The notes under the pieces were generated by a model. That model worked only from the letters and a program-made list of their open reading frames with translations, made no database searches and was not told where the DNA came from. A stretch of DNA of 64,000 bases from Rhizobium sp. NXC14 (lineage in GTDB: Bacteria; Pseudomonadota; Alphaproteobacteria; Rhizobiales; Rhizobiaceae), in assembly GCF_002117485.1 (NCBI RefSeq), contig NZ_CP021030.1, positions 1,181,001-1,245,000 of the forward strand, read 5' to 3'. Position 1 is the stretch's first letter. The number at the start of each line of letters is the position of its first letter. The translations under genes were made by a program, and so were the position numbers. Below, in pieces: positions 1 to 64,000 of the stretch.

Positions 1-625
1 GCCCGTTCGTCAGCCGCTTCACTTCCGCGACGAAATCGGCGCCGCGCCCGACGATCAGGTGATCGGCTCCACAAGATCTGGCGAGGGCTGCCTTTTCGGA
101 GGAACCGACCGTTCCGATCACCGTGGCTCCGAGCGACTTGGCCCAGCGAACCAGGATGCTGCCGAGCCCGCCGGCAGCCGCATGGATCAGAACCTGGTTT
201 CCTGCACGCACATCATAGGTCTTCTTCAACAGCATGTAGGCGGTCATGCCTTTGAGGAGCGAACTCGCCGCTGTTTTTGCCGAAAGGGTATCCGGCAGCT
301 TGATCGCCCTTTCAGCGGCGATGTTGCGCGCGGAGCGATAGGCGCCGACCGGTGGCCCGGCATAGGCGACGCGATCACCTCTTTCGAACATCGAGACGCC
401 CGAACCGACAGCCTCGACGATTCCAGCCGCTTCGGCGCCGATCACCGCGGGGTAGGACGGCATCGGGTAGATACCTTTCCGGTGATAAATGTCTAGAAAG
501 TTCGTTCCGATCGCCTCGTGACGGATTCTGATCTCGCCATCGCCGGGGCTGTCACACTGGCGCTGCTCGACATGGAACTGATTGATGTCGCCGGCCGCGT
601 TCAGCCATATGATCTGGTCGGTCAT
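1..625 (-). CDS. Quinone oxidoreductase / zinc-type alcohol dehydrogenase family protein (3' end outside window)
   Basis: Reading from an ATG at 625 down to the left edge gives an open frame of 208 codons with no stop, so the C-terminus lies outside the window. It begins MTDQIIWLNAAGD and carries the GroES-like N-terminal fold typical of NADPH:quinone reductases (Qor family): NFLDIYHRKG, then a GAEAAGIVEAVG segment, and a nucleotide-binding glycine motif AAAGGLGS near residue 150. Such enzymes reduce quinones with NADPH in the cytosol; the substrate cannot be read here. It is divergent from the LysR gene at 673, with less than 75 bp between the starts, an arrangement that often means the LysR protein controls it. 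Confidence 0.85.
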   Translation of the reverse strand, partial: MTDQIIWLNAAGDINQFHVEQRQCDSPGDGEIRIRHEAIGTNFLDIYHRKGIYPMPSYPAVIGAEAAGIVEAVGSGVSMFERGDRVAYAGPPVGAYRSARNIAAERAIKLPDTLSAKTAASSLLKGMTAYMLLKKTYDVRAGNQVLIHAAAGGLGSILVRWAKSLGATVIGTVGSSEKAALARSCGADHLIVGRGADFVAEVKRLTNG

Positions 626-672
626 CGCTCGTGCTCTCCTTATTTCGGATAAAATAAGCGGTGGCGTGATGG

Positions 673-1563
673 GTGAAAATTCCCTATTGCTGCACAATGG
701 TTGGGAGAGATTTCACAGAACTCGATTGGGACGACCTTCGGCATTTCCTGGCGCTCGCGCAATCGGGAACCTTGCTTGGTGCAGCAAGACAACTCGGCGT
801 CGAACATGCCACCGTCAGTCGCCGCGTTTCGTCGCTCGAATCCAGTCTCGGACGCAAACTCGTAGATCGCCGCGGACGCCGCATCATCATGACGTCGGAC
901 GGAGAGCAGGTTGCGAGATACGCCGCTCTCGTCGCCGTCCAGACAGCAGCCATCGAGCAACTCGGTCGCAGCAGCGCCACGGAATTGCGCGGCCATGTCA
1001 GGATCAGTGCCCCTCCCGCGCTATCGAGCATGCTGCTTGCAAAACCCATCGCAGCCGTCAGGCGAGACCATCCCGGCGTTGAGATCACGCTTGTCGGAGA
1101 AAAGCGCCTCGCCTCCCTCAACAGGCGGGAGGCGGATGTGGCCGTGCGAATGTCGCGTCCGCAGGACGGAGATTACGCGATCGCCAAGCTCGGCGAGACA
1201 AGCTTTCATCTCTACGCATCGAAGGCCTATCTCGAAGCGGTTCCGCCGTCGGACTGGACCTTCATCGGTTACGACGAAACCATGAATGCCTCACCGCAGC
1301 AATTGCGGCTGGTCGAACTGGCCGCCGGCCGGCCGATCGCTGTGAGATCGTCCGTTTTGGAGTTTCAGGCTGCAACTGCAAGCCTTGGTGCAGGTGTCGT
1401 CATGCTCCCCGATTTCGCCGTCGCGGAGTCCAGCGGTCTCCAGCGCATCGGGACCGAACAGCCGTTGACGAGAGAGGTCTGGCTGGTGGTCCATGCCGAT
1501 ATCAAAGACGTTCCCTCCGTCCGCGTCGTCGTCGATGCGCTGAAAAACGCTTTTGGCAGGTAG
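673..1563 (+). CDS. LysR family transcriptional regulator
   Basis: A DNA-binding activator or repressor of 296 residues, the usual LysR length. The N-terminal winged helix-turn-helix is at about residues 17-76 (DDLRHFLALAQSGTLLGAAR, then HATVSRRVSSLE), followed by a periplasmic-binding-protein-like effector domain. Two starts are possible: GTG at 673 or ATG at 697 (MVGRDFTELDWDD); the second matches the usual distance to the HTH and may be the real one. It is transcribed away from the quinone oxidoreductase at 1-625 and most likely regulates it. The effector is unknown. Confidence 0.88.
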   Translation: MKIPYCCTMVGRDFTELDWDDLRHFLALAQSGTLLGAARQLGVEHATVSRRVSSLESSLGRKLVDRRGRRIIMTSDGEQVARYAALVAVQTAAIEQLGRSSATELRGHVRISAPPALSSMLLAKPIAAVRRDHPGVEITLVGEKRLASLNRREADVAVRMSRPQDGDYAIAKLGETSFHLYASKAYLEAVPPSDWTFIGYDETMNASPQQLRLVELAAGRPIAVRSSVLEFQAATASLGAGVVMLPDFAVAESSGLQRIGTEQPLTREVWLVVHADIKDVPSVRVVVDALKNAFGR

Positions 1564-1593
1564 TCCCTGCGGTTGAATCTCTGCCGAACCAGA

Positions 1594-3885
1594 TCACTTT
1601 TCGCAAAGCCGTCGGCCGCCCGAATAGGGCTGATAGGTACAATCGGATGGGCGAAAGGAGCGGTAGCTGCGCGAGCAGGCGGTGATGTTGCAGGACTGCG
1701 GGGCGGCTTGACCGTCGACGACCACTTCGCTCGACCGCACGCCGTTGAGCGTCGGCTCGATCGTCGCCTCGCGGATGAAGTCCCGCCAAATATGGGCGGG
1801 CAGGGCGCCGCCCGTCACCCCCTTCATCGGCGCGTCATCATCATTACCAACCCAGACGCCAACGACGAGGGCGTCCGTGAAGCCGACGAACCAGGCATCA
1901 CGATTGTTCTGGCTGGTGCCGGTCTTGCCGGCCGCAAAGGTGCCGGGGTCTGCTCCCCGTCCGGTGCCGCGCTCCACCACCAGCTGCAGGAGCCCGAGGA
2001 GATCGGACTGGTAGGGCGAAAGATCGACACTCGGCTTTGATTGGGCGCCAACGCGAAAGGCCTTGGGCTGCCCTGCCGCTTGGAAATCGATGATACCCCA
2101 GGGCTTGACGGGGGCCTTGCCGAGCTGGACGGACGCATAGGCGCTGGTGAGATTGAGCAGATTGACTTCGGAGGTCCCGAGCGCCAACGACGGCGTGTCG
2201 GCCAGTGGCGCATCGATGCCGAGTTCGCGCGCCGCGGCAATCACATTGTCCAGGCCGACCTCTTGGGCAAGCGATACCGACGCGGCATTGAGCGATCGCG
2301 CGAACGCCTCGGCGAGCGTCACCCACCCACTATAATTGCCGCCGGAATTTTCCGGCGACCAGCCGTCGATTTCAATTGGTGCGTCCAGAATCTGGTCGGA
2401 CAAGGTGAGCCCAGCCTTCAATGCTGCGTAGTAGACGAACAGCTTGAAGGTGGAGCCCGGCTGGCGCATCGCAGTGACGGCGCGGTTGAACTGGCTCGCC
2501 TTGTAGTCGCGCCCGCCAACCATCGCAACGACAGCGCCGTCCGGTGTCATCGCAACCAGCGCAGCCTGCGATGCTCCTACGGATTTTCCTTCGCCGTCCA
2601 AAGACCGTTGCACGATCCTCTCGGCGATCTGCTGTAACTGCGGCACCAGCGTGGTGCGCACCGTCGTCGACCCTGGCGAGGAGCCGGCGATTTCGCTCGC
2701 CTGCGGCGAAATCCAGTCTGCAAACCAGCTGCCGGAGCGCGGCGTCGGCGTTGTTGGGTGCAGCTTGGCAAAGCTCGTCTTGGCCTCCGTCGCCTGTGGC
2801 GCGGTGACCTTGCCATTGGCCGTCATCGCGTCGAGAACGACCAGGGTGCGCTGCCGGGCGCCTTCGAAATTATCGATGGGGTTCCATTGGCTGGGCGCTC
2901 GCAGCAGCCCCGCCAGCATCGCCGACTCCGGAAGGTTGAGGGCGCCGATATCCTTGTTGAAATAGATGCGCGCGGCGGCGGGCATGCCGGTCGCACCGGC
3001 GCCAAGATAGACGCTGTTGAGATAGCGCGTCAGGATTTCATGCTTGCCGAGCTTCCACTCCAGCCAGACGGCGATGACAAGCTCCTGAATCTTTCGTTTT
3101 ATCGTTCGGTCGCTGTCGAGATATTGCAGCTTGATGAGTTGCTGGGTGATGGTGCTGCCGCCCTCCACCACCGAGCCGGCCTCCAGGTTCCGCAGAAACG
3201 CCCTGCCGATGCCCCTGGGGTCGACGCCGAAATGATCCATGAACCGGCGGTCCTCGATCGACAGCACGGCATCGATCAGATGGGGTGGAAACTGGTCGTA
3301 TCGCGCATAGGGCCCTTGATAAGGCCCCTGTCTCACCAATGGCGCGCCGTCGGCGGTTTCCAGCACCACGACCGGCTTCAACGTTCCATCCCGGATCTCG
3401 CTCCAGGGCACGTCTTTCAATGCCCACACCAGCACGCTTCCGACGAGGAGGCAGACAAGAAGGATCGACCCAATAGCGTATTTCCGCCAGCCCGCCAGAA
3501 GCGACCGGCGCTGGCTGCTGCTTTCAGCCGGATTGGTGCGCCGATCGCGAATCCTGCGGAGGGTTCTGGCCAGAGCGGTGGTCATCCACTGGGTTGGAGC
3601 CGATGTGGCTGCCCGCCGCATCGACCTCCTGAGCTTCCGCCTCAAAACCGAAGCGGCCGTCCTGCTCTTCGCCAAGGCGGCGCTTGCCCGCAAATCGTGA
3701 CGCAGCGCCCGGAATAGATTGCTCGCGGCCTGTCTGATTTGGCCGAAGGATCCGTGGGGCGGTTGCGGGTCGTCAATGTCTAGTGAATCGGAGGCAGCCG
3801 CTTGCGCCGTCGGATCTGCTGTCTGATTGCGACCCGAGATCGAGCTGCTAACGCTTTCACCTGAGGAATCGGGAGAATTGGGCAT
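1594..3885 (-). CDS. Bifunctional penicillin-binding protein (PBP1A-type glycosyltransferase/transpeptidase)
   Basis: Membrane-anchored peptidoglycan synthase of 763 residues. A long basic cytoplasmic tail (about 1-135) precedes one transmembrane helix (about 136-156). The GT51 glycosyltransferase domain shows EDRRF (catalytic Glu near 211) and GGSTITQQL. The transpeptidase domain has all three penicillin-binding motifs: the active-site serine in PGSTFK, an SLN in ARSLNAA, and KTGTS in GKTGTSQNN. It polymerises lipid II and cross-links stem peptides in the periplasm. The tail of over 130 residues, rich in Arg and Ser, is longer than in most class A PBPs. The gene stands alone, convergent with the LysR gene. 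Confidence 0.93.
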   Translation of the reverse strand: MPNSPDSSGESVSSSISGRNQTADPTAQAAASDSLDIDDPQPPHGSFGQIRQAASNLFRALRHDLRASAALAKSRTAASVLRRKLRRSMRRAATSAPTQWMTTALARTLRRIRDRRTNPAESSSQRRSLLAGWRKYAIGSILLVCLLVGSVLVWALKDVPWSEIRDGTLKPVVVLETADGAPLVRQGPYQGPYARYDQFPPHLIDAVLSIEDRRFMDHFGVDPRGIGRAFLRNLEAGSVVEGGSTITQQLIKLQYLDSDRTIKRKIQELVIAVWLEWKLGKHEILTRYLNSVYLGAGATGMPAAARIYFNKDIGALNLPESAMLAGLLRAPSQWNPIDNFEGARQRTLVVLDAMTANGKVTAPQATEAKTSFAKLHPTTPTPRSGSWFADWISPQASEIAGSSPGSTTVRTTLVPQLQQIAERIVQRSLDGEGKSVGASQAALVAMTPDGAVVAMVGGRDYKASQFNRAVTAMRQPGSTFKLFVYYAALKAGLTLSDQILDAPIEIDGWSPENSGGNYSGWVTLAEAFARSLNAASVSLAQEVGLDNVIAAARELGIDAPLADTPSLALGTSEVNLLNLTSAYASVQLGKAPVKPWGIIDFQAAGQPKAFRVGAQSKPSVDLSPYQSDLLGLLQLVVERGTGRGADPGTFAAGKTGTSQNNRDAWFVGFTDALVVGVWVGNDDDAPMKGVTGGALPAHIWRDFIREATIEPTLNGVRSSEVVVDGQAAPQSCNITACSRSYRSFRPSDCTYQPYSGGRRLCEK

Positions 3886-4013
3886 CGGGTACCGCTAAAA
3901 AGCCAACGCAGCATGATCTATATATCCGCGTGATGCGGAGTGTTCTACCGCAAAAGGTCGCAGCAGTTCCGGAACTCACTACCCGGGCGGTGGGCGTCGA
4001 GCGAGTTTTTCTC

Positions 4014-4661
4014 TCAAGGTGCGACTTGGCAAGCTACCGACATCAATTCCTGGGAATTCGGTGCCTTGAATGTTTGTAGCCCGGGCTCCAGAGCTTCAGT
4101 GAAGCTCCACCGTACGATGCCCTCCCGGTCGATGAGGAACTGACCGACAAGCTGCCCATGATCGGCGGTCATCATCTGCTGATCGGCTTCCGTCATTTGA
4201 TATCCTTCCTTCTCGTTGAGAAATTCGTCCATTGCCCTCACGCCCATAGGCTCGGGCAAATCGCCCGGAAGATCGATCCGTATCGCCATGAGCGTATCGA
4301 TCCCGACCTCGCGCAAGCCGAAGGCTTGGTGCGAAGCCCGTACCGGGTCGGAAGCAGCAAGAAGATCGGGTATCGGATGGTAACGGAAATAGAGTCGCGC
4401 GCGTTCGACCGGGGTGTTTACAACAGCCAGGGATTGGACGCCTTTCTCACGTAGTACCGGGTTGAGATATGACATGGCGGCGACGTGGCGCCGGCAGAAC
4501 GGGCAATGCAGGCCTCGAAACAAACCGATCAACAACGGGCTGCGGCCACGAAAATCATCAAGTGCGATTTTCCCCTCGTGCGAGATGGCATCAAACTCAA
4601 CGTTCGGGACCCGGTCGCCCGGTTGTAGCGGGTGGTCGACATAGGGCGTGGACATGGACAA
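4014..4661 (-). CDS. Peroxiredoxin-like (AhpC/TSA) thioredoxin-fold protein
   Basis: A 215-residue cytosolic protein with a thioredoxin fold. The N-terminal part has LQPGDRVPNVEFDAI and LLIGLFRGLHCPFCRRH, where CPFC sits at the position of the redox motif. No signal peptide is visible. Proteins of this kind reduce peroxides or act as thiol oxidoreductases, but the C-x-x-C arrangement is closer to redoxin-like proteins than to classical two-Cys peroxiredoxins, so the substrate is open. A GAGGAGG-like ribosome binding site lies just upstream of the ATG. It is a single gene with about 280 bp of non-coding DNA before the start. Confidence 0.8.
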   Translation of the reverse strand: MSMSTPYVDHPLQPGDRVPNVEFDAISHEGKIALDDFRGRSPLLIGLFRGLHCPFCRRHVAAMSYLNPVLREKGVQSLAVVNTPVERARLYFRYHPIPDLLAASDPVRASHQAFGLREVGIDTLMAIRIDLPGDLPEPMGVRAMDEFLNEKEGYQMTEADQQMMTADHGQLVGQFLIDREGIVRWSFTEALEPGLQTFKAPNSQELMSVACQVAP

Positions 4662-4944
4662 CCTCCTCGCTCGGGATCAGTCGAGCAAAGGCGCCACGTG
4701 AAGTACTGCGAGGTCGAAATTGAGCGTTGCAGGCCTGACCTCTCGTCTTACCGCACCGCCAGGATCCAATTATAAGAATGTGCTCGCATGAGCCCGCGGG
4801 CAAGCGGTAAACAGCGAACGTGAATTGAAAAAGTCCGTTTTCTGCAAACACTGAATTTTTAGCGGCCAATCTGTGAATTATCGCACACTGACCGGCCGCA
4901 AGCCTGTAGCAACTCTGCGCATCGCGACCACTTCGGGACGGCCC

Positions 4945-5385
4945 TTACTTTACCGTGATGGCAATACCGCTGAGATCGGCGTTGACTTGCAGGCCTACCT
5001 GCTTGCCCGAGAGTTCGAGTTGGGCGCCCTTCTCATTGGTCATGACGATCATCTGGGCACCTTTGCCGACCGCGCCGCCACCACCCGCCGCACCGTAGAC
5101 CCCCGTCACATCTTGAGCGCGGCGGATATGGCGAACGGTACCATGAAAATTGGTCTTAGAAGCCCCGAAGGCGAGGCCTCCTGAGATGCCGCCGACAGTG
5201 ATGGGATAGTGGCGACCATGGAAGGTGAGCGTGCCTTCGCCTCCAGTACCACCCACAAAGAAGGCAGCCTTGTAGACCGAGAAGCTGATCGTACCGCTGT
5301 CGGCATGCGCGGAGCCGGCGAAGCTTACTCCCGCCGCCGCGATAACCGCAGCCGCGACTGAACGAATTGTGGACGAATTCTTCAT
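4945..5385 (-). CDS. Small exported protein of unknown function
   Basis: A 146-residue protein with a clear Sec signal peptide (MKNSSTIRSVAAAVIAAAGV, cleavage probably after SAHA). The mature part is small, glycine-rich and beta-like, with GGTGGEGTLTFHGRHYP and GAAGGGGAVGKGAQ, and ends LSGIAITVK. The ATG at 5385 is preferred over an upstream in-frame ATG at 5523 because it has GAGGAG just upstream and the signal peptide starts there. I do not recognise the family with confidence; the shape recalls small periplasmic lipid-binding or SYLF-like proteins. A possible ECF sigma promoter lies about 75 bp upstream. Confidence 0.75.
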   Translation of the reverse strand: MKNSSTIRSVAAAVIAAAGVSFAGSAHADSGTISFSVYKAAFFVGGTGGEGTLTFHGRHYPITVGGISGGLAFGASKTNFHGTVRHIRRAQDVTGVYGAAGGGGAVGKGAQMIVMTNEKGAQLELSGKQVGLQVNADLSGIAITVK

Positions 5386-5692
5386 GATGCAAGTCTCCTC
5401 AAAATCGAGGCTTACCCAGCCAGGAGGGCGTGTCAACGTCATGCCAAAGTCACAGCTGAAACAGTCTCGCCCGTCATTAGTTCCAAGCACGCGGCCAGAA
5501 TCCGACCGGGAGAAAGCGGCCAACGGATGGCAAACATAGTCTCGGTGGCAGGGCAGCCCATGACGCTGTCACCGGGCTTGACCGGGCCGCCACCTGGCGG
5601 ACATTGCCAGCCATGCAGAAAAGATTACTTTAGACGCAGGGGCTGTGGGGGCCTTCATATTGTCGGCTCGTTAAGCGTGCGGTGAGGAGGGA
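5386..5692. other. 307-bp divergent intergenic region
   Basis: This stretch lies between the exported protein (minus) and the histidine kinase (plus). Apart from the candidate ECF promoter at 5460-5484 and a GAGGAGG ribosome binding site just before 5693, I see no coding potential, tRNA or strong repeat. Confidence 0.6.
5460..5484 (-). promoter_or_regulatory. Candidate ECF (general stress) sigma factor promoter
   Basis: On the minus strand GGAAC (5484-5480) is followed after 16 bases by TGTT (5463-5460). Alphaproteobacterial EcfG-type promoters have GGAAC, a 16-17 base spacer and a CGTT-like element, so this matches at all but one position. It sits about 75 bp upstream of the exported protein's ATG. 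This is a motif match only. Confidence 0.35.
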
Positions 5693-6679
5693 ATGCCATC
5701 GATGTTGCTGGAAGATTTGTATCGCCTGATGAAGACCGGGCACGTACAGGCCCAGGGCATCGTCGACACGATGACCCAGCCCGTTGTCGTGCTGGATCAG
5801 AATCTCTGTGTGACGACCGCAAACAATGCGTTCATCGAGACTTTCGAAGTCGAGCGGGACGACATCCTCTCGCAGAACTTCTTCCGGCTTGGAAATGGGC
5901 AATGGGATATTCCGGAGCTTCGGCAGCTCATAGCCTCGGTGATCCCACGGGCGGCCGCCGTCATTGGCTTCGAAGTGAAGCATGAATTCCCGACGATCGG
6001 CCAGCGTACAATCCTTGTCGATGCCCGCCGCCTCGTTCATCCGGATAACAACAGTCCCAACATCCTGGTCATCTTCGACGACGTGACGGAGCGCCGGCGC
6101 CACGATGCCGAGATGGACTTCATCGTGGCGGAGATGCGGCATCGGCTGAGGAACCTGTCGGCCGTCGTTCAGTCGGTCGTGAACAACACCAGGACCGACG
6201 ATCCGGCGGTGGCAAGCTTCAAGGAAGCGTTGCTTGGAAGGCTCGATATCACCTTTCGAGCTCAGGAAGTTGCTGCCATTGGCGGGCTCACTGAGTTCGA
6301 AGCATTGCTGCGTGGCGCGGTCGGTGCGACGGTTTGGGAACGGCTCGAATGCTCTGGACCGTCCGTAGAATTTGGAAGTTCAAAGGTTCTCCCGGTCAGC
6401 ATGATCCTGCACGAGCTCGGCACGAACGCGTTGAAGCATGGTGCTGCCTCGGTGCCCGGCGGAAAGATACGTGTGACGTGGGAAATGGAAGCCGGGCCGC
6501 GGGACCGGACGTGGCTCGTATGTCAGTGGCGCGAGGAAGCAGGGCCGCCTATTCATGAGTCTGTACGCCAGGGCTACGGGACCGAACTAATCGAAGGCCT
6601 CGCCGACCATATGGGTGGAAGCGTGGAACTTAACTATCCTCCCAGTGGTTTCACTGCGACGATCAAATTCCCGATGTGA
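5693..6679 (+). CDS. PAS-containing HWE-type sensor histidine kinase
   Basis: A soluble kinase of 328 residues without membrane segments. A PAS domain spans about 20-135 (GIVDTMTQPVVVLDQNLCV at its start, FDDVTERRR at its end). The phosphoacceptor box is EMRHRLRNLSAVVQ with His about 150, the N-box is HELGTNALKHG, and a W-x-E in CQWREE is the feature that gives the HWE family its name. HWE kinases are common in Rhizobiales and often sense light or stress. The gene is followed 6 bases later by the response regulator, so the two form a two-component pair in one transcript. A GAGGAGG ribosome binding site precedes the ATG. Confidence 0.9.
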   Translation: MPSMLLEDLYRLMKTGHVQAQGIVDTMTQPVVVLDQNLCVTTANNAFIETFEVERDDILSQNFFRLGNGQWDIPELRQLIASVIPRAAAVIGFEVKHEFPTIGQRTILVDARRLVHPDNNSPNILVIFDDVTERRRHDAEMDFIVAEMRHRLRNLSAVVQSVVNNTRTDDPAVASFKEALLGRLDITFRAQEVAAIGGLTEFEALLRGAVGATVWERLECSGPSVEFGSSKVLPVSMILHELGTNALKHGAASVPGGKIRVTWEMEAGPRDRTWLVCQWREEAGPPIHESVRQGYGTELIEGLADHMGGSVELNYPPSGFTATIKFPM

Positions 6680-6685
6680 GGTCAT

Positions 6686-7066
6686 GTGAGCGATATTGTC
6701 GACACGAGGGCAGGCGCGACCAAGGTCCTCGTCGTCGAGGACGAGTTCTTCATCGCCGATGAACTCCGACGTAAACTGACCGCTGCCGGATTGCAGGTGC
6801 TTGGCCCGGTGTCATCGAACGAGCGCGCTCTCGATCTGCTGGAGCAGGATCGACCTGACGTTGCTGTCCTTGACGTTCATCTCGGCGAGGCAAGAGTGAC
6901 CGCGGTAGCTGCGAAGCTTCGCCAGTTGAATGTCCCGATCGTTCTGGCGACAGCAAGTCTTGCCCATGAACTTGCATCTGACCCAGTCCTCGCGGGCGCG
7001 GTCATCCTGGAAAAGCCCACTGATTTCGGTCTTCTCATCGAAACCGTTCGCAGGGCGGTCAAGTGA
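6686..7066 (+). CDS. Single-domain response regulator (receiver only)
   Basis: A CheY-like receiver of 126 residues with no output domain. The acidic pocket is VVEDE near residue 18, the phosphoacceptor is Asp63 in VLDVHLGEA, and the conserved lysine is in ILEKPTD. The start is GTG at 6686, six bases after the stop of the kinase, so translation is probably coupled. Single-domain receivers next to HWE kinases usually act in phosphorelays or by protein-protein contact rather than by binding DNA. The target is unknown. Confidence 0.9.
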   Translation: MSDIVDTRAGATKVLVVEDEFFIADELRRKLTAAGLQVLGPVSSNERALDLLEQDRPDVAVLDVHLGEARVTAVAAKLRQLNVPIVLATASLAHELASDPVLAGAVILEKPTDFGLLIETVRRAVK

Positions 7067-7133
7067 CTGTTCTCAGGGCTGCAACCTCTCGGCGGAGGTC
7101 TGCTTGGGGAAATCCGCCAGTCCGCAGTGTTGG

Positions 7134-7157
7134 AAAAGAGGCCAGTCTGGCTGGCCC
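7134..7157 (-). terminator. Rho-independent terminator of cysN
   Basis: On the minus strand GGCCAG and CTGGCC (7156-7151 and 7145-7140) form a stem around a 5-base loop, followed by a T-rich run (CTCTTTT). It lies between the convergent response regulator and cysN, 13 bp beyond the cysN stop. Confidence 0.6.
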
Positions 7158-7169
7158 CTTGATCCATGA

Positions 7170-8666
7170 TCAAATATCGCTTGCGGCGCTCGACCACAAC
7201 TCGGCCGCCTCGGCTGCCGTCATCCGCCGGACCTCGGCCTCATGGCTGCGGCTGGCGAAGAGTTCGCTGGCCATGATCTGCTCGGCCAAGTCGGCCGGCA
7301 GCGAGAGGATGACGCGGGCTTCGCCATTGTGCAGGCCGCCGAGTTCGGTGCGCTTGCCGGTCACCATGCCGCCGGCGACCGTGTTGTTGGTCTCCGGATC
7401 TATCAGGATGAAGGAGCCGGACTGGCGGTTCTGCTCGTAAGGATCGAAGATCGCCGCTTCGTCAAAGGCAAGCCGGACCTTGCCGATGGCGTTCATGTAG
7501 AGCCGCTGGGCGGGGTTCCAGGTGCCGGTCTTCAGTTCCAGCTGGCTGAGCGGCTGCACCTGGACGCGCTGGCGGCGGCTGCCGCTCTTCAGCCAGTAGC
7601 GTTTGCCGGGCTCGATGCCTTCGGGCTGCAGCGCGACGATCTGCGCGTCGAAGGCCAGGCCGACCTGCGGCTGGGCGTCGATCGAGACGATCATGTCGCC
7701 GCGTGCCACGTCGACCTGGCGGTCGAGCACCAGCGTTATCGCGTCGCCGGCAACGGCGGCGTTGCGCACGAGATCGAAGGTGACGATCTTGGAGACGTTG
7801 GCGACCATGCCCGACGGCAGGATCATGACGCTGTCGCCCGGCTTGACCGAGCCGCCGGCAACCGTGCCCTGGTAGCCGCGGAAGCTTTCGCCCGGACGCG
7901 ACACACGCTGCACCGACAGGCGGAAGCCGACCGTCTGCGACGAGCGCACGGTGGCAAGCTCCAAAGTTTCCACCAGCGTCGGGCCAGTGTACCAGGGCAT
8001 GGCGGCCTGGCCGGAATAGACGACGTTTTCGCCCTTCAGCGCCGACATCGGAATGGCGGTGATCTGCTTGACGCCGAGCGACAGAGCGAATTCGCGGAAT
8101 TCGTGGCTGATCTTCTCGAAGCCGGCGCGGTCATAGCCCGTCAGGTCGATCTTATTGACGGCAAGCACGAACTGCCTGATGCCGAGCAGCGAGGCGATCG
8201 TCGCGTGGCGGCGCGTCTGTTCGAGGATGCCGAGACGCGCATCGACGAGCAGGATGGCGAGATCGGCGGTCGAGGCGCCGGTCGCCATGTTGCGGGTATA
8301 TTGCTCGTGACCGGGCGTGTCGGCGACGATGAAGGAGCGCTTGTCGGTCGAGAAATAGCGATAGGCGACATCGATGGTGATGCCCTGTTCGCGTTCGGCC
8401 TGCAAGCCGTCGAGCAAGAGCGCGAAGTCGGGCAGGCCGAGGTCGTTCTGCTTACCGGTGGAATCGCGCTGCAGCGTGGCGGCCTGGTCTTCCTTGACGG
8501 CCTTGGTGTCCCAGAGCAGGCGGCCGATCAGGGTCGACTTGCCGTCATCGACGCTGCCGCAGGTAATCAGGCGCAGCGGGCGCGAGTCGCGCTGGGCCTT
8601 CTGCGGCTCGGCGGCGGGCAGGCTGGCGACGGTTGTGGCCGAGACGGCGGTGTTGGCTGCGGTCAT
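7170..8666 (-). CDS. cysN: Sulfate adenylyltransferase subunit 1 (GTPase subunit)
   Basis: Large subunit of the GTP-driven ATP sulfurylase that makes APS from ATP and sulfate together with CysD. The GTPase motifs are clear: GSVDDGKST (G1), DTPGHEQY (G3) and NKIDLTG (G4), followed by EF-Tu-like beta-barrel domains. At about 498 residues it ends after these domains and has no C-terminal APS kinase, unlike NodQ or CysNC fusions. I place the start at ATG 8666, one base after the cysD stop, because AAGGAT lies at a suitable distance. A GTG at 8684 overlapping cysD would add six residues. Last gene of the cysH-cysD-cysN cluster. Confidence 0.95.
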   Translation of the reverse strand: MTAANTAVSATTVASLPAAEPQKAQRDSRPLRLITCGSVDDGKSTLIGRLLWDTKAVKEDQAATLQRDSTGKQNDLGLPDFALLLDGLQAEREQGITIDVAYRYFSTDKRSFIVADTPGHEQYTRNMATGASTADLAILLVDARLGILEQTRRHATIASLLGIRQFVLAVNKIDLTGYDRAGFEKISHEFREFALSLGVKQITAIPMSALKGENVVYSGQAAMPWYTGPTLVETLELATVRSSQTVGFRLSVQRVSRPGESFRGYQGTVAGGSVKPGDSVMILPSGMVANVSKIVTFDLVRNAAVAGDAITLVLDRQVDVARGDMIVSIDAQPQVGLAFDAQIVALQPEGIEPGKRYWLKSGSRRQRVQVQPLSQLELKTGTWNPAQRLYMNAIGKVRLAFDEAAIFDPYEQNRQSGSFILIDPETNNTVAGGMVTGKRTELGGLHNGEARVILSLPADLAEQIMASELFASRSHEAEVRRMTAAEAAELWSSAASDI

Positions 8667-8667
8667 C

Positions 8668-9621
8668 TCAGAAATATCCTTCACGCTTCTTCTTTTCCAT
8701 GGAGCCGGACTGGTCGCGGTCGATGGCGCGGCCCTGGCGTTCGGACACCGTTGCGATTTCGAGTTCGGCGATCACCTCTTCGAGCGTGCTCGCCTCGGAG
8801 CGGATGGCGCCGGTCAGCGGGAAATCGCCGAGCGTGCGGAAGCGGATCATGCCCTCCTGGCGCACTTCGCCGGGCAGCAGTTCGAGGCGCGGATCCTCGG
8901 CGAGGATGATCATGCCGTCGCGCTCGACGAACTTGCGCTTGCGGGCGTAGTAGAGCGGCACGAGCGGGATGTGCTCGGCCTGTATGTAGCGCCAGATATC
9001 GACCTCGGTCCAGTTCGACAGCGGGAAGGCGCGCACGCTCTCGCCCTTGCGGATCATGCCGTTGTAGATGTTCCAGAGTTCCGGTCGCTGGTTGCGCGGA
9101 TCCCAGCGATGGTCCGGAGTGCGGAAGGAATAGATGCGCTCCTTGGCGCGGCTTGCCTCCTCGTCGCGCCGGGCGCCGCCGAAAGCGGCGTCGAACTGGC
9201 CGGCATCGAGCGCCTGGCGCAGGCTTTCGGTCTTCATGATGTCGGTGAAGGCGGCCGAGCCATGGGTGAAGGGCGTGATGTTTTCGGCCGCGCCGCGCGG
9301 ATTGATATGCTCGATGAGATCGAGATCGTACTTCTTCGCGGTCTCGTCGCGGAAGGTGATCATCTCGCGGAACTTCCAGCCGGTGTTCACATGTAAGAGC
9401 GGGAAGGGCACGCGGCCGGGATAGAAAGCCTTGCGCGCCAGGTGCAGCAGCACCGAGGAATCCTTGCCGATCGAATAGAGCATGACGGGACGCTCGAATT
9501 CGGCTGCGACTTCGCGGAAGATGTGGATGGATTCGTTTTCCAGCGCCTTCAGATGCGGGTCGAGCGGCGCCTTGGCGCTCTGGGGATTGCTGAGTTCCGT
9601 ATCCGGACGGCTATCGGGCAT
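8668..9621 (-). CDS. cysD: Sulfate adenylyltransferase subunit 2
   Basis: Small, catalytic subunit of ATP sulfurylase, 317 residues, as usual for CysD. It belongs to the PP-loop ATP pyrophosphatase fold, with the loop in [18 protein letters not shown] and the conserved [10 protein letters not shown] segment. It transfers the adenylyl group to sulfate while CysN hydrolyses GTP. The stop codon is one base before the cysN ATG, so the two subunits are translationally linked. It follows cysH by 110 bp, probably in the same transcript. Confidence 0.96.
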
Positions 9622-9731
9622 GTCTTACTCCAGACTGTCGGTCCTTGCGGCTGCCCGCAGGGCTTTCTCGATTGTGGCTCTTCGGGGCTGCGGCGATCGC
9701 CGCGCCCTGATCCGAAAAGCCGGGAAGATGG

Positions 9732-10472
9732 TTATTGTGCGGCGACCGCCGCGGCCTCTTCGGCGACATGCAGGCCGCATTCGCGCTTCTCGTCCTGCTC
9801 CCACCACCAGCGGCCGGCGCGCTCCGGCTCGCCGGGCTTGATCGCCCTTGTGCAGGGCTCGCAGCCGATCGAGGGATAGCCGCGCGCATGCAGCGGATTG
9901 ACCGGCACGCCGTTTTGGGAAACGAAGGCCTTGATCGCCTCGATGTCCCAATCGGCCAGCGGATTGACCTTCAGGAGATGCCGTTCGGCGTCATATTCGG
10001 CAAAGGGCGTCTCGGCGCGGTTGGCCGATTGCCCGCGGCGCAGGCCGGTGATCCAGATCGTCGCCCCTTCGAGCGCACGCGCAAGCGGTTTCAGCTTGCG
10101 CACGCCGCAACAGGCATGCCTGGCTTCGACGCTCTCGTAGAAACCGTTGAGGCCGTATTGCGCGGCATAGGCGTCGATATCGGCCTTCTCTGGCGCGAAG
10201 CGCTGGATATGGATGTCGTACTGGGCTTCCGTCTCGTCGATCAGCGCCAGCGTCTCGGCAAACAGGCGGCCGGTTTCCAGCGTCGCAATGTCGATCGGCA
10301 GGCGGTGCGTGCCGATTTCGGCGGTGATCACCTGGTCCTCGATCCCGAGCGAGGTGGTGAACACCACGCGGCCGCCAAGGCCTGCCACCAGCGACAGACG
10401 TCCGGCAAGGTCGAGGCCTGCCAGCTTGTCGTTCAGCGCCTCGGCTTCTGTATTCGGATTGATAACAGTCAT
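9732..10472 (-). CDS. cysH: Assimilatory adenylyl-sulfate (APS) reductase
   Basis: Cytosolic reductase of 246 residues that releases sulfite from activated sulfate. It shows the four iron-sulfur cysteines of APS-type enzymes, Cys121-Cys122 (HACCGVRKL) and Cys204/Cys207 (GCEPCTRA), plus the catalytic C-terminal Cys232 in ECGLH. Enterobacterial PAPS reductases lack the CC and C-x-x-C pairs, so the substrate is most likely APS. This fits the CysN without an APS kinase domain. First gene of the cysHDN cluster, divergent from an Rrf2 regulator, with a promoter-like sequence overlapped by a palindrome at 10637-10655. Confidence 0.95.
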   Translation of the reverse strand: MTVINPNTEAEALNDKLAGLDLAGRLSLVAGLGGRVVFTTSLGIEDQVITAEIGTHRLPIDIATLETGRLFAETLALIDETEAQYDIHIQRFAPEKADIDAYAAQYGLNGFYESVEARHACCGVRKLKPLARALEGATIWITGLRRGQSANRAETPFAEYDAERHLLKVNPLADWDIEAIKAFVSQNGVPVNPLHARGYPSIGCEPCTRAIKPGEPERAGRWWWEQDEKRECGLHVAEEAAAVAAQ

Positions 10473-10636
10473 TGGAAATCCTGTCCTTAGTTGCCGGGAG
10501 TATCGCAGTTCAAGCCTGGATCGGACAGAAAAAGGGATTTCGAAAGCTGCGGCCGGAAGAGCAAATATCTCTCCGAAGCTGCCGCAATGCAGAAAAGCAG
10601 CCGCCCGCGGGCGAAATCCGCGTCGGCAGCCTCAAT

Positions 10637-10673
10637 GTCTATCGAATTAGTAGACTTACACGCAGCCTGTCAA
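10637..10673 (-). promoter_or_regulatory. cysH promoter overlapped by a 19-bp palindrome (candidate Rrf2 operator)
   Basis: On the minus strand TTGACA (10673-10668) is separated by 17 bases from CTAATT (10650-10645), a good -35/-10 pair for cysH. The arms GTCTA (10637-10641) and TAGAC (10651-10655) form an inverted repeat that covers the -10 box. The A/T-rich half-sites resemble operators of Rrf2-family regulators, and an Rrf2 gene starts 240 bp away. A protein bound here would block the promoter. Binding is inferred, not shown. Confidence 0.5.
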
Positions 10674-10893
10674 TCCGAAATCTGAAGTGATGCTGAAAAA
10701 GGTGCGGAAGGCGCTGATTTGGCGTAGTTTGCGAGGGCTTGGCCAAGCGTGAAAAACAAGGCCAAAAATGCTTGTCCCTCAAGGCGTTCTGCCGGCGCGT
10801 TCAAATTCCGTTCATGCTGGTTGTGCCATAGAGGCGAATATACGTGTGAAGCGGCGCGGGATGCGCGCCGCCTGTGTGTGTTGACGGTCTGAG
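10656..10893. other. Intergenic region between the cysH promoter and the Rrf2 gene
   Basis: Together with the promoter this is a 421-bp divergent spacer (10473-10893). It contains a perfect hairpin, GCGGCGCG (10851-10858) with CGCGCCGC (10864-10871), shortly before the Rrf2 start; this may lie in the 5' leader of that mRNA. I see no coding region. Confidence 0.5.
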
Positions 10894-11340
10894 ATGATTA
10901 CGCAAAAGGCGAAATATGCGCTGCGGGCGCTGACGGTTCTGGCGGATGCCGGTGCCGACGAACCCGTTATGATTTCCGATATCGCCGCGCAGCAGAAGAT
11001 CCCGAAGAAGTTCCTCGAACAGATCCTGCTCGACCTCAAACATCACGGCATCGTCGTCAGCCGCCGGGGCAAGCAGGGTGGCTATCTCCTGCTCAAGCCC
11101 GCCCACACCATCACCTTCGGCGAAATCCTGCGCATCATCGACGGTCCGATCGCACCCCTTCCGTGCCTGTCGATCACCGCCTACCGCCGGTGCGACGATT
11201 GCGACGGCGAGCAGAACTGCGAAATCCGCCACGTCTTCGCCAAGGTGGCCGACGCCACGCGCAAGGTACTGTTCTCGACGACCATCGCCGATGCCGTCGA
11301 GCCGAGGCAAGGCGCCGAAATCACCCGCCTGCTCGCCTGA
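10894..11340 (+). CDS. Rrf2 family transcriptional regulator (probable cysteine/sulfur or Fe-S sensor)
   Basis: A 148-residue winged-helix regulator. The N-terminus MITQKAKYALRALTVLAD and the recognition region IPKKFLEQILLDL are typical of Rrf2 proteins such as IscR, CymR and RirA. Four cysteines in the C-terminal half (PCLS, then CDDCDGEQNC) fit a site for an iron-sulfur cluster or a thiol switch. Being divergent from cysHDN, with a palindrome over the cysH promoter, it is the obvious candidate regulator of sulfate assimilation. The exact signal is unknown. Confidence 0.9.
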   Translation: MITQKAKYALRALTVLADAGADEPVMISDIAAQQKIPKKFLEQILLDLKHHGIVVSRRGKQGGYLLLKPAHTITFGEILRIIDGPIAPLPCLSITAYRRCDDCDGEQNCEIRHVFAKVADATRKVLFSTTIADAVEPRQGAEITRLLA

Positions 11341-11455
11341 GCCTCCTGGGTTTGAGGAAGCCGGCGGGAGGCGTCTGCTTCAAGATTTGGTGAAATGCCT
11401 TTTCTCGCCGCTGCGGTGCACCACCTGCCTGTTCATTCGGGTAGGAGAAGATCCA

Positions 11456-11842
11456 ATGTTTGCATTTCCGACAAAGCGTCTCCTGGCTGCCGTCGGTCTG
11501 TCGGCTGCCCTTGCGACGAGCGCTGCCGCCCATCACGGCTGGTCGTGGGCCGAGGCTGATCAGATCGAGCTTCGCGGCACGATCGAGAAAATATCGATGG
11601 GCGGGCCGCATCCCACCCTTGATGTCGCCACCGCCGATGACGGCGTCTGGCGGGTCGAACTCGGCAATCCGCGCCAGACCGAACGCTCCGGATTCGTCGA
11701 GGGGGTCGCAAAGCCGGGCGACCAGGTGATCGCGCTCGGCAACCGTTCGCAGGACCCGAAGGAAAAGCGGATGAAGGCGGTGCGCATCACCATCGGCGAG
11801 AAGCGCTACGATATCTATCCCGATCGCATCCGGACGAACTGA
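11456..11842 (+). CDS. Small exported protein, DUF6152-like
   Basis: A 128-residue protein with a Sec signal peptide (KRLLAAVGLSAALATSAAA) followed directly by HHGWSWAEADQ. The His-His-Gly-Trp start of the mature part and the later beta-rich core with EKRYDIYPDR look like the DUF6152 family. GTAGGAGAAG provides the ribosome binding site for the ATG at 11456. The gene is 9 bp upstream of a small membrane protein gene and probably co-transcribed with it. The function of the family is not known; the exposed histidines after cleavage could bind a metal, which is only an inference. Confidence 0.75.
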   Translation: MFAFPTKRLLAAVGLSAALATSAAAHHGWSWAEADQIELRGTIEKISMGGPHPTLDVATADDGVWRVELGNPRQTERSGFVEGVAKPGDQVIALGNRSQDPKEKRMKAVRITIGEKRYDIYPDRIRTN

Positions 11843-11851
11843 CCGGCCGAT

Positions 11852-12322
11852 ATGGACGCTCTCGAATGGCTGTCGGCCACGGCGCTTGCGGTCGCGCTCC
11901 GCCGCTCAGCGTTGCTCTATATGTTCGTCAACGCCGCCCATATCCTGTCGATCGGCCTGCTCGTCGGCGCGATTCTGCCGCTTGATCTCAGACTCGGCGG
12001 CTTGTTCCAAAAGGTGCCGGTGGAAATCCTCGCCCCGTTCCTCTCGCGCGCTGCCGGCATCGGCCTCGCCGCGGCTCTTCTGACCGGCTTCTGCCTCTTC
12101 AGCGTGCGAGCGGTCGAATATGCCGCCAATCCCGCTTTCCTCGCCAAAGTCGGACTGATTGCCTTCGCGTTGCTCAATGTGCTCGCCGTGCATGCGGGGC
12201 AGGGCTGGCGAACTGCAATCACGGCCGGCATTCTGAGCCCTGCCGTCAGAGTTTCAGCGGCTCTGTCAGCGGCAACATGGATTGCCGCCCTCGTGGCAGG
12301 GCGCTGGATTGGATTTCTCTGA
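11852..12322 (+). CDS. Integral membrane protein, DUF6644/DUF2214-like
   Basis: A 156-residue hydrophobic protein with about four membrane helices (for example MFVNAAHILSIGLLVGAIL and AAGIGLAAALLTGFCLFSV). The first helix carries a histidine in NAAHILSIG, as in small haem- or copper-associated membrane proteins, but I cannot assign a cofactor. It starts 9 bp after the DUF6152-like gene, so both proteins probably act together at the membrane. It ends 31 bp before the convergent betA. Confidence 0.65.
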   Translation: MDALEWLSATALAVALRRSALLYMFVNAAHILSIGLLVGAILPLDLRLGGLFQKVPVEILAPFLSRAAGIGLAAALLTGFCLFSVRAVEYAANPAFLAKVGLIAFALLNVLAVHAGQGWRTAITAGILSPAVRVSAALSAATWIAALVAGRWIGFL

Positions 12323-12353
12323 TGCGATCGCTCCTGAAGAAGACCACCACTGA

Positions 12354-14003
12354 CTATCGATCGCTGATCGCCGCCCGTGGGTTGACCCACGGCTCCTGGT
12401 TTGAGCGCGCCAGCGGCTGCTTGCCTAGGATGTGGTCTGCCGCCTTCTCGCCGGTCATGATCGAGGGGCCGTTCAGGTTGCCGTAGGTGACGTGCGGGAA
12501 GATCGAGCTGTCGGCGACCCGCAAGCCGTCGACGCCGATCACCCGCGTCTGCGGATCGACCACCGCCATCGGATCGTCCTTGGCGCCCATCTTGCAGGTG
12601 CCGCAGGGGTGATAGGCGCTTTCCAGATGTTCGCGCAGGAAGGCATCGATCTCATCGTCGCTCTGCACCCCTTCGCCCGGCTGGATCTCCGGGCCGCGAT
12701 AGGTGTCGAAGGCCTTCTGCCCGAAGATCTCGCGGGTCAGACGCACGCAGTGGCGGAATTTCTCCCAGTCCTCCGGATGGCTCATATAGTTGAAGCGCAG
12801 CACCGGATCGGCCTTGGGATCGGGTGAGCGCAGCGTCACGCTGCCGCGCGATTTCGACAGATTGTAGCCGACATGCACCTGGAAGCCGTGGCTCTTGGCC
12901 GCCGCCTTGCCGTCATAGCTGATCGCCACCGGCAGGAAGTGATATTGGATATCCGGCTGCTTCAGCCCGGGTGCCGAGCGCAGGAAGGCGCAGGCCTCGA
13001 ACTGGTTGGAAGCGCCGAGCCCACCCTTGGAGAGCAGCCATTGCGCGCCCGCCACTCCCTGCCAGAACCAGGGCAGCCAAGAATAGAGCGACACGGGCTT
13101 GGTGCTGACCTGCTGGAAATAGAATTCCATATGGTCCTGCAGGTTGGCGCCGACACCAGGACGGTCGGCCTTCACCTCGATGCCCATTTCCTTCAGATGC
13201 TCGCCCGGGCCGATGCCGGACAGCATCAGGAGCTTCGGCGAATTGAAGGAGGAGGCGGAGACGATCACCTCGCGGTTGGCCTTCACCACCTCTGTCCTGC
13301 CGCCGCGTTCGATCTCCACGCCGGTCGCCCGCCCGTTCTCGATGACGATCTTGCTCGCCAGGCCATAGACGATCCCGACATTGTGGCGCTTCAGCGCCGG
13401 CTTCAGATAGGCGTTGGCGGCAGACCAGCGGCGGCCGGCAAAGATGGTCTGCTCCATCAGGCCGAAGCCTTCCTGCTTGCTGCCGTTGTAATCCTCCGTC
13501 GTCTCGAAGCCCGCCTGTTTGCCGGCCTCGACGAAGGCCCGGAAGAGCGGATTGGTGAAGCCGCCGCGCTGCACGTGCAGCGGCCCGTCCGTGCCGCGCC
13601 AGCCATCCTCGCCGCCATGCGAATGTTCCATGCGCTTGAAATAGGGGAGAACGTCGGCATAGGCCCAGCCGCTGGCGCCAAGTTCCTCCCAGCGGTTAAA
13701 GTCTTCGGCATGGCCGCGCACATAGACCATACCGTTGATCGAGGAGGAGCCGCCGATCACCTTGCCGCGCGGCGCGGTGATGCGCCGGTTGTTGAGGTTC
13801 GGCTCCGGCTCGGAAAGATAACCCCAGTTGTAGCGCTTCATGCTCATCGGCCAGGCAAGGGCTGCCGGCATCTGGATGAACGGCCCGAAATCGCTGCCGC
13901 CGGCCTCGATGACGAGAACGCTGTTCTTGCCGTCTTCGGAGAGACGGTAGGCGAGGGCGGACCCGGCCGAGCCCGAACCGATGATGATGAAATCTGCTTG
14001 CAT
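12354..14003 (-). CDS. betA: Choline dehydrogenase
   Basis: FAD-dependent GMC oxidoreductase of 549 residues that oxidises choline to betaine aldehyde at the membrane. The dinucleotide-binding motif is at the N-terminus ([17 protein letters not shown]). The GMC signatures [15 protein letters not shown] and the C-terminal catalytic region [10 protein letters not shown] are present. CTCGAGGGAAAC lies upstream of the ATG. It is the last gene of betI-betB-betA; a 218-bp spacer with a RIME-like repeat separates it from betB. The pathway supplies the osmoprotectant glycine betaine and lets rhizobia use choline as a carbon and nitrogen source. Confidence 0.95.
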
Positions 14004-14061
14004 CTATTTGTTTCCCTCGAGCTGCCATCATCCGGCTGCTTCTTGTTTTTCCTGGAGCCTG

Positions 14062-14201
14062 CCCCTCATCCGCCTGCCGGCACCTTCTCCCCGCCCGCGG
14101 GGAGAAGGGGATATGCCGCACCGGCTTCGCTCAACCTTGACGCTGCGTTTGGCACGTCCCCTCTCCCCGTTCTTACGGGGAGAGGGTTAGGGTGAGGGGC
14201 A
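14062..14201. repeat. RIME-like palindromic repeat, copy A (betB-betA spacer)
   Basis: The outer ends are CCCCTCATCCG and GGTGAGGGGC. Inside are two hairpins built on CTTCTCCCCG/CGGGGAGAAG and CTCTCCCCGT/ACGGGGAGAG, around a core GGGGATATGCCG. The same core, inverted, occurs at 26151, 58405 and 61251. It sits within the bet operon and could act as an mRNA processing or stabilising element between betB and betA. Confidence 0.75.
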
Positions 14202-14221
14202 GGGGCGGAGGCAAATATTTC

Positions 14222-15685
14222 TCAATAAGGCGCCGCCACCGGCCCCATGCCGACGTAAACTGTCTTCAGCTCGGAATAATGCTCCAGCGCCGCCAGAGAA
14301 TTCTCACGGCCGAAGCCCGATTGTTTCGAGCCGCCGAAGGGGATTTCCACCGGGCAGAGATTATAGGTGTTGATCCACAGCGTGCCGGCCTCCAGCCGGT
14401 CGACGACGCGGTGGGCGCGGGTGAGGTCGGCGGTGAAGACGCCGCCGGAGAGGCCGAATTCGCTGGCATTGGCGCGTGCGATTACCTCTTCCTCACCGTC
14501 GAAATCGAGCACCGACATGACCGGCCCGAAGATCTCCTCGCGGGCGATGGTCATATCGTCGGTGACATCGGCAAAGACGGTCGGCTGCACGTAATAGCCT
14601 TCGCCCGAGACATTGTTCGGAATGCCGCCCCCGGCAACGAGCGTCGCGCCCTCGGCCTTGCCCTTCTCGATATAGGCGATCACCTTCTCGCGCTGCGCCC
14701 AGGAGACCATCGGGCCGATCTGCGTCGCCTCGTCCAACGGATCACCGATCAGCATCGCCTCAGTGCGCGCCTTCAGCCGCTTGAGGAATTCAGCCTTGAT
14801 GCCCTTCTGCACGAAGACGCGCGTGCCGTTCGAGCAGACCTGGCCTGTGGAATAGAAATTGCCGAGCATCGCCCCGCCGACCGCCGAATCGAGGTCGGCG
14901 TCGTCGAAGACGATGAGCGGCGACTTGCCGCCGAGCTCCATGGTGACGTGCTTGAGGTTGCCGGCGGCTGCCGCCGCGACCCTGCGTCCGGTCGGCACCG
15001 AGCCGGTCAGCGACACCTTGGCGACGTCGGGATGATTGACGAGCAGCGGCCCGGTGTCGCGGTCACCCTGGATGACGTTGAAGAGGCCCTTCGGCAGCCC
15101 CGCCTCATGCAGGATTTCGGCAATCTTCAAGGCGCCGAGCGGCGTGTTTTCCGAGGGCTTGAACACCATGGCATTACCGCAAACAAGCGCCGGGGCAGCC
15201 TTCCAGCAGGCGATTTGCTGCGGATAGTTCCAGGCGCCGATGCCCACACAGACGCCGAGGGGAACGCGCTTGGTATAGGCAAAATCCTGCCCGAGCGGGA
15301 TATGGGCGCCGTTGAGGCCGGCCGGTGCGATGCCGCCGAAAAATTCAAAGGCATCAGCGCCCGAGGTCGGGTCGGCAACGATCGTTTCCTGGATTGGCTT
15401 GCCGGTATCGAGCGTCTCCAGTTCGGAAAGCTCGCGGTTGCGCTCCCGCATGATCTCGGCGGCGCGCTTGAGGATGCGGCCGCGTGCCATCGGGCTCATC
15501 GCCGCCCATTCAGGCTGGGCGCGCTTGGCCGCTGCAATCGCCTTCTCGACGATCGCAGGCGTTGCCGCATGCAGCCGGGCGATCACTTCGCCGGTGGCAG
15601 GGTAGAGGCTCTCGATGACGGTGCCGTCGGTATCCTCGACATATTCGCCGTCGATGAAGTGCGAGGCTTTCGGCTGGGCTTTCAT
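14222..15685 (-). CDS. betB: Betaine aldehyde dehydrogenase
   Basis: NAD(P)-dependent aldehyde dehydrogenase of 487 residues that converts betaine aldehyde to glycine betaine in the cytosol. The conserved catalytic glutamate motif [11 protein letters not shown] and the nucleophilic cysteine in [12 protein letters not shown] are both present, as is the GAWNYPQ segment of the family. The ATG follows the betI stop within 2 bases, so translation is coupled. It is the middle gene of betIBA. Confidence 0.96.
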
Positions 15686-15686
15686 G

Positions 15687-16283
15687 TCATTTGTCCTTGG
15701 CGGAAGTGGTGGATAGAAGCGCGTTCAGATAATCCTCCGTCAACGCGATCGAGGCTTCGATGCCGATCGGCGCCGACTTCAGACTCTGCCTGATATAGAG
15801 CCCGTCGATCATCGCCGCTGCGCCCTCGGCGATGCGTTCTGCGGCGTCGGTCGGCAGCAGCGCCCTTAGATCGGCAAGCAGGTTCGAACGCAGCCGCCTG
15901 GCATAGATCACCAGAAAGCGCCGCGTCTCCTCGGAACGCTGCGCTTCGGCATAAAAGGCAAGCCAGGCGGCAATCGTCTCCGGCGCGAACTGGTCGGCGT
16001 GGAAGCTGACACGGATCACCGCCGAAAGCCGTTCGCGCGGCGTCTTCGCTGCCTTGAGTGCTGCCACCGTATCGCTGCGCAACTGTCTCAGGAGCGAGCG
16101 GATCGTCTCGATCAGCAATTGCTCCTTGCTGCCGAAATAATGATGGGCGAGGGCAGGCGAGACGCCGGCCTCGCGGGCGATGTCGGACATGGTGACGGCA
16201 AGCGAGCCGTGATCGCCGATCACCCGCAGCGCCGCATCGACAAGCGCCTTGCGGCGCACCGGCTCCATTCCGACTTTCGGCAA
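15687..16283 (-). CDS. betI: Choline-responsive TetR repressor BetI
   Basis: TetR-type repressor of the bet genes, 198 residues when started at TTG 16283, which reads [15 protein letters not shown], the usual BetI N-terminus. The HTH is in [28 protein letters not shown] longer frame opens upstream to 16334, but the TTG is preferred because AGAGGG lies at the right distance and the protein then matches family length. BetI releases DNA when choline is present. A perfect palindrome lies 35 bp upstream. First gene of betI-betB-betA. Confidence 0.92.
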
Positions 16284-16318
16284 AACGACAACCCTCTGAA
16301 AACCGCGCCATGATATTT

Positions 16319-16338
16319 TTGATTGACTGATCAATCAA
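16319..16338. promoter_or_regulatory. BetI operator
   Basis: TTGATTGA and TCAATCAA form a perfect 8-bp inverted repeat around CTGA. The composition matches known BetI boxes built on an ATTGAT-like half-site. It lies 36 bp upstream of the betI start codon and 83 bp before the divergent HdeD-like gene, so it could affect both. Confidence 0.75.
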
Positions 16339-16421
16339 CAAAAATCTTCGGCGAATTGATTTGGCTCACATCTTTTCCGGAAGAGCTGAGGCAACATATT
16401 CAAATGATCAGGAGGTGTGCC

Positions 16422-16970
16422 ATGACCAGCGTCTTCAATGAAATGCCGGAATCCTCGCTGCGGTCGAAATGGGTATGGTTCCTCGGCCTCGGGGTTCTGC
16501 TTCTTATCTGCGGCCTCATCGCCCTTAGCAATCTGTTGATGGCGACCGTCGCTTCGGTCTTTTACGTAGGCATGCTCATGCTGGCGGGCGGCGTCATCTA
16601 TCTCGTCCACGCTTTTCAGTTGCGTCGCTGGGATCAGGTGCTCTTCTGGGCTTTGAGCGGCGTGCTTTACGTGCTTGCCGGTATCTGCGCCTTCGTCAAT
16701 CCCATCTTCACCTCGGCCGCCTTGACCCTGTTTCTTGCCATTGCGCTGTTGGTGGCCGGCATATTCCGTCTCTGGGTCGGGATGCGCATGCGACCGCTCA
16801 AGGGCTGGCGCTGGATCGCTGCAAGCGGCGTCATGACGGCGCTCGCCGGCTTTGTCATCGCACTGGGCTGGCCGGTCAACAGCCTCTGGATCCTTGGCCT
16901 TTTTCTAGCCTTCGACCTGATGGTCCAGGGGTGGACGATGATCGCCGTTGGCCTTGGCTTGCGCAGTTGA
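16422..16970 (+). CDS. HdeD-like (DUF308) membrane protein
   Basis: A 182-residue protein with about six membrane helices in the paired pattern of the HdeD/DUF308 family. Examples are WFLGLGVLLLICGLIALSNL and a later LFLAIALLVAGIFRLWVGM with the usual conserved Arg and Met. GGAGG at 16411-16415 fixes the ATG at 16422 rather than the upstream in-frame ATG at 16323. HdeD proteins are linked to acid resistance in enterobacteria; the role in rhizobia is not established. It is divergent from betI. Confidence 0.82.
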   Translation: MTSVFNEMPESSLRSKWVWFLGLGVLLLICGLIALSNLLMATVASVFYVGMLMLAGGVIYLVHAFQLRRWDQVLFWALSGVLYVLAGICAFVNPIFTSAALTLFLAIALLVAGIFRLWVGMRMRPLKGWRWIAASGVMTALAGFVIALGWPVNSLWILGLFLAFDLMVQGWTMIAVGLGLRS

Positions 16971-17164
16971 ACCGCGATGGACCTTTTCTTTTTTGACAAG
17001 GGAATGGCGGGGGATTAGACTTTAGGGATTAGGACCGTCCGGCATGCCGGATGGTTTATGCGCGAACGCACCAAGGCACCGGCTTGAACCGCCGGGAATG
17101 CCGAAAATGGTCATGCGTCCCCCAACGGCAGGGTTCTGCCTGAAGAAAAAAAGGGAGGAAGTTC

Positions 17165-17407
17165 ATGCCGATGGTCACCGTTTCCCTCTCTCCGCAACAG
17201 GCAGCGGGCATCCGTGCCGCCGTCGACACGGGTGGTTACGCCTCGAGCAGTGAGGTCGTCCGCGAAGCGCTTCGCCTCTGGGATACCGCCCGCAAGCTCG
17301 GCGAAATCAAGGCAGATCTCCTCGACGACGAGAGCGTCGCCTCCGGCGGCAGATGCGTCGCCGACATGTTCGCCGATCACGAGGCGCAGCGCCGTCGCTC
17401 CGCCTGA
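17165..17407 (+). CDS. ParD/CopG-type antitoxin without a cognate toxin
   Basis: An 80-residue ribbon-helix-helix protein: the beta strand TVSLSPQQAAGIRAAV, then GGYASSSEVVREALRLWD, both typical of ParD antitoxins. The C-terminal tail, which would bind ParE, is present (IKADLLDDESVASGG). GGGAGGA lies ahead of the ATG. The 158 bp after the stop contain no parE-like frame, and the next gene is unrelated. It may be an orphan antitoxin that cross-protects against a ParE elsewhere, or a plain repressor. Confidence 0.8.
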   Translation: MPMVTVSLSPQQAAGIRAAVDTGGYASSSEVVREALRLWDTARKLGEIKADLLDDESVASGGRCVADMFADHEAQRRRSA

Positions 17408-17565
17408 ACAAGCGCCTGATTGCGCTCGGGAATTCGAATTCACGCGGGAGCGTGGCGGGGATCCGCGTCTTTCACAAAACTTTCATATTGGCGAAAGGGT
17501 TCGTTGATCCTTCTGCGGCAGGTTTCTGAGCAAGAAGAACAAGTCGCAGTGGAGATCGGCCCACA

Positions 17566-19383
17566 ATGAAGACTGCAATATCCTTGGCTGGCGCCGTCGA
17601 GCCGGGCGTGCTCCGCCGTTATGCGAGCGATCAGATGGTAACCCTTGCCAAGCTCGTGGTCGAGAACGCCTTCCAGCCGATCGTCGAAGCCGGCACCGGT
17701 ACGGTTTTCGGTTACGAGTCCCTTATGCGCGGCCAGGAACGCATCGGCTACGACACGCCGGCCGACATTCTCGACCAGGCGCATCGGACCGGCCAGCTGC
17801 TGCAGCTCGAACAGATGGTCGCCAGCCGTGCGCTCGCCAAGTTCGCGACGTTGTCCAATTTCTCCACCTCGACCCTGTTCCTCAATCTCGACGTCCGGCT
17901 GATCCGTGATGGCGAGCGCCTGGTCGAGAGCCTCCTGCAACATTTGCGAACCGCGAATATTCCGCCGTCCTCCATCTGTTTCGAATTCTCCGAACGTTTC
18001 GACAATACCAGCGTGCCGGAATTCGCCGCCCTGGTTTCCACGCTGCGCAAGGCCGGCTTCAAGCTGGCGATCGACGATTTCGGCGTCGGTCACGGCGAGA
18101 TGAAACTGCTTTGCGATCATGCCGTGGATTATCTGAAGATTGACCGCCATTTCGTAGCGGAGATCGACCGCAGCCCGCGCAAGCGCCATCTGCTGAAGAG
18201 CATCGTCAACATCGCCCACGTGCTCGGAACGCGCGTCATCGCCGAAGGCATCGAGACCGAAGCCGAATTCATCGCCTGCCGCGAATATGGTGTCGATCTC
18301 GTCCAGGGCTGGTTCATTTCCCGGCCGACGACGCATATGTCGGAGCTGGCCCCATCCTTTCCGCATCTGCAGGAGCTCGGGAAGAGCAAGCGCGGCAGCC
18401 AGTCGCTCGACGAAATCCTCATCCGCAAGCAGATCGAGCTCTTGCCGACGGTCTACGAAAGCGACAGCATCGACAGCGTCTTCGAACTTTTCCGCCGCAA
18501 TCCGCGCCAGGCCTTTTTTCCCGTCCTCAACGCTAATGACGAGCCGCGCGGCATTATTCATGAGCATCACCTCAAGGAATATATTTATCAGCCCTTCGGC
18601 CGCGACCTCCTGAAGAACAAGATGTACGAGCGCTCAATTTCGCATTTCGTCGAGATGGCGCCGATCGTCGGCCTCCACAGTGATGCCGAACAGCTGATGG
18701 CGATCTTCGCCAATATGGAAGGCAGCAACTGCCTGATCCTGACCGACAATATGCGTTATGCCGGGGTCGTTTCCGCCGCATCGTTGATCAAGGTCATCAA
18801 TGAGAAACAGCTGAAGACTGCCCAGGACCAGAACCCTCTGACTGGCCTGCCGGGCAACCACGCCATCCGTGATTTCATGCGCCAGTCCGGCCGCGACGGC
18901 GATGAGGTCCGGCATTTCTGCTATTGCGACTTCGACAATTTCAAGCCTTTCAACGACGCCTACGGCTTCCATCTCGGTGACCATGCGATCTCGCTGTTTG
19001 CCGCGCTGATGCGCCGCTATTTCTTCGCCGAGCGCCATTTCCTCGGCCATGTCGGCGGCGACGATTTCTTCATCGGCGTCGTCGGCTGGACCAAGGAGGA
19101 GCTGACCGAGATCCTCGACCGGCTGATCAGCGATTTCCACGACGACGTGCTCGATCTTTATTCCGACGAGCACCGCGCCGCCGGGCGCGTCCTCGGCCAC
19201 GACCGCACCGGCGCCGAGGCCCTGTTCCCGCTGATGCGCTGCTCGATCGGCGTTCTCGAGCTGCCGGAAGGCCTCGTCATCCACGATATCAACCGCGTCA
19301 GCGCCGAAATTGCCGTCATCAAGTCGGCCGCCAAGGAGAGTGAGGAGGGCCTCGCCTTCCATTTCCTGGGCGAGGCGAATTGA
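17566..19383 (+). CDS. EAL-CBS-GGDEF cyclic-di-GMP signalling protein
   Basis: A soluble 605-residue protein with the domain order EAL (about 20-265), two CBS motifs (about 285-425) and GGDEF (about 430-600), the reverse of the common order. The EAL part keeps most catalytic positions: E in GYESLMRG, N in FLNLDVRL, the DD of AIDDFGVG, K in YLKIDRHF, E in AEGIET and Q in VQGWF. The GGDEF motif reads GGDDF, replacing the metal-binding Glu by Asp, so cyclase activity is uncertain. The CBS pair suggests control by an adenine nucleotide. No membrane segment. Confidence 0.88.
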   Translation: MKTAISLAGAVEPGVLRRYASDQMVTLAKLVVENAFQPIVEAGTGTVFGYESLMRGQERIGYDTPADILDQAHRTGQLLQLEQMVASRALAKFATLSNFSTSTLFLNLDVRLIRDGERLVESLLQHLRTANIPPSSICFEFSERFDNTSVPEFAALVSTLRKAGFKLAIDDFGVGHGEMKLLCDHAVDYLKIDRHFVAEIDRSPRKRHLLKSIVNIAHVLGTRVIAEGIETEAEFIACREYGVDLVQGWFISRPTTHMSELAPSFPHLQELGKSKRGSQSLDEILIRKQIELLPTVYESDSIDSVFELFRRNPRQAFFPVLNANDEPRGIIHEHHLKEYIYQPFGRDLLKNKMYERSISHFVEMAPIVGLHSDAEQLMAIFANMEGSNCLILTDNMRYAGVVSAASLIKVINEKQLKTAQDQNPLTGLPGNHAIRDFMRQSGRDGDEVRHFCYCDFDNFKPFNDAYGFHLGDHAISLFAALMRRYFFAERHFLGHVGGDDFFIGVVGWTKEELTEILDRLISDFHDDVLDLYSDEHRAAGRVLGHDRTGAEALFPLMRCSIGVLELPEGLVIHDINRVSAEIAVIKSAAKESEEGLAFHFLGEAN

Positions 19384-19424
19384 CGCCCTTGCCGCTTCTA
19401 GCCTTCCCAAGCCGGCCGGGCTGA

Positions 19425-20456
<1,032 letters not shown>

Positions 20457-20499
20457 GGTCAGCTTCGGGCCAGCATTCGTGGGCAAGGTGAAGCTGACC
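20457..20499 (+). terminator. Hairpin after the quinone oxidoreductase
   Basis: GGTCAGCTTC and GAAGCTGACC pair perfectly over 10 bp with a 23-base loop, directly after the stop codon. There is no strong T-run, so it may slow or protect the mRNA end rather than act as an intrinsic terminator. Confidence 0.4.
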
Positions 20500-20617
20500 T
20501 TGGCTGTCTGTGAGTCTCTGGGGTCGTTGAACAGTTGTCTGATCGAAACCCGGCCCCGAAACTGCGCATCATGATGTGGCGTTGCTTGCGCGTTGTACGG
20601 TCCCTACGAGGAATACA

Positions 20618-21397
20618 ATGGCTCTATTCCACGCCTGCCCCATCTGCCGCAGCAGAATCCCGCATTTCGTACCGCTTCCGTGCTATTACATCGACAAGGC
20701 GGTTGAGCACGGCTTTCCCTATCGCATCGATGAATTCGAGACGATCAATCATCAGGCCTATAGCTGCCCCAATTGTCATTCGACCGATCGCGACAGGCTC
20801 TACGCGCTGTTTCTGACGCCGGTGTTCCAGCGGCTCGACCAGGCAAAGGCGGTGCGCTTCCTGGACATTGCGCCGGGCCGGGCATTGAGCTTCTGGCTCA
20901 AGAGCCACCCGCATGTCTTCTACCGCAGCTGCGACATGCATATGCCGGAGGCAGACGACAAGGCTGATATCCATAACCTGCCATATGCCGATGAGAGCTT
21001 CGACTTCGTGCTTTGCTCTCATGTGCTTGAACATGTCGACGATCCGGTGCGAGCCACCGCAGAAATCAGGCGTGTTCTCAAGCAGGACAGCGTGGCTATC
21101 CTGATGGCGCCGATCTGCCTGTCGATCGAAGACACCTATGAAAATCCCGAGGTGACGACACCGGAAGGCCGCTGGGCGCATTTCGGCCAGGACGACCATG
21201 TGCGCATCTTCTCAAGGTCCGGCTTCATCGAAGTGATCCGGCGCGCCGGTTTGGCGGTCCAGCAGATTCCGGTCACCGACTTCCTGACGCTAGACGTCTG
21301 CGATACCTATGGCATCGGCCGCGGCTCCGTTCTCTATCTCGGCGTCAAGCAGGAGGCCATCCAGCAGGAGCCGGAACCAGAGCGCAACGTCGCCTGA
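20618..21397 (+). CDS. Class I SAM-dependent methyltransferase with N-terminal zinc ribbon
   Basis: A 259-residue protein. An N-terminal zinc-ribbon-like part has CPIC and, 40 residues later, CPNC. The methyltransferase domain follows: FLDIAPG as motif I, DIHNLPYADESFDFVLCSHV around the SAM-binding acidic residue, and a DEFDLV-like strand followed by VLEHVDDP. The ATG at 20618 is chosen because it has ACGAGGA upstream and the protein begins MALFHACPICRS. The substrate is not evident; zinc-ribbon methyltransferases of this type often modify glycans or small molecules. A strong terminator follows the stop. Confidence 0.82.
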   Translation: MALFHACPICRSRIPHFVPLPCYYIDKAVEHGFPYRIDEFETINHQAYSCPNCHSTDRDRLYALFLTPVFQRLDQAKAVRFLDIAPGRALSFWLKSHPHVFYRSCDMHMPEADDKADIHNLPYADESFDFVLCSHVLEHVDDPVRATAEIRRVLKQDSVAILMAPICLSIEDTYENPEVTTPEGRWAHFGQDDHVRIFSRSGFIEVIRRAGLAVQQIPVTDFLTLDVCDTYGIGRGSVLYLGVKQEAIQQEPEPERNVA

Positions 21398-21420
21398 GAA
21401 CCAGGAAATCATTCAGTGGT

Positions 21421-21452
21421 GAAAAGGCGCCCCGAGGCCGAGGCGCCTTTTC
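21421..21452 (+). terminator. Rho-independent terminator after the methyltransferase
   Basis: GAAAAGGCGCC and GGCGCCTTTTC form a perfect 11-bp stem around a 10-base loop. The stem ends in a T-run on both strands, so it can work in either direction. Confidence 0.85.
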
Positions 21453-21465
21453 AATTTCACCTGTC

Positions 21466-21819
21466 TAGTCGATCAGCTTGGGGCAGGAGCGCTCGACACC
21501 GTCATCTCCGCCCGCGAGACCGAGACGCTGAAGCGCTATCGCCACGAGCTCGAAAACGCCGGCGACCTGGCCGCGCGTGTCGGGGGCCTGGCTGCGATCC
21601 GCACCCGCGAAGGTTATATGGCCGACAGCTGGTAGAAGGCGGACGGCTCCTTCATGCTGGTTGAAAATCACTGTCCGATCTGCGGCGGCCACCGCCTGCG
21701 CCGGCTTCTGCCGCTCCGAACTCGAAACCTTCCGCGCCGTGCTCGGCGCCGACGTCGAGCGCAGCGAACATATCCTCACCGGCGCCCGCCGCTGCGCCTA
21801 TCGCATCACGGCGCGGTAA
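21466..21819 (+). pseudogene. Remnant of a SufR/DeoR-like Fe-S regulator (C-terminal half only)
   Basis: Only the C-terminal half of a metal-binding HTH regulator is recognisable. One frame reads SARETETLKRYRHELENAG and then runs into an in-frame TAG (21633-21635) just after GYMADSW. Past the stop the same frame gives VENHCPIC. A one-base shift is then needed to continue with CAGFCRSELETFRAVLG and GARRCAYRI, ending at TAA 21819. The order of cysteines (CPIC, C, C, C) matches iron-sulfur regulators such as SufR. The DNA-binding domain is missing. Three lesions (loss of the N-terminus, nonsense codon, frameshift) make it a pseudogene. Confidence 0.75.
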
Positions 21820-21858
21820 GCCTTGGCGATTGAAGCGGGCGTGTGCCCTGTGCCCCAC

Positions 21859-23070
21859 TCAGGCCGGCTGCCGCGCCTGCCGCCTGCTGCTTTCCAGATG
21901 GAGCAACGCTCCGATCGCCGCGAGACCCGCGCCGGCGCCGACGAAGGCGGTGCCGGAATAATCGGTCAGCGATGTGCCGAAGGCGAAGAGCCCGGCGGCG
22001 ATGCCGGTGCCGATGAAGGTATTGAGCGAGAGCAGGGAGGTTCCGAGCCCTGGCCGGTCGGCGATCAGGTCCTGCAGATAGGTGATCGGGACGCTGAGGA
22101 TTGCCGCCGCCCCGCAGGCATTGACGAGCAGCAGCGCATAGATGTGCCAGGGCGCGGAAGCAAATCCGAGCAGCAGCAGGTAGGCGCAGTAGATGAGCGC
22201 GCCGAAGGCGAGCACATGCGCGGTGCGGAAGCGCCGCTGCGCCATGCCCCACATCATCATGAACGGCATTTCGAGAAGGGCCGTCAGCCCGGCGATGAAT
22301 CCGACATCGGCGACGTTTCCGCCCGCCGCACGTGTGATGATCAGCGGCAGAAGCATGCCGTTCAGCCGCTGCAGCGCGAAGAGCAACGACATGATCATGA
22401 CGCGGATCAGCACCTTCGGCATGAAGATCCGTTTCAGCGAAGCGAGGAAACCCACCGGATCGGTAGCAGGGCCGGCGCTGCCGTTGCCGGGGGCGAAGAA
22501 GAAATACAGGCAGAAGCAGGTGCAACTGGCGAGTGCCGCGATGCCATAGGCCGGCGTCATCGATGGCGAATTGACCAGATAAAGGCCGATCAGCCCCGGC
22601 GCCAGCGCCCAAGAGCCGGAAAACAACGCCCGCACCGTCGCCGTCACCGCTGCGCCCTCGCCACGCTCCATCTGGTTGGTCCTGGCGCGAAGGCTGGCGA
22701 AGAGCAGCGAATAGGTGGAGCCGCTCATCGGCACCAGCAGCAGCGTCGAAAAGATAAAGATTGCCGGGCTGTGAATGATCGCGATCGACCCGAAGCCGAG
22801 CATGCCGGCGACCGAAAGCCCCAGCACCAGCGGCCGGCGCTCCTTCAGTCTGTCCGACCAGATGCCGAGCGTCAGACTCGTCGCAACGTTGACGATCGCC
22901 GAGAAGAACACCAGCGCCGAATAGGCGCCGTTGCTTAAGCCCAGTTCGTTGATCCCGATGATCGACTGGTAAGGCACGGTCGAGGCATAGGTAAAGGCAA
23001 GCGCGACGAGCGTTACGGCGGGAATGCGGATCCTGTTGTCGCGCAGGATGAGGGAGAAGCTGGATGGCAT
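21859..23070 (-). CDS. MFS transporter, sugar-efflux (Set)-like
   Basis: A major facilitator of 403 residues with about 12 membrane helices. The loop DRLKERRPLVLG matches the MFS A-motif region after helix 2, and the segment RTNQMERGEGAAVTATVRAL with FSGSW resembles sugar efflux transporters of the SetA/B group. The start is set at ATG 23070 (MPSSFSLILRDN) rather than an in-frame GTG at 23112. The substrate is not known. It is convergent with the pseudogene at 21466 and has a repeat-rich non-coding region upstream. Confidence 0.85.
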   Translation of the reverse strand: MPSSFSLILRDNRIRIPAVTLVALAFTYASTVPYQSIIGINELGLSNGAYSALVFFSAIVNVATSLTLGIWSDRLKERRPLVLGLSVAGMLGFGSIAIIHSPAIFIFSTLLLVPMSGSTYSLLFASLRARTNQMERGEGAAVTATVRALFSGSWALAPGLIGLYLVNSPSMTPAYGIAALASCTCFCLYFFFAPGNGSAGPATDPVGFLASLKRIFMPKVLIRVMIMSLLFALQRLNGMLLPLIITRAAGGNVADVGFIAGLTALLEMPFMMMWGMAQRRFRTAHVLAFGALIYCAYLLLLGFASAPWHIYALLLVNACGAAAILSVPITYLQDLIADRPGLGTSLLSLNTFIGTGIAAGLFAFGTSLTDYSGTAFVGAGAGLAAIGALLHLESSRRQARQPA

Positions 23071-23216
23071 GGGGGCGGTTCCTGATGCACCACTCTTAGC
23101 CGGATCGCACACGCCGGAGAAACGATAGTTTTCGATCGCATGCGTCAGCTTCTGTGATGGGTATCGGCATGACGTGATGGCCGTCCGACGGAGCTGCCAG
23201 GTCGAGCTCCGGCTGG

Positions 23217-23237
23217 TTCCAGGCTCAAGGCCTGGAA
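23217..23237. repeat. Short dispersed palindrome, copy 1
   Basis: TTCCAGGC and GCCTGGAA pair perfectly around TCAAG. The flanks (GG before, TGACGG after) are shared with copies 2 and 3 in the same spacer. Confidence 0.7.
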
Positions 23238-23414
23238 TGACGGAGGATAGGGGGTCGACCGACAGAAAGCGCGACTGCCCTGCGGAGCATTCGTGCTACA
23301 CTTTTTACTCCGCCGTACGTCGAGCATTTGCCGGAGAAGCCCACCCCGCACTCCGTCCTGCTCGGGCTGGACCCGAGCATCCACGCTGGCCCGATCTGTG
23401 ACGGCCATCGATAC

Positions 23415-23429
23415 CAGGCTCAAGGCCTG
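23415..23429. repeat. Short dispersed palindrome, copy 2
   Basis: CAGGC and GCCTG around TCAAG, followed by AGATGAGG. The core is identical to copy 1 with shorter arms. Confidence 0.6.
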
Positions 23430-23651
23430 AGATGAGGAAATCTGTAGGTCGCTTCGGTGCAAATGCGCCATGCCCCGGCCGGTTGACTCTACCCATCTTC
23501 TGCTCTTAGTGCTCGCCAGGGTTGATAGTGGCGGTGTGCTGCGGAAAATTGTCGTCGAAAGGCAACAAGCGCGGAAGCCTCCCCACTCTCTCTTACCATC
23601 CGGCTTGCTCGGCCCGATGCCAGCATCCATGTTGATTTTCATCGGCCATGG

Positions 23652-23674
23652 ATCCCAGGGTCGAAGCCTGGGAT
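23652..23674. repeat. Short dispersed palindrome, copy 3
   Basis: ATCCCAGG and CCTGGGAT around GTCGAAG, followed by GATGG. It is a diverged version of copies 1 and 2. Confidence 0.65.
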
Positions 23675-23822
23675 GATGGAATGTGAGGGAAAGTCTCTGC
23701 CAAACATCGTCGGCGCCGCCGTCAGCAGGAGCCCGCGCAGCCACAAAACAGGCCACCCCGTTGGCTTTCGCGCCCCGACGCGTTATGCCTGCCGCATCCC
23801 GCCAGCATTCGGATGAGAGCCC

Positions 23823-24830
23823 ATGACCAATCCCGTCACCGTCGAAGTTACCCGCGGCCTGCTCGTCGAAAGCCGTCATCGTGGCGCGGTGGCGGTCGTC
23901 GATGGCGACGGCAAGCTTGTCTTCTCGCTCGGCGACATCGACGCCGCCGTCTTCCCACGCTCGGCCTGCAAGGCGATGCAGGCGCTGCCGCTCGTCGAGA
24001 GCGGTGCGGCCGATGCCTATGGCTTCAGTGATAAGGAGCTGGCGCTCGCCTGCGCCTCGCATAGTGGCGAGGACGAACATGTGGCGCTTGCCGCCTCGAT
24101 GCTGTCGCGTGCCGGCCGCAATGCCGAAGCGCTGGAATGCGGCGCCCACTGGTCGATGAATCAGAAAGTCCTGATCCATCAGGCCCGCACGCTCGCCGCA
24201 CCGACGGCGCTGCACAACAATTGCTCGGGGAAGCACGCCGGTTTCATCTGCGCCTGCTGCCACCACGATATCGACCCGAAGGGTTATGTCGGCTACGAGC
24301 ACCCGCTGCAGGTCGAGATCCGAGCAGTGATGGAAAGCCTGACCGGCGCCGTGCTCGGCGCCGAGAGCTGCGGCACCGACGGCTGCTCCATCCCGACCTA
24401 TGCCGTGCCTTTGCGCAGCCTGGCCCACGGCTTTGCCAAAATGGCGACCGGCATCGGCCTGGAACCCTTGCGCGCCAAAGCATCCCGCCGCCTGATCGAG
24501 GCCTGCATGGCCGAGCCCTTCTATGTCGCCGGCTCCGGCCGCGCCTGCACGAAACTGATGCAGATCGCTCCCGGTCGCATCTTCGTCAAGACAGGCGCCG
24601 AGGGTGTCTTCTGCGCCGCAATCCCGGAAAAGGGCGTCGCCATCGCGCTCAAATGCGAGGATGGCGCCACTCGCGCCGCCGAGGCCATGGTGGCGGCCAC
24701 ACTCGCCCGCTTCTTCGAGACGGAAGAGACGGTGCATGCCGCGCTGATGGGCTTTGCCGCAACCGCGATGCGCAATTGGAACGGCATCCATGTCGGCGAT
24801 ATCAGCGCGACCTCCGTCTTCTCGGCATGA
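23823..24830 (+). CDS. L-asparaginase, R. etli type (class 3)
   Basis: Cytosolic asparaginase of 335 residues that hydrolyses asparagine to aspartate and ammonia. It is unlike the E. coli enzymes and matches the Rhizobium etli ReAV/ReAIV family. The two S-x-x-K-like elements and zinc ligands line up with an offset of one from ReAV numbering as I recall it: Ser47 and Lys50 in RSACK, Ser79 in CASHSGE, Cys134 and Lys137 in NNCSGKHAG, Asp186 and Cys188 in GTDGCS. In R. etli such enzymes let cells use asparagine as a carbon and nitrogen source. It is a single gene, convergent with a DeoR regulator. Confidence 0.9.
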   Translation: MTNPVTVEVTRGLLVESRHRGAVAVVDGDGKLVFSLGDIDAAVFPRSACKAMQALPLVESGAADAYGFSDKELALACASHSGEDEHVALAASMLSRAGRNAEALECGAHWSMNQKVLIHQARTLAAPTALHNNCSGKHAGFICACCHHDIDPKGYVGYEHPLQVEIRAVMESLTGAVLGAESCGTDGCSIPTYAVPLRSLAHGFAKMATGIGLEPLRAKASRRLIEACMAEPFYVAGSGRACTKLMQIAPGRIFVKTGAEGVFCAAIPEKGVAIALKCEDGATRAAEAMVAATLARFFETEETVHAALMGFAATAMRNWNGIHVGDISATSVFSA

Positions 24831-24888
24831 TGCCGAAAACTGCGCACGGTTTTCGCACGCCATCGAGCCCTGACTTTTCTGCGCAGGG

Positions 24889-25644
24889 TTACGCTGCAGC
24901 GATCGTGCCGTTGAGATCGCGATAGGGCTTCAGCCGCTCGGCCGGCATCTCGGCCGGCACGATCAGTCCCGCCACCTCGGCAATGCCGAGCACCGGGCAG
25001 GGCGAGACCAGATCGAATTTCTCCTCCGTCAGCAGCACATGCGTTTCGGCCGCGCAGCGGGCGATATGCCGCTTGATCGCCGCTTCCTCGAAATCGCCGG
25101 TGGAGAGCCCGTGCACGGGATGGGCGGCGGTGACGCCGAGGAAGAACAGGTCGGGGCGCAGCTGCGAAATCGCCGCCATCGCCGCGGCCCCCACCGCCAC
25201 CATCGAATGTTTGTAGAGCCGACCGCCGGCCAGGATCACCTCGACCGTGGGATGGTGCTCGAGCTCGGCAGCGATCGTCGGACTGTGGGTGGCGACCGTC
25301 AGCGCCATGTCGCGCGGCAAATGCCGGGCGATTTCGGCGGTCGTCGTGCCGCCGTCGAGGAAGATCATCTGCCCCGGCCTGACCATCGCGGCCGCCGCGG
25401 CTCCGAGCCGCGACTTGATTTCGGACGAGACGCTGCGCCGCGCCGTGAAATCCGGCAGCTCCGGTGCCAGCGGCATCGCACCGCCATGCACGCGTTTCAA
25501 GAGTCCCTCCGCCGCCATTTCCCTGAGGTCCCGCCGGATCGTGTCTTCCGAAAGCGAAAAATCCTCGGCGACACGCTTGGCGATCACTTGGCCGTCGCGG
25601 CGCAAGATGTCGAGAATCAAGGTCTTGCGCTGCGTCGTCAGCAT
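24889..25644 (-). CDS. DeoR family transcriptional regulator
   Basis: A 251-residue sugar-type regulator. The N-terminal HTH is RKTLILDILRRDGQVIAKRV with LSEDTIRRDLREMAAEG, and the sugar-phosphate-binding domain has FLDGGTTTAEIARHLP and HGLSTGDFEEAAIKR. The ATG at 25644 (MLTTQRKTL) is chosen over a longer frame from 25758 because DeoR proteins start close to the HTH. DeoR proteins usually sense phosphorylated sugars. It is divergent from the DUF4406-like gene across a 140-bp spacer that has CACGAAA-type repeats, a likely site of its binding. Confidence 0.88.
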   Translation of the reverse strand: MLTTQRKTLILDILRRDGQVIAKRVAEDFSLSEDTIRRDLREMAAEGLLKRVHGGAMPLAPELPDFTARRSVSSEIKSRLGAAAAAMVRPGQMIFLDGGTTTAEIARHLPRDMALTVATHSPTIAAELEHHPTVEVILAGGRLYKHSMVAVGAAAMAAISQLRPDLFFLGVTAAHPVHGLSTGDFEEAAIKRHIARCAAETHVLLTEEKFDLVSPCPVLGIAEVAGLIVPAEMPAERLKPYRDLNGTIAAA

Positions 25645-25784
25645 TGTGTCTCCGCACGAAAGTTCACGAGATGGCATGGTATTCCACGAAATGACTCGAC
25701 ATTCAAGAAATATCGTGCATTTTCGGGAAATCCCGTGCATGAAGCCGGGAGTGCTCACGCAAAAGCGGAGCGATGGAGTGGACC
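25645..25784. promoter_or_regulatory. Divergent spacer with repeated CACGAAA / CGTGCAT motifs
   Basis: Within 140 bp there are CACGAAA twice, a CACGA between them, and CGTGCAT twice flanking TTTCGGGAAATCC. Clusters of TTTCG/CGAAA half-sites are common in DeoR-type operators of alphaproteobacteria. This is a candidate operator region for the DeoR regulator. Confidence 0.35.
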
Positions 25785-26141
25785 ATGTTGATATTGATTG
25801 CCGGGCCTTATCGGTCCGGAACGGGCGACGACCCCGAAAGAATGGCCGCCAACCTGAAGCGGCTGGAAGAACCCTCTCACGCCTTGTTCAAGGCCGGCCA
25901 TGTACCGATGATCGGCGAGTGGGTGGCCCTGCCGATCTGGCATGCCGCCGGCGGCAGATCGGTCGGTGACGCGCTCTACGAGGAAATCTTCCATCCAGTC
26001 GCCGGCCGGCTGCTGCAGCTCTGCGAGGGCGTGCTGCGTCTGCCCGGCGATTCCAAGGGCGCCGACAACGACGTGCGCATCGCCAGAGAACGCGGCATCC
26101 CGGTCTGGCACCGGCTGGAAGACGTGCCGGGCTGCGGGTGA
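25785..26141 (+). CDS. DUF4406 / nucleoside deoxyribosyltransferase-like protein
   Basis: A small protein of 118 residues starting MLILIAGPYRSGTGDDP, with the IAGPYRSG strand-loop characteristic of nucleoside 2-deoxyribosyltransferase-like folds. GEWVALPIW and ADNDVRIARERGIPVWH later in the chain fit the same fold. ATG 25785 is preferred because it has GGAG eight bases upstream; an ATG four codons earlier is possible. The fold suggests cleavage or transfer of a glycosidic bond on a nucleoside-like compound, but no substrate can be named. It is divergent from a DeoR regulator, which may control it. Confidence 0.72.
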   Translation: MLILIAGPYRSGTGDDPERMAANLKRLEEPSHALFKAGHVPMIGEWVALPIWHAAGGRSVGDALYEEIFHPVAGRLLQLCEGVLRLPGDSKGADNDVRIARERGIPVWHRLEDVPGCG

Positions 26142-26150
26142 GTGGGGTTG

Positions 26151-26268
26151 CCCCTCACCTTGTCCCTCTCCCGTTCTGACGGGGAGAGCCGGTGGGGGAC
26201 GGAGAGGGTGCGGCATATCCCTTCTCCCCGTCAAAACGGGGAGAAGGTGGCGGCAGCCGGATGAGGGG
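26151..26268. repeat. RIME-like palindromic repeat, copy B
   Basis: Ends are CCCCTCACC and GGATGAGGGG. Two hairpins, CTCTCCCGTTCT with ACGGGGAGAG and CTTCTCCCCG with CGGGGAGAAG, flank the core GCGGCATATCC. It lies between the DUF4406-like gene and the GST gene. Confidence 0.75.
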
Positions 26269-26370
26269 CGGCGGCAAGGCAGGGCGGCAATTGCCCACGA
26301 ACCGCCATCTCCCTGGTTCCTGCGCACTAATCCGCGCGCTATAAGACGTGCCGAAACGGAGTCGAGAGCC

Positions 26371-26991
26371 ATGCTGACATTATACTACGCGTCCGGAACC
26401 TGTGCGCTTGCAAGCCTGATCGCCCTGGAAGAATCCGGCCTTGCCTTCGAAACGCAAAAGCTCAGCTTCCGTGATGGCGAGCAGCGTTCGCCGGACTATC
26501 TGAAGATCAATCCGAAGGGAAGGGTGCCGGCGCTCGTCACCGAGCGCGGCGTGCTGACGGAAACGCCGGCCATCCTCGGCTTCATCGCCGAAAGCGCCCC
26601 GGCCGCGAAGCTCGCGCCGCTCGGCGATGCCTTCGAAATGGCGCGGCTGCAATCCTTCAACAGCTATCTCTGCTCGACCGTGCATGTGAACCATGCCCAT
26701 CGCCCGCGTGGCTCCCGCTGGGCCGACGAGCCGGCGGCACTCGAGGCGATGAAGGCCAAGGTACCGCAGAATATGGCCGATTGCTTCACACTGATCGAAG
26801 AGAAGATGTTCGAAGGCCCGTGGGTGATGGGAGAGACCTATTCGCTTGCCGATCCCTATCTCTTTGTCATGACCGACTGGCTGCCATCCGACGGCGTCGA
26901 TCCCGCCCGCTTTGCAAAGGTCAGCGACCATCACGCCCGCATGCTGCAGCGCCCCGCCGTCCAGCGGGCGCTGGTCTATGACCGGGGCTGA
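26371..26991 (+). CDS. Glutathione S-transferase (beta-class like)
   Basis: A 206-residue GST. The thioredoxin-fold N-terminus MLTLYYASGTCALASLIALE has a cysteine at position 11 that corresponds to Cys10 of beta-class enzymes, and NPKGRVPALVTE provides the cis-proline that binds glutathione. The alpha-helical C-terminal domain follows, with YSLADPYLFV. It conjugates or reduces with glutathione in the cytosol; the electrophile is unknown. The ATG at 26371 begins at the conserved strand. Confidence 0.88.
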   Translation: MLTLYYASGTCALASLIALEESGLAFETQKLSFRDGEQRSPDYLKINPKGRVPALVTERGVLTETPAILGFIAESAPAAKLAPLGDAFEMARLQSFNSYLCSTVHVNHAHRPRGSRWADEPAALEAMKAKVPQNMADCFTLIEEKMFEGPWVMGETYSLADPYLFVMTDWLPSDGVDPARFAKVSDHHARMLQRPAVQRALVYDRG

Positions 26992-27051
26992 TCCGCCCTG
27001 AGATGTTAAAACCCGTCTGTGATGCGGGGCCGGTCGTAGCCGCCCCTGCAC

Positions 27052-27459
27052 TCACGCTGACGTCTGCCAGGGGTCGATTACGGATACACCGGTGTCGCGG
27101 AAATCGCCGACATTGCGAGTGACGACGATGAGATCGTGGACCATCGCCGTCGCAGCGATCAGTCCATCAATGTCGCCGCGCGGCCGGATTGCTGCGATGC
27201 GGCCCCATTCCACGGCAATCTGATCGGTCACCGGAAGGATACGGCTGCCATGGTCGTGGCGCAGCTTGCGCAGCCACTCGGCTAAGTGGGTCGCGGCCTT
27301 CGGATCCGACCTCTGTTTGAGGGCAATGCCGCGCATGATCTCGCCGAGCGTCAACGCGCTCAGATGGATGCTCAGCGGATCGACGGAGCGCAGCCAGGAA
27401 ACCGCCTGCGGCGTGCCGCGTCGCGCCTCAGAGACGATATTTGTATCCACGAGATACAT
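27052..27459 (-). CDS. vapC: PIN-domain toxin (VapC/FitB type)
   Basis: A 135-residue PIN ribonuclease. The acidic residues that bind the metal are present: Asp5 in YLVDTNIVSE, Glu in LGEIMRG, Asp in DIDGLIAATA, and Asp in VTRNVGDF. FitB-like features include the N-terminus MYLVDTNIVSEAR. The ATG overlaps the stop of the antitoxin gene by one base at 27459, which is typical of type II toxin-antitoxin operons. VapC toxins usually cleave tRNA or rRNA when the antitoxin is degraded. Confidence 0.92.
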   Translation of the reverse strand: MYLVDTNIVSEARRGTPQAVSWLRSVDPLSIHLSALTLGEIMRGIALKQRSDPKAATHLAEWLRKLRHDHGSRILPVTDQIAVEWGRIAAIRPRGDIDGLIAATAMVHDLIVVTRNVGDFRDTGVSVIDPWQTSA

Positions 27460-27713
27460 CAGAAGGTCACGCCGCGGCTAGGGCTCTTGGCCCTCGCTTC
27501 GACTGCATCGGCGAACTCGTCATCCCAGGCAGGACCGCCCAATAGGTCATCAACCAGGGTCGGTCTGCCGGCGCGAAGGGCGTCGTAATCGCCGGCGGAC
27601 AATACGACAGCCGCGCGCTCACCGCGCAAGGTGACCACTTGCGGTCCTTCGTCTCGCGCCTTCTGCACCACTTTCGAGAACTGGTTCTTCGCGTCCTGCA
27701 ATTGCCATTCCAT
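27459..27713 (-). CDS. vapB: Phd/YefM-type antitoxin
   Basis: An 84-residue antitoxin starting MEWQLQDAKNQFSKVVQKA, the classic Phd/YefM N-terminus, followed by GPQVVTLRGERAAVVLS. The C-terminal tail should wrap the toxin. It is the first gene of the pair and shares a base with vapC. AGGAG lies just upstream of the ATG. A perfect palindrome between the -10 box and the ribosome binding site is the likely operator for autoregulation. Confidence 0.92.
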   Translation of the reverse strand: MEWQLQDAKNQFSKVVQKARDEGPQVVTLRGERAAVVLSAGDYDALRAGRPTLVDDLLGGPAWDDEFADAVEARAKSPSRGVTF

Positions 27714-27727
27714 AAAACTGCTCCTGG

Positions 27728-27770
27728 CTAGACTGTCTAGCTATATAAGAGTGGAAACGCGGCAGGTCAA
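27728..27770 (-). promoter_or_regulatory. Toxin-antitoxin promoter with operator palindrome
   Basis: On the minus strand TTGACC (27770-27765), a 17-base spacer, and TATATA (27747-27742) form a near-consensus promoter. Directly downstream is the perfect palindrome CTAGAC-T-GTCTAG (27728-27740), placed over the transcription start region, as expected for antitoxin autorepression. Confidence 0.75.
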
Positions 27771-27796
27771 TGAGGGTGTTCTCGGCTGGCCGATCA

Positions 27797-28600
27797 TCAG
27801 CCGCCGGCGCCCTGGTATTTGCCGGTGGCGTAGCGCCAGTGGGCGATGGCGATGAGCACCCATACCGGGCCGGCGGCGAGCGCCACCGGCCCGGCCCAAT
27901 CGCCGAGGATCGGGATCGGTTTGCCGAGCAGCGTGCCGACCGGGACTGAGCTGGTCAGCGCCAGCGGGACAGCGGTGATCAGGGTCAGCTGGATGCTGCC
28001 GGGAAAGATGTTGAGCGGATAACGCGTCAGTTCCCAGAAGCCGAAGAAGATCGAGAACAGGTGGTTCGAGCGTACCCACATCAGCGCCGTCGCGCCGATC
28101 ATGGTGATCATCGCAGCGGTCAGCAGCGTCGCGCTCGCGATCGCGGCAAGCAGGAACGCCACGGACGGGGCCGTCCAGATGAAGTCGACCGATAGGACGG
28201 CCCAGCAGAGCAGCGGCACTGCCAGGATGATGTGACCGGCATAGCCGATATTGAGGCCCGAAAAGACGAGATAGGCCCAGGGGCTGAACGGCTTGACGAG
28301 CAGCGTGTCATAGGTGCCGAGCCGTACCAGTTCTTCGAGATCGCGCAATTGCACGAAGCTCATCGCCGCACCGAGCGAATAGGCGAGCAGCTGGAAGCTG
28401 AAGAGCAGCGCCAGCTCCGGCCAGGTCCAGCCGCCGAGCGTCTGGAAGCGGGCAAGCAGGATGCCGATGGTGGCAAAGACGCTGCCATAGGAAAGGATCT
28501 GCGCAAGCCGGTCGAGCCAGAAGGCGCCGCGATATTCCATTTGTGAGCGCACATGCATGCGCACCAGAAGCGGAATGACGCGGAGGTGATGGAAGAGCAC
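27797..28600 (-). CDS. ABC-2 type exporter permease, second subunit
   Basis: An integral membrane protein of 267 residues with about six helices, similar to COG4587-type permeases of uncharacterised exporters. The conserved loop VQLRDLEELVRLGTYDTLL with KPFSPWAYL is typical. The start is GTG 28600, placed by GGGAGG just upstream; it lies just past the upstream permease stop. It forms a heterodimeric channel with the permease at 28603-29403, driven by the ATPase at 29447-30448. The cargo is unknown. Confidence 0.85.
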   Translation of the reverse strand: MLFHHLRVIPLLVRMHVRSQMEYRGAFWLDRLAQILSYGSVFATIGILLARFQTLGGWTWPELALLFSFQLLAYSLGAAMSFVQLRDLEELVRLGTYDTLLVKPFSPWAYLVFSGLNIGYAGHIILAVPLLCWAVLSVDFIWTAPSVAFLLAAIASATLLTAAMITMIGATALMWVRSNHLFSIFFGFWELTRYPLNIFPGSIQLTLITAVPLALTSSVPVGTLLGKPIPILGDWAGPVALAAGPVWVLIAIAHWRYATGKYQGAGG

Positions 28601-28602
28601 GA

Positions 28603-29403
28603 TCAGCCTCCCTGCACGGTTATGCGGCGCGAGGCCAGGCGCCATAGCCAGAGCACGCCCATAAGGAACAGTCCGGCCCAGCCGAGACCGAGGCCGAGAT
28701 GCAGCCAGGTATCGGCGACGGAAAGCCTCCCGAGATAGACCGCATTGGGATAATAGACGACCCAGGCGAAGGGCAAGTGGCGGGCGATCGTCGCTAAGGG
28801 CTCGGGGAAGAACCAGAAGGGCACCAGCAGGCCGGAGAACAGATGCAGCAGGGCGCCGAGAATCCAGTCAAGCGAGAAGCTCGTCATCAGCCAGAAGGCG
28901 ATCAGCCCGAACAGCGCCGACATCAGGAAGATCAGCACGAAGGACAGCGCCCAAAAGACCGCGAACATCAGGCCGTGAAACAAGCTTGCCGGCGCCAGCA
29001 TGCCGTAGATCAAGGCGGTGAAGGCGACGGTCGGGATGACCTGCGTCGCCAGGCGATAGGAAAAGCTGCCGCATTCGTTGGCGAAGAGATAGAGCGGATA
29101 GGAGAGCGGCTTCAGCAGCCAGACGGCGATATCGCCTGATTTGAGTGAGCGCCCGATCTCGCCGATGACCCTTTCCGGGCGGGTGGCGCCCATCACAGCG
29201 CCGCCGAGCAGGGCATAGGTCACCATCTGCTGCAGCGAGACGCCGTCGACGACGGTCGCGCCGACGCCGCCATAGACCGCGAGCCAGATGGCGACCCGGG
29301 CGACGACTTGCACCAGCTTGCCGAAAATGTTGGCCCAGACCTCGTTGCGATAGGCGAGCTGCGCGTGGAAAGCGCTGCGCGTGAAGGCCAGATAAGCGCT
29401 CAT
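28603..29403 (-). CDS. ABC-2 type exporter permease, first subunit
   Basis: A 266-residue permease with about six helices, COG3694-like, starting MSAYLAFTRSAFHAQLAYR. GATRPERVIGEIGRSLKSGD followed by IAVWLLKPLSYPLYLF is the cytoplasmic loop that contacts the ATPase. Its ATG overlaps the stop of a 16-codon ORF that is itself a partial copy of this gene's first codons. It pairs with the permease at 27797-28600. Confidence 0.88.
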   Translation of the reverse strand: MSAYLAFTRSAFHAQLAYRNEVWANIFGKLVQVVARVAIWLAVYGGVGATVVDGVSLQQMVTYALLGGAVMGATRPERVIGEIGRSLKSGDIAVWLLKPLSYPLYLFANECGSFSYRLATQVIPTVAFTALIYGMLAPASLFHGLMFAVFWALSFVLIFLMSALFGLIAFWLMTSFSLDWILGALLHLFSGLLVPFWFFPEPLATIARHLPFAWVVYYPNAVYLGRLSVADTWLHLGLGLGWAGLFLMGVLWLWRLASRRITVQGG

Positions 29404-29450
29404 GGTGTGGGCGCCTGGGCATTGCGGGTGAAGGCGAGATAGGTGCTCAT
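29400..29450 (-). CDS. 16-codon coupling ORF, decayed copy of the permease start
   Basis: This short frame reads MSTYLAFTRNAQAPTP. Its ATG overlaps the stop of the ATPase gene (ATGA at 29450-29447), and its stop overlaps the ATG of the permease (ATGA at 29403-29400). Eight of its first nine residues match the permease start MSAYLAFTR. It therefore fills the 43-bp gap with a reading frame that carries ribosomes from one gene to the next. It may be a scar of a 47-bp tandem duplication, kept for translational coupling. Confidence 0.55.
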   Translation of the reverse strand: MSTYLAFTRNAQAPTP

Positions 29451-30448
29451 GAGGCCCGGGCCCTGGTGTTGCGGCCCTGGTAGAAGGTGCGGATGACCTC
29501 TTCGATGTCGGGCTCGTGCAGCGCTACATCCTTGAGGTCGCGGTCGCTGCCGACCTCCGAAAGGATACTCACCAGCGACACGTCCTCGCGCTTGATCAGA
29601 TATTCCTTGCGCAGGCCCTCATCGCTGACGAGCGACGCCGTGCTGAGCCGCAAGGGGCCGGGGTCGCTGGCAAATTCCAGCGTCAGCCGCCGGGCCGAGC
29701 CGAGGGCGGCGCGCAGGCTGCGCAATTCGCCGTCGAAGATCAGCCTGGAGTGATCGACCATGATCAGCCGCGGACAGATCGTCTCGATGTCCTGCAGGTC
29801 ATGGGTGGTGAGGATGATGGTGACCCCGCGTTCGCGGTTGATCTCCGCGAGGAAGCGGCGCACCGCATCCTTGGCGACCACGTCGAGCCCGATCGTCGGT
29901 TCATCGAGAAAGAGGATCTTCGGATCGTGCAGCAGCGACATGACGATCTCGGCGCGCATGCGCTGGCCAAGGCTGAGCTGGCGCACCGCCCGGTCGAGGA
30001 AGGGCGAGAGGTCGAGCAGCTCGCTGAAGTGGCGCAGATTTTCCGCATAGCGAGAAGCCGGGATATCATAGATGCGCTGGTGCAGGGTAAAACTGTCGAT
30101 CAGCGGAAGGTCCCACCACAGCTGGCTGCGCTGTCCGAACACGACGCCGATCTCGCGGGCATTGTCCATACGGGAGAGATGCGGCGTGCGGCCGAGCACC
30201 GAAAGCGTGCCTGAACTCGGCACAAGGATGCCGGTCATCATCTTGATCATCGTCGATTTGCCGGCGCCGTTCGGGCCGAGATAGCCGACGGCCTCGCCGG
30301 CCGCAATATCGAAGCTGATATCGGAAACGGCCTGAACCTCGGTATATTCGCTGGTCACCAGCGTCTTGAAGGCGCCGACGAGACCCGGAAATCTCTTGTG
30401 CTGCCGGAAGCGCTTGCTGACGCCCCGTGCTTCGATCAAAGCCGGCAT
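29447..30448 (-). CDS. ABC exporter ATP-binding protein
   Basis: A 333-residue ATPase of the COG4586 type. Walker A is GPNGAGKST, the signature is LSLGQRMRAEI, Walker B is ILFLDEPTIGLD, and the switch His is in TTHDLQDIE. The C-terminal 90 residues are an extra domain usual for this group. It powers the two permeases downstream on the same strand. The substrate is unknown; such three-gene exporters are frequent in alphaproteobacteria. Confidence 0.92.
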   Translation of the reverse strand: MPALIEARGVSKRFRQHKRFPGLVGAFKTLVTSEYTEVQAVSDISFDIAAGEAVGYLGPNGAGKSTMIKMMTGILVPSSGTLSVLGRTPHLSRMDNAREIGVVFGQRSQLWWDLPLIDSFTLHQRIYDIPASRYAENLRHFSELLDLSPFLDRAVRQLSLGQRMRAEIVMSLLHDPKILFLDEPTIGLDVVAKDAVRRFLAEINRERGVTIILTTHDLQDIETICPRLIMVDHSRLIFDGELRSLRAALGSARRLTLEFASDPGPLRLSTASLVSDEGLRKEYLIKREDVSLVSILSEVGSDRDLKDVALHEPDIEEVIRTFYQGRNTRARAS

Positions 30449-30827
30449 GTCTATTCCCTTGGATATGAAGCGAGCCGACTCGGGCGGCGATGGGCTTGAG
30501 AACGCAGGCTAATGCGAAGTGGGATTCGTTCAAGCTGAAGTTGCGTTTCGATCGATCACTTCGGCGTGGTGTCGCCACGACCTTGACCGATCTCCGCCTG
30601 CGCTACATTGAAGGCATGGACAAGATCCACGCCTTGCTCATCGTTGCCGCGGCCATTGCGATCATCTTCCTCGCAGGCCGATGGAAACCTCGGATGCCGA
30701 TCACCATATGGGCTTCGGCAATCTCCGTCCGCGCCGCAAGAGGCAGGGCGGCGATGATGATACACAAGAAGAATGAGGCGCCTGATCAAAGGCTCTCTTC
30801 GATCAGGCGCTTCCGCAGAGGTCGGCA
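30449..30827. other. 379-bp intergenic region with a possible small membrane-protein frame and a hairpin
   Basis: A frame on the plus strand from ATG 30616 to 30855 starts MDKIHALLIVAAAIAIIFLA, which looks like one membrane helix followed by a basic tail. It has only a weak ribosome binding site and overlaps the tail of the convergent DUF2087-like gene, so I do not call it. GCGCCTGATC (30778-30787) and GATCAGGCGC (30801-30810) form a perfect 10-bp stem that probably ends the DUF2087-like transcript. Confidence 0.4.
30778..30810 (-). terminator. Hairpin downstream of the DUF2087-like gene
   Basis: A 10-bp perfect inverted repeat with a 13-base loop, 18 bp beyond the stop codon on the minus strand. 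The T-rich run after it is weak. Confidence 0.5.
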
Positions 30828-31385
30828 TCAGCTCGCTTGGCGTTCGGAACGCTGACTGAGGATTGCCGATGCGTGTATCGGCATCGGCCGTTCGACGCGC
30901 CGGTAGACGCTGCCGTCGCGCGTTCGGCTCATCAGTCCGAGCTCGCAGAGTTCCCGACGCAGCAATGCGTGATCTCCAAACAGGTGCCTGTCGCGAAGAA
31001 GAGCATTGACCTCCTTCTCGGACATCTCCGTGGTCGAGGGAATCTGCGACCACAGAAGCCAAAGCGCCGTGATCTGATCCATGCGCCGCGAGGGCCAGCG
31101 CACCAGGCGGAGCTCTTCGTCGAAGCTGCGCTGAACGCGATCGATATGCTTCCGGTCGATCTCGACATTGGCGGCAGGCGCCGATGCCGGTAGCTGCCCC
31201 TCGCTCTCTGCGGGACCGGCTTTTGCACGCAGGCTCTGGAAATTGCCGTAGCCGGCAGCCCGTGCCAGCATGTTCAAGAATTGGAGGTGAGATGGAAGCC
31301 CTTCGTGGGCGGAGAGCTGGAGGCGCAGCGACTTGGCAAATGAGGACGCATCGCTCACCTGGAGAGGAATGAGTTTTCTGGACAT
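30828..31385 (-). CDS. DUF2087-like protein
   Basis: A 185-residue protein. The N-terminal 60 residues resemble a small helical domain (MSRKLIPLQVSDASSFAKSL). The C-terminal part matches the DUF2087 pattern: RWPSRRMDQITALWLLWSQI, then SEKEVNALLRDRHLFGDHAL and LRRELCELGLMSRTRDGSVY. DUF2087 occurs in DNA-binding-like proteins of Rhizobiales and has a winged-helix look (EVN, LRREL and dGs-Y positions). Its function is unknown. It is a single gene. Confidence 0.78.
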   Translation of the reverse strand: MSRKLIPLQVSDASSFAKSLRLQLSAHEGLPSHLQFLNMLARAAGYGNFQSLRAKAGPAESEGQLPASAPAANVEIDRKHIDRVQRSFDEELRLVRWPSRRMDQITALWLLWSQIPSTTEMSEKEVNALLRDRHLFGDHALLRRELCELGLMSRTRDGSVYRRVERPMPIHASAILSQRSERQAS

Positions 31386-31560
31386 GACCTATCCTTTGGT
31401 CGTGCCGTTCCGGATGGATTACCGGTGATCGCCCTTCCGACATGGCACGGGATCGATGTCCATATCTCGGTTATTGTCAGGTTTAGCGTGTTCCGAAGAA
31501 CGGCGATGCCTGGGTGAACTGCAGACCCGACGCAGCAATTATCATCGGGCCCTCGATATT

Positions 31561-32439
31561 TCAACAGTCTTCCAGTTCGCTGGCTGCGGCAGAGGGCCCG
31601 GCGTTCCCGGCAAAGTCGGCAGCGCTAAGCGGAACCGGCCGGGTGCCGTCGACATCGGCGATGCCGAATTCCCGCGCCAATGCCGCGGCGATCAGCACGC
31701 GCCCGGATTTCGACATGAGCAGCGGGTCGCGCCACAACCCGCCAATGACATGGCCGATGAACTGAGGTGATTCTGAATTGCTCATGTCGAAATGCTCGGC
31801 GTTCTCAAGAACGGCTTCGGTGCGGACGAGCCCCGGATAAAGCGCAACGGCGGCGACACTGTGAGGGCGCAGCTCATGGGCGAAGTCTGCGGCCATCTTG
31901 TCGGCGGCGGCCTTGGCGATGCCATAGACCGCATTGCCATCGTAGAGCTGGGCGGCCCAGAAGGAGATGTTGACGATGAGGCCGCGTCGCGCCGAGATCA
32001 TCAACGGAGCGACGGCGCGCGACATCATGAAAGCGCCCCTGAGCGCGGTGCCAATCATCGCCTCCCACCGCCATACCGGCTGCTCCCAAAATGGCCTGGG
32101 CCAAGTGAATTCACCGTCTTCCACCATACGTTCGTAGCCCGGCCATGCATTGTTCACCAGAATATCCAGCCTGCCGCCGGCCCGGATCGCTTCGGCCACC
32201 CGCTCGCTGTCGGCGTCGCTAGCGTGATCGCATCGATGGACGGAAAGGCGCCCCGGCAGTTTGGCCGCTTCAAACTCGAGCCCCTCGAGCGATCCCGCCG
32301 ATCCCGCTTGCATTGCCTCCGCCTCGAAACGCGTCCTGCCGGTCACATGAACGGTGACGCCTTCGGCAAGCAGAGCAAGGGCAATGCCGCGCCCTATGCC
32401 GCGGCTCCCGCCGGTGACCAAAGCGACGACGTCTTTCAT
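31561..32439 (-). CDS. Short-chain dehydrogenase/reductase
   Basis: A classical SDR of 292 residues, longer than the usual 250 because of a C-terminal extension. The cofactor motif is TGGSRGIGRG near residue 9, the structural NNAW replaces NNAG, and the active site has Ser in NISFWAAQ and Tyr-x-x-x-Lys in YGIAK. It oxidises or reduces an alcohol/ketone with NAD(P). The substrate cannot be inferred. It is a stand-alone gene. Confidence 0.88.
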   Translation of the reverse strand: MKDVVALVTGGSRGIGRGIALALLAEGVTVHVTGRTRFEAEAMQAGSAGSLEGLEFEAAKLPGRLSVHRCDHASDADSERVAEAIRAGGRLDILVNNAWPGYERMVEDGEFTWPRPFWEQPVWRWEAMIGTALRGAFMMSRAVAPLMISARRGLIVNISFWAAQLYDGNAVYGIAKAAADKMAADFAHELRPHSVAAVALYPGLVRTEAVLENAEHFDMSNSESPQFIGHVIGGLWRDPLLMSKSGRVLIAAALAREFGIADVDGTRPVPLSAADFAGNAGPSAAASELEDC

Positions 32440-32753
32440 AGTGGGCTCTCCCTGATGAACTGGCGATCAACGCGGCATAAGCGCATATTGGCAGAGAGGC
32501 TTCTGCCGGGCGATTGCTTTTTGCGAGTCGCGGACCTTCTGTGCCGGCGTCTCTTCTCCACAGCCGCAGGTTTCAGCATGTCGATTATGACGGGAACAAA
32601 CAAGGCGGTTCAGATGTTAGATGCAACTGGAATCCGGCGAGTTGTTCGACATGGCCAAATTTGCTCGGGGAGATCACGATACCTGGAATTCGGAGGCCGG
32701 GCAGGTCTCCGGCCATAGGGAAGACGCTTTGAAATAGGTCGTAGGACAATAAG
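32440..32753. other. 314-bp intergenic region
   Basis: Between the SDR (minus) and the DUF2231-like gene (plus). I see no gene, RNA or repeat that I could support. Confidence 0.5.
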
Positions 32754-33215
32754 ATGAATCCGAAAAGCACCCTGAGTATTGCCGGTCATCCGATCCACCC
32801 GATGTTGATCCCGTTCCCGATCGCTGCCTTCGTCGGCACGCTGGTCGTCGACATCGTCTACGCCAGATCAGGCGATCCTGCCTGGGCAGATGCGACCAAC
32901 TGGATGCTCGGCGCCGGCCTTGTCATGGCGGCGCTGGCGGCTGTTGCCGGATTGACCGACTTTCTCGGCGACAGCCGCATTCGCGACCTGCGCGACGCCT
33001 GGTTCCATATGATCGGCAACGTCGTCCTCGTCCTGATCGAGGCCTTCAACCTCTGGCGGCGGATGGCCGAAGGCGGCGACTTCATCGTGCCGACCGGATT
33101 GGTGCTGTCTCTGGTCGCAACCGCCCTTCTTCTGTTCAACGGCTGGAAGGGCTGGGAAATGGTCTATCGCCACCGCGTCGGCGTCAGCGAGGATCCGGGC
33201 AATCCGACGAGATAA
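32754..33215 (+). CDS. DUF2231-like membrane protein
   Basis: A 153-residue protein with four membrane helices. The N-terminus LSIAGHPIHPMLIPFPIAAF, with its HPIHPMLI motif, is the hallmark of DUF2231. Later helices include WMLGAGLVMAALAAVAGLTD and LVLSLVATALLLFNGWKGWE. The paired histidines at the membrane surface could bind a metal or haem, but this is not known. It is a monocistronic gene followed by a repeated element. Confidence 0.88.
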   Translation: MNPKSTLSIAGHPIHPMLIPFPIAAFVGTLVVDIVYARSGDPAWADATNWMLGAGLVMAALAAVAGLTDFLGDSRIRDLRDAWFHMIGNVVLVLIEAFNLWRRMAEGGDFIVPTGLVLSLVATALLLFNGWKGWEMVYRHRVGVSEDPGNPTR

Positions 33216-33249
33216 TGAACGGCATGCTTCAACGGCAGCATGCCCGCCT

Positions 33250-33397
33250 CGTCCTTCGAGGCCCCTGCGGGGCACCTCAGGATAAGGCTCTCGGAGCGCT
33301 TCGGTTCGGAACCACCAACGCCTCCAATTGGCTGCGGCCCCCTCCAACGCTCCTCATGCTGAGGCACGCAGCCCAAAGGGCGAAGCCTCGAAGGACG
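33250..33397. repeat. MITE-like element with 13-bp terminal inverted repeats
   Basis: The 148-bp element begins with CGTCCTTCGAGGC (33250-33262) and ends with the exact reverse complement GCCTCGAAGGACG (33385-33397). Inner sequences ACCTCAGGAT and ATGCTGAGGCA also pair. It has no coding capacity. The structure fits the small, mobile-looking palindromic repeats common in Rhizobium intergenic DNA. Confidence 0.7.
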
Positions 33398-33473
33398 CCC
33401 TTCAGCGCTGCTTCCTGCATTCACCACCGGAGCGCTCGCCTCGTCCAATTCAGCAAATGTGCGGCAGCGGTGC

Positions 33474-33659
33474 TCACGCGCATTTCGCCAGCTGCGGCCT
33501 GGCCTCGGCATGAAAACCGGTCTCCGCTCCCAGCGGCAGATCGGCGATTTCGCGCAGCGACATGCGTTGGACCTCGGGATGCCGCAACGGGTCATCCTTC
33601 CAGGCCGGGTCGATCTGCGACCGCGCGGCAGACTTAAAGAAAAACTTCAGCCACGACAT
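33474..33659 (-). CDS. Small conserved-looking hypothetical protein
   Basis: A 61-residue soluble protein starting MSWLKFFFKSAARSQIDPAW, rich in Arg, Leu and Pro. A GCGAGG precedes the ATG. The codon pattern and compact composition look genuine, but I cannot name a family. It is divergent from the LysR gene at 33839, with 179 bp between the two starts. Confidence 0.55.
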   Translation of the reverse strand: MSWLKFFFKSAARSQIDPAWKDDPLRHPEVQRMSLREIADLPLGAETGFHAEARPQLAKCA

Positions 33660-33838
33660 GGCAAACCTCGCATTTTCCAGCGGCGCGGAAAGATGATCAC
33701 CCGGCGGCTGGTGCCGAACAAGCTCTCCCGCGCATCGTGCCATCACTGGCCGAGCGGGGATTCTGTATGCCTGCAATGTCTGCCTGCGCCGGTGCTTTTT
33801 CAATTGAGATTACTGCGGTACCGTTATAGAAAAACTAT

Positions 33839-34735
33839 ATGAAGAACCTGAATAGCGTCCATCTCAACGGTCTGCGGGCGCTGGAGGCTGTTGGTCGTCT
33901 CGGCTCGTTGCAGGCGGCGGCAGACGAGCTCGGCGTCTCGGTCGGCGCCGTCAGCCAGCAGGTGATCAAGGCCGAAGCGCAGTTGGGGCAAGTGATCTTC
34001 GAGCGCACCGCCCGGGGCATGATCGCTACCGAAGCCGGCCGGCCGGTGCTTGCAGCGCTCGACGAAGGCTTTGCCCGTCTTTCGCAGGCAGTCTCGATCG
34101 CAAGCCGCAAGGACGATACGATCCTGACCATTTCGGTGGCGCCGGTCTTCGCCGCCCGCTGGCTCGTCCATCGGCTTCATCGGTTCGCCGAACGTTACCC
34201 CGACATCAAGCTGCGGCTGGATGCAACGACCAATCTCGTCAATCCCGCGATCTCAGACGTCGACATTGGCATCCGCGTCGGCGCCGGCAAATGGCCCGAT
34301 GTGAAGGCCGAGCTGCTGCTGGAGCAGGAGGTCTTTCCCGTTTGTTCGCCCGAGATGGCGGCGAACCTGAAACAGCCCGCCGACATCCTCGCTTTGCCTG
34401 CCATCATCGATGGCCTTGCCATGTTCAGCTGGGAAGTCTGGATGCGCGAGGCCGGGCTGTCGGGCGCGACACTGTCGACGCGCCACGTCTTCAACGACGC
34501 TTCGCTCTGCCTAGATGCGGCGATCGCCGGCCAGGGCGTCATGCTCGCTTGGCAGACGCTTGCCGCCTTCGCGCTGGCCGAAGGCCGGCTGGCGGCACCC
34601 TTCGGCATTCGCGCGAAAACCGGCTTCGGCCATTATTTTGTGACGGCCGAAGGCGCGCGCGAACCGAAGAAGGTCAAGGATTTCAAGGCCTGGATCCGCG
34701 AGGAAATGGCCGGCACGCTGGCGCTTTTCCAGTAG
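33839..34735 (+). CDS. LysR family transcriptional regulator (GcvA-like)
   Basis: A 298-residue regulator with the HTH in LNGLRALEAVGRLGSLQAAA and VSVGAVSQQVIKAE. FERTARGMIATEAGRPVL matches the GcvA subgroup. The effector domain shows ISDVDIGIRVGAGKWPDV. The ATG at 33839 lacks a clear ribosome binding site and sits in A/T-rich DNA, so the gene may be leaderless or weakly translated. It faces the GST gene, which ends 3 bp beyond its stop on the opposite strand. Confidence 0.9.
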   Translation: MKNLNSVHLNGLRALEAVGRLGSLQAAADELGVSVGAVSQQVIKAEAQLGQVIFERTARGMIATEAGRPVLAALDEGFARLSQAVSIASRKDDTILTISVAPVFAARWLVHRLHRFAERYPDIKLRLDATTNLVNPAISDVDIGIRVGAGKWPDVKAELLLEQEVFPVCSPEMAANLKQPADILALPAIIDGLAMFSWEVWMREAGLSGATLSTRHVFNDASLCLDAAIAGQGVMLAWQTLAAFALAEGRLAAPFGIRAKTGFGHYFVTAEGAREPKKVKDFKAWIREEMAGTLALFQ

Positions 34736-34738
34736 GCC

Positions 34739-35404
34739 TTAGACTTCGATCGGCTCCTTGCCGCGCGCCGCCTGCATCGCCTTGTAGGCCGGGCGGGACT
34801 GGCAGCGTTCGATCCAGGCCTTGATGTTCGGATGCATGTCGAAAAGGTCCGTCTCGCTCTGGGCATAGCGCAGCACCTCGGCGATGTTGAGATCGGCGAC
34901 GGTGAAGCGCTCGCCGACGATCCACTGACGGCCGGCGAGATGGCTTTCGAGCGCCACAAATGGCCGGCGCAGCCCGTAGCAGGCGGCGGCGATCGTCTGC
35001 TTGCCGTCCTCGCTGTTTTCAAGCCCGTTGTCATAGGTCAGCACGATGCGCACCGAATGCGGCTCGACTTGCGAAGCCGCCCAGATCGTCCACATCGTCA
35101 GCAATCCGTCTTCCTCGACGGTTTGGCCGGAAAGCGGCCCGCCATGCTTGCGCGCGAGGTAGAGGTTGATTGCCAGCGACTCGTGCATGACGAGATCGCC
35201 GTCGCGAATGCTGGGGATCTGGGCCATCGGGTTGAGGGCTGCGAATTCAGGCGAATGCGTGTTGAGCGGCGCCTCTTCGGCGAGCGGGTCGGCGAGCCGC
35301 CTGGCCTGCAGCACCGGCACGGAGCGGAATTCGAGCCCGAGCTCCTCCGCCATCCAGTAGACGCGCGAAGCGCGCGATCGATAGACTCCATAGATTGTCA
35401 GCAT
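34739..35404 (-). CDS. Glutathione S-transferase family protein
   Basis: A 221-residue GST. The N-terminal thioredoxin fold starts [20 protein letters not shown] with a serine-rich active site, and [20 protein letters not shown] contains the glutathione-binding IP-ES pair. The C-terminal domain has [17 protein letters not shown] 35404 with GAGGGGG upstream is chosen over a longer frame. Only a distant relative of the GST at 26371. It is convergent with the LysR gene. Confidence 0.88.
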
Positions 35405-35546
35405 GACGATACCCCCTCGATCTGTCGCAGAAAAGGTAAACACCGGATCACCCCTGGAAAAGTCCTCGCCGCTGATGGGATGATGAAAGCTTTTGATCTG
35501 GCGAGCGCCTTCCCGGCGGCAGATCGAGCACAATTGCCTGACAGGG

Positions 35547-35571
35547 GGAACAATGAAAGGGCCGGCGGGTT
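35547..35571 (+). promoter_or_regulatory. Candidate ECF (general stress) sigma factor promoter
   Basis: GGAAC (35547-35551), a 16-base spacer and GGTT (35568-35571) resemble the EcfG-type consensus with one mismatch in the -10 element. It lies about 80 bp upstream of the small charged protein gene at 35651. Confidence 0.35.
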
Positions 35572-35650
35572 GGACCCAGTGATTGGCGCCGTCGAGGCGT
35601 CGAATGCGATGACCCGCGTGCGCAGCGCGCACTAGGCAAAGGAGGAACAC

Positions 35651-35944
35651 ATGACGGGCAAGAAGACACATGAACAACAGCTTCGTGTCATCGAGAAACG
35701 CGAGAAAGCCGCAAATGCCGGCGAGGATTTCGACGCCAAGGCGGATCTGCAACGCAATGCGCAGGCAAAGGAGGCCTATCGGAAAGGCGATCTGAAGGCC
35801 GATCCGGACCCTCACAATGACGATCGGGTCATCATGCGTGGCCGCAATCAGGAGAGCGAGCATAAAAAGGGGGAGCGGTCGTCCCTGACGGTGAAGGAGC
35901 CCCGATTAGGAAGGAGCCCCGATCAGGAAAGGAGAGTTTCATGA
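35651..35944 (+). CDS. Small highly charged hypothetical protein
   Basis: A 97-residue hydrophilic protein starting [20 protein letters not shown], rich in Lys, Glu, Asp and Arg, without hydrophobic segments and probably largely unfolded or helical. AAAGGAGG is an excellent ribosome binding site. Its stop codon overlaps the ATG of the YbhB-like gene (ATGA at 35941), so the two are translationally coupled. The composition suggests a stress-related or desiccation-type protein; I cannot identify the family. Confidence 0.75.
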
Positions 35945-36405
35945 CCTTGACATTGATCAGCAAGGCTTTTGCCCAGGATCAGCCGATCCCGAAGAAATAT
36001 GCGCGAGCCGGCGAGAACCTCTTTCCGCCGCTTGCCTGGAGCGGTGCTCCCGCCGGGACCCGGAGCTTCGCTCTGGTGGTCGAGGATCCGGATGCTCCCC
36101 ACGGCACGTTCCGTCACTGCGGCATTGCCAATATCCCGGCGCAGTGGAGCGCCCTTGCCGAAAGCGTCGATACGGCGCCGGAGCAAGCCCCCCGCTTCTA
36201 CAAGAACGATTTCGGGAATGCCCGATACGACGGTCCGCAGCCGCCGGCGGGCGATCGCCCGCATCACTACATCTTCCGCCTGGCGGCCCTCGACGTGCCG
36301 AAGCTTTCTACTCCGGATGCCGCCGGCATCAGCGCGATGTGGGCGGAGGCAAGGAAACATGCATTGGCGGAAGCGACCGTCACCGGCACCTATCAGACGC
36401 AATGA
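35941..36405 (+). CDS. YbhB/YbcL (Raf kinase inhibitor-like, PEBP) family protein
   Basis: A 154-residue PEBP-fold protein. It has the family signatures PIPKKYARAGENLFPPLAWSG, then SFALVVEDPDAPHGTFRHC with the D-P-D-A-P anion-binding loop, and GDRPHHYIFRLAALDV. PEBP proteins bind small anions or lipids; bacterial roles are poorly known. Translation is probably coupled to the small charged protein in front. Confidence 0.93.
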   Translation: MTLTLISKAFAQDQPIPKKYARAGENLFPPLAWSGAPAGTRSFALVVEDPDAPHGTFRHCGIANIPAQWSALAESVDTAPEQAPRFYKNDFGNARYDGPQPPAGDRPHHYIFRLAALDVPKLSTPDAAGISAMWAEARKHALAEATVTGTYQTQ

Positions 36406-36424
36406 CCAGAGGCGGAGCCGCCTG

Positions 36425-37792
36425 TCATGAAATACGGTTCCGTTCCACGGTGAGTTGCCTATAGGGTGAGCCGCCGCCCGCCATCTCGCCGGAGACCTGT
36501 TTGTCCCATTCGAAGCCGAGGACGGCCCCTTCGGCCGTCTCCTGGAAGACGTTGTCGGTGATGACGGCGGTGCCGGCGCCTTCGGCGACCGAGACGGCGC
36601 ATCCTACAGGCGCCTTGCGTACCACGTTGCCGCTGACGACGACATTTCTGAGATAGGGCCCCCAGCCGATCTGCAGGCCCCAGCGCGGCGCGCCCTCGAT
36701 CACATTGCCAGACACCAGCGTATCGGCCTCCGCCGCGATGCCGATGCCGAAGCCGACCTCGTGGGTGTAGGGACCTTTCAGTGTCAGGTTGCGCACGACA
36801 TTGCCGGTGACGCTTGCGAGCCTGCCGCCTTCGTCGAAATTGGCGATCGAGATGCCGTTCGCTGCCCCGTCGATCACGTTGGCGGAAACGACCGCGCCTT
36901 CGAAGGCGAACTCGACATAGATCGCCGTCTCGCCGGAGCGCCGGCACTGGTTGCTGGTGATCTGGATGTCTGAGGCCGAATTGGCGCGGATAGCGGTAAA
37001 GGCGCAGTCGGAAATCTGGTTGTTCACCACCATCACCCCATCGGCGCGAAAGACATTGATGCCGTTGCCGTTCTGGCCGGTGCCGCCGTCATTGGCTCGG
37101 ATGTTGGAAATCCGGTTGCCGGAGACGACCGTGCCGTCCTCCGCCTTCTTCCAACGATGCACGAGAATGCCACCATTGCCGCAATCCGAGACCGTATTTG
37201 CCACGATCGAAAGATTGGCGGAATCGACAGCGTAGAGGCCGGACTGGGCGGCGCCCGAAATGCGGCTGCGTTCGATCCGCCCGCCACAGCGCTCCAGCTG
37301 CAGGCCGTGTTTGCGGCTGCCGCCGATCTCGCAATTGTCGATCAGCACCTCGTCGACGCCGGTAAATTGCAGAAGCCCGCCGGCGTAGTCGCCGAGCCAG
37401 CGGTTGCCGCCGTCGATGACGAGATTGGAAAGCTCGATGCGCCTGATGTTTTCGGCCGCAAACAGATGGCCGTCGCCGGTATAGACGATCCGGGAGGCGC
37501 CGGGCACGCCTGAGATGCGGGTATTGTCGGGCAGGCTGAGGTTGGAGATCTTATAGGTGCCGGGCGGCAGGAAGACCGGCACGTTCTCGGCCGCCGCCTG
37601 TCTGATCATCTGCTCCAGGTTGCGGATCTTGCGGTCCCCAATTTCGGGAACGGCGCGATATTCCACCGCGTCGATCGTACCGCGGAGATCCGGCTGGCTG
37701 GCAGCCGTCAGCGGCGAGGCAAGCGTGCGCGATGTCCCGCCCGCAAGCGCGGAGGCGCCGAGAAAGAGAAGCATGTCGCGGCGAAAAGGCAT
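36425..37792 (-). CDS. Tat-exported right-handed beta-helix protein, TIGR03808-like
   Basis: A 455-residue repetitive protein. The N-terminus MPFRRDMLLFLGASALAGG is a twin-arginine signal. A pectate-lyase-like beginning (FLPPGTYKISNLSLPDNTRI) is followed by many beta-helix coils with N-G-I, V-I-D-G and V-S-G-N repeats, for example NLVIDGGN and VVSGNRISNI. It resembles the TIGR03808 family of rhizobial Tat substrates. ATG 37792 is preferred because GGAGAG lies just upstream. The likely location is the periplasm and the role may involve polysaccharide, but no catalytic residues can be named. Confidence 0.82.
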   Translation of the reverse strand: MPFRRDMLLFLGASALAGGTSRTLASPLTAASQPDLRGTIDAVEYRAVPEIGDRKIRNLEQMIRQAAAENVPVFLPPGTYKISNLSLPDNTRISGVPGASRIVYTGDGHLFAAENIRRIELSNLVIDGGNRWLGDYAGGLLQFTGVDEVLIDNCEIGGSRKHGLQLERCGGRIERSRISGAAQSGLYAVDSANLSIVANTVSDCGNGGILVHRWKKAEDGTVVSGNRISNIRANDGGTGQNGNGINVFRADGVMVVNNQISDCAFTAIRANSASDIQITSNQCRRSGETAIYVEFAFEGAVVSANVIDGAANGISIANFDEGGRLASVTGNVVRNLTLKGPYTHEVGFGIGIAAEADTLVSGNVIEGAPRWGLQIGWGPYLRNVVVSGNVVRKAPVGCAVSVAEGAGTAVITDNVFQETAEGAVLGFEWDKQVSGEMAGGGSPYRQLTVERNRIS

Positions 37793-37996
37793 TCCGGGCT
37801 CTCCTGTCATGAAGCGCCCGTAGCAGAAAATGTGCCAGCCCGCCTGTCTTCTTTTGGCACAGGCCCGTCACATCAATCCGAAATTCTTGCTGCGACAGGG
37901 ACCGATGGCAGGATCTCGCCGCTTATATTGGTGTGTTATTCACTCTTTCATTTAAGCAACCCGAAGGGAATGGAGACTACTTTGAGGGGAAAATAA

Positions 37997-38047
37997 ATGG
38001 ATATTGCAGGCCCTTCAGCCGCTGCAGGAGAATGGCGTTATGCATGA
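37997..38047 (+). CDS. Possible 16-codon leader ORF overlapping the next start
   Basis: ATG 37997, preceded by GAGGGGAAAA, opens a frame MDIAGPSAAAGEWRYA that stops at 38047, eight bases into the GGDEF-EAL gene that starts at 38040. The good ribosome binding site and the overlap suggest upstream translation that could drive or limit the main gene. A frameshift that separated an older start from its gene is equally possible. Confidence 0.35.
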   Translation: MDIAGPSAAAGEWRYA

Positions 38048-40349
38048 AGCGAGTGCCGGGCGATGGGAATCGCTCGATTCCCTGACGGCCGAAACACGGC
38101 GCTTCGTTGCCGCCACCGAGGCGATGATGGCGTCTACCGCCCATCTCCTCTCGGAAGGCGTTGAAAACCTGCGCCTGAAGGCGATTATCCACGAACTTCC
38201 GGATTTCCTCTACGTCAAGGACCGTGACAGCCGCTTTGTCTTCGCCAACGCCGTCACGGCGGCCAGCCTCGGCCTCAGCGCCGAAGAGATCGCCGGCAAG
38301 CGCGATTTCGACCTGTTCGACTTCGAGGCGGCGCGCCGCCATTTCGATATCGAGCAGCAGATCATGGCGAGCGGCGCAGCACGCATCGACATGGAGGAGA
38401 CGGTCGTCCTTCCCGGCGCCGTCAAGCCGGTATGCCGGTTGACCTCGAAAATACCGCTGCGCAACGATCGCGGCGACGTCGTCGGCCTGATCGGCGTTTC
38501 CCGCGATATCACCGAACGCAAGCTGCAGGAGGATCTCCATCGCGGCCAGGCGAAACTGCTCGAGATGATCGCCCGCAATGAACCGCTGCCGATGATCCTC
38601 GAGGCGCTGGTGCTGATGATCGAAGCCCAGCTGACGGATATCGACGGCTCGGTTCTTCTGCTCGACGGCCAGGGCACCCGGCTCTATCACGGTGCGGCTC
38701 CCAATCTTCCCGGCGGCTACAGCCGGCTCATCGATGGTGTCACCATCGGCCCCAAGGTCGGCTCCTGCGGTACCGCCGCCTGGCGCGGCCAGCCCGTCAT
38801 CGTCGAGGACGTGATGAGCGATCCGCTGTGGGAGGATTTCCGCGGGCTGGTTGCGCCTTTCGGCTTTCGCTCCTGCTGGTCGACGCCGATCGCTACCTCT
38901 GAGAACAATGTGCTCGGCACCTTCGCCCTCTATTCCAGGGAGGTACGCCGTCCGACCGAGCATGAAATGAGGCTGGTGGCGCTCGCCACCCACATCGCCG
39001 GCATCGCCATCGAACGCAAGCGCGTCGACGATCGCATCCATTTCATGGCGCATCATGACGATCTCACCGGCCTGCCGAACCGAGCCTTTCTGAAGGAAAG
39101 GCTGGCCGGCATCCTCGACCAGGCCCGGCGTAACAATCGCAAGGTCACGGTCGCCTATATCGATCTCGATAACTTGAAGGACGTCAATGACGGCCGCGGC
39201 CACGCCGCCGGCGACGAGGTGCTGAGGGAGATCGCCACCCGCATGGCCAACAGCATCCGTCCCTCCGATATGGTGGTGCGCCTCGGCGGCGATGAATTCC
39301 TCGTTGTGCTCGTCCACCAGTCGAGCCATGATGCCGGCATCAGCCGCCGTCTTCGCGACCTGCAGAAGGCAATTACTCGGCCGATGCAAGGCGAGAGCGG
39401 TGAGATCGTCATCACCTCGAGCATCGGCGTCGCCGCCTTTCCCGTCGACGGCGCCACCTCGGAAGAGCTTCTCGCCAACGCCGATCGCGCCATGTACCGC
39501 GCCAAGCAATTCGGCCGCAACACGCTGCAGCATCATGATGGCGACAGCAGCGGGGTCGGCATGCCGCGCGGCGAGCAGGAGGAGCTCCATCAGGCGATAA
39601 CAGCCGATCAGCTGTTCCTGGAATATCAGCCGCAGGTCGATGTCGCCACCGGCCGCATCACCGGCATCGAGGCGCTGGTCCGTTGGAACCATCCGGCAAA
39701 GGGCAGGGTGCCGCCGGCGAGTTTCATCCCGATTGCCGAAGAGACCGGCCTCATCGTTCCCCTTGGCCTCTGGGTGCTGAACGAGGCCTGCCGCCAGGCG
39801 CGCAACTGGCAGCATATGGGCCTGACGCCGGTGACGATCGCCGTCAATGTTTCGGCGAAGCAGTTCGCCGATCCGGATTTCGCCAGCCATGTCGCCGAGG
39901 CGCTGGAGCGCAACCGCCTGCAGTCCCGCTGGCTGGAGCTCGAGGTCACCGAAAGCGTGGTGATGCAGGATGCCGAGCGCGCGCTCGCCATGATGGAGCA
40001 GCTGAGGGCGCTCGGGGTGCGCCTGTCGATCGACGATTTCGGCTCCGGCTATTCCAGCCTTGCGGCACTGAAGACCTTCCCCTTCGACAGGCTGAAAATG
40101 GACCGTTCGCTGGTCGAGGCCCTGCCGGGCGACGAAACGGCCGTCGCCATCGCCTCGGCCGTCATTTCGCTGGCGCAGAAGCTGAAGCTGTCGGTTCTCG
40201 CCGAAGGCGTCGAGACCGATGCCCAGATGGCTTTCCTGCGGCGGGCGCGCTGCGAGGAGGCGCAGGGCTACCGTTTCTCGAAGCCCGTCTTACCGGAGCA
40301 GGTTCCGTTGTTGCTGCAGGCGCAGTTGCCGTGGAATCACGCTCCCTGA
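38040..40349 (+). CDS. PAS-GAF-GGDEF-EAL cyclic-di-GMP turnover protein
   Basis: A soluble protein of 769 residues. A PAS domain (about 45-165, ending IGVSRDITERK), a GAF domain (about 170-325), a GGDEF domain (about 330-490) and an EAL domain (about 510-765) follow in this order. GGDEF is intact (RLGGDEFLVVL) and EAL is intact (GIEALVRWNHP, IDDFGSGYSSLA, AEGVET), so both synthesis and breakdown of c-di-GMP are possible. ATG 38040 has AGGAG ten bases upstream and is preferred over an upstream TTG at 38004. It is a separate gene from its neighbours. Confidence 0.93.
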   Translation: MHEASAGRWESLDSLTAETRRFVAATEAMMASTAHLLSEGVENLRLKAIIHELPDFLYVKDRDSRFVFANAVTAASLGLSAEEIAGKRDFDLFDFEAARRHFDIEQQIMASGAARIDMEETVVLPGAVKPVCRLTSKIPLRNDRGDVVGLIGVSRDITERKLQEDLHRGQAKLLEMIARNEPLPMILEALVLMIEAQLTDIDGSVLLLDGQGTRLYHGAAPNLPGGYSRLIDGVTIGPKVGSCGTAAWRGQPVIVEDVMSDPLWEDFRGLVAPFGFRSCWSTPIATSENNVLGTFALYSREVRRPTEHEMRLVALATHIAGIAIERKRVDDRIHFMAHHDDLTGLPNRAFLKERLAGILDQARRNNRKVTVAYIDLDNLKDVNDGRGHAAGDEVLREIATRMANSIRPSDMVVRLGGDEFLVVLVHQSSHDAGISRRLRDLQKAITRPMQGESGEIVITSSIGVAAFPVDGATSEELLANADRAMYRAKQFGRNTLQHHDGDSSGVGMPRGEQEELHQAITADQLFLEYQPQVDVATGRITGIEALVRWNHPAKGRVPPASFIPIAEETGLIVPLGLWVLNEACRQARNWQHMGLTPVTIAVNVSAKQFADPDFASHVAEALERNRLQSRWLELEVTESVVMQDAERALAMMEQLRALGVRLSIDDFGSGYSSLAALKTFPFDRLKMDRSLVEALPGDETAVAIASAVISLAQKLKLSVLAEGVETDAQMAFLRRARCEEAQGYRFSKPVLPEQVPLLLQAQLPWNHAP

Positions 40350-40503
40350 CCGGCCTCCGCTTGCCGCCTACGCTGATGTGCGAGTTCCACAATATCGCTT
40401 TGCCCCGGTGGAAACCGGCTGGTTGTTGTCGATCGATATCCGTTGAAAATCACTGAGCATCAGCGGCCGCAAGGCAGCTCTCCTCGATGCAAAGAGACCC
40501 GCC

Positions 40504-43500
40504 TTAACTGCACAGCATATCCAGCGCCGATTGTGCCGCAATCAGGTCCACGATCTGATGCCTGGCGTCAAACATATCGACCGCCGCTCGCAGACGCGCT
40601 GCGGCATCTTCGACGCGACCTTGTCGTGCCAGAGCCGGTGCTAGCTGTGTGATGGCGCGAAGCTCAAAGAGTTTTGCATGCTGCCGGTGGGCAGTGGCGA
40701 TGGCTGTTTCGAACAGGCGCGCGGCGCCCGTCAGATCACCTCTTGCCGCAGCAATCTGGCCGCGAAGGCGAACGCATTCTGCCAGACAGCACGCTTCGTC
40801 CGTATCGGAAACCAGTCCGTCGACGCCATCCAGCAATCGCGATGCGTCCTCGATGCGACCGGCGGGCAGGAGAAGATCACAAAGGATGCATGCCCGATAG
40901 GGGGTGTGAAATACGACCCCCTGACCTCGCCAAAGAAGCAAGCTCTCCAGAACGTCTTCGATACCGGCATCCGGTTCACCTAGATGCCAGCGGGCATAAC
41001 CACGCCACCTGAGGCCGCCGCTTCGACGGGCCGCGTAGCCATGCCGTTCGCAAATCTCGACGATCTTAGAAGCGTTCTCGAGGAGCTCCTCATACTGGCC
41101 AAATAAGGCGCACAAATCGCACTGGGTGAGAAAGTGCCAGGCGCGGTCGAATGGCTTATCGAGTTGATCAACAGCTCCTGCAATCTGCTTTTTCAATTCG
41201 ACCGCAGCATCGACGAAACCCATGAATATCAGCGAATTGTTAAAATAGAACTGGGCAACAACACGTTGATCTCCACCGCCTAGCAAAATGTGCTGACCGG
41301 GATCAATGCGATCAGTCACATCCAACGACCTACGCAGGGCCTCGGCTGCCAGGGGTTGTTCTCCCCGGTTGAAATGAGCAACCCCCTTCCATGTCCAAAG
41401 GCCACCCAGATACGCCGGAGGCAGAAGATCGGCGCTTCTTGTTTGTCGCTCATCGGCGATCGTCAGGTAGTCGCGATTGCGCCCGGTGGCAAAATGAAAA
41501 GGACCGAGTGAAAGCACAACGTCACATTGCAACTTGACCAGATCTGTAGTTGCGGCGGCAAGATATGCGTCTTCAAGTGTTTTCCCAAGGCGCTCGGAGC
41601 GATACCCCTGGGCCTGCATCAGAGCATTGGCCATGGAAAGGTGGAGTCGTGTCACTCGTTCGGCGCCGCCGGATACATCGCCCAGTCTCTTGCTGCACTC
41701 GATAGCACTGGCAAAATGCGACACGGCTTCGCGAGTGGCAGCTCGGGCCACCGCGGCCTCTCCGGCCTGTTGCCAGCGCTCGAGAGCAGCCGCCCAATCT
41801 CCGGCTTCTTGCAGGTGATGCGCGAGAAGTTCGGGTTGCACGTCGGCGATTTCGGTCCATTGTTCCTCTAACGCGATTGCGACACGCCTGTGTAATTCCT
41901 GGCGTTTGCCTCGTAGAAGCGTGCCATAGGCTACGTCCTGAACGAGCGCATGTTTGAAGAGGTACGTGGCCAGTGGCCGCGTCCCGCGGCGGAATGCGAG
42001 ACCGGCGGCGACGAGCTGATCCAGCGCTCCATCTAATTCAATCGCGTTTCGCCGTGCGACGGCTGCCAACAATTCGTAGGAGAATTCGCGTCCGATAACG
42101 GCGCCGACCTGGGCGACCTCCCTGGCGATAGAGCCAAGAAGGTCGAGCCGCGCCATCAATGAAGCCTGTAATGTGGCCGGAACGTTCAACGCAGTCGTGG
42201 CCGCATGCGAAAGTACAGTATGGGCATCGCCGCTCTCCAGCACTGCCTTCGTCAGCTCTTCGATGAAGAGCGGCACTCCATCGGTACGCTCGACGATCTC
42301 CGCAGCGATTTCGCTAAGCAGTTCTCGGCTGCCGACCACTTGCTTAACGAGTGCTGCGCCGTCACGTGGGCCGAGCCGGTTAAGCAGGAGCATCGTTACG
42401 TGGGCCTGATCGGTCCAGGTCGGTTCAAACTCGGGACGGAACGTGACGAGAAGCAGGACCCGCAGGCGAGGCACCGTCTCGATGACGAGGTCGAGCAGCT
42501 CGCGCGAACTGGGGTCGAGCCAGTGCACATCCTCGAAGAGCATCAGAACCGGGCCATGTCTCGACAGCGCCTCGAGCTTAGCAATCAACACTTCGAACGT
42601 TTTTTCTTTCTTTCTTTGGGGCGTGAGCTGAAGAGGTGGGAAGCGGCCTTCGGTCGGCAGCGACAACAGCTCGGCGAGCAACGTTCCATCCTCTTGCGAG
42701 ATTGGAGCAAGCAGCGCCACCAGTTTGTCGAGTTTCCTCTCCAGCGTGTCTTCCCGCTGGAAGCCGGCGGCCCGTTCGAGCTGCGCAATGGTCGGATGGA
42801 GCGCGCTGTCCTGGCGATGTGGCGAGCAGAAATAGCGAAGGCGGGTATGCGGTTCATTCTGGATACGCCCTTGCAAGGCAACGGCGAGCCGCGACTTGCC
42901 TATCCCAGGTTCGCCCGAGAGCAGCACGACGCGGCCTTCACCATTTTTCGCGCAATGCCACTGTCGCAGCAGCACCTCGAGCTCCTCCTCACGACCTATC
43001 AGGGACGGAGGTGTCGTCCCGTGCAGCGCCTCGAACCGGCTATCGACGGCGCTTTCGCTCACGACCTGATATGGGCGGATGGGCTCCGGAAACCCTTTCA
43101 CAGCGACTGCCCCAAGATCGCGGTATTGGAAAAGTTCACCGAGCAACTGCCTCGTTTGCGGTGCGATCAGAACGGCATCTGGCTCGGCAAGAGCTTGCAA
43201 ACGTGCCGCAAGGTTCGGCGTCTCGCCAACGACGCCGCGCTCCTGCCCTTCGTCCGAGGTGATCAGATCGCCGACGACCACTTGGCCGGTGGCAATGCCG
43301 ACGCGAACCCGCAAGGGCTCGGACTGCTGCAGCCGCCCGATAGTGTCCACGAGAGCAAGGCCGGCTCGCACCGCCTGCTCCGCGTCGTTCTCGCGCGCCT
43401 GCGGGTAACCGAAATAGATCAACACGCCGTCGCCCATGTACTTGGCCACAAAGCCGGAGAAGCCGGCGATCGTATCGGCGACACAGCGATGGAAAGCCCC

Positions 43501-43812
43501 GATGATCTCACGCAGATCCTCGACATCGAGACGCGACGAAAGCGCTGTGGAACCGACGAGATCGACGAACATGACGGTGAGCTGCCGGCGCTCGGCGACG
43601 GGCTCGGCAGCGGTCGAATCGAAGCGGTTTGCAGTCCGCTCCAATTCCGCGATTGCCTTGAGGAGCCGCTTGCGATGCCCGAGCAGAATCCCGAGCTGGC
43701 GGAGGTCTGCGTCGGTCAGGTCGGACAGAACGTCTGCATCGATCGCATTCTCGCGGAATGCCTGTTCGTATTGCTCAAGGCCAAGGCCTCGCAACCAGGA
43801 GGCAATGTCCAC
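40504..43812 (-). CDS. SAM domain - class III nucleotide cyclase - AAA ATPase - TPR-like signalling protein
   Basis: A very large protein of 1102 residues. An N-terminal SAM domain (about 1-60, MDIASWLRGLGLEQYEQAF) is followed by a class III cyclase domain (about 75-260). This has metal Asp residues in MFVDLVGSTA and KYMGDGVLIYF and the Asn/Arg pair in ETPNLAARLQ. An AAA/NTPase part has Walker A SGEPGIGKSRL and Walker B MLFEDVHWLD. The last 400 residues look like tetratricopeptide-type helices. It is a soluble MalT/AfsR-like scaffold that couples cAMP production to an unknown signal. Base composition is slightly less GC-rich than its neighbours. Confidence 0.9.
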   Translation of the reverse strand: MDIASWLRGLGLEQYEQAFRENAIDADVLSDLTDADLRQLGILLGHRKRLLKAIAELERTANRFDSTAAEPVAERRQLTVMFVDLVGSTALSSRLDVEDLREIIGAFHRCVADTIAGFSGFVAKYMGDGVLIYFGYPQARENDAEQAVRAGLALVDTIGRLQQSEPLRVRVGIATGQVVVGDLITSDEGQERGVVGETPNLAARLQALAEPDAVLIAPQTRQLLGELFQYRDLGAVAVKGFPEPIRPYQVVSESAVDSRFEALHGTTPPSLIGREEELEVLLRQWHCAKNGEGRVVLLSGEPGIGKSRLAVALQGRIQNEPHTRLRYFCSPHRQDSALHPTIAQLERAAGFQREDTLERKLDKLVALLAPISQEDGTLLAELLSLPTEGRFPPLQLTPQRKKEKTFEVLIAKLEALSRHGPVLMLFEDVHWLDPSSRELLDLVIETVPRLRVLLLVTFRPEFEPTWTDQAHVTMLLLNRLGPRDGAALVKQVVGSRELLSEIAAEIVERTDGVPLFIEELTKAVLESGDAHTVLSHAATTALNVPATLQASLMARLDLLGSIAREVAQVGAVIGREFSYELLAAVARRNAIELDGALDQLVAAGLAFRRGTRPLATYLFKHALVQDVAYGTLLRGKRQELHRRVAIALEEQWTEIADVQPELLAHHLQEAGDWAAALERWQQAGEAAVARAATREAVSHFASAIECSKRLGDVSGGAERVTRLHLSMANALMQAQGYRSERLGKTLEDAYLAAATTDLVKLQCDVVLSLGPFHFATGRNRDYLTIADERQTRSADLLPPAYLGGLWTWKGVAHFNRGEQPLAAEALRRSLDVTDRIDPGQHILLGGGDQRVVAQFYFNNSLIFMGFVDAAVELKKQIAGAVDQLDKPFDRAWHFLTQCDLCALFGQYEELLENASKIVEICERHGYAARRSGGLRWRGYARWHLGEPDAGIEDVLESLLLWRGQGVVFHTPYRACILCDLLLPAGRIEDASRLLDGVDGLVSDTDEACCLAECVRLRGQIAAARGDLTGAARLFETAIATAHRQHAKLFELRAITQLAPALARQGRVEDAAARLRAAVDMFDARHQIVDLIAAQSALDMLCS

Positions 43813-44121
43813 GACGGCTTCCCCCTCGCTAGAATTCGCCCCGCCATACTAGACCAAGACCTGCCGTCGCGCATCATCATTCCGTGACCGCGATCATGTC
43901 AATGAAGCGATAAATCGCCCCTTGCGACAGCAGCGATGAACGGCGGTCTGTGGTCACAATAACGGTCGCCGCCGGTAGCGACCTGGATATCGGCCTCTTT
44001 CATGCGAGGAAATTCTTGCGGAAAACGCAGTTAGAGCTCAAGGATATGCACGGCGTCCATTGTTGTGATGCAGGCATCAATTGGCTCACTCCCACCCAGA
44101 TAACCTATTGAGGCTCCGCGT
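43813..44121. other. 309-bp intergenic region
   Basis: Between the cyclase gene and the LuxR gene, both on the minus strand. I find no gene or strong structure here. Confidence 0.5.
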
Positions 44122-44862
44122 CTAGACCCGAATGATGTTGAGGCGCAGAGCGCTGACAACTGCCTGCGTTCTTGTCGTGCATCCCAGCTTCCTGATCACG
44201 CTGCCGATCTGATTGTTGACCACGTTTTCCGACAGATCGAGAAGCTTGGCAATCTCGCTGCTCTTTCTGCCTCCGGCCGTCAGCCTCAGGCAGTCCAGCT
44301 CGCTCTGCGTAAAGGCAACCGGCTTGTGTTTCTCGTTCAGTGTCAGCTGTGACAGCCGATCATAAATGAGCGTCGCGACAAACAGGAGTTTCGCCATTTC
44401 GACCATGCTGAAATTCCGAGACCCCGAAATCGACATCGCACCGCGTCCGCCCGCGGCATCGTGAACGGGAAAATAGGCGCCTTTTTCCATGCCGTACCGC
44501 CTGAACAACTCGATCACGGTGGACTTCTTGCCTTCTCCACGATCGGTATTGATCGCCTCGACATCATAGTTGAAAGGGCTGGTCGACCTCAGCATCCGCC
44601 GGATGACAGGACTGTCGACCAACAGGTTATGGGCGTCGTAATAGTCGACCATCTCCGCCGGCCAGTTGGTGATGATCTTTGTCGCGCCTATTTCGACGAC
44701 GTCGACGGTAGGAAGCGTCATGATCAGGAAAGCCGTCATTCCCAGATCCTGGGTAAGACGCTTCATATATTTGAAGACTTCGTAATGCGTCTTGAAGCCT
44801 GCGGCGACTTCCTCAATTCGATTGAACTCGGCCTCGAGCGGCATGGCTTTCTCCGATGGCAT
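44122..44862 (-). CDS. LuxR-type regulator (solo) with altered ligand-binding pocket
   Basis: A 246-residue quorum-sensing-type regulator: an autoinducer-binding-like domain (about 20-165) and a LuxR HTH (KPVAFTQSELDCLRLTAGGR, then SSEIAKLLDLSENVVNNQIG). There is no luxI gene in the window. Aligned by eye to TraR-like proteins, the invariant pocket residues Trp57, Asp70 and Trp85 read Met, Ser and Tyr in ITNWPAEMVDYYDAHNL, VDSPV and SPFNYD, while Tyr61 is kept. It may respond to a molecule other than a standard acyl-homoserine lactone, or to none. ATG 44844 is an alternative start. Confidence 0.88.
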   Translation of the reverse strand: MPSEKAMPLEAEFNRIEEVAAGFKTHYEVFKYMKRLTQDLGMTAFLIMTLPTVDVVEIGATKIITNWPAEMVDYYDAHNLLVDSPVIRRMLRSTSPFNYDVEAINTDRGEGKKSTVIELFRRYGMEKGAYFPVHDAAGGRGAMSISGSRNFSMVEMAKLLFVATLIYDRLSQLTLNEKHKPVAFTQSELDCLRLTAGGRKSSEIAKLLDLSENVVNNQIGSVIRKLGCTTRTQAVVSALRLNIIRV

Positions 44863-45304
44863 TCGCGGCGCCGGGCGGCTGAGGTGTCCACTTATCCGCT
44901 CTTATCGGAAGTTGATTCTGCGTGCTCCAAGCACGGAGGAATATACATCTACAGAGAACAAACGGAAACACCCTTGGCTGTCGGAAACAGGCGGGCGGCC
45001 ATTGCTTAACAAAGAGTTTACGGATCTTCGAACCATTCGACGCCGGCCAAGGCCAAAAAATCAGTGGCGGCGCGTTCGACAACGCCCCGGAAGGTCAGCT
45101 TCCGACGCGAAATCTTAATGCAAATAACTGATCGAATTGGGTTTTCTTTCAGCATCGGTCGGATGTCACGCATCCGGTTTCGCGACGGCTCGGTTAAAGG
45201 AAGCTTAAAGATTTAATCGCATTCTATTTTCGGGGTGCCCGTCCAGCGCAAATCCGTGATGGGTGGCGGCAGTCGTTCGCTCGATTTGAGCTAGGGGGAA
45301 GAGC
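44863..45304. other. 442-bp divergent intergenic region
   Basis: Between the LuxR solo (minus) and the chemoreceptor (plus). It contains A/T-rich stretches and a short inverted repeat around GGAAGGTCAGCTTCC near 45090, but no gene. Promoters for both neighbours must lie here; I cannot point to a lux box. Confidence 0.5.
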
Positions 45305-47095
45305 ATGAAGAAATTAGGATTTGGCTTCGGTTCGGATGCCAAGGCCGTGCTAGCCGCGATGAGCAGATCGCAGGCCATCATCGAATTCAACCTCGCCGGC
45401 AGGATTCTCACCGCCAACGCCAATTTTTGCGCCGCGCTCGGTTATGACTTGTCCGAGATCGTCGGCCAGCATCACCGGATGTTCGTCGAAGAGGCGGAAG
45501 CCGCGTCGCCCGAATATCGCGAGTTCTGGGCAAAGCTCGGCCGCGGCGAGTTCGATCAGCGCCAGTACAAGCGCATCGGCAAGGGCGGCAAGGAAATCTG
45601 GATTGAAGCCTCCTATAATCCGGTCTTCAGCGGCGGGAAACCCTACAAGGTCGTGAAGTTCGCGACCGATATCACCAAGCAGAAGCTGCAGAGCGCCGAG
45701 GATGCCGGCAAGATAAGCGCGCTGTCGCGCGCCCAGGCGGTTATCGAATTCACGCCGAAGGGCGAGATACTGACGGCCAACGAGAATTTCCTGTCGGCGC
45801 TCGGCTATCAGCTGGCCGAGATCCAGGGCCGCCATCATTCGATGTTTTGCGACAGCGCTTACGCCAACAGTGACGATTATCGGCGTTTCTGGGTGCGTCT
45901 GTCAGCCGGCGAATTCGTAGCCGACGAGTTCCTGCGCATCGGCAAGGGCGGCAAAAAGGTCTATATCCAGGCATCGTACAATCCGATCTTCGACATGAAC
46001 GGCAAGGTCTTCAAAGTCGTCAAGTTCGCGACGGACGTGACCGCCCGCGTCAACAACGTCGATCAGCTGGCGGCATCCCTGATGGCGCTGTCCGGCGGTG
46101 ACCTGACCCAGGAAGTCGCAACTCCATTCATTCCGACGCTGGAAAAAATCCGGACCGACTTCAACGCCGCCGTCGGCAAGCTGCGCGCAGCGATGCAGGC
46201 CGTGGCCGAAAACGCAACAGGCATCGCTGCCGGAGCCCAGCAGGTTCGTTCCGCCTCGGACGATCTGTCGAAGCGCACGGAACAGCAAGCGGCCTCCGTC
46301 GAGGAAACCGCCGCCGCGCTCGAAGAGATCACCACAACCGTCTCCGATTCCAGCAACCGCGCCCAGGAGGCCGGCCAGCTGGTGCGGAGGACCCGCGAGA
46401 ATGCCGAGCGCTCCGGCGCCGTTGTCCGCAACGCCGTCGAAGCCATGGGCAAGATCGAAACATCGTCGGCCGAGATCGGCAATATCATCGGCGTGATCGA
46501 CGAAATCGCGTTTCAGACCAATCTGTTGGCGCTGAACGCCGGCGTCGAGGCGGCACGCGCGGGCGATGCCGGCAAGGGTTTTGCCGTGGTCGCACAGGAA
46601 GTTCGCGAGCTGGCTCAGAGATCGGCCAAAGCGGCGAAGGAGATTAAGGAGCTGATCAGCGCCTCCAACGAGCACGTGAAGAGCGGAGTGAGCCTGGTCG
46701 GGGAGACCGGCAAGGCTCTGGAAGAAATCGTCGCTCAGGTTCAGCAGGTCAACGGCAATGTTCTGGCAATCGTCGAAAGCTCCAAGGAGCAGGCGACAGG
46801 ATTGAAGGAAATCAACACCGCGGTTAACACCATGGACCAGGGTACGCAGCAAAATGCGGCCATGGTCGAGGAATCGACGGCCGCCGCCCACAGCCTCGCC
46901 AAGGAGGCCGACGCGCTCTTCCAGCTGCTGGGGCAGTTTAACATCGGAAGCGGGGGCTTGCGCCAATCACGCCCCGCCGTGGCAACCGCGGCTTCCAGAC
47001 CTATTCCATCGGCACCGCGTGCAATGGCCGCGAAGGTGAGCGCGGCCTTCCACGGCAATACGGCAGTCGCCGGCGGCGATTCGCAGGAGTTCTGA
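45305..47095 (+). CDS. Soluble methyl-accepting chemotaxis protein with two PAS domains
   Basis: A 596-residue receptor without membrane segments. Two tandem, closely similar PAS domains (about 10-125 and 135-250; each contains EIVGQHH- or EIQGRHH-like loops and RIGKGGK) end in VVKFATDIT/VVKFATDVT. A short linker precedes a methyl-accepting signalling domain whose hairpin tip EIAFQTNLLALNAGVEAARA is fully conserved. Such Aer-like soluble receptors sense redox or haem/flavin-linked signals. GGGGGAAGAGC lies before the ATG. No che genes are nearby. Confidence 0.93.
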   Translation: MKKLGFGFGSDAKAVLAAMSRSQAIIEFNLAGRILTANANFCAALGYDLSEIVGQHHRMFVEEAEAASPEYREFWAKLGRGEFDQRQYKRIGKGGKEIWIEASYNPVFSGGKPYKVVKFATDITKQKLQSAEDAGKISALSRAQAVIEFTPKGEILTANENFLSALGYQLAEIQGRHHSMFCDSAYANSDDYRRFWVRLSAGEFVADEFLRIGKGGKKVYIQASYNPIFDMNGKVFKVVKFATDVTARVNNVDQLAASLMALSGGDLTQEVATPFIPTLEKIRTDFNAAVGKLRAAMQAVAENATGIAAGAQQVRSASDDLSKRTEQQAASVEETAAALEEITTTVSDSSNRAQEAGQLVRRTRENAERSGAVVRNAVEAMGKIETSSAEIGNIIGVIDEIAFQTNLLALNAGVEAARAGDAGKGFAVVAQEVRELAQRSAKAAKEIKELISASNEHVKSGVSLVGETGKALEEIVAQVQQVNGNVLAIVESSKEQATGLKEINTAVNTMDQGTQQNAAMVEESTAAAHSLAKEADALFQLLGQFNIGSGGLRQSRPAVATAASRPIPSAPRAMAAKVSAAFHGNTAVAGGDSQEF

Positions 47096-47114
47096 GGCGC
47101 GCGGAGACTCCGCC

Positions 47115-48080
47115 TCATTTCATGAGCTTGCCGATCGTCTCGATCTCATTCGTCCATAGGCCTGCCGCATAATCCCGCGGCAGCCGCGCCAGCTGCGCGG
47201 CATCGTCGATGCCGGTGGAAAAATCGCCGCCGCGATAGGGGCCGAGCACCAAAACCTCCGTTCCGGCATCCTGCATCCGGTTGAGAAAGCGGTCCGGCCA
47301 GCCCCACAGCCAAGGCTCTAACCGGCACCAGCATCATCCGATGCCTGCAGGCCTCGGGCAGGAGGCCGGTCCAGCCATAGCCGACATAGCCGAACAGGCA
47401 GCCCTTCAGGCTTTTGCGCGAGGCGGTTTTGATATCCGGTGCGAGCCGGCCGAGAACGTCGATCGGCTCGTCGCCGCCATAGACGATGATGCCGGCCCGC
47501 TGTGCCGCCGGAAGCGCGTTCAGCACGGCGGCGAGCTTTTCCCCCTCGGACGGATCGCGGCTCTTGATGTTGATGAGAAAGCGCCGATCTGGAGAGGTCG
47601 AAAGTACTTGCGCCAGCGTCGGCATCATGCCGATGCCCTGGCCGCGAAAGAGAAAGGTCTTGCCGCCGTCGGCGGTATAGCCGTATCCGATGTCGAGCCT
47701 TCTCATTTCAGCCATCGAATGCTTGCGGGTCACGCCGTGTCCGTCGGTGCGGCAGTCGAGCGTCCAGTCGTGAAAGACGGCGAATTCGCCGTCGGTCGTC
47801 GGATGCACGTCGATTTCGACGATGTCGGCCTCGGCGGCGAAGCCTGCCTGCATCGACGGTACAGTGTTTTCCAGATAGCCGTGCCTGGGCGGCAGCATGC
47901 GGCTCGCCGTGCAGGTGTCGTTTTTCAGATCGGTCTCGTCGAACCGCTGGGCAATGCCGCGATGGGCGAGCAGCACCGGCTTTCCGGCCGATGCTCGGCA
48001 ATGCGGCTGGTATTGTTGAGATAGATGCCGGCGGCTGCGAGCGCGATCGCCGCCGCGCAATAGAAAAGCTTCCTGCCCAT
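47115..48080 (-). pseudogene. Frameshifted glycerophosphodiester phosphodiesterase
   Basis: The gene would encode an exported GDPD of about 320 residues, but it needs three frames to read. It begins at ATG 48080, with AGGAGGAGC upstream, as MGRKLFYCAAAIALAAAGIY, a signal or membrane anchor. Near 48000 the frame shifts into KPVLLAHRGIAQRFDETDL, the conserved HRG start, then ENTVPSMQAG and EIDVHPTTDGEFAVFHDWTL. Near 47325 it shifts again into WLWGWPDRFLNRMQDAGTEV, ending at TGA 47115. All parts are still well conserved, so the damage is recent or reflects errors in the sequence. Confidence 0.8.
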
Positions 48081-48202
48081 CTCTCTGCTCCTCCTGATTG
48101 CATCGATGAAGGCAACAGCTAGAAAGCGATTCTGGTTGTTCTTGGGCTGTTTTCCGGCTTTTCTATGCGCGGGATTATTCGCCGGAAAGGATTGGGACCG
48201 CT

Positions 48203-49006
48203 ATGGAACGACAGGACGACGAGCTCATTCATTTCGAAGCGCAGGGGGCGGCCCCGCTGCCATTGGCTGCTGTCGAAGGCCATGTCGGGCGCGCCCGGGC
48301 TCGCATCTGGTACGCGAGCTACGGCACAGGCCCTGCCGTCATTCTGCTGCATGGCGGCCTCGGCCATAGCGGCAACTGGGGCTACCAGGTCCCGGCGCTC
48401 CTTGCCAGTGGCCGCCGTGTCGTGCTGATCGATAGCCGCGGCCATGGACGAAGCACCCGCGATGTCAGTCCCTACAGCTATGAGCTGATGGCTGCCGACG
48501 TGCTGGCGGTGATGGACGAACTGCGGCTGGAAAGGGCGGCGTTCGTCGGCTGGAGCGACGGCGCCTGCATCGCGCTTATCCTCGCCATGACGGCGCCGTC
48601 GCGTGTCGAGGGCGTCTTCTTCTTCGCCTGCAACATGGATCCGAGCGGTACGTTGGAATTTGTTCCGACCCCGGTCATCGACCGATGTTTCGCCCGACAC
48701 GCCAAGGATTATGCGGCATTGTCCGCCACGCCGGACGATTTCAATTCCTTCGTCGAGGCGGTCAGCCTGATGATGCGGACCGAGCCGAATTATGGGGCGG
48801 AGGACCTCGGCCGCATCGGCGTTCCGGTCGCGATCGTGCTCGGCGAACACGACGAATTCATCAAAGCCGAGCATGCCGAATATCTTGCCGGCAGCATCCC
48901 GGACGCTCAGATGATCTACCTGCCTGGCGTCAGCCACTTCGCCCCTTTGCAGCGGCCGGCGGAGTTCAACGCAGCAATCATATCCTTTCTCGACGGGATC
49001 AGGTGA
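48203..49006 (+). CDS. Alpha/beta hydrolase
   Basis: A cytosolic hydrolase of 267 residues. The oxyanion strand is VILLHGGLGHSGNWG, the nucleophile elbow is GWSDGA with the serine near 117, the acid is probably in LGEHDEFI, and the histidine is in GVSHFAPLQ. The fold covers esterases and C-C hydrolases; no specific reaction can be assigned. It lies 52 bp upstream of the exonuclease gene on the same strand, which may be a loose operon. Confidence 0.88.
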   Translation: MERQDDELIHFEAQGAAPLPLAAVEGHVGRARARIWYASYGTGPAVILLHGGLGHSGNWGYQVPALLASGRRVVLIDSRGHGRSTRDVSPYSYELMAADVLAVMDELRLERAAFVGWSDGACIALILAMTAPSRVEGVFFFACNMDPSGTLEFVPTPVIDRCFARHAKDYAALSATPDDFNSFVEAVSLMMRTEPNYGAEDLGRIGVPVAIVLGEHDEFIKAEHAEYLAGSIPDAQMIYLPGVSHFAPLQRPAEFNAAIISFLDGIR

Positions 49007-49057
49007 TGACGATCGCTTCCTCTGGCCCCGCGCCCGTTTCCCGCTATCTCTTGCATC

Positions 49058-50068
49058 ATGAGAGCTGATGCGCTGCTTTATCCCGCCCCGGAAGGGCTCT
49101 ATTGCCCGGAGGGCGGCTTTTACGTCGATCCGGTGCGGCCTGTCGAACGGGCGCTCGTCACCCATGGCCATTCCGACCACGCCCGGCCGGGGCATGTGAA
49201 CGTGCTCGCCACCCGTCAGACGCTCGACATCATGCGCCTGCGTTATGGCGAGGGCTTCTGCGCCAGCGAGCAGATAGCCGGTTTCGGCGAGGAGCTGCTC
49301 ATCAACGGCGTCAAGGTGAGTTTTCACCCCGCCGGCCATGTGCTCGGCTCGGCTCAGATCGCCATCGAGAAGAACGGCACCCGCATCGTCGTCTCCGGCG
49401 ATTACAAGCGCCGCCCAGACCCGACCTGCGCGCCTTATGTGCCGGTCGCCTGCGATGTCTTCATCACCGAGGCGACCTTCGGCCTGCCGGTCTTCCATCA
49501 TCCAGATCCGATCGACGAGACCGGCAAGCTGCTGGCCTCGCTCCGGCAATTTCCCGAGCGCACCCATCTCGTCGGCGCTTATGCGCTGGGTAAGGCCCAG
49601 CGCGTCATCCGGCTGCTGCGCGATGCCGGTTATGCCGAGCCGATCTATATCCACGGCGCCATGGAAAAGCTCTGCGACTACTATGTCGGCCAAGGAATAG
49701 ATCTCGGCGAGCTGCAGCCCGCCACGATAGAAAGCCGCGACAAATCCACCTTCCGGGGCGCCGTCGTCATCGGCCCGTCATCGGCTTTTGCCGACCGCTG
49801 GGCCCGGCGCTTCAACGAACCGCTGCCGGCCTTCGCCTCCGGCTGGATGATGGTGCGCCAGCGCGCCAAACAGCTCGGCGTCGAACTGCCGCTCGTCATC
49901 TCCGATCATTGCGACTGGCCGGAACTGACCGAAACGATCCGCGAACTGAATCCGGCTGAAGTCTGGGTAACCCATGGCCGCGAGGAGGCGCTGGTGCGCT
50001 GGTGCCACCTGCAAGGCATAAGGGCGAAACCGTTGCATCTGGTGGGCTATGAGGATGAGGCGGATTGA
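49058..50068 (+). CDS. Ligase-associated DNA exonuclease (metallo-beta-lactamase fold)
   Basis: A 336-residue MBL/beta-CASP nuclease. The zinc motif is VTHGHSDHARPGH, followed by VSFHPAGHVLGSAQI and VVSGDYKRRPDPTC, which provide the other metal ligands. ITEATFGLPVF is the usual beta-CASP entry. This subfamily is recorded as TIGR04122, the exonuclease linked to an ATP-dependent DNA ligase, and the ligase gene follows here, separated by a 160-bp palindromic repeat. It probably trims DNA ends in repair. Confidence 0.92.
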   Translation: MRADALLYPAPEGLYCPEGGFYVDPVRPVERALVTHGHSDHARPGHVNVLATRQTLDIMRLRYGEGFCASEQIAGFGEELLINGVKVSFHPAGHVLGSAQIAIEKNGTRIVVSGDYKRRPDPTCAPYVPVACDVFITEATFGLPVFHHPDPIDETGKLLASLRQFPERTHLVGAYALGKAQRVIRLLRDAGYAEPIYIHGAMEKLCDYYVGQGIDLGELQPATIESRDKSTFRGAVVIGPSSAFADRWARRFNEPLPAFASGWMMVRQRAKQLGVELPLVISDHCDWPELTETIRELNPAEVWVTHGREEALVRWCHLQGIRAKPLHLVGYEDEAD

Positions 50069-50090
50069 GATGAGTTGCGCACTGCGTGAA

Positions 50091-50248
50091 AACCCCTCCC
50101 CAACCCCTCCCCACAAGGGGGAGGGGCTACCGCGCCGCGCCCGTCGCATTTTACGTCTGACGTCCCCGCATGAAGAGACAGCTCTTTGGGGCAAGCCACC
50201 GCTACGGGTTAGTCCCTCCCCCTTGTGGGGAGGGGCTGGGGAGGGGTC
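50091..50248. repeat. Palindromic repeat with 35-bp terminal inverted repeats
   Basis: The left arm (from 50091, AACCCCTCCCCAACCCC) and the right arm (to 50248, ending GGCTGGGGAGGGG) pair over about 35 bases with two mismatches. The centre (50130-50210) is unpaired. It lies between the exonuclease and ligase genes and has no coding role. The arms are unlike the RIME-like copies elsewhere in the window. Confidence 0.7.
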
Positions 50249-50299
50249 TTCTCCCCGCGAAGTCGGGGAGGGGTCTTTATCCAGAGCAGGGAGGCCCGC

Positions 50300-51925
50300 A
50301 TGAAAGCCTTCGCCGACCTCCTCGACCGCCTGGTCCTGACCCCCAGCCGCAACGGCAAGCTCAAGCTGCTCACCGATTATTTCCGCGATACGCCCGACCC
50401 GGACCGCGGTTACGGCCTTGCCGCCATCGCCGGCACGCTCGAAGTGCGAGACGTCAAGCCTGCCATGCTGCGCGACCTCGTGCTGGAGCGCATGGACGAG
50501 GTGCTGTTTCATTATTCCTACGACTATGTCGGCGATCTCGCCGAAACCATTTCGCTCGTCTGGGACAATGAGCGGGACATAGACCGCTCGGCCCTGGCTC
50601 AGCCGCGCCTGGGCGAGGTAGTCACCCGCATGAACGGTCTCGGCCGCACCGAAGTGCGCGCCTATGTCCGCGATCTGCTCGACCGGCTGGATTCCTCCGG
50701 CCGTTTCGCCTTCATCAAGCTGACGACCGGCGCGTTGCGCATCGGCGTTTCCGCCCGTCTTGCCAAACAGGCGCTGGCCGATCTCGGCGGCAAGGACGTC
50801 ACCGAGATCGAGACTCTCTGGCACGGCCTGCAGCCGCCTTACGAGACGCTGTTCCAATGGCTGGCGGGCGGCGGCGACAAACCGGCTCTGGCGACACCGG
50901 CGATCTTCCATTCCGTCATGCTCGCCAATGCCGTGGAGGAGGGAGACCTGGCAGGTCTCGAGCCGACCGACTATGCCGCCGAGTGGAAATGGGACGGCAT
51001 CCGCGTCCAGCTGTCGCGCTCCGGCGACAGGCGCAAGATCTATTCCCGCTCCGGCGACGACATTTCGGGCGCCTTTCCCGATATTCTCGACGCGATCAAT
51101 TTTTCCGGCGTCGTCGACGGTGAGCTGCTTGTCGGCGGCACCGCCCGCTCCAACAGCCCGACGCGCACCTTCTCCGACCTGCAGCAGCGCCTGAACCGCA
51201 AGACCGTGACGGCGAAGATGCTCGACGATTATCCCGCCTTCATCCGCGCCTATGACCTGCTCTTCGACGATGACGAGGATATTCGCGGGCGCACCTATGT
51301 CGAGCGCCGCGAGCGTCTCTCCGATATCATCGAGCGCGCGCCCCATGATCGGTTCGACCTCTCGCCGCTCGTGCCTTTCTCCTCATGGGAGGAGCTCGAT
51401 GCTCTGCGCGCCGCCCCGCCCGATCCGGTGATCGAGGGCGTGATGATCAAGCGGCGTGACAGCATCTACCAGGCCGGCCGGATGAAAGGCCCCTGGTTCA
51501 AGTGGAAGCGCAACCCCTACAATGTCGATGCGGTGCTAATGTATGCCCAGCGCGGCCACGGCAAGCGCTCCAGCTATTATTCCGATTTCACCTTCGGCGT
51601 CTGGGCCGATGACGAGGACGGCGAACAGCTGGTGCCGGTCGGAAAGGCCTATTTCGGTTTCACCGATGCCGAACTCGAATTGCTCGACAAGTTCGTGCGC
51701 AACAACACGACCGAACGTTTCGGCCCGGTACGGGCCGTCCGCGCCGACCGGGATTTCGGCTTCGTCGTCGAGGTGGCCTTCGAGGGCATCAACCGCTCGA
51801 CACGGCACAAATCGGGGGTCGCCATGCGCTTCCCCCGCATCGCCCGCCTTCGCCCGGACAAGCCACCTTACGAGGCCGACCGCCTCCGCACACTGGTCGC
51901 CATGATCGATGCGAAGCCGGAGTGA
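50300..51925 (+). CDS. ATP-dependent DNA ligase (cisplatin-response type)
   Basis: A 541-residue ligase. The active-site lysine is in AEWKWDGIRVQ (motif I), followed by RSGDD (motif Ia), DGELLVGG (motif III), EGVMIKR (motif IV) and WFKWKRNPYN (motif V). An N-terminal DNA-binding domain precedes them. It matches the TIGR04120 group found with the exonuclease. GGGAGG fixes the ATG at 50300; an in-frame ATG at 50225 lies in the repeat. The associated helicase and phosphoesterase genes are not in the window. Confidence 0.94.
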   Translation: MKAFADLLDRLVLTPSRNGKLKLLTDYFRDTPDPDRGYGLAAIAGTLEVRDVKPAMLRDLVLERMDEVLFHYSYDYVGDLAETISLVWDNERDIDRSALAQPRLGEVVTRMNGLGRTEVRAYVRDLLDRLDSSGRFAFIKLTTGALRIGVSARLAKQALADLGGKDVTEIETLWHGLQPPYETLFQWLAGGGDKPALATPAIFHSVMLANAVEEGDLAGLEPTDYAAEWKWDGIRVQLSRSGDRRKIYSRSGDDISGAFPDILDAINFSGVVDGELLVGGTARSNSPTRTFSDLQQRLNRKTVTAKMLDDYPAFIRAYDLLFDDDEDIRGRTYVERRERLSDIIERAPHDRFDLSPLVPFSSWEELDALRAAPPDPVIEGVMIKRRDSIYQAGRMKGPWFKWKRNPYNVDAVLMYAQRGHGKRSSYYSDFTFGVWADDEDGEQLVPVGKAYFGFTDAELELLDKFVRNNTTERFGPVRAVRADRDFGFVVEVAFEGINRSTRHKSGVAMRFPRIARLRPDKPPYEADRLRTLVAMIDAKPE

Positions 51926-51981
51926 CCCGAGGCATGTCCCCAACGCTTGCGGCGGCTTGGGAAAGTCATCGGCCGGCCCAC

Positions 51982-52557
51982 CTACTCGTCCCAGGGGATG
52001 ATTTGAAGATCCGGCCACAGTTTACGCCAGCGCGCGATCTTCCTTTCATAAATCTCCCGGCCAATCTGTTTCTTGTTGGCGCGGACGAGCGGCGCTAATA
52101 GATCGGACAAGCCGTAGGGCGCGTATAGATCCACCCTGTTGTCCACCGGCCGAATGCCGACGGCGGCAGCCGTTGTCGGAAAGGTGGTGATCGCATTATC
52201 CGTGGAGGTGTAGGGCATAATCACATGCCCGAATTTTTGCCCATACCAAAGATGAACTCTCGCCTGGTTCTTCACATCGATCCAGACAGGCAGATCGGAG
52301 AACAAGCTCCGGATACGGACCGAGTGGTCTGCTTCCGCGCTTTCGGACAGGTCATTGTCATCGAAATAAATAAGATCGATGTCATCGATGCCGTGATCGT
52401 GGACGAAGTCGAAGGCGTGGTTCCAGACCGTCTGGGCAATCGCGCCGGCGACAAGGCGCCCATCGGGCAAGTCGATTTCGTCCCAGCGTTCGAGCACTGT
52501 CGAGAGCAGCGGACTCTTCGAAATGATGGCCTGGAGTTCCATCTGCGGCTTCGGCAT
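51982..52557 (-). CDS. Nucleotidyltransferase family protein (DUF925-like)
   Basis: A 191-residue protein. The core DIDLIYFDDNDL gives the paired acidic residues of a nucleotidyltransferase fold, with a preceding AIAQTVWNHAFDF helix that stands for the usual G-S region. RVHLWYGQKFG and YGLSDLLAPLVRANKKQI are typical later segments. ATG 52557 has AGGGAAT upstream and is preferred over a longer frame at 52635. The substrate is unknown. It is convergent with the ligase. Confidence 0.8.
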   Translation of the reverse strand: MPKPQMELQAIISKSPLLSTVLERWDEIDLPDGRLVAGAIAQTVWNHAFDFVHDHGIDDIDLIYFDDNDLSESAEADHSVRIRSLFSDLPVWIDVKNQARVHLWYGQKFGHVIMPYTSTDNAITTFPTTAAAVGIRPVDNRVDLYAPYGLSDLLAPLVRANKKQIGREIYERKIARWRKLWPDLQIIPWDE

Positions 52558-52731
52558 TGATTCCCTATTTCGCTTACGATCTGACTTCCGGTGCAGATTG
52601 TTGCGATAGGCTTTGCGTTGCAACCTGTGCAACAATGACGCAGGGCAATATTTTCAACATCATGTGTATTGGCGGCATCGTTTTTCCGATGCAAATCTGG
52701 CGTGCCGGGGAAATGATTTGGGTGCCGCGTC

Positions 52732-53655
52732 ATGAGCTCGCATGAACAAAATTCCTTTTTCCGCCAACGCCGCGCCGTGCTGGCGGGACTTGCCGGCGCG
52801 CTCGTCCTGCCGCGCATGGCGACCGCCTTCGATGTCCCCGACGAGCCGCGCCTTGCCAAGCACGACTATGCCGCGGTCCGCCGCCGCTTCCGCACGAAAC
52901 TCCTGCAAAAGGGGCCGGCGCCGGATAAATACGAACCGCTGACCGCGCCTGCCGACGCCGAGAAGATATTCTACCGCTCCGGCTATGGCGGCGAGCTAGA
53001 ACTGGTGGCATGGGTTTCCCGGTACAAACGCGAGCGCACTGCCAAGCCGGCCGTGCTCTTCCTGCATGGCGGCAATGCCATGGGCATCGGCCATTGGCAG
53101 CTGATGAAGCCCTACATGGATGCCGGCTATGTCGTGATGATGCCGTCGCTGCGCGGCGAAAACGGCCAGAGGGGCAATTTCTCCGGCTTCTACGATGAGG
53201 TCGACGATGTGCTTGCCGCAACCGAGCGCCTGGCGCATCTGCCGGGCGTCGATTCCGGCCGCCTGTTTATCGCCGGCCATAGCATCGGCGGCACGCTGAC
53301 CATGCTGACGGCGATGAGCAGCCAAAAATTCCGCGCCGCCGCGCCGATTTCGGGCAATCCGAACGCCTTCCGTTTCTTCAGCCGCTATCCGCAGGACATC
53401 CGCTTCGACGACAGCGATGCGCATGAATTCGAGGTGCGCTCGGCGCTCTGTTACGCCCACAGCTTCAAATGCCCTATCCGGGTCGTCCACGGTACGGAAG
53501 AGTCACATTTCAACGACCGCGCCGATCTGCTCGCCCGCCGCGCCCGCGCCGCCGGCGTCCATATCGAGACCGACACCGTCGCCGGCAACCACACCTCGGC
53601 GTTGCCGGCCGAGATCGAACAGAGCATCCGCTTCTTCCACGGTGTGGCGGCGTAA
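52732..53655 (+). CDS. Tat-exported alpha/beta hydrolase (dienelactone hydrolase-like)
   Basis: A 307-residue periplasmic hydrolase. The N-terminus FFRQRRAVLAGLAGALVLP is a twin-arginine-type signal (one Arg pair followed by a hydrophobic stretch). VLFLHGGNAMGIGHWQ is the oxyanion region, the nucleophile is in AGHSIGGTLTM, the acid in HGTEESHFNDR, and the histidine in VAGNHTSALP. It resembles prolyl-oligopeptidase or dienelactone hydrolase-like esterases. Substrate unknown. Confidence 0.85.
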   Translation: MSSHEQNSFFRQRRAVLAGLAGALVLPRMATAFDVPDEPRLAKHDYAAVRRRFRTKLLQKGPAPDKYEPLTAPADAEKIFYRSGYGGELELVAWVSRYKRERTAKPAVLFLHGGNAMGIGHWQLMKPYMDAGYVVMMPSLRGENGQRGNFSGFYDEVDDVLAATERLAHLPGVDSGRLFIAGHSIGGTLTMLTAMSSQKFRAAAPISGNPNAFRFFSRYPQDIRFDDSDAHEFEVRSALCYAHSFKCPIRVVHGTEESHFNDRADLLARRARAAGVHIETDTVAGNHTSALPAEIEQSIRFFHGVAA

Positions 53656-53720
53656 GCTTCGCGCCCCCCTTGAAGTCATTGGCGCATTGCTGAATTTGGC
53701 GGAAGTTGTAGTCTCTGATC

Positions 53721-53930
53721 ATGGCTGGCAACATATTCTTCGGCGCAGCAGCCGTGACCTTGCTCGTTGTGCTCTGGCTGATGCTTCCGCTCATCACGAG
53801 CCGTCGTGACTTGCTGAAAATGAGCCCGGCCGAGCATGGCTGGTATGCAAAGCGGATTTTTCCGCTGATGCTCCTATTTGCCGCGTTTTCGACCGTAGGG
53901 AGCTTGGCTCGGCAGTGGGGGTGGCCCTGA
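53721..53930 (+). CDS. Small membrane protein with two helices
   Basis: A 69-residue protein with two membrane helices, MAGNIFFGAAAVTLLVVLWL and FPLMLLFAAFSTVGSLARQ, joined by a charged loop with LLKMSPAEHGWYAKR. Ribosome binding is weak (GGAAG at about 20 bases). The composition looks real and the gene fits the spacing between its neighbours. I do not recognise a family. Confidence 0.5.
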   Translation: MAGNIFFGAAAVTLLVVLWLMLPLITSRRDLLKMSPAEHGWYAKRIFPLMLLFAAFSTVGSLARQWGWP

Positions 53931-54065
53931 GGTGTGGTTGCTTTGGCGGCGTTTCGGGGACTTGCTTAACTTCCGGCTTTTCCCAACGCCAGCCTCGCGC
54001 CAGCCGCGAATGCCATCCTCCCGGCAGATATCGCTGTCTCGCCGATCGTTGATAAGGGTGGTTCC

Positions 54066-54872
54066 ATGAAATTTCTGCGTCGCGTTCTGCCGATTGCCGG
54101 GCTTATGATTGCTGTCGCGCCGCTCAGCGGCTGCAACATCCTGATCCCCGATGTCGCTGCCGATTCGCCCGCCCGCTTCGTCCAGGAAACCTCGCCGGTC
54201 TTCTATCAGCCGCCGGGCGTCGATCCGCGCCGGGTGCGGCCGATCCCCGATCAGCCGGTGCCGCAGACGCGCGAGCTTTACAAGACCCAGTTCCACCAGA
54301 CCTACGGCCTGCCGCTCACCAATCCCGTGCATATGGCGATGTATGGCGAGCAGCGCGTCGAGGATTTCACTCTGCCGGCGATCCCGGTCAGCCGCATCCA
54401 GCCGCAGTTCCTGCGCCAGGAGGTCGATTACCAGACGACCGAGCGCCCTGGCACCGTCGTCGTCGATACCAAGGCGCGTTTCCTCTATTTGGTCGAGGCT
54501 AACGGCAAGGCGATGCGCTACGGCGTCGGCCTCGGCCGCGACGGTTACGCCTGGTCGGGCCGCGGCGTCATTCAGTGGAAGCAGAAATGGCCGCGCTGGA
54601 CGCCGCCGGTCGAAATGGTCTCGCGCCAGCCGGAAGTCCGCGCCTTTTCGGCGGAAAACGGCGGCATGAATCCCGGGCTTCAGAACCCGCTCGGCGCGCG
54701 CGCCATGTATATCTTCAAGGACGGCCAGGATACGCTCTATCGCATTCACGGCACGCCCGACTGGCAGTCGATCGGCAAGGCGACATCGTCGGGCTGCGTG
54801 CGCATGCTGAACCAGGATGTCGTCGATCTCTACGACCGGCTTCCTGCCAAGGCCGAGATCGTTGTGATGTAG
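54066..54872 (+). CDS. L,D-transpeptidase (YkuD), lipoprotein
   Basis: A 268-residue cell-wall enzyme. The N-terminus has a lipoprotein signal, IAVAPLSGC, with Cys at 22-23. The catalytic domain shows the YkuD motif HGTPDWQSIGKATSSGCVRM, with His and the nucleophilic Cys in SSGCVR. It makes 3-3 peptide cross-links or attaches proteins to peptidoglycan in the periplasm. It is closely related to the next gene, which looks like a tandem duplicate. Confidence 0.93.
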   Translation: MKFLRRVLPIAGLMIAVAPLSGCNILIPDVAADSPARFVQETSPVFYQPPGVDPRRVRPIPDQPVPQTRELYKTQFHQTYGLPLTNPVHMAMYGEQRVEDFTLPAIPVSRIQPQFLRQEVDYQTTERPGTVVVDTKARFLYLVEANGKAMRYGVGLGRDGYAWSGRGVIQWKQKWPRWTPPVEMVSRQPEVRAFSAENGGMNPGLQNPLGARAMYIFKDGQDTLYRIHGTPDWQSIGKATSSGCVRMLNQDVVDLYDRLPAKAEIVVM

Positions 54873-55013
54873 CGCTGCAACAGCGCTCTTCATATCGTCG
54901 GCTCCGGCCGGAACACGTCTGCGTGAAGCTATGGTTTATTTGGCGCAAGCCGATAGATTTCCTGGTGTCGTTATTCCAGGATTCCCGCATCAAAAGGAAA
55001 TCAGTCCCGCGTC

Positions 55014-55748
55014 ATGAGTTCCGATAGACATCTTTCCCGCCGCAGCTTTCTTTCCCTTTCGGCTCTGACGGCAGCCTCTGCGCTCACCGGCTGCGCCTCC
55101 TCCGTCAACACAGTGACATCGGGCGATACTTCGATCATTTACCGCTCGCCCATGCGCCTGTTCCAGTCGCCTGGTGCCTCCAGCGTGCCGAGCGGGCCTG
55201 AGCTTGCCGTCATGTACGGCCCGATCGAGGACGGCGGCTTCCTCATTCCCGCCGTTCCCTATGAAGAGATCGATCCGCGCTATTATCGACAGCGTGTCCT
55301 CGACCCCACCGGCCAGCCGCCCGGCACCATCGTCGTCGATACGCCGTCGCGTTTCCTCTATCTCGTCCAGGCCGATGGAATGGCGATGCGCTACGGCGTC
55401 GGCATCGGCCGCGAGGGTTTCGCCTGGCAGGGATCGGGCGTCATCCAGTGGCGTCAGAAATGGCCGCGTTGGAAGCCGCCGAACGAGATGGTTGCCCGCC
55501 AGCCGGAACTGGTCAAATACTCGATCGAGAACGGCGGCATGGAGCCGGGCCTGAAGAACCCGCTCGGCGCCCGCGCCCTCTATATCTTCTCGAACGGCGA
55601 GGACACGCTCTATCGCCTGCACGGCAATCCCGACTGGCGCTCGATCGGCAAGGCCGTCTCCTCGGGCTGTGTCAGGCTCTTGAACCAGGATATCATCGAT
55701 CTCTACGACCGCGTTCCGACAAAGGCGCCGATCGTCGTCTGGCAGTGA
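55014..55748 (+). CDS. L,D-transpeptidase (YkuD), tandem paralogue
   Basis: A 244-residue paralogue of the preceding gene. The N-terminus SRRSFLSLSALTAASALTGC is a lipoprotein-type signal that also has a twin Arg. The catalytic motif is HGNPDWRSIGKAVSSGCVRL. The two proteins share many segments, for example GTIVVDTPSRFLYLVQADG here and GTVVVDTKARFLYLVEANG there. A 141-bp spacer separates them. Duplicates may differ in donor or acceptor peptides. Confidence 0.93.
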   Translation: MSSDRHLSRRSFLSLSALTAASALTGCASSVNTVTSGDTSIIYRSPMRLFQSPGASSVPSGPELAVMYGPIEDGGFLIPAVPYEEIDPRYYRQRVLDPTGQPPGTIVVDTPSRFLYLVQADGMAMRYGVGIGREGFAWQGSGVIQWRQKWPRWKPPNEMVARQPELVKYSIENGGMEPGLKNPLGARALYIFSNGEDTLYRLHGNPDWRSIGKAVSSGCVRLLNQDIIDLYDRVPTKAPIVVWQ

Positions 55749-55975
55749 CGCCGCCGGGGCGGTCGTCAGTCGGCCGCCTCTGCTCACCGCTCGGAAAAGT
55801 TTTATTTTCGATTTAGCATTGCTTAATTCGGTAAAAGGCCTACATGGTGCCTATCGAATATGCTCGTGACCTTTGTCCATGCGCCAACGCGCTTCGTCAG
55901 ATCTCCTCTCAGCATCGATATTTCCCGCGGATATTCTGCCACGGGTGCACTCAAACGGTTGAAAAGGAAATCGTT

Positions 55976-56185
55976 ATGAATTCAGGCGTAGTCAAATGGT
56001 TCAATGGCACCAAAGGTTTCGGTTTCATTCAGCCTGATGACGGCTCCACGGACGTTTTCGTCCATATTTCGGCAGTCGAGCGCGCTGGCATGCGCGAACT
56101 CACCGAAGGCCAGAAGGTCCGCTACGACCTGGTCCGCGACAAGCGTTCCGGCAAGAGCGCGGCCGACAACCTTCAGGCCGCATGA
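55976..56185 (+). CDS. Cold-shock protein (CspA family)
   Basis: A 69-residue RNA-binding protein with the CSD fold. Both RNP motifs are clear: KGFGFI and VFVHI. It has [20 protein letters not shown] at the N-terminus, as in alphaproteobacterial Csp. The region upstream to 55749 is non-coding, so a long 5' leader, which often controls csp translation in the cold, is possible. ATG 55976 has GAAAAGGAAAT upstream. A good terminator lies downstream. Confidence 0.95.
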
Positions 56186-56289
56186 TTGTCATTCGCCTTG
56201 GTTGACCACAGATTGCGGCGCGCTGACCACGGATGTACTGGCAGCGCGCTGACCGTCAAAGGCAGCTTGGTGGCTGAATGACTGGAAGA

Positions 56290-56318
56290 GGTCGGGTTCA
56301 AGCCCGGCCTTTTGTTTT
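56290..56318 (+). terminator. Rho-independent terminator after the cold-shock gene
   Basis: GGTCGGG and CCCGGCC pair around a 6-base loop and are followed by TTTTGTTTT. It ends the csp transcript about 105 bp after its stop codon, and before the next small gene at 56353. Confidence 0.85.
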
Positions 56319-56352
56319 GAAGTTGAGCAGCCGAAGAGTTGAGGGACGCAGA

Positions 56353-56637
56353 ATGAGCAGACCAAGCTACAAGGTCGGCGACATGATCGTGCTGAAGTCC
56401 GGCCTGACCCGCACGGCAAAGGCAGACAAGCGATGCCGGATCGCCAGCATCCTGCCCAACGATCACGGGCACGTGCAATATCGCGTTCAGTTCACCGGCG
56501 AGAATTTCGAGCGCCGCATCACCGATGACGATATCGACATCGGGGAATCGCCACGGGCGGCGTCACTTGAGGCGGCCGCCAAAGCCGATGATGCCGAGCC
56601 GTGGCTGAAATTTTCGGGAATCCGCATGGGCAAGTAG
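56353..56637 (+). CDS. Small conserved-looking hypothetical protein
   Basis: A 94-residue protein starting [20 protein letters not shown], rich in beta strand and charged residues, with HVQYRVQF and [11 protein letters not shown]. It looks like a small nucleic-acid-binding barrel, but that is an inference. GAGGGACGCAGA is upstream. It follows the csp terminator and precedes rpsU, and may belong to a growth or cold-response set. Confidence 0.7.
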
Positions 56638-56693
56638 CCCGCCGTTTTTTATCATATGACAGCGGCCTCGCCGCCGACAGGAAGGATATTCGC

Positions 56694-56930
56694 TTGCAGG
56701 TACTCGTTAGGGATAACAATGTCGATCAGGCGTTGCGCGTGCTTAAGAAAAAGATGCAGCGTGAAGGGCTTTTTCGGGAAATGAAAGCGCGCAGCGCTTA
56801 TGAGAAGCCGTCGGAGAAGCGTGCCCGCGAAAAGGGGGAGGCCGTCCGCCGCCAGCGCAAACTTGCCCGCAAGAAGCTGCAGCGCGAGGGCCTGCTGCCG
56901 GCGCCGAAGAAGGCTGTCCGCGCTCGCTGA
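56694..56930 (+). CDS. rpsU: 30S ribosomal protein S21, TTG start
   Basis: A 78-residue S21: [20 protein letters not shown] is the conserved start, and the tail is very basic ([19 protein letters not shown]). S21 joins the small subunit and helps base pairing of the Shine-Dalgarno. The initiator is TTG 56694, with AGGAAGGATATT upstream. The rare start may limit expression. Confidence 0.93.
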
Positions 56931-57069
56931 TCCGGCCGTGGCATGCCGGCCCTATGTCACGGGCCGGTCGCCACATCTCGGCCTTGTGGAAGTACGTCCC
57001 GGCCGTAAAATGATGTTGGCATCCGAAATGCAAGGATCAAACGCCGACACTACCCGAGAAAGGGGGCAC

Positions 57070-57306
57070 ATGACCGCCACCAAGGGAGAATTCTTCAACC
57101 CCGCCAAGCTTTCGTCTCGCGACAAGGCCGAAGCGACCGATCACACGGCCCGCGCCATCATTGCCGCCGAGGCATCGGCGCGTGACAAGAAGACGGAGAA
57201 GCTGAGGGCGCTTCGTCTGCAGCAGGCCGCCGAAGACGCGGATGCCGCACCTGCGCCTGCAAAAAAGCGCCGCACGACGGCGAAGGCCGCCACTCGGCGG
57301 TCCTGA
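57070..57306 (+). CDS. Small basic hypothetical protein
   Basis: A 78-residue protein, MTATKGEFFNPAKLSSRDKA at the start and a lysine/alanine/arginine-rich tail (PAKKRRTTAKAATRRS) that resembles histone- or DNA-binding tails. GAGAAAGGGGGCAC precedes the ATG. No family recognised. It sits between rpsU and ohrR. Confidence 0.68.
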   Translation: MTATKGEFFNPAKLSSRDKAEATDHTARAIIAAEASARDKKTEKLRALRLQQAAEDADAAPAPAKKRRTTAKAATRRS

Positions 57307-57345
57307 TCCCGCCGCAGACGTCATACCGGCTTGGGGCAGGGGCTT

Positions 57346-57819
57346 TCAGCCGTCGCCGGCCCGGCCGAGATTGGCCCGCAGCCGATGCAGCATGTCGCGC
57401 ATCTCGGCCATTTCCTCGATCGTGCAGCCGGCGGCTTTTCCGATCGCCGTCATGATCGTATCGACCTCTGACTTCATCGCTTCGCCTTTCGGCGTCAGCG
57501 ACACGATCACCTGTCGCTCGTCGCGCAGATCGCGGATGCGCTTGATCAGCCCGCTCTGCTCCAGCCGTTTCAACAGCGGCGACAGCGTGCCGGAATCGAG
57601 GTCCAACTGCTCGCCGATCGTCTTCACCGGTAGTGCGCTGCGTTCCCACAGCACCAGCATTACCAGATATTGCGGATAAGTGAGGCCGACCCTGTCGAGG
57701 ATCGGTTTATAGGCGCGGGTAAAAGCATGCGCCGTCGCGTAGACGGCGAAGCACAGCTGCTTTTCCAGCCGCTTCTCTTCCTCAGGTATTTCCATCGTCT
57801 TTACCGTTTGCGCTTTCAT
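57346..57819 (-). CDS. ohrR: MarR-type organic hydroperoxide regulator OhrR
   Basis: A 157-residue regulator with the OhrR signature: the reactive cysteine Cys23 in LEKQLCFAVYATAHAF, then PQYLVMLVLWE and the winged helix DLDSGTLSPLLKRLEQSGLI with RDERQVIVSLT. Peroxide oxidises the cysteine and releases DNA. ATG 57819 is chosen because GGGGA lies eight bases upstream; ATG 57828 and 57870 are alternatives. It is divergent from ohr across a palindromic spacer. Confidence 0.9.
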   Translation of the reverse strand: MKAQTVKTMEIPEEEKRLEKQLCFAVYATAHAFTRAYKPILDRVGLTYPQYLVMLVLWERSALPVKTIGEQLDLDSGTLSPLLKRLEQSGLIKRIRDLRDERQVIVSLTPKGEAMKSEVDTIMTAIGKAAGCTIEEMAEMRDMLHRLRANLGRAGDG

Positions 57820-57884
57820 ATCCGTCATCCCCGAGGCCGCGATTGTCCTCTTTCCATTCGTGAAATGCAATTTGCAAAATTAAC

Positions 57885-57913
57885 TTGCGTACAATTTGAT
57901 TGTGCGATAGTAA
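57885..57913 (+). promoter_or_regulatory. ohr promoter with OhrR operator
   Basis: TTGCGT (57885-57890), 17 bases, and TAGTAA (57908-57913) form a promoter-like pair. In the spacer ACAAT (57891-57895) and ATTGT (57899-57903) make a palindrome of the TACAATT-type known for OhrR. It lies 40 bp upstream of ohr and 70 bp upstream of ohrR. Confidence 0.65.
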
Positions 57914-57953
57914 AATTCCAACCCGATCGAAGGGCCGACCAAAGGAGATCGTC

Positions 57954-58376
57954 ATGCCTATTCTCTATACGACCAAAGCCTCTGCCACCGGCGGCCGCGC
58001 CGGCCGCGCCGTTTCCGAAAACGGCGTTCTGGACGTGACACTGACCGTTCCCAAGGAACTCGGCGGTGACGGCGCGACCGGCACCAATCCCGAACAGCTC
58101 TTCGCTGCCGGCTACTCCGCCTGCTTCCTCGGTGCCTTGAAATTTGTTGCAGGCCAGCAGAAGGTCAAGATTCCGGAAGAGACGACCGTCTCCGCCAAGG
58201 TCGGCATCGGCCCGCGCGAAGACGGCACCGGCTTCGGCATCGAAGTAGCGCTGACGGTCGATATCCCCGGCCTCGACCGCGAAACCGCCGAAAAGCTTGC
58301 TGCCGCGGCCCACATCGTCTGCCCCTACAGCCACGCAATGCGCACCTCGACCGAAGTTCCGGTCACCGTCGCCTGA
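57954..58376 (+). CDS. ohr: Organic hydroperoxide resistance protein Ohr
   Basis: A 140-residue thiol peroxidase that reduces organic peroxides. The two reactive cysteines are Cys57 in AGYSACFLGAL and Cys123 in HIVCPYSHAMR, at the usual positions, and Arg18 is in the expected loop. AAAGGAG precedes the ATG. It is divergent from its regulator OhrR. Confidence 0.96.
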   Translation: MPILYTTKASATGGRAGRAVSENGVLDVTLTVPKELGGDGATGTNPEQLFAAGYSACFLGALKFVAGQQKVKIPEETTVSAKVGIGPREDGTGFGIEVALTVDIPGLDRETAEKLAAAAHIVCPYSHAMRTSTEVPVTVA

Positions 58377-58404
58377 TCACGGCGATTCAGCGCCTTGGAA
58401 TTGC

Positions 58405-58542
58405 CCCTCACCCTAACCCTCTCCCCGTTCTGACGGGGGGAGGGGACGTGCCCTGCGAAAGGTCGGCTTGGGACGGAGAGGTTACGGCATATCCCTTCTC
58501 CGCGTCAAAATGGGGAGAAGGTGCCGGCAGGCGGATGAGGGG
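58405..58542. repeat. RIME-like palindromic repeat, copy C
   Basis: Outer ends CCCCTCACCC and GATGAGGGG, hairpins CTCTCCCCGT with ACGGGGGGAG and CTTCTCCGCG with a TGGGGAGAAG partner, and the core ACGGCATATCC. It fills the space after ohr. Confidence 0.75.
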
Positions 58543-58551
58543 CAGGTCGCC

Positions 58552-59070
58552 CTAATCGCCCGTCGCCCGTCCACTTTGACGCGGCCGGCCCGACGCCTCA
58601 GCCGGCTTCGGCGCTTCCACCGTCACCCCCGACAGCGCCTGCAGATCCTGCCGCAGCCGTAGAACGCCGCCCGGCAATTCATCGTCGAGGGCCGCATGCG
58701 TGCTTTCCCAGATCGGCAGTGCTCTTGCCAATACCGCCTTGCCTTCTGCGGTAAGGCTGAGCAGCCGGCCGCGCCTATCCCTGGGGTTCTCCACCACTGC
58801 CACCCAGCCCCTGCGCTGTAAGGGCTTCAGCGCCGCCGTCAGCGTCGTCTGGTCCATGGCGAGCAGGGCGGCGACCGGCCCCATCGGCGGCGGTTCCGGC
58901 CGGTTCAGCGACATCATCAGGGAAAACTGCCCGTTGGTGAGGCCGGTCGGCCGCAGCGCATCGTCGAACAGCCGGGCAAGCGCGCGTGCCGCGCGCTGCA
59001 CATGGAGGCAGAGGCAGGTGTCGCGCACCATCAGCGTCGTCGAAAAGGGAAGCTCGATCGAATTTGACAT
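58552..59070 (-). CDS. MarR family transcriptional regulator
   Basis: A 172-residue regulator when started at ATG 59070 (MSNSIELPF); ATG 59076 would add two residues. The winged helix is in GPVAALLAMDQTTLTAALKP with ENPRDRRGRLLSLT. There are two cysteines (CLCL) near the N-terminus. It is divergent from the DUF899 gene and a perfect palindrome lies 12 bp before its start, so autoregulation and control of the operon opposite are likely. Confidence 0.85.
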   Translation of the reverse strand: MSNSIELPFSTTLMVRDTCLCLHVQRAARALARLFDDALRPTGLTNGQFSLMMSLNRPEPPPMGPVAALLAMDQTTLTAALKPLQRRGWVAVVENPRDRRGRLLSLTAEGKAVLARALPIWESTHAALDDELPGGVLRLRQDLQALSGVTVEAPKPAEASGRPRQSGRATGD

Positions 59071-59081
59071 GCTCATTTTAT

Positions 59082-59093
59082 ATTGATATCAAT
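59082..59093. promoter_or_regulatory. Palindromic operator candidate for the MarR regulator
   Basis: ATTGATATCAAT is a perfect 12-bp palindrome in an A/T-rich stretch between the divergent MarR and DUF899 genes. It is placed just before the MarR start. Confidence 0.5.
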
Positions 59094-59156
59094 GTAATTA
59101 GTCAAGGAGAAGGGGATGAGCCGGCTCGCCGGCAGCGCCGGAGGAGGGCGCATTTC

Positions 59157-59885
59157 ATGCAGAACGAAGTTGTTTCCCGTGAGGAATGGCTGGATGCCCG
59201 GCGTGCCCTGCTCTTGAAGGAAAAAGAGGCGACGAAGCTGCGCGACAGCATTAACGCCGAGCGCATGGCGCTGCCTTGGGTGAAGGTCGACAAGGACTAT
59301 GTCTTCGAAACGCCCGAGGGAAAGAAATCGCTCGCCGATCTCTTCGATGGCCGCAGCCAGCTTCTGATCTATCATTTCATGCTCGGCCCGGATTGGCAGG
59401 CAGGCTGCCCCGGCTGCTCCTTCCTGTCGGATCACGTTGATGGCGCGCTGCCGCATCTCAACCATCACGACGTCACCTGGGTGGCCGTTTCGCGTGCTCC
59501 GCTCGACAAGATCGCCGCCTACAAAAGGCGCATGGGCTGGAAATTTCCCTGGGTCTCGTCCTTCGGCAGCGATTTCAATTTCGATTATCACGTCTCTTTC
59601 AGTCCGGAGGATCTTGCCAAAGACAAGGTCTTCTACAATTTCACCTCTATCGAGCCGGCTGAGGCGCATGACGAACTGCCGGGCCTTAGCGCCTTCTACC
59701 GCAACGACAGGGGCGAGGTCTTTCATACCTATTCGAGCTACGCCCGTGGCCCGGAGGAACTGATCGGCACCCTGATGATCCTCGACCGCGCGCCGAAGGG
59801 CCGCAACGAGGAGAGCACGATGAATTTCGTACGCCGCCATGATGAATATGAGGATGCTGCGACGACATCGTCCTGCTGTCACTGA
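59157..59885 (+). CDS. DUF899 thioredoxin-fold protein
   Basis: A 242-residue protein. The family pattern is clear: EWLDARRALLLKEKEATKLRD at the start, then WQAGCPGCSFLSDHVDGALP with CPGC at the redox position, and DFNFDYHVSF. Related proteins occur widely and are thought to be thiol-disulfide or peroxide-linked, but the reaction is not established. GAGGAGGG is an excellent ribosome binding site for ATG 59157. First gene of a set of three. Confidence 0.88.
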   Translation: MQNEVVSREEWLDARRALLLKEKEATKLRDSINAERMALPWVKVDKDYVFETPEGKKSLADLFDGRSQLLIYHFMLGPDWQAGCPGCSFLSDHVDGALPHLNHHDVTWVAVSRAPLDKIAAYKRRMGWKFPWVSSFGSDFNFDYHVSFSPEDLAKDKVFYNFTSIEPAEAHDELPGLSAFYRNDRGEVFHTYSSYARGPEELIGTLMILDRAPKGRNEESTMNFVRRHDEYEDAATTSSCCH

Positions 59886-59928
59886 GCCATCAAACATCTG
59901 GGATATCGTCATTCGAAGGGAGGAGAGC

Positions 59929-60396
59929 ATGATGAAGGCCGCCGAAGTACTGAAAGAGCATTCCTTTTTGGAAAGACTTGTCGGCGACTGGAGCGTCACC
60001 GCACCCGAGATGTCCGACGGCCACGACTGGACGGAGACCGTCCGCTCCCTTCACGGCATCTGGTTCGTCGCCGAAGGGACCGGCCATATGCCCGACGGCA
60101 AGCCGGCCACCACGATCCTGACGCTCGGCTACAACGCCGAGAAGGGCAAATATGTCGGCAGCTGGATCGGCAGCATGATGGACTATATGTGGGTCTATGA
60201 GGGCGAGGTCGACGCCTCCGGCAATGTTCTCGACCTCTATACCACTGGACCCGACTTCAGCGGCGATGGCCTTGCCGATTACCGCGAGCAGATCACCTTC
60301 ATCGACGACAATCGCCGCACTTTCACCTCCAGCGCCAAGCAGGAGGACGGCTCGTGGAAGCAGTTCATGGAAGCGCGTTACATCCGCAAAATCTGA
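59929..60396 (+). CDS. DUF1579-like protein
   Basis: A 155-residue cytosolic protein, probably a beta barrel. FLERLVGDWSVTAPE and later TFIDDNRRTFTSSAKQEDGS match DUF1579-type proteins. AGGAGAGC precedes ATG 59929. It is 43 bp downstream of the DUF899 gene and followed 46 bp later by the VOC gene, so the three probably form one transcript. Function unknown. Confidence 0.82.
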   Translation: MMKAAEVLKEHSFLERLVGDWSVTAPEMSDGHDWTETVRSLHGIWFVAEGTGHMPDGKPATTILTLGYNAEKGKYVGSWIGSMMDYMWVYEGEVDASGNVLDLYTTGPDFSGDGLADYREQITFIDDNRRTFTSSAKQEDGSWKQFMEARYIRKI

Positions 60397-60442
60397 CAAT
60401 CACGACGCCCAAGCGAAAAGGCGGCGTCAGAAGAGGGAGAGC

Positions 60443-61225
60443 ATGATGTCCAAGACGCATGGAAAGTTCATTTGGTGTGAGCTGATGACATCAGACACCT
60501 CAGCCGCCGCAAAATTCTACAGCTCCGTCGTCGGCTGGACCACCTCGGACATGCAGGTGGAGGGCGTGCCGACCTATACGATCTTCGAGGCGAACGGCAT
60601 CGGGGTCGCCGGCCTGATGGAGTTTCCGGCCGAGCTTGAAGGCCAAGGCATTCCGCCGAACTGGACGGGCTATGTCGGTGTCGACGATGTCGATCAGACG
60701 GCGAGAGATTTCGCCGCCAATGGCGGCGCAGTCCGCCGGCCGCCCCAGGACATCCCGACCGTCGGCCGCTTCGCTGTCGTCGCCGATCCGCATGGCGCCG
60801 TCATCTGCATCATGACGCCAGCGCCGATGGAACAGACCTGGCCGGAACTCGCCCCCGACGCGCCCGGCAACATCGGCTGGCACGAACTCTATGCCGGCAA
60901 CGGCAGGGAAGCTGTTTCCTTCTATTCCAAGCTGTTCGGCTGGACGAAGGATAGCGAGATGGATATGGGGCCGATGGGCGTCTATTACCTCTTCTCCCAT
61001 GACGGCCGGCAGATCGGCGGCATGATGACCAAGCCCGACAGCGTGCCCATGCCCTGCTGGAGCTACTATTTCATCGTCCCCGCCATCGATGCGGCGATCG
61101 AACGCGTCACATCGGGCGGCGGCAAGGTCGTCAACGGCCCGATGGAAGTCCCGGGCGGTAGCTGGATCATCCAGGCCACCGATCCCCAGGGCGCCTTCTT
61201 CTGCCTGGTGGCGCCGAAGCGGTAG
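60443..61225 (+). CDS. VOC family (glyoxalase-like) protein with two domains
   Basis: A 260-residue protein with two VOC repeats. The first starts GKFIWCELMTSDTSAAAKFY and the second GNIGWHELYAGNGREAVSFY, each followed by GVVGWT/LFGWT-like strands. Metal-binding positions (Glu, His) can be seen in WCELM and WHELY. The fold covers glyoxalases, dioxygenases and resistance proteins, so the reaction is open. GAGGGAGAGC precedes the ATG. Last gene of the DUF899-DUF1579-VOC set. Confidence 0.85.
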   Translation: MMSKTHGKFIWCELMTSDTSAAAKFYSSVVGWTTSDMQVEGVPTYTIFEANGIGVAGLMEFPAELEGQGIPPNWTGYVGVDDVDQTARDFAANGGAVRRPPQDIPTVGRFAVVADPHGAVICIMTPAPMEQTWPELAPDAPGNIGWHELYAGNGREAVSFYSKLFGWTKDSEMDMGPMGVYYLFSHDGRQIGGMMTKPDSVPMPCWSYYFIVPAIDAAIERVTSGGGKVVNGPMEVPGGSWIIQATDPQGAFFCLVAPKR

Positions 61226-61250
61226 CGATATTGGCGGTAGTACCGTGAGG

Positions 61251-61440
61251 CCCCCTCATCCGACCCTTCGGGCTACCTTCTCCCCGATGGGTAGAAGGGG
61301 AGTTGCGGCAGCGGCCTCTTCTTGCCGCTGCCGTTTGCGATGGAGGAAACAGTACGGCATATCCCTTCTCCCCTCGGGGGTCCGAAGGACGGGCGAGACC
61401 CGCGGCTCGCCCCGGTGCATGCCGGCAGGCAGATGAGGGG
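61251..61440. repeat. RIME-like palindromic repeat, copy D (with insertion)
   Basis: Ends CCCCTCATCC and GATGAGGGG, with the core ACGGCATATCC. The right part contains about 60 extra bases (61380-61435) not present in the other copies. It lies between the VOC gene and the ABC-F gene. Confidence 0.65.
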
Positions 61441-61466
61441 GCCACACGGCACGCCGCCAACGCTAA

Positions 61467-62987
61467 TCATCCGGCAACCGAATCAAAAAAACCCTCCGGG
61501 CTCTCCACCTCCACCAGCCGCTTCTTCTCGATCAGCCAGAAGCGGTTTCCCACCGCCCGCACGAAGCTGCGGTCGTGCGATACCAGCAGGCAGCTTGCTT
61601 CATGCGCCATCAACTCGCTTTCCAGCGCCTCCTGGCCTTCAATGTCCAGATGGTTGGTAGGCTCGTCGAGCAGATAGAAGTTCGGCTCCGTCAGCCTTAG
61701 CACCAGCATGCCGAGCCGTGCCTTCTGGCCGCCGGAAAGCTGGCCGATCGGTTTTGCCTGCATATCGATCGTCATGCCGGCCCCGGCGAGCAACGCCCGC
61801 GCCCGCTGGTCGCCGACATCGAAGCGGCGGATGATCATGCCGATCGGCGTATCCTTGTCGGCAAGATCGGCAAGCGCCTGGTCGCCATAGCCGAGAACCA
61901 GCGACGGCGTCGCCTTGATCCCATCCTGCCCGGCCTCCGGTCTCTCGACCGCCTGTTTCAGCATCGACACCAGCCGTGACTTGCCGGCGCCGTTGAGCCC
62001 GAGCAACACGATGCGGTCGCCCTGGCAGATGAACTGACGACCGGTCTTGAACAGCAGCGTCCCGTCCGGCGTCGTCACCGCCGCGTCTTCCAGTGTCACC
62101 AGCACCTTGGCATGAGTGCCGCGGTTGGCAAGCCGAATGGCGCCGGCCGAACGTTCGAGATGCGCCGGTCTTGCCGCATCCTCCAGCTTCTCCGCCCGCT
62201 GCTTCAGCTGCTTCGACTTGACGACGAGCAGGTCGCTGCCGGAATTGATGCCGATATTGGTGAGCTTGGCGGCCTGCTTGCGCAGTTGCTCCGCCGCCTT
62301 CATGTCGCGCTCGTACCGCCGTGCCTCCGAGGCATCGATCTCGTCGAGGGCCGCGCGTGCCCTGCTATAGGGGAGCGCAAAGACCGGCGATTGCTCCGGC
62401 CGCAGGAACAATGTCCGGTTGGTCGTCGCATCGAGAAAGGCGCGGTCATGGCTGGAGAGGATGACCGGCACCTCGCGCGGCAGCGCATTCAACCAGCTTT
62501 CCAGCTGCGCGATCCTCTCGAGATCGAGATGGTTGGTCGGCTCGTCGAGCAGAAGCACGTCGGGCTCGGTGACCCAGTTGCGGGCAATCATCGCGAGCCG
62601 CTGCCAGCCGCCGCTCAAATGCTTCAGCGGCCGGCTGCGCATGGCCTCCGGCACCTCGAGCGATTCCAGCACGAGGTCAACGCGCCAACTCTCGCTTTCG
62701 GCCTGATCGGCCGGCAGCGCCTGCAGCACTGCATCATAGAACGGCGTGTCGAAAAGGGCGGCCGGCACATTCTGCGCGACATGGCCGATCGTCAGCCCCC
62801 GCGCCTTGGTGATCTCGCCCTCGCTCGGCTCCAGCGCGCCGGTGATGCAGGCAAGCAGGGTGGATTTCCCGCGCCCGTTGGCGGCTACGAGGCCAATGCG
62901 GTCGCCTGAATTGACGACGAGATTGAGGTTGGAAAACAGCGGCTTGCTCAGCGCCACGCCGAGATTGCGGATATTGATGAGGGTCAT
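61467..62987 (-). CDS. ABC-F family ATPase (ribosome-associated or resistance type)
   Basis: A soluble protein of 506 residues with two ABC domains and no membrane part. The first has GLVAANGRGKSTLL (Walker A), LSGGWQRLAMIARNW (signature) and VLLLDEPTNHLD; the second has LGLNGAGKSRLVS, LSGGQKARLGML and YLLDEPTNHLD. A linker of about 85 residues rich in Lys, Arg and Ala lies between them. ABC-F proteins act on the ribosome, often giving antibiotic resistance. ATG 62987 is preferred over a longer frame from 63032. A leader ORF and hairpins precede it. Confidence 0.93.
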   Translation of the reverse strand: MTLINIRNLGVALSKPLFSNLNLVVNSGDRIGLVAANGRGKSTLLACITGALEPSEGEITKARGLTIGHVAQNVPAALFDTPFYDAVLQALPADQAESESWRVDLVLESLEVPEAMRSRPLKHLSGGWQRLAMIARNWVTEPDVLLLDEPTNHLDLERIAQLESWLNALPREVPVILSSHDRAFLDATTNRTLFLRPEQSPVFALPYSRARAALDEIDASEARRYERDMKAAEQLRKQAAKLTNIGINSGSDLLVVKSKQLKQRAEKLEDAARPAHLERSAGAIRLANRGTHAKVLVTLEDAAVTTPDGTLLFKTGRQFICQGDRIVLLGLNGAGKSRLVSMLKQAVERPEAGQDGIKATPSLVLGYGDQALADLADKDTPIGMIIRRFDVGDQRARALLAGAGMTIDMQAKPIGQLSGGQKARLGMLVLRLTEPNFYLLDEPTNHLDIEGQEALESELMAHEASCLLVSHDRSFVRAVGNRFWLIEKKRLVEVESPEGFFDSVAG

Positions 62988-63145
62988 GTTCGTTCTCTGG
63001 TCCTGACCGGGAGCAGATGCAATCGGTGGCATCAGGCCATCACGGATTGCGTCTTTCGGGCCCGGGAATAAGAGGAATGCGCGCAGTCATCTGACGGCGG
63101 CGCATCGGCCACGAAGGGCAGACCAGGAAGAGAGTGCGTGCGTCT

Positions 63146-63176
63146 CTGGTCAGCCCTGCAAACGCATTTGCAGGGC
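63146..63176 (-). promoter_or_regulatory. Hairpin in the ABC-F leader
   Basis: On the minus strand GCCCTGCAAA (63176-63167) and TTTGCAGGGC (63162-63153) form a perfect 10-bp stem with a four-base loop, and this lies in the last nine codons of the leader ORF. GACCAG (63151-63146) follows and can pair with CTGGTC (63126-63121). That CTGGTC could instead pair with a second GACCAG (63002-62997) just before the ABC-F start. Confidence 0.6.
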
Positions 63177-63221
63177 GTTGACGGGACCACGCTGGCGATG
63201 ATGCCGGAAATAATACTGCAT
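63150..63221 (-). CDS. 23-residue leader peptide upstream of the ABC-F gene
   Basis: A short ORF from ATG 63221, with an excellent ribosome binding site (AAAGGAGGATCACGCT). It begins MQYYFRHHRQRGP, continues VNALQMRLQG and ends with TGA at 63150. It is rich in aromatic and basic residues. Its last codons lie inside a 10-bp hairpin. The position, 163 bp upstream of the ABC-F gene, and the alternative hairpins suggest a regulatory peptide whose translation senses ribosome stalling. Confidence 0.65.
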   Translation of the reverse strand: MQYYFRHHRQRGPVNALQMRLQG

Positions 63222-63257
63222 AGCGTGATCCTCCTTTCTCGAAAGGGTTGCAGGATG

Positions 63258-63286
63258 GAAATACCATTGCCCGAAAAAAGAGGCAA
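63258..63286 (-). promoter_or_regulatory. Candidate promoter of the ABC-F leader
   Basis: TTGCCT (63286-63281), a 17-base spacer and TATTTC (63263-63258) form a -35/-10 pair on the minus strand. The leader ATG is about 30 bases downstream of the expected start, in line with a compact attenuator unit. Confidence 0.45.
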
Positions 63287-63399
63287 GGGCGGCATAATCA
63301 GCCGCCGCTGAGTGGAGGGGTGGCTCGGTGTCCGGTACTCAAGAGAGCCCCCTCGGGCTTCGCACCTCAGCATGAGAGAGATTGGAGGATGCCGCGCGC

Positions 63400-64000
63400 T
63401 CATAAGCGGGGGGACAATGCCAGCCGCCGTGTTATGCCGATGTTTTCGAGAAACGCCTCGTCGTGGCTGACGACGATCAGCGCCCCGTCATAGGCGCTGA
63501 GACCTGCCTCGACCGCCGATATCGAGTCGATGTCGAGATGATTGGTTGGCTCATCGAGGATTAGCAGCGGCGGCGGTGCGGCGCCGAGCGTGCAGGCAAG
63601 GCCTGCGCGCAGCAATTGGCCACCGCTGAGCGTCGAGACCGTCTGCAGCGCCGCATCAGCCCTGAACATGAAGCGGGCAAGCGCGGCCCGACAGGTGTTT
63701 TCATCGGCTTGCGGGTTGATCCGGCGGAAATTGTCGCGGATCGAGGCTGACGGCTCGAGAAGGCTCACCTTCTGATCGAGCATGGCGAAACCGGTCATTA
63801 CCGAGACGGTGCCGGCCCGGGGCTTGAGCTCGCCGGTGATGAGCGCGAGCAGCGTCGTCTTGCCCGAACCGTTCGGTCCGGTGATGGCAATACGTTCCGG
63901 TCCCGTCACGTCGAATGAGAGATTGTGGATGACGGGTTCATCTGGCAGATAGCCTGCCGTCACGCCGTCGATCTTCAGCACGATCTTGCTGGCCGGCAGC
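63400..64000 (-). CDS. ABC-F family ATPase, C-terminal part (5' end outside window)
   Basis: The frame is open to the right edge and ends at 63400, giving the C-terminal 199 residues of an ABC-F protein. Walker A is TGPNGSGKTTLLA, the signature is LSGGQLLRAGLAC and Walker B is LLILDEPTNHLD, followed by IVVSHDEAFL. It is a different gene from the ABC-F at 61467-62987, though both are on the same strand. Its ABC domain is preceded by LPASKIVLKIDGV. Confidence 0.88.
   Translation of the reverse strand, partial: LPASKIVLKIDGVTAGYLPDEPVIHNLSFDVTGPERIAITGPNGSGKTTLLALITGELKPRAGTVSVMTGFAMLDQKVSLLEPSASIRDNFRRINPQADENTCRAALARFMFRADAALQTVSTLSGGQLLRAGLACTLGAAPPPLLILDEPTNHLDIDSISAVEAGLSAYDGALIVVSHDEAFLENIGITRRLALSPRL

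Follow-up and report, generated by a model that had tools for sequence, protein, structure and literature searches.

Does a short open reading frame (ORF) upstream of an ABC-F gene of Rhizobium sp. NXC14 set, through the ribosome that translates it, how much of the ABC-F protein is made? The question came from a reading of the sequence alone of a 64,000-nt stretch of DNA (the whole of which we call the window), which proposed that the ORF and the hairpins around it form a leader that switches the translation of the downstream gene. Here we followed the leader and its gene through samples of related genomes, analysed what is conserved in both the peptide and the RNA, and folded the leader RNAs with and without a ribosome held on them. 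We consider it likely, on conservation and modelled folding, that the leader and its hairpins act as a ribosome-mediated translation attenuator of the ABC-F gene.

A leader ORF and four pairing segments precede the ABC-F gene

All the elements named by the sequence-only reading are present on the minus strand (Table 1). These are a promoter-like TTGCCT-N17-TATTTC, a strong ribosome binding site, a 23-codon ORF, a perfect 10-bp hairpin near its end (codons 16-23), and two GACCAG copies that compete for one CTGGTC, the second copy just before the ABC-F start. About 160 nt separate the stop codon of this focal leader from the start of the ABC-F gene. The focal leader RNA (293 nt) folded better than 200 of 200 shuffles (z -2.88), and since the arrangement is conserved across the samples described below, it goes beyond what chance would give.

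Table 1 Features of the leader region and the ABC-F gene in the window
Feature	Position	Strand	Basis or remark
Promoter-like TTGCCT-N17-TATTTC	63258..63286	-	Sequence: TTGCCT 63286-63281, 17-nt spacer, TATTTC 63263-63258
Leader Shine-Dalgarno (SD) AGGAGG	63230..63235	-	Sequence
23-codon leader ORF, MQYYFRHHRQRGPVNALQMRLQG and stop	63150..63221	-	Sequence; core R-x-x-G-P-x-x-A-L
Gly12-Pro13 codons, proposed stall site	63183..63188	-	Conservation; stalling inferred
Hairpin 1:2, GCCCTGCAAA-TGCG-TTTGCAGGGC	63153..63176	-	Left arm is segment 1; segment 2 starts within the right arm
Segment 2, GGGCTGACCAGAGA, holds first GACCAG	63143..63156	-	Overlaps right arm of hairpin 1:2
First GACCAG	63151-63146	-	Sequence; at the leader stop
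Segment 3, CTCTTCCTGGTCTGCCC, can pair with segment 2 or 4	63116..63132	-	Sequence and folding
CTGGTC, between both GACCAG copies	63126-63121	-	Sequence
Segment 4, GACCAGAG	62995..63002	-	ABC-F ribosome binding region; second GACCAG 63002-62997
ABC-F family ATPase, 506 aa, gene proposed to be under control	61467..62987	-	ATG at 62987

The leader accompanies the ABC-F gene in many alphaproteobacterial families

Of 61 genomes searched at the DNA level, 37 gave a match: the genome of the window itself, 35 of its 36 relatives in the same genus, and a single further genome. In the same-genus loci that were read the leader preceded the ABC-F gene in 30 of 30, starting 234-289 nt ahead of it. When a first covariance model, built from 27 leaders, was applied to a family sample of 394 genomes it matched 84; the ABC-F (E<=1e-100) was present in 89 and both were found in 82. 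Six further ABC-F genomes, all of one genus, had the leader on reading, which brings the count to 88 of 89, and the remaining ABC-F locus lies at a contig edge. Two model matches in genomes without the ABC-F (G104 and G196, E 0.006-0.0076) were rejected, since no leader was seen on reading.

The association also held among loci found by their ABC-F alone: when 194 relatives were ranked by ABC-F and the top 80 named loci retained, every one had a leader-model match. These loci belong to Rhizobium, Pararhizobium, Ensifer, Phyllobacterium, Aminobacter, Bradyrhizobium and unclassified Rhizobiales. For an order sample of 297 genomes, some of them from the window's family, we used a second leader model and an ABC-F cut-off of E<=1e-90. 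The ABC-F was found in 41 genomes, 38 of them with a strong match to the second model (E<=3.1e-12) and three with a leader on reading, so that all 41 carry it. The weak second-model matches (E 1e-5 to 1e-3, in 25 of the 63 matched genomes) were left out of these counts; one of them, in G516, was genuine and the other 24 genomes had no ABC-F at E<=1e-90. Finally, the class sample of 289 genomes gave eight matches at E<=1.7e-6, the window's own included, all of which precede an ABC-F gene. Here again the weak matches (E 1e-5 to 1e-3, in 22 of the 30 matched genomes) were left out of the counts, and two of these loci, L245 and L246, had no ABC-F.

No genome of the family and order samples had the ABC-F, readable upstream sequence and no leader. 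Overall the leader and the ABC-F occur together in at least 17 alphaproteobacterial families (our handles f1, f6, f11, f16, f20, f23, f35, f37, f38, f44, f50, f74, f86, f108, f144, f158 and f167), with ABC-F identity down to 51%. The sequence-only reading had named a lack of the peptide and hairpins upstream of orthologous ABC-F genes as evidence against its proposal; both are conserved there, well beyond Rhizobium.

Several loci had particular features. The ABC-F was split over two contigs in G536, matched with its C-terminal part only in G275 and with residues 138-503 in G236. At locus L258 (genome G575) an ORF that looks transposase-like by eye lies between the leader and the ABC-F, between about 650 and 2219. 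G575 and G536 both count among the 38 order genomes with a strong match. In the window a second ABC-F gene stands in tandem just upstream on the minus strand (63400-64000, continuing to about 65000 in the genome), and among the 80 top-ranked named loci of the 194 there are 26 with a close copy, of at least 84%, no more than 2 kb upstream.

The leader is constrained as a peptide and as an RNA

Folding started from a set of 155 loci, and the codon and folding counts over 96 loci refer to non-redundant ones. The 155-locus set leaves aside loci whose ABC-F alignment began past residue 1 (such as L054, L088, L101 and L240), as well as L243, L244 and L258, which were missed by the search pattern or the distance limit. 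The leaders, mostly 15-27 residues long, keep the core R-x-x-Gly-Pro-x-x-Ala-Leu, and the third bases of the Gly and Pro codons vary. Specifically, among the 96 non-redundant loci Gly is present in 94 (GGC 71, GGT 21, GGA 2) and Pro in 94 (CCC 48, CCT 27, CCG 15, CCA 4), counts to which the order- and class-sample loci do not add independent evidence, because they entered the folding and codon counts via a pattern requiring GG.CC. Gly falls at codon 11-13 in 87 of the 96, an Arg stands three residues before it in 79, and the two residues before this Arg are variable. The residue directly before Gly-Pro is R in 56 loci, F in 19, H in 9, Y in 6, C in 4, and I and L in one each. Two hairpin codons are near-fixed (GCC in 96/96, CTG in 94/96), and runs such as HHRQR occur in many leaders.

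A set of 112 leaders that leans less on the GG.CC anchor has Gly-Pro in 110, a number that still leans that way in that ORFs with RQ.G were favoured when the leader was chosen and model R1 came from leaders with Gly-Pro. The two exceptions, L099 and L103, belong to one genus and keep the leader and the hairpin, with His-Leu replacing Gly-Pro. Among the named loci, all 17 that were read of the 80 (L185-L201) have Gly-Pro, and L243 and L244 also proved on reading to have such a leader. The idea of a ribosome stalling in the leader had originally been placed at its aromatic and basic codons. The stall can be kept as a proposal, but its site moves: the best-conserved feature is Gly-Pro with the Arg three residues before Gly, not the aromatic or basic run, so that a stall would more likely occur at Gly-Pro.

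Hairpin 1:2 persists also in loci whose leader has an early stop, and some of its changes are compensatory. The stop codon lies inside the left arm in L003; in L109 and L110 the leader ends after Ala-Leu, and in L109 one stem pair has gone from C-G to T-A; and in L111, L112 and L202-L205 the stop falls within the hairpin and the outer stem is kept. Besides L109, compensatory changes were seen in L235, L242, L273 and L274, the last three with GCCCCG opposite CGGGGC. In an alignment of 49 sequences 96.9% of the cells pair, which none of 500 shuffles reached, and both partners change in 3 of 10 pairs, a number reached by 7 of 500; the number of pair types was unexceptional (110 of 500), and sliding the register by -1 gave 7 doubly changed cells versus 6 in the true register. 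The outer stem is nearly invariant in sequence, and six outer pairs never vary in this alignment. Covariation is thin in this hairpin because the outer pairs hardly vary, so it is the preservation of the stem, not covariation, that makes it certain. The leader is thus constrained at the peptide level as well as at the RNA level.

A ribosome held at Gly-Pro is predicted to change the pairing

A ribosome covers about 15 nt beyond its P-site codon, and this footprint was used in the folding. The free focal RNA was predicted to form hairpin 1:2 (9.5 expected pairs) together with 3:4 (10.4), leaving 1.9 for 2:3. A ribosome at Gly12 changed these values to 4.6 for 1:2, 12.7 for 2:3 and 0.1 for 3:4, and one at Pro13 to 0.5, 12.7 and 0.1, respectively, while with a ribosome at the stop codon the prediction for 3:4 was 11.4 expected pairs. 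Across the 96 loci a ribosome at Pro13, compared with free RNA, raised predicted 2:3 pairing in 80 and lowered it in 6, and lowered 3:4 pairing in 73 and raised it in 8. Folding thus predicts mutually exclusive pairings, one of which covers the ABC-F start region. The predicted opening of that region changed by a mean of +0.06 between the free and the Pro13-held RNA (up in 49 loci, down in 18), and in the focal RNA no opening was predicted (0.43 free, 0.36 at Gly12, 0.41 at Pro13, 0.38 at termination).

The 3:4 duplexes had a mean of -12.0 kcal/mol versus -8.95 kcal/mol for dinucleotide shuffles of each locus's own start region, with segment 3 placed by its pairing with segment 2 and not with segment 4. 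They were better than the shuffles at p<=0.05 in 36 of the 96 loci, and in 11 of the 42 without GACCAG or GTCCAG, although these p-values are not independent because the loci are related. Duplexes without support in this test were those of L039, L107, L110, L202-L205 and L217. Segment 4 varies, being GACCGGAAGAA in one Rhizobium group and GATCAA facing TTGATC in L241, and segment 3 tends to follow where segment 4 differs. With the peptide and hairpin conserved and the alternative pairings predicted in most loci, these models support the sequence-only proposal of a leader switch in an alphaproteobacterium that is analogous to those of known ABC-F genes.

The leader is probably transcribed from a start of its own

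A strict sigma-70 scan of positions 62900-63420 returned no promoter. The spacing of the promoter-like sequence, TTG-N20-TAT (a 17-nt spacer), occurs 5' of the leader in 55 of the 96 non-redundant loci versus 0.8 expected from shuffles, and for this reason the transcript probably starts just 5' of the leader. A G-rich SD was also seen before the leaders of other loci that were read. L005 (2942-2882) and L006 (404-464) have a second copy of the leader promoter and SD region, some 1.1 kb upstream of the leader itself.

ABC-F relatives outside the class follow an unrelated leader

Among the 249 genomes of a phylum sample, 17 had an ABC-F match at E<=1e-70. Three phylum-sample genomes from outside the class (families f224 and f228, which we take to be gammaproteobacteria) encode an ABC-F relative of 34-38% identity. 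Ahead of this relative stands a leader of 26-27 residues, unrelated to the one described above, that has a strong SD and whose end is spanned by a hairpin. The same arrangement was found in two more f224 genomes among 15 others searched. Four of the five leaders (L287, L288, L292 and L293) are alike, about M..CE.F..SH..G...SSS...I.LR with an SSSVIDI.LR-type end, and that of L289 is less so. CTTGAG stands at the ABC-F start in four of the five loci and CTTGGG in L293, and one of these leader RNAs folded with a z of -4.49. Two different leaders on related ABC-F genes suggest that leader control is old or was gained twice.

Discussion

We propose that with no ribosome on the leader, or with one that finishes it, segment 3 would pair with segment 4 and cover the ABC-F start region, so that little ABC-F is made; in the free RNA hairpin 1:2 would form as well. 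A ribosome held in the leader, most likely around Gly12-Pro13, would cover segment 1, leaving segment 2 free to pair with segment 3, which would release segment 4 and allow the ABC-F to be made. The trigger could be a drug in the peptidyl-transferase centre or the exit tunnel that slows the Gly-Pro step, or a shortage of rescue activity supplied by the ABC-F itself. In this scheme we infer the stall, its site, its trigger, the exposure of the start and the rise in ABC-F translation.

The scheme is that of the ErmC-type translation attenuator, in which four segments form either 1:2 and 3:4 or 2:3 and segment 4 lies at the start of the controlled gene; the gene differs, being an rRNA methyltransferase gene in ErmC, and the leader peptide is unrelated. 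The closest parallel in design is given by cplR, vmlR, vmlR2 and lsaA, Gram-positive resistance ABC-F genes with a short uORF and the same attenuation design, and for cplR mutants showed that a ribosome held on the uORF changes the pairing and frees the ABC-F SD (PMC10201436). Their uORFs are of 3-4 residues (MRI, MIN, MK[L/Q], MAGN) according to the same paper, unlike the leaders here, which are mostly of 15-27 residues with a Gly-Pro core and in alphaproteobacterial hosts, and cplR also has an intrinsic terminator, unlike the focal window after the leader. A leader peptide also precedes msrD: MsrDL (MYLIFM) stalls at its own stop codon with macrolides and acts through intrinsic-terminator transcription attenuation, as described in the excerpt of PMC10314930.

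The Gly-Pro core recalls SecM, whose core is RAGP, and the RAPP-like (RQH) peptides, for which the excerpted texts list RGPT, RGPS and RGPG as variants; these cores have G-P or A-P after an Arg (PMC12992588, PMC10987492). In our leaders the residue directly before Gly-Pro is Arg in 56 of 96 loci. According to the same excerpts those peptides carry a localisation signal and a spacer of more than 30 residues and control sec or yidC genes, unlike the present leaders, which would stall the ribosome some 10-13 residues in and have an ABC-F as their target. We therefore rejected membership in this group, since leaders of mostly 15-27 residues have no localisation signal with a long spacer and the target is another.

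Several other explanations have to be weighed against translation attenuation. The held ribosome could instead alter premature termination, intrinsic or Rho-dependent, between the leader and the ABC-F gene, for which the roughly 160 nt after the focal leader stop leave room. As far as the excerpts show, msrD uses transcription attenuation (PMC10314930), and in a rhizobial relative, Sinorhizobium meliloti, the uORF of duf1127, which is not an ABC-F, mediates drug-responsive transcription attenuation, presumably through Rho, via the accessibility of its codons (PMC12218461). Moreover in L202 the 2:3 pairing could act as a terminator, since six T come right after segment 3. Against this, segment 4 lies at the ABC-F start, as translation control requires, and the scan of the focal window found no intrinsic terminator between the leader and the ABC-F, the sole terminator-like site in 62900-63420 lying in the promoter region, ahead of the leader. 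We therefore regard transcription attenuation as unlikely.

Leader translation might also act without any specific nascent-chain stall, merely by unfolding the region or feeding ribosomes to the ABC-F. A strong leader SD and an ORF would suffice for such coupling, and no strong SD was seen before the focal ABC-F. This reading, to which we give slightly less credence again, does not sit well with a Gly-Pro kept as amino acids with free third bases, its Gly falling within codons 11-13 in 87 of the 96 loci, nor with a leader stop about 160 nt from the focal ABC-F start, which is far for reinitiation. An attenuator that senses the supply of charged tRNA (Arg, His or Pro) would account for the HHRQR-like runs of many leaders; we hold it to be very improbable, given that the residue before Gly varies (R, F, H, Y, C, I, L), as do the two before Arg, and that the ABC-F is not an amino-acid biosynthesis gene. 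Equally improbable is a structured RNA to which a protein or ligand binds, with the ORF incidental to it: the nearly invariant outer stem of hairpin 1:2 would fit, but the ORF and its Gly-Pro core persist while their codons change synonymously, and Rfam gave no match to the leader RNA, which excludes described families only.

As to what the translation attenuator would respond to, phazolicin, an exit-tunnel inhibitor of rhizobia, was considered as a natural inducer. We rejected it, since strain 3841 carries the leader element (L137) and yet has a phazolicin MIC of 1 uM in the excerpt of PMC6783444, which argues against strong protection. The ABC-F did not reach the curated NCBI cut-off for ribosomal protection (best score 289 versus 380 for ribo_prot_ABC_F). 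A more speculative possibility, which we think doubtful and put forward tentatively, is that the leader works as an intrinsic Gly-Pro arrest peptide and that the ABC-F under its control relieves the stall. The leader would then be a drug-independent homeostat that gauges ribosome-rescue capacity, much as SecM does for SecA, would be old in Alphaproteobacteria, and the unrelated leader before the ABC-F relatives outside the class would do the same job. Feedback by the ABC-F on its leader is a fair guess by analogy, because MsrD acts back on the ribosome stalled on its own leader, according to the excerpt of PMC10314930.

Among the literature matches listed, we found no prior description of this leader. 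In the excerpts of the papers compared here the leader-controlled ABC-F genes are Gram-positive resistance genes; the leader described in this study lies on the chromosome, is conserved widely across Gram-negatives and goes with a single ABC-F clade that is uncharacterised. Its conserved Gly-Pro core predicts a stall site, and the switch would offer a ready reporter for learning which drugs or deficits this ABC-F responds to. A stall that needs no drug would make the leader a feedback sensor of ribosome rescue of a new kind.
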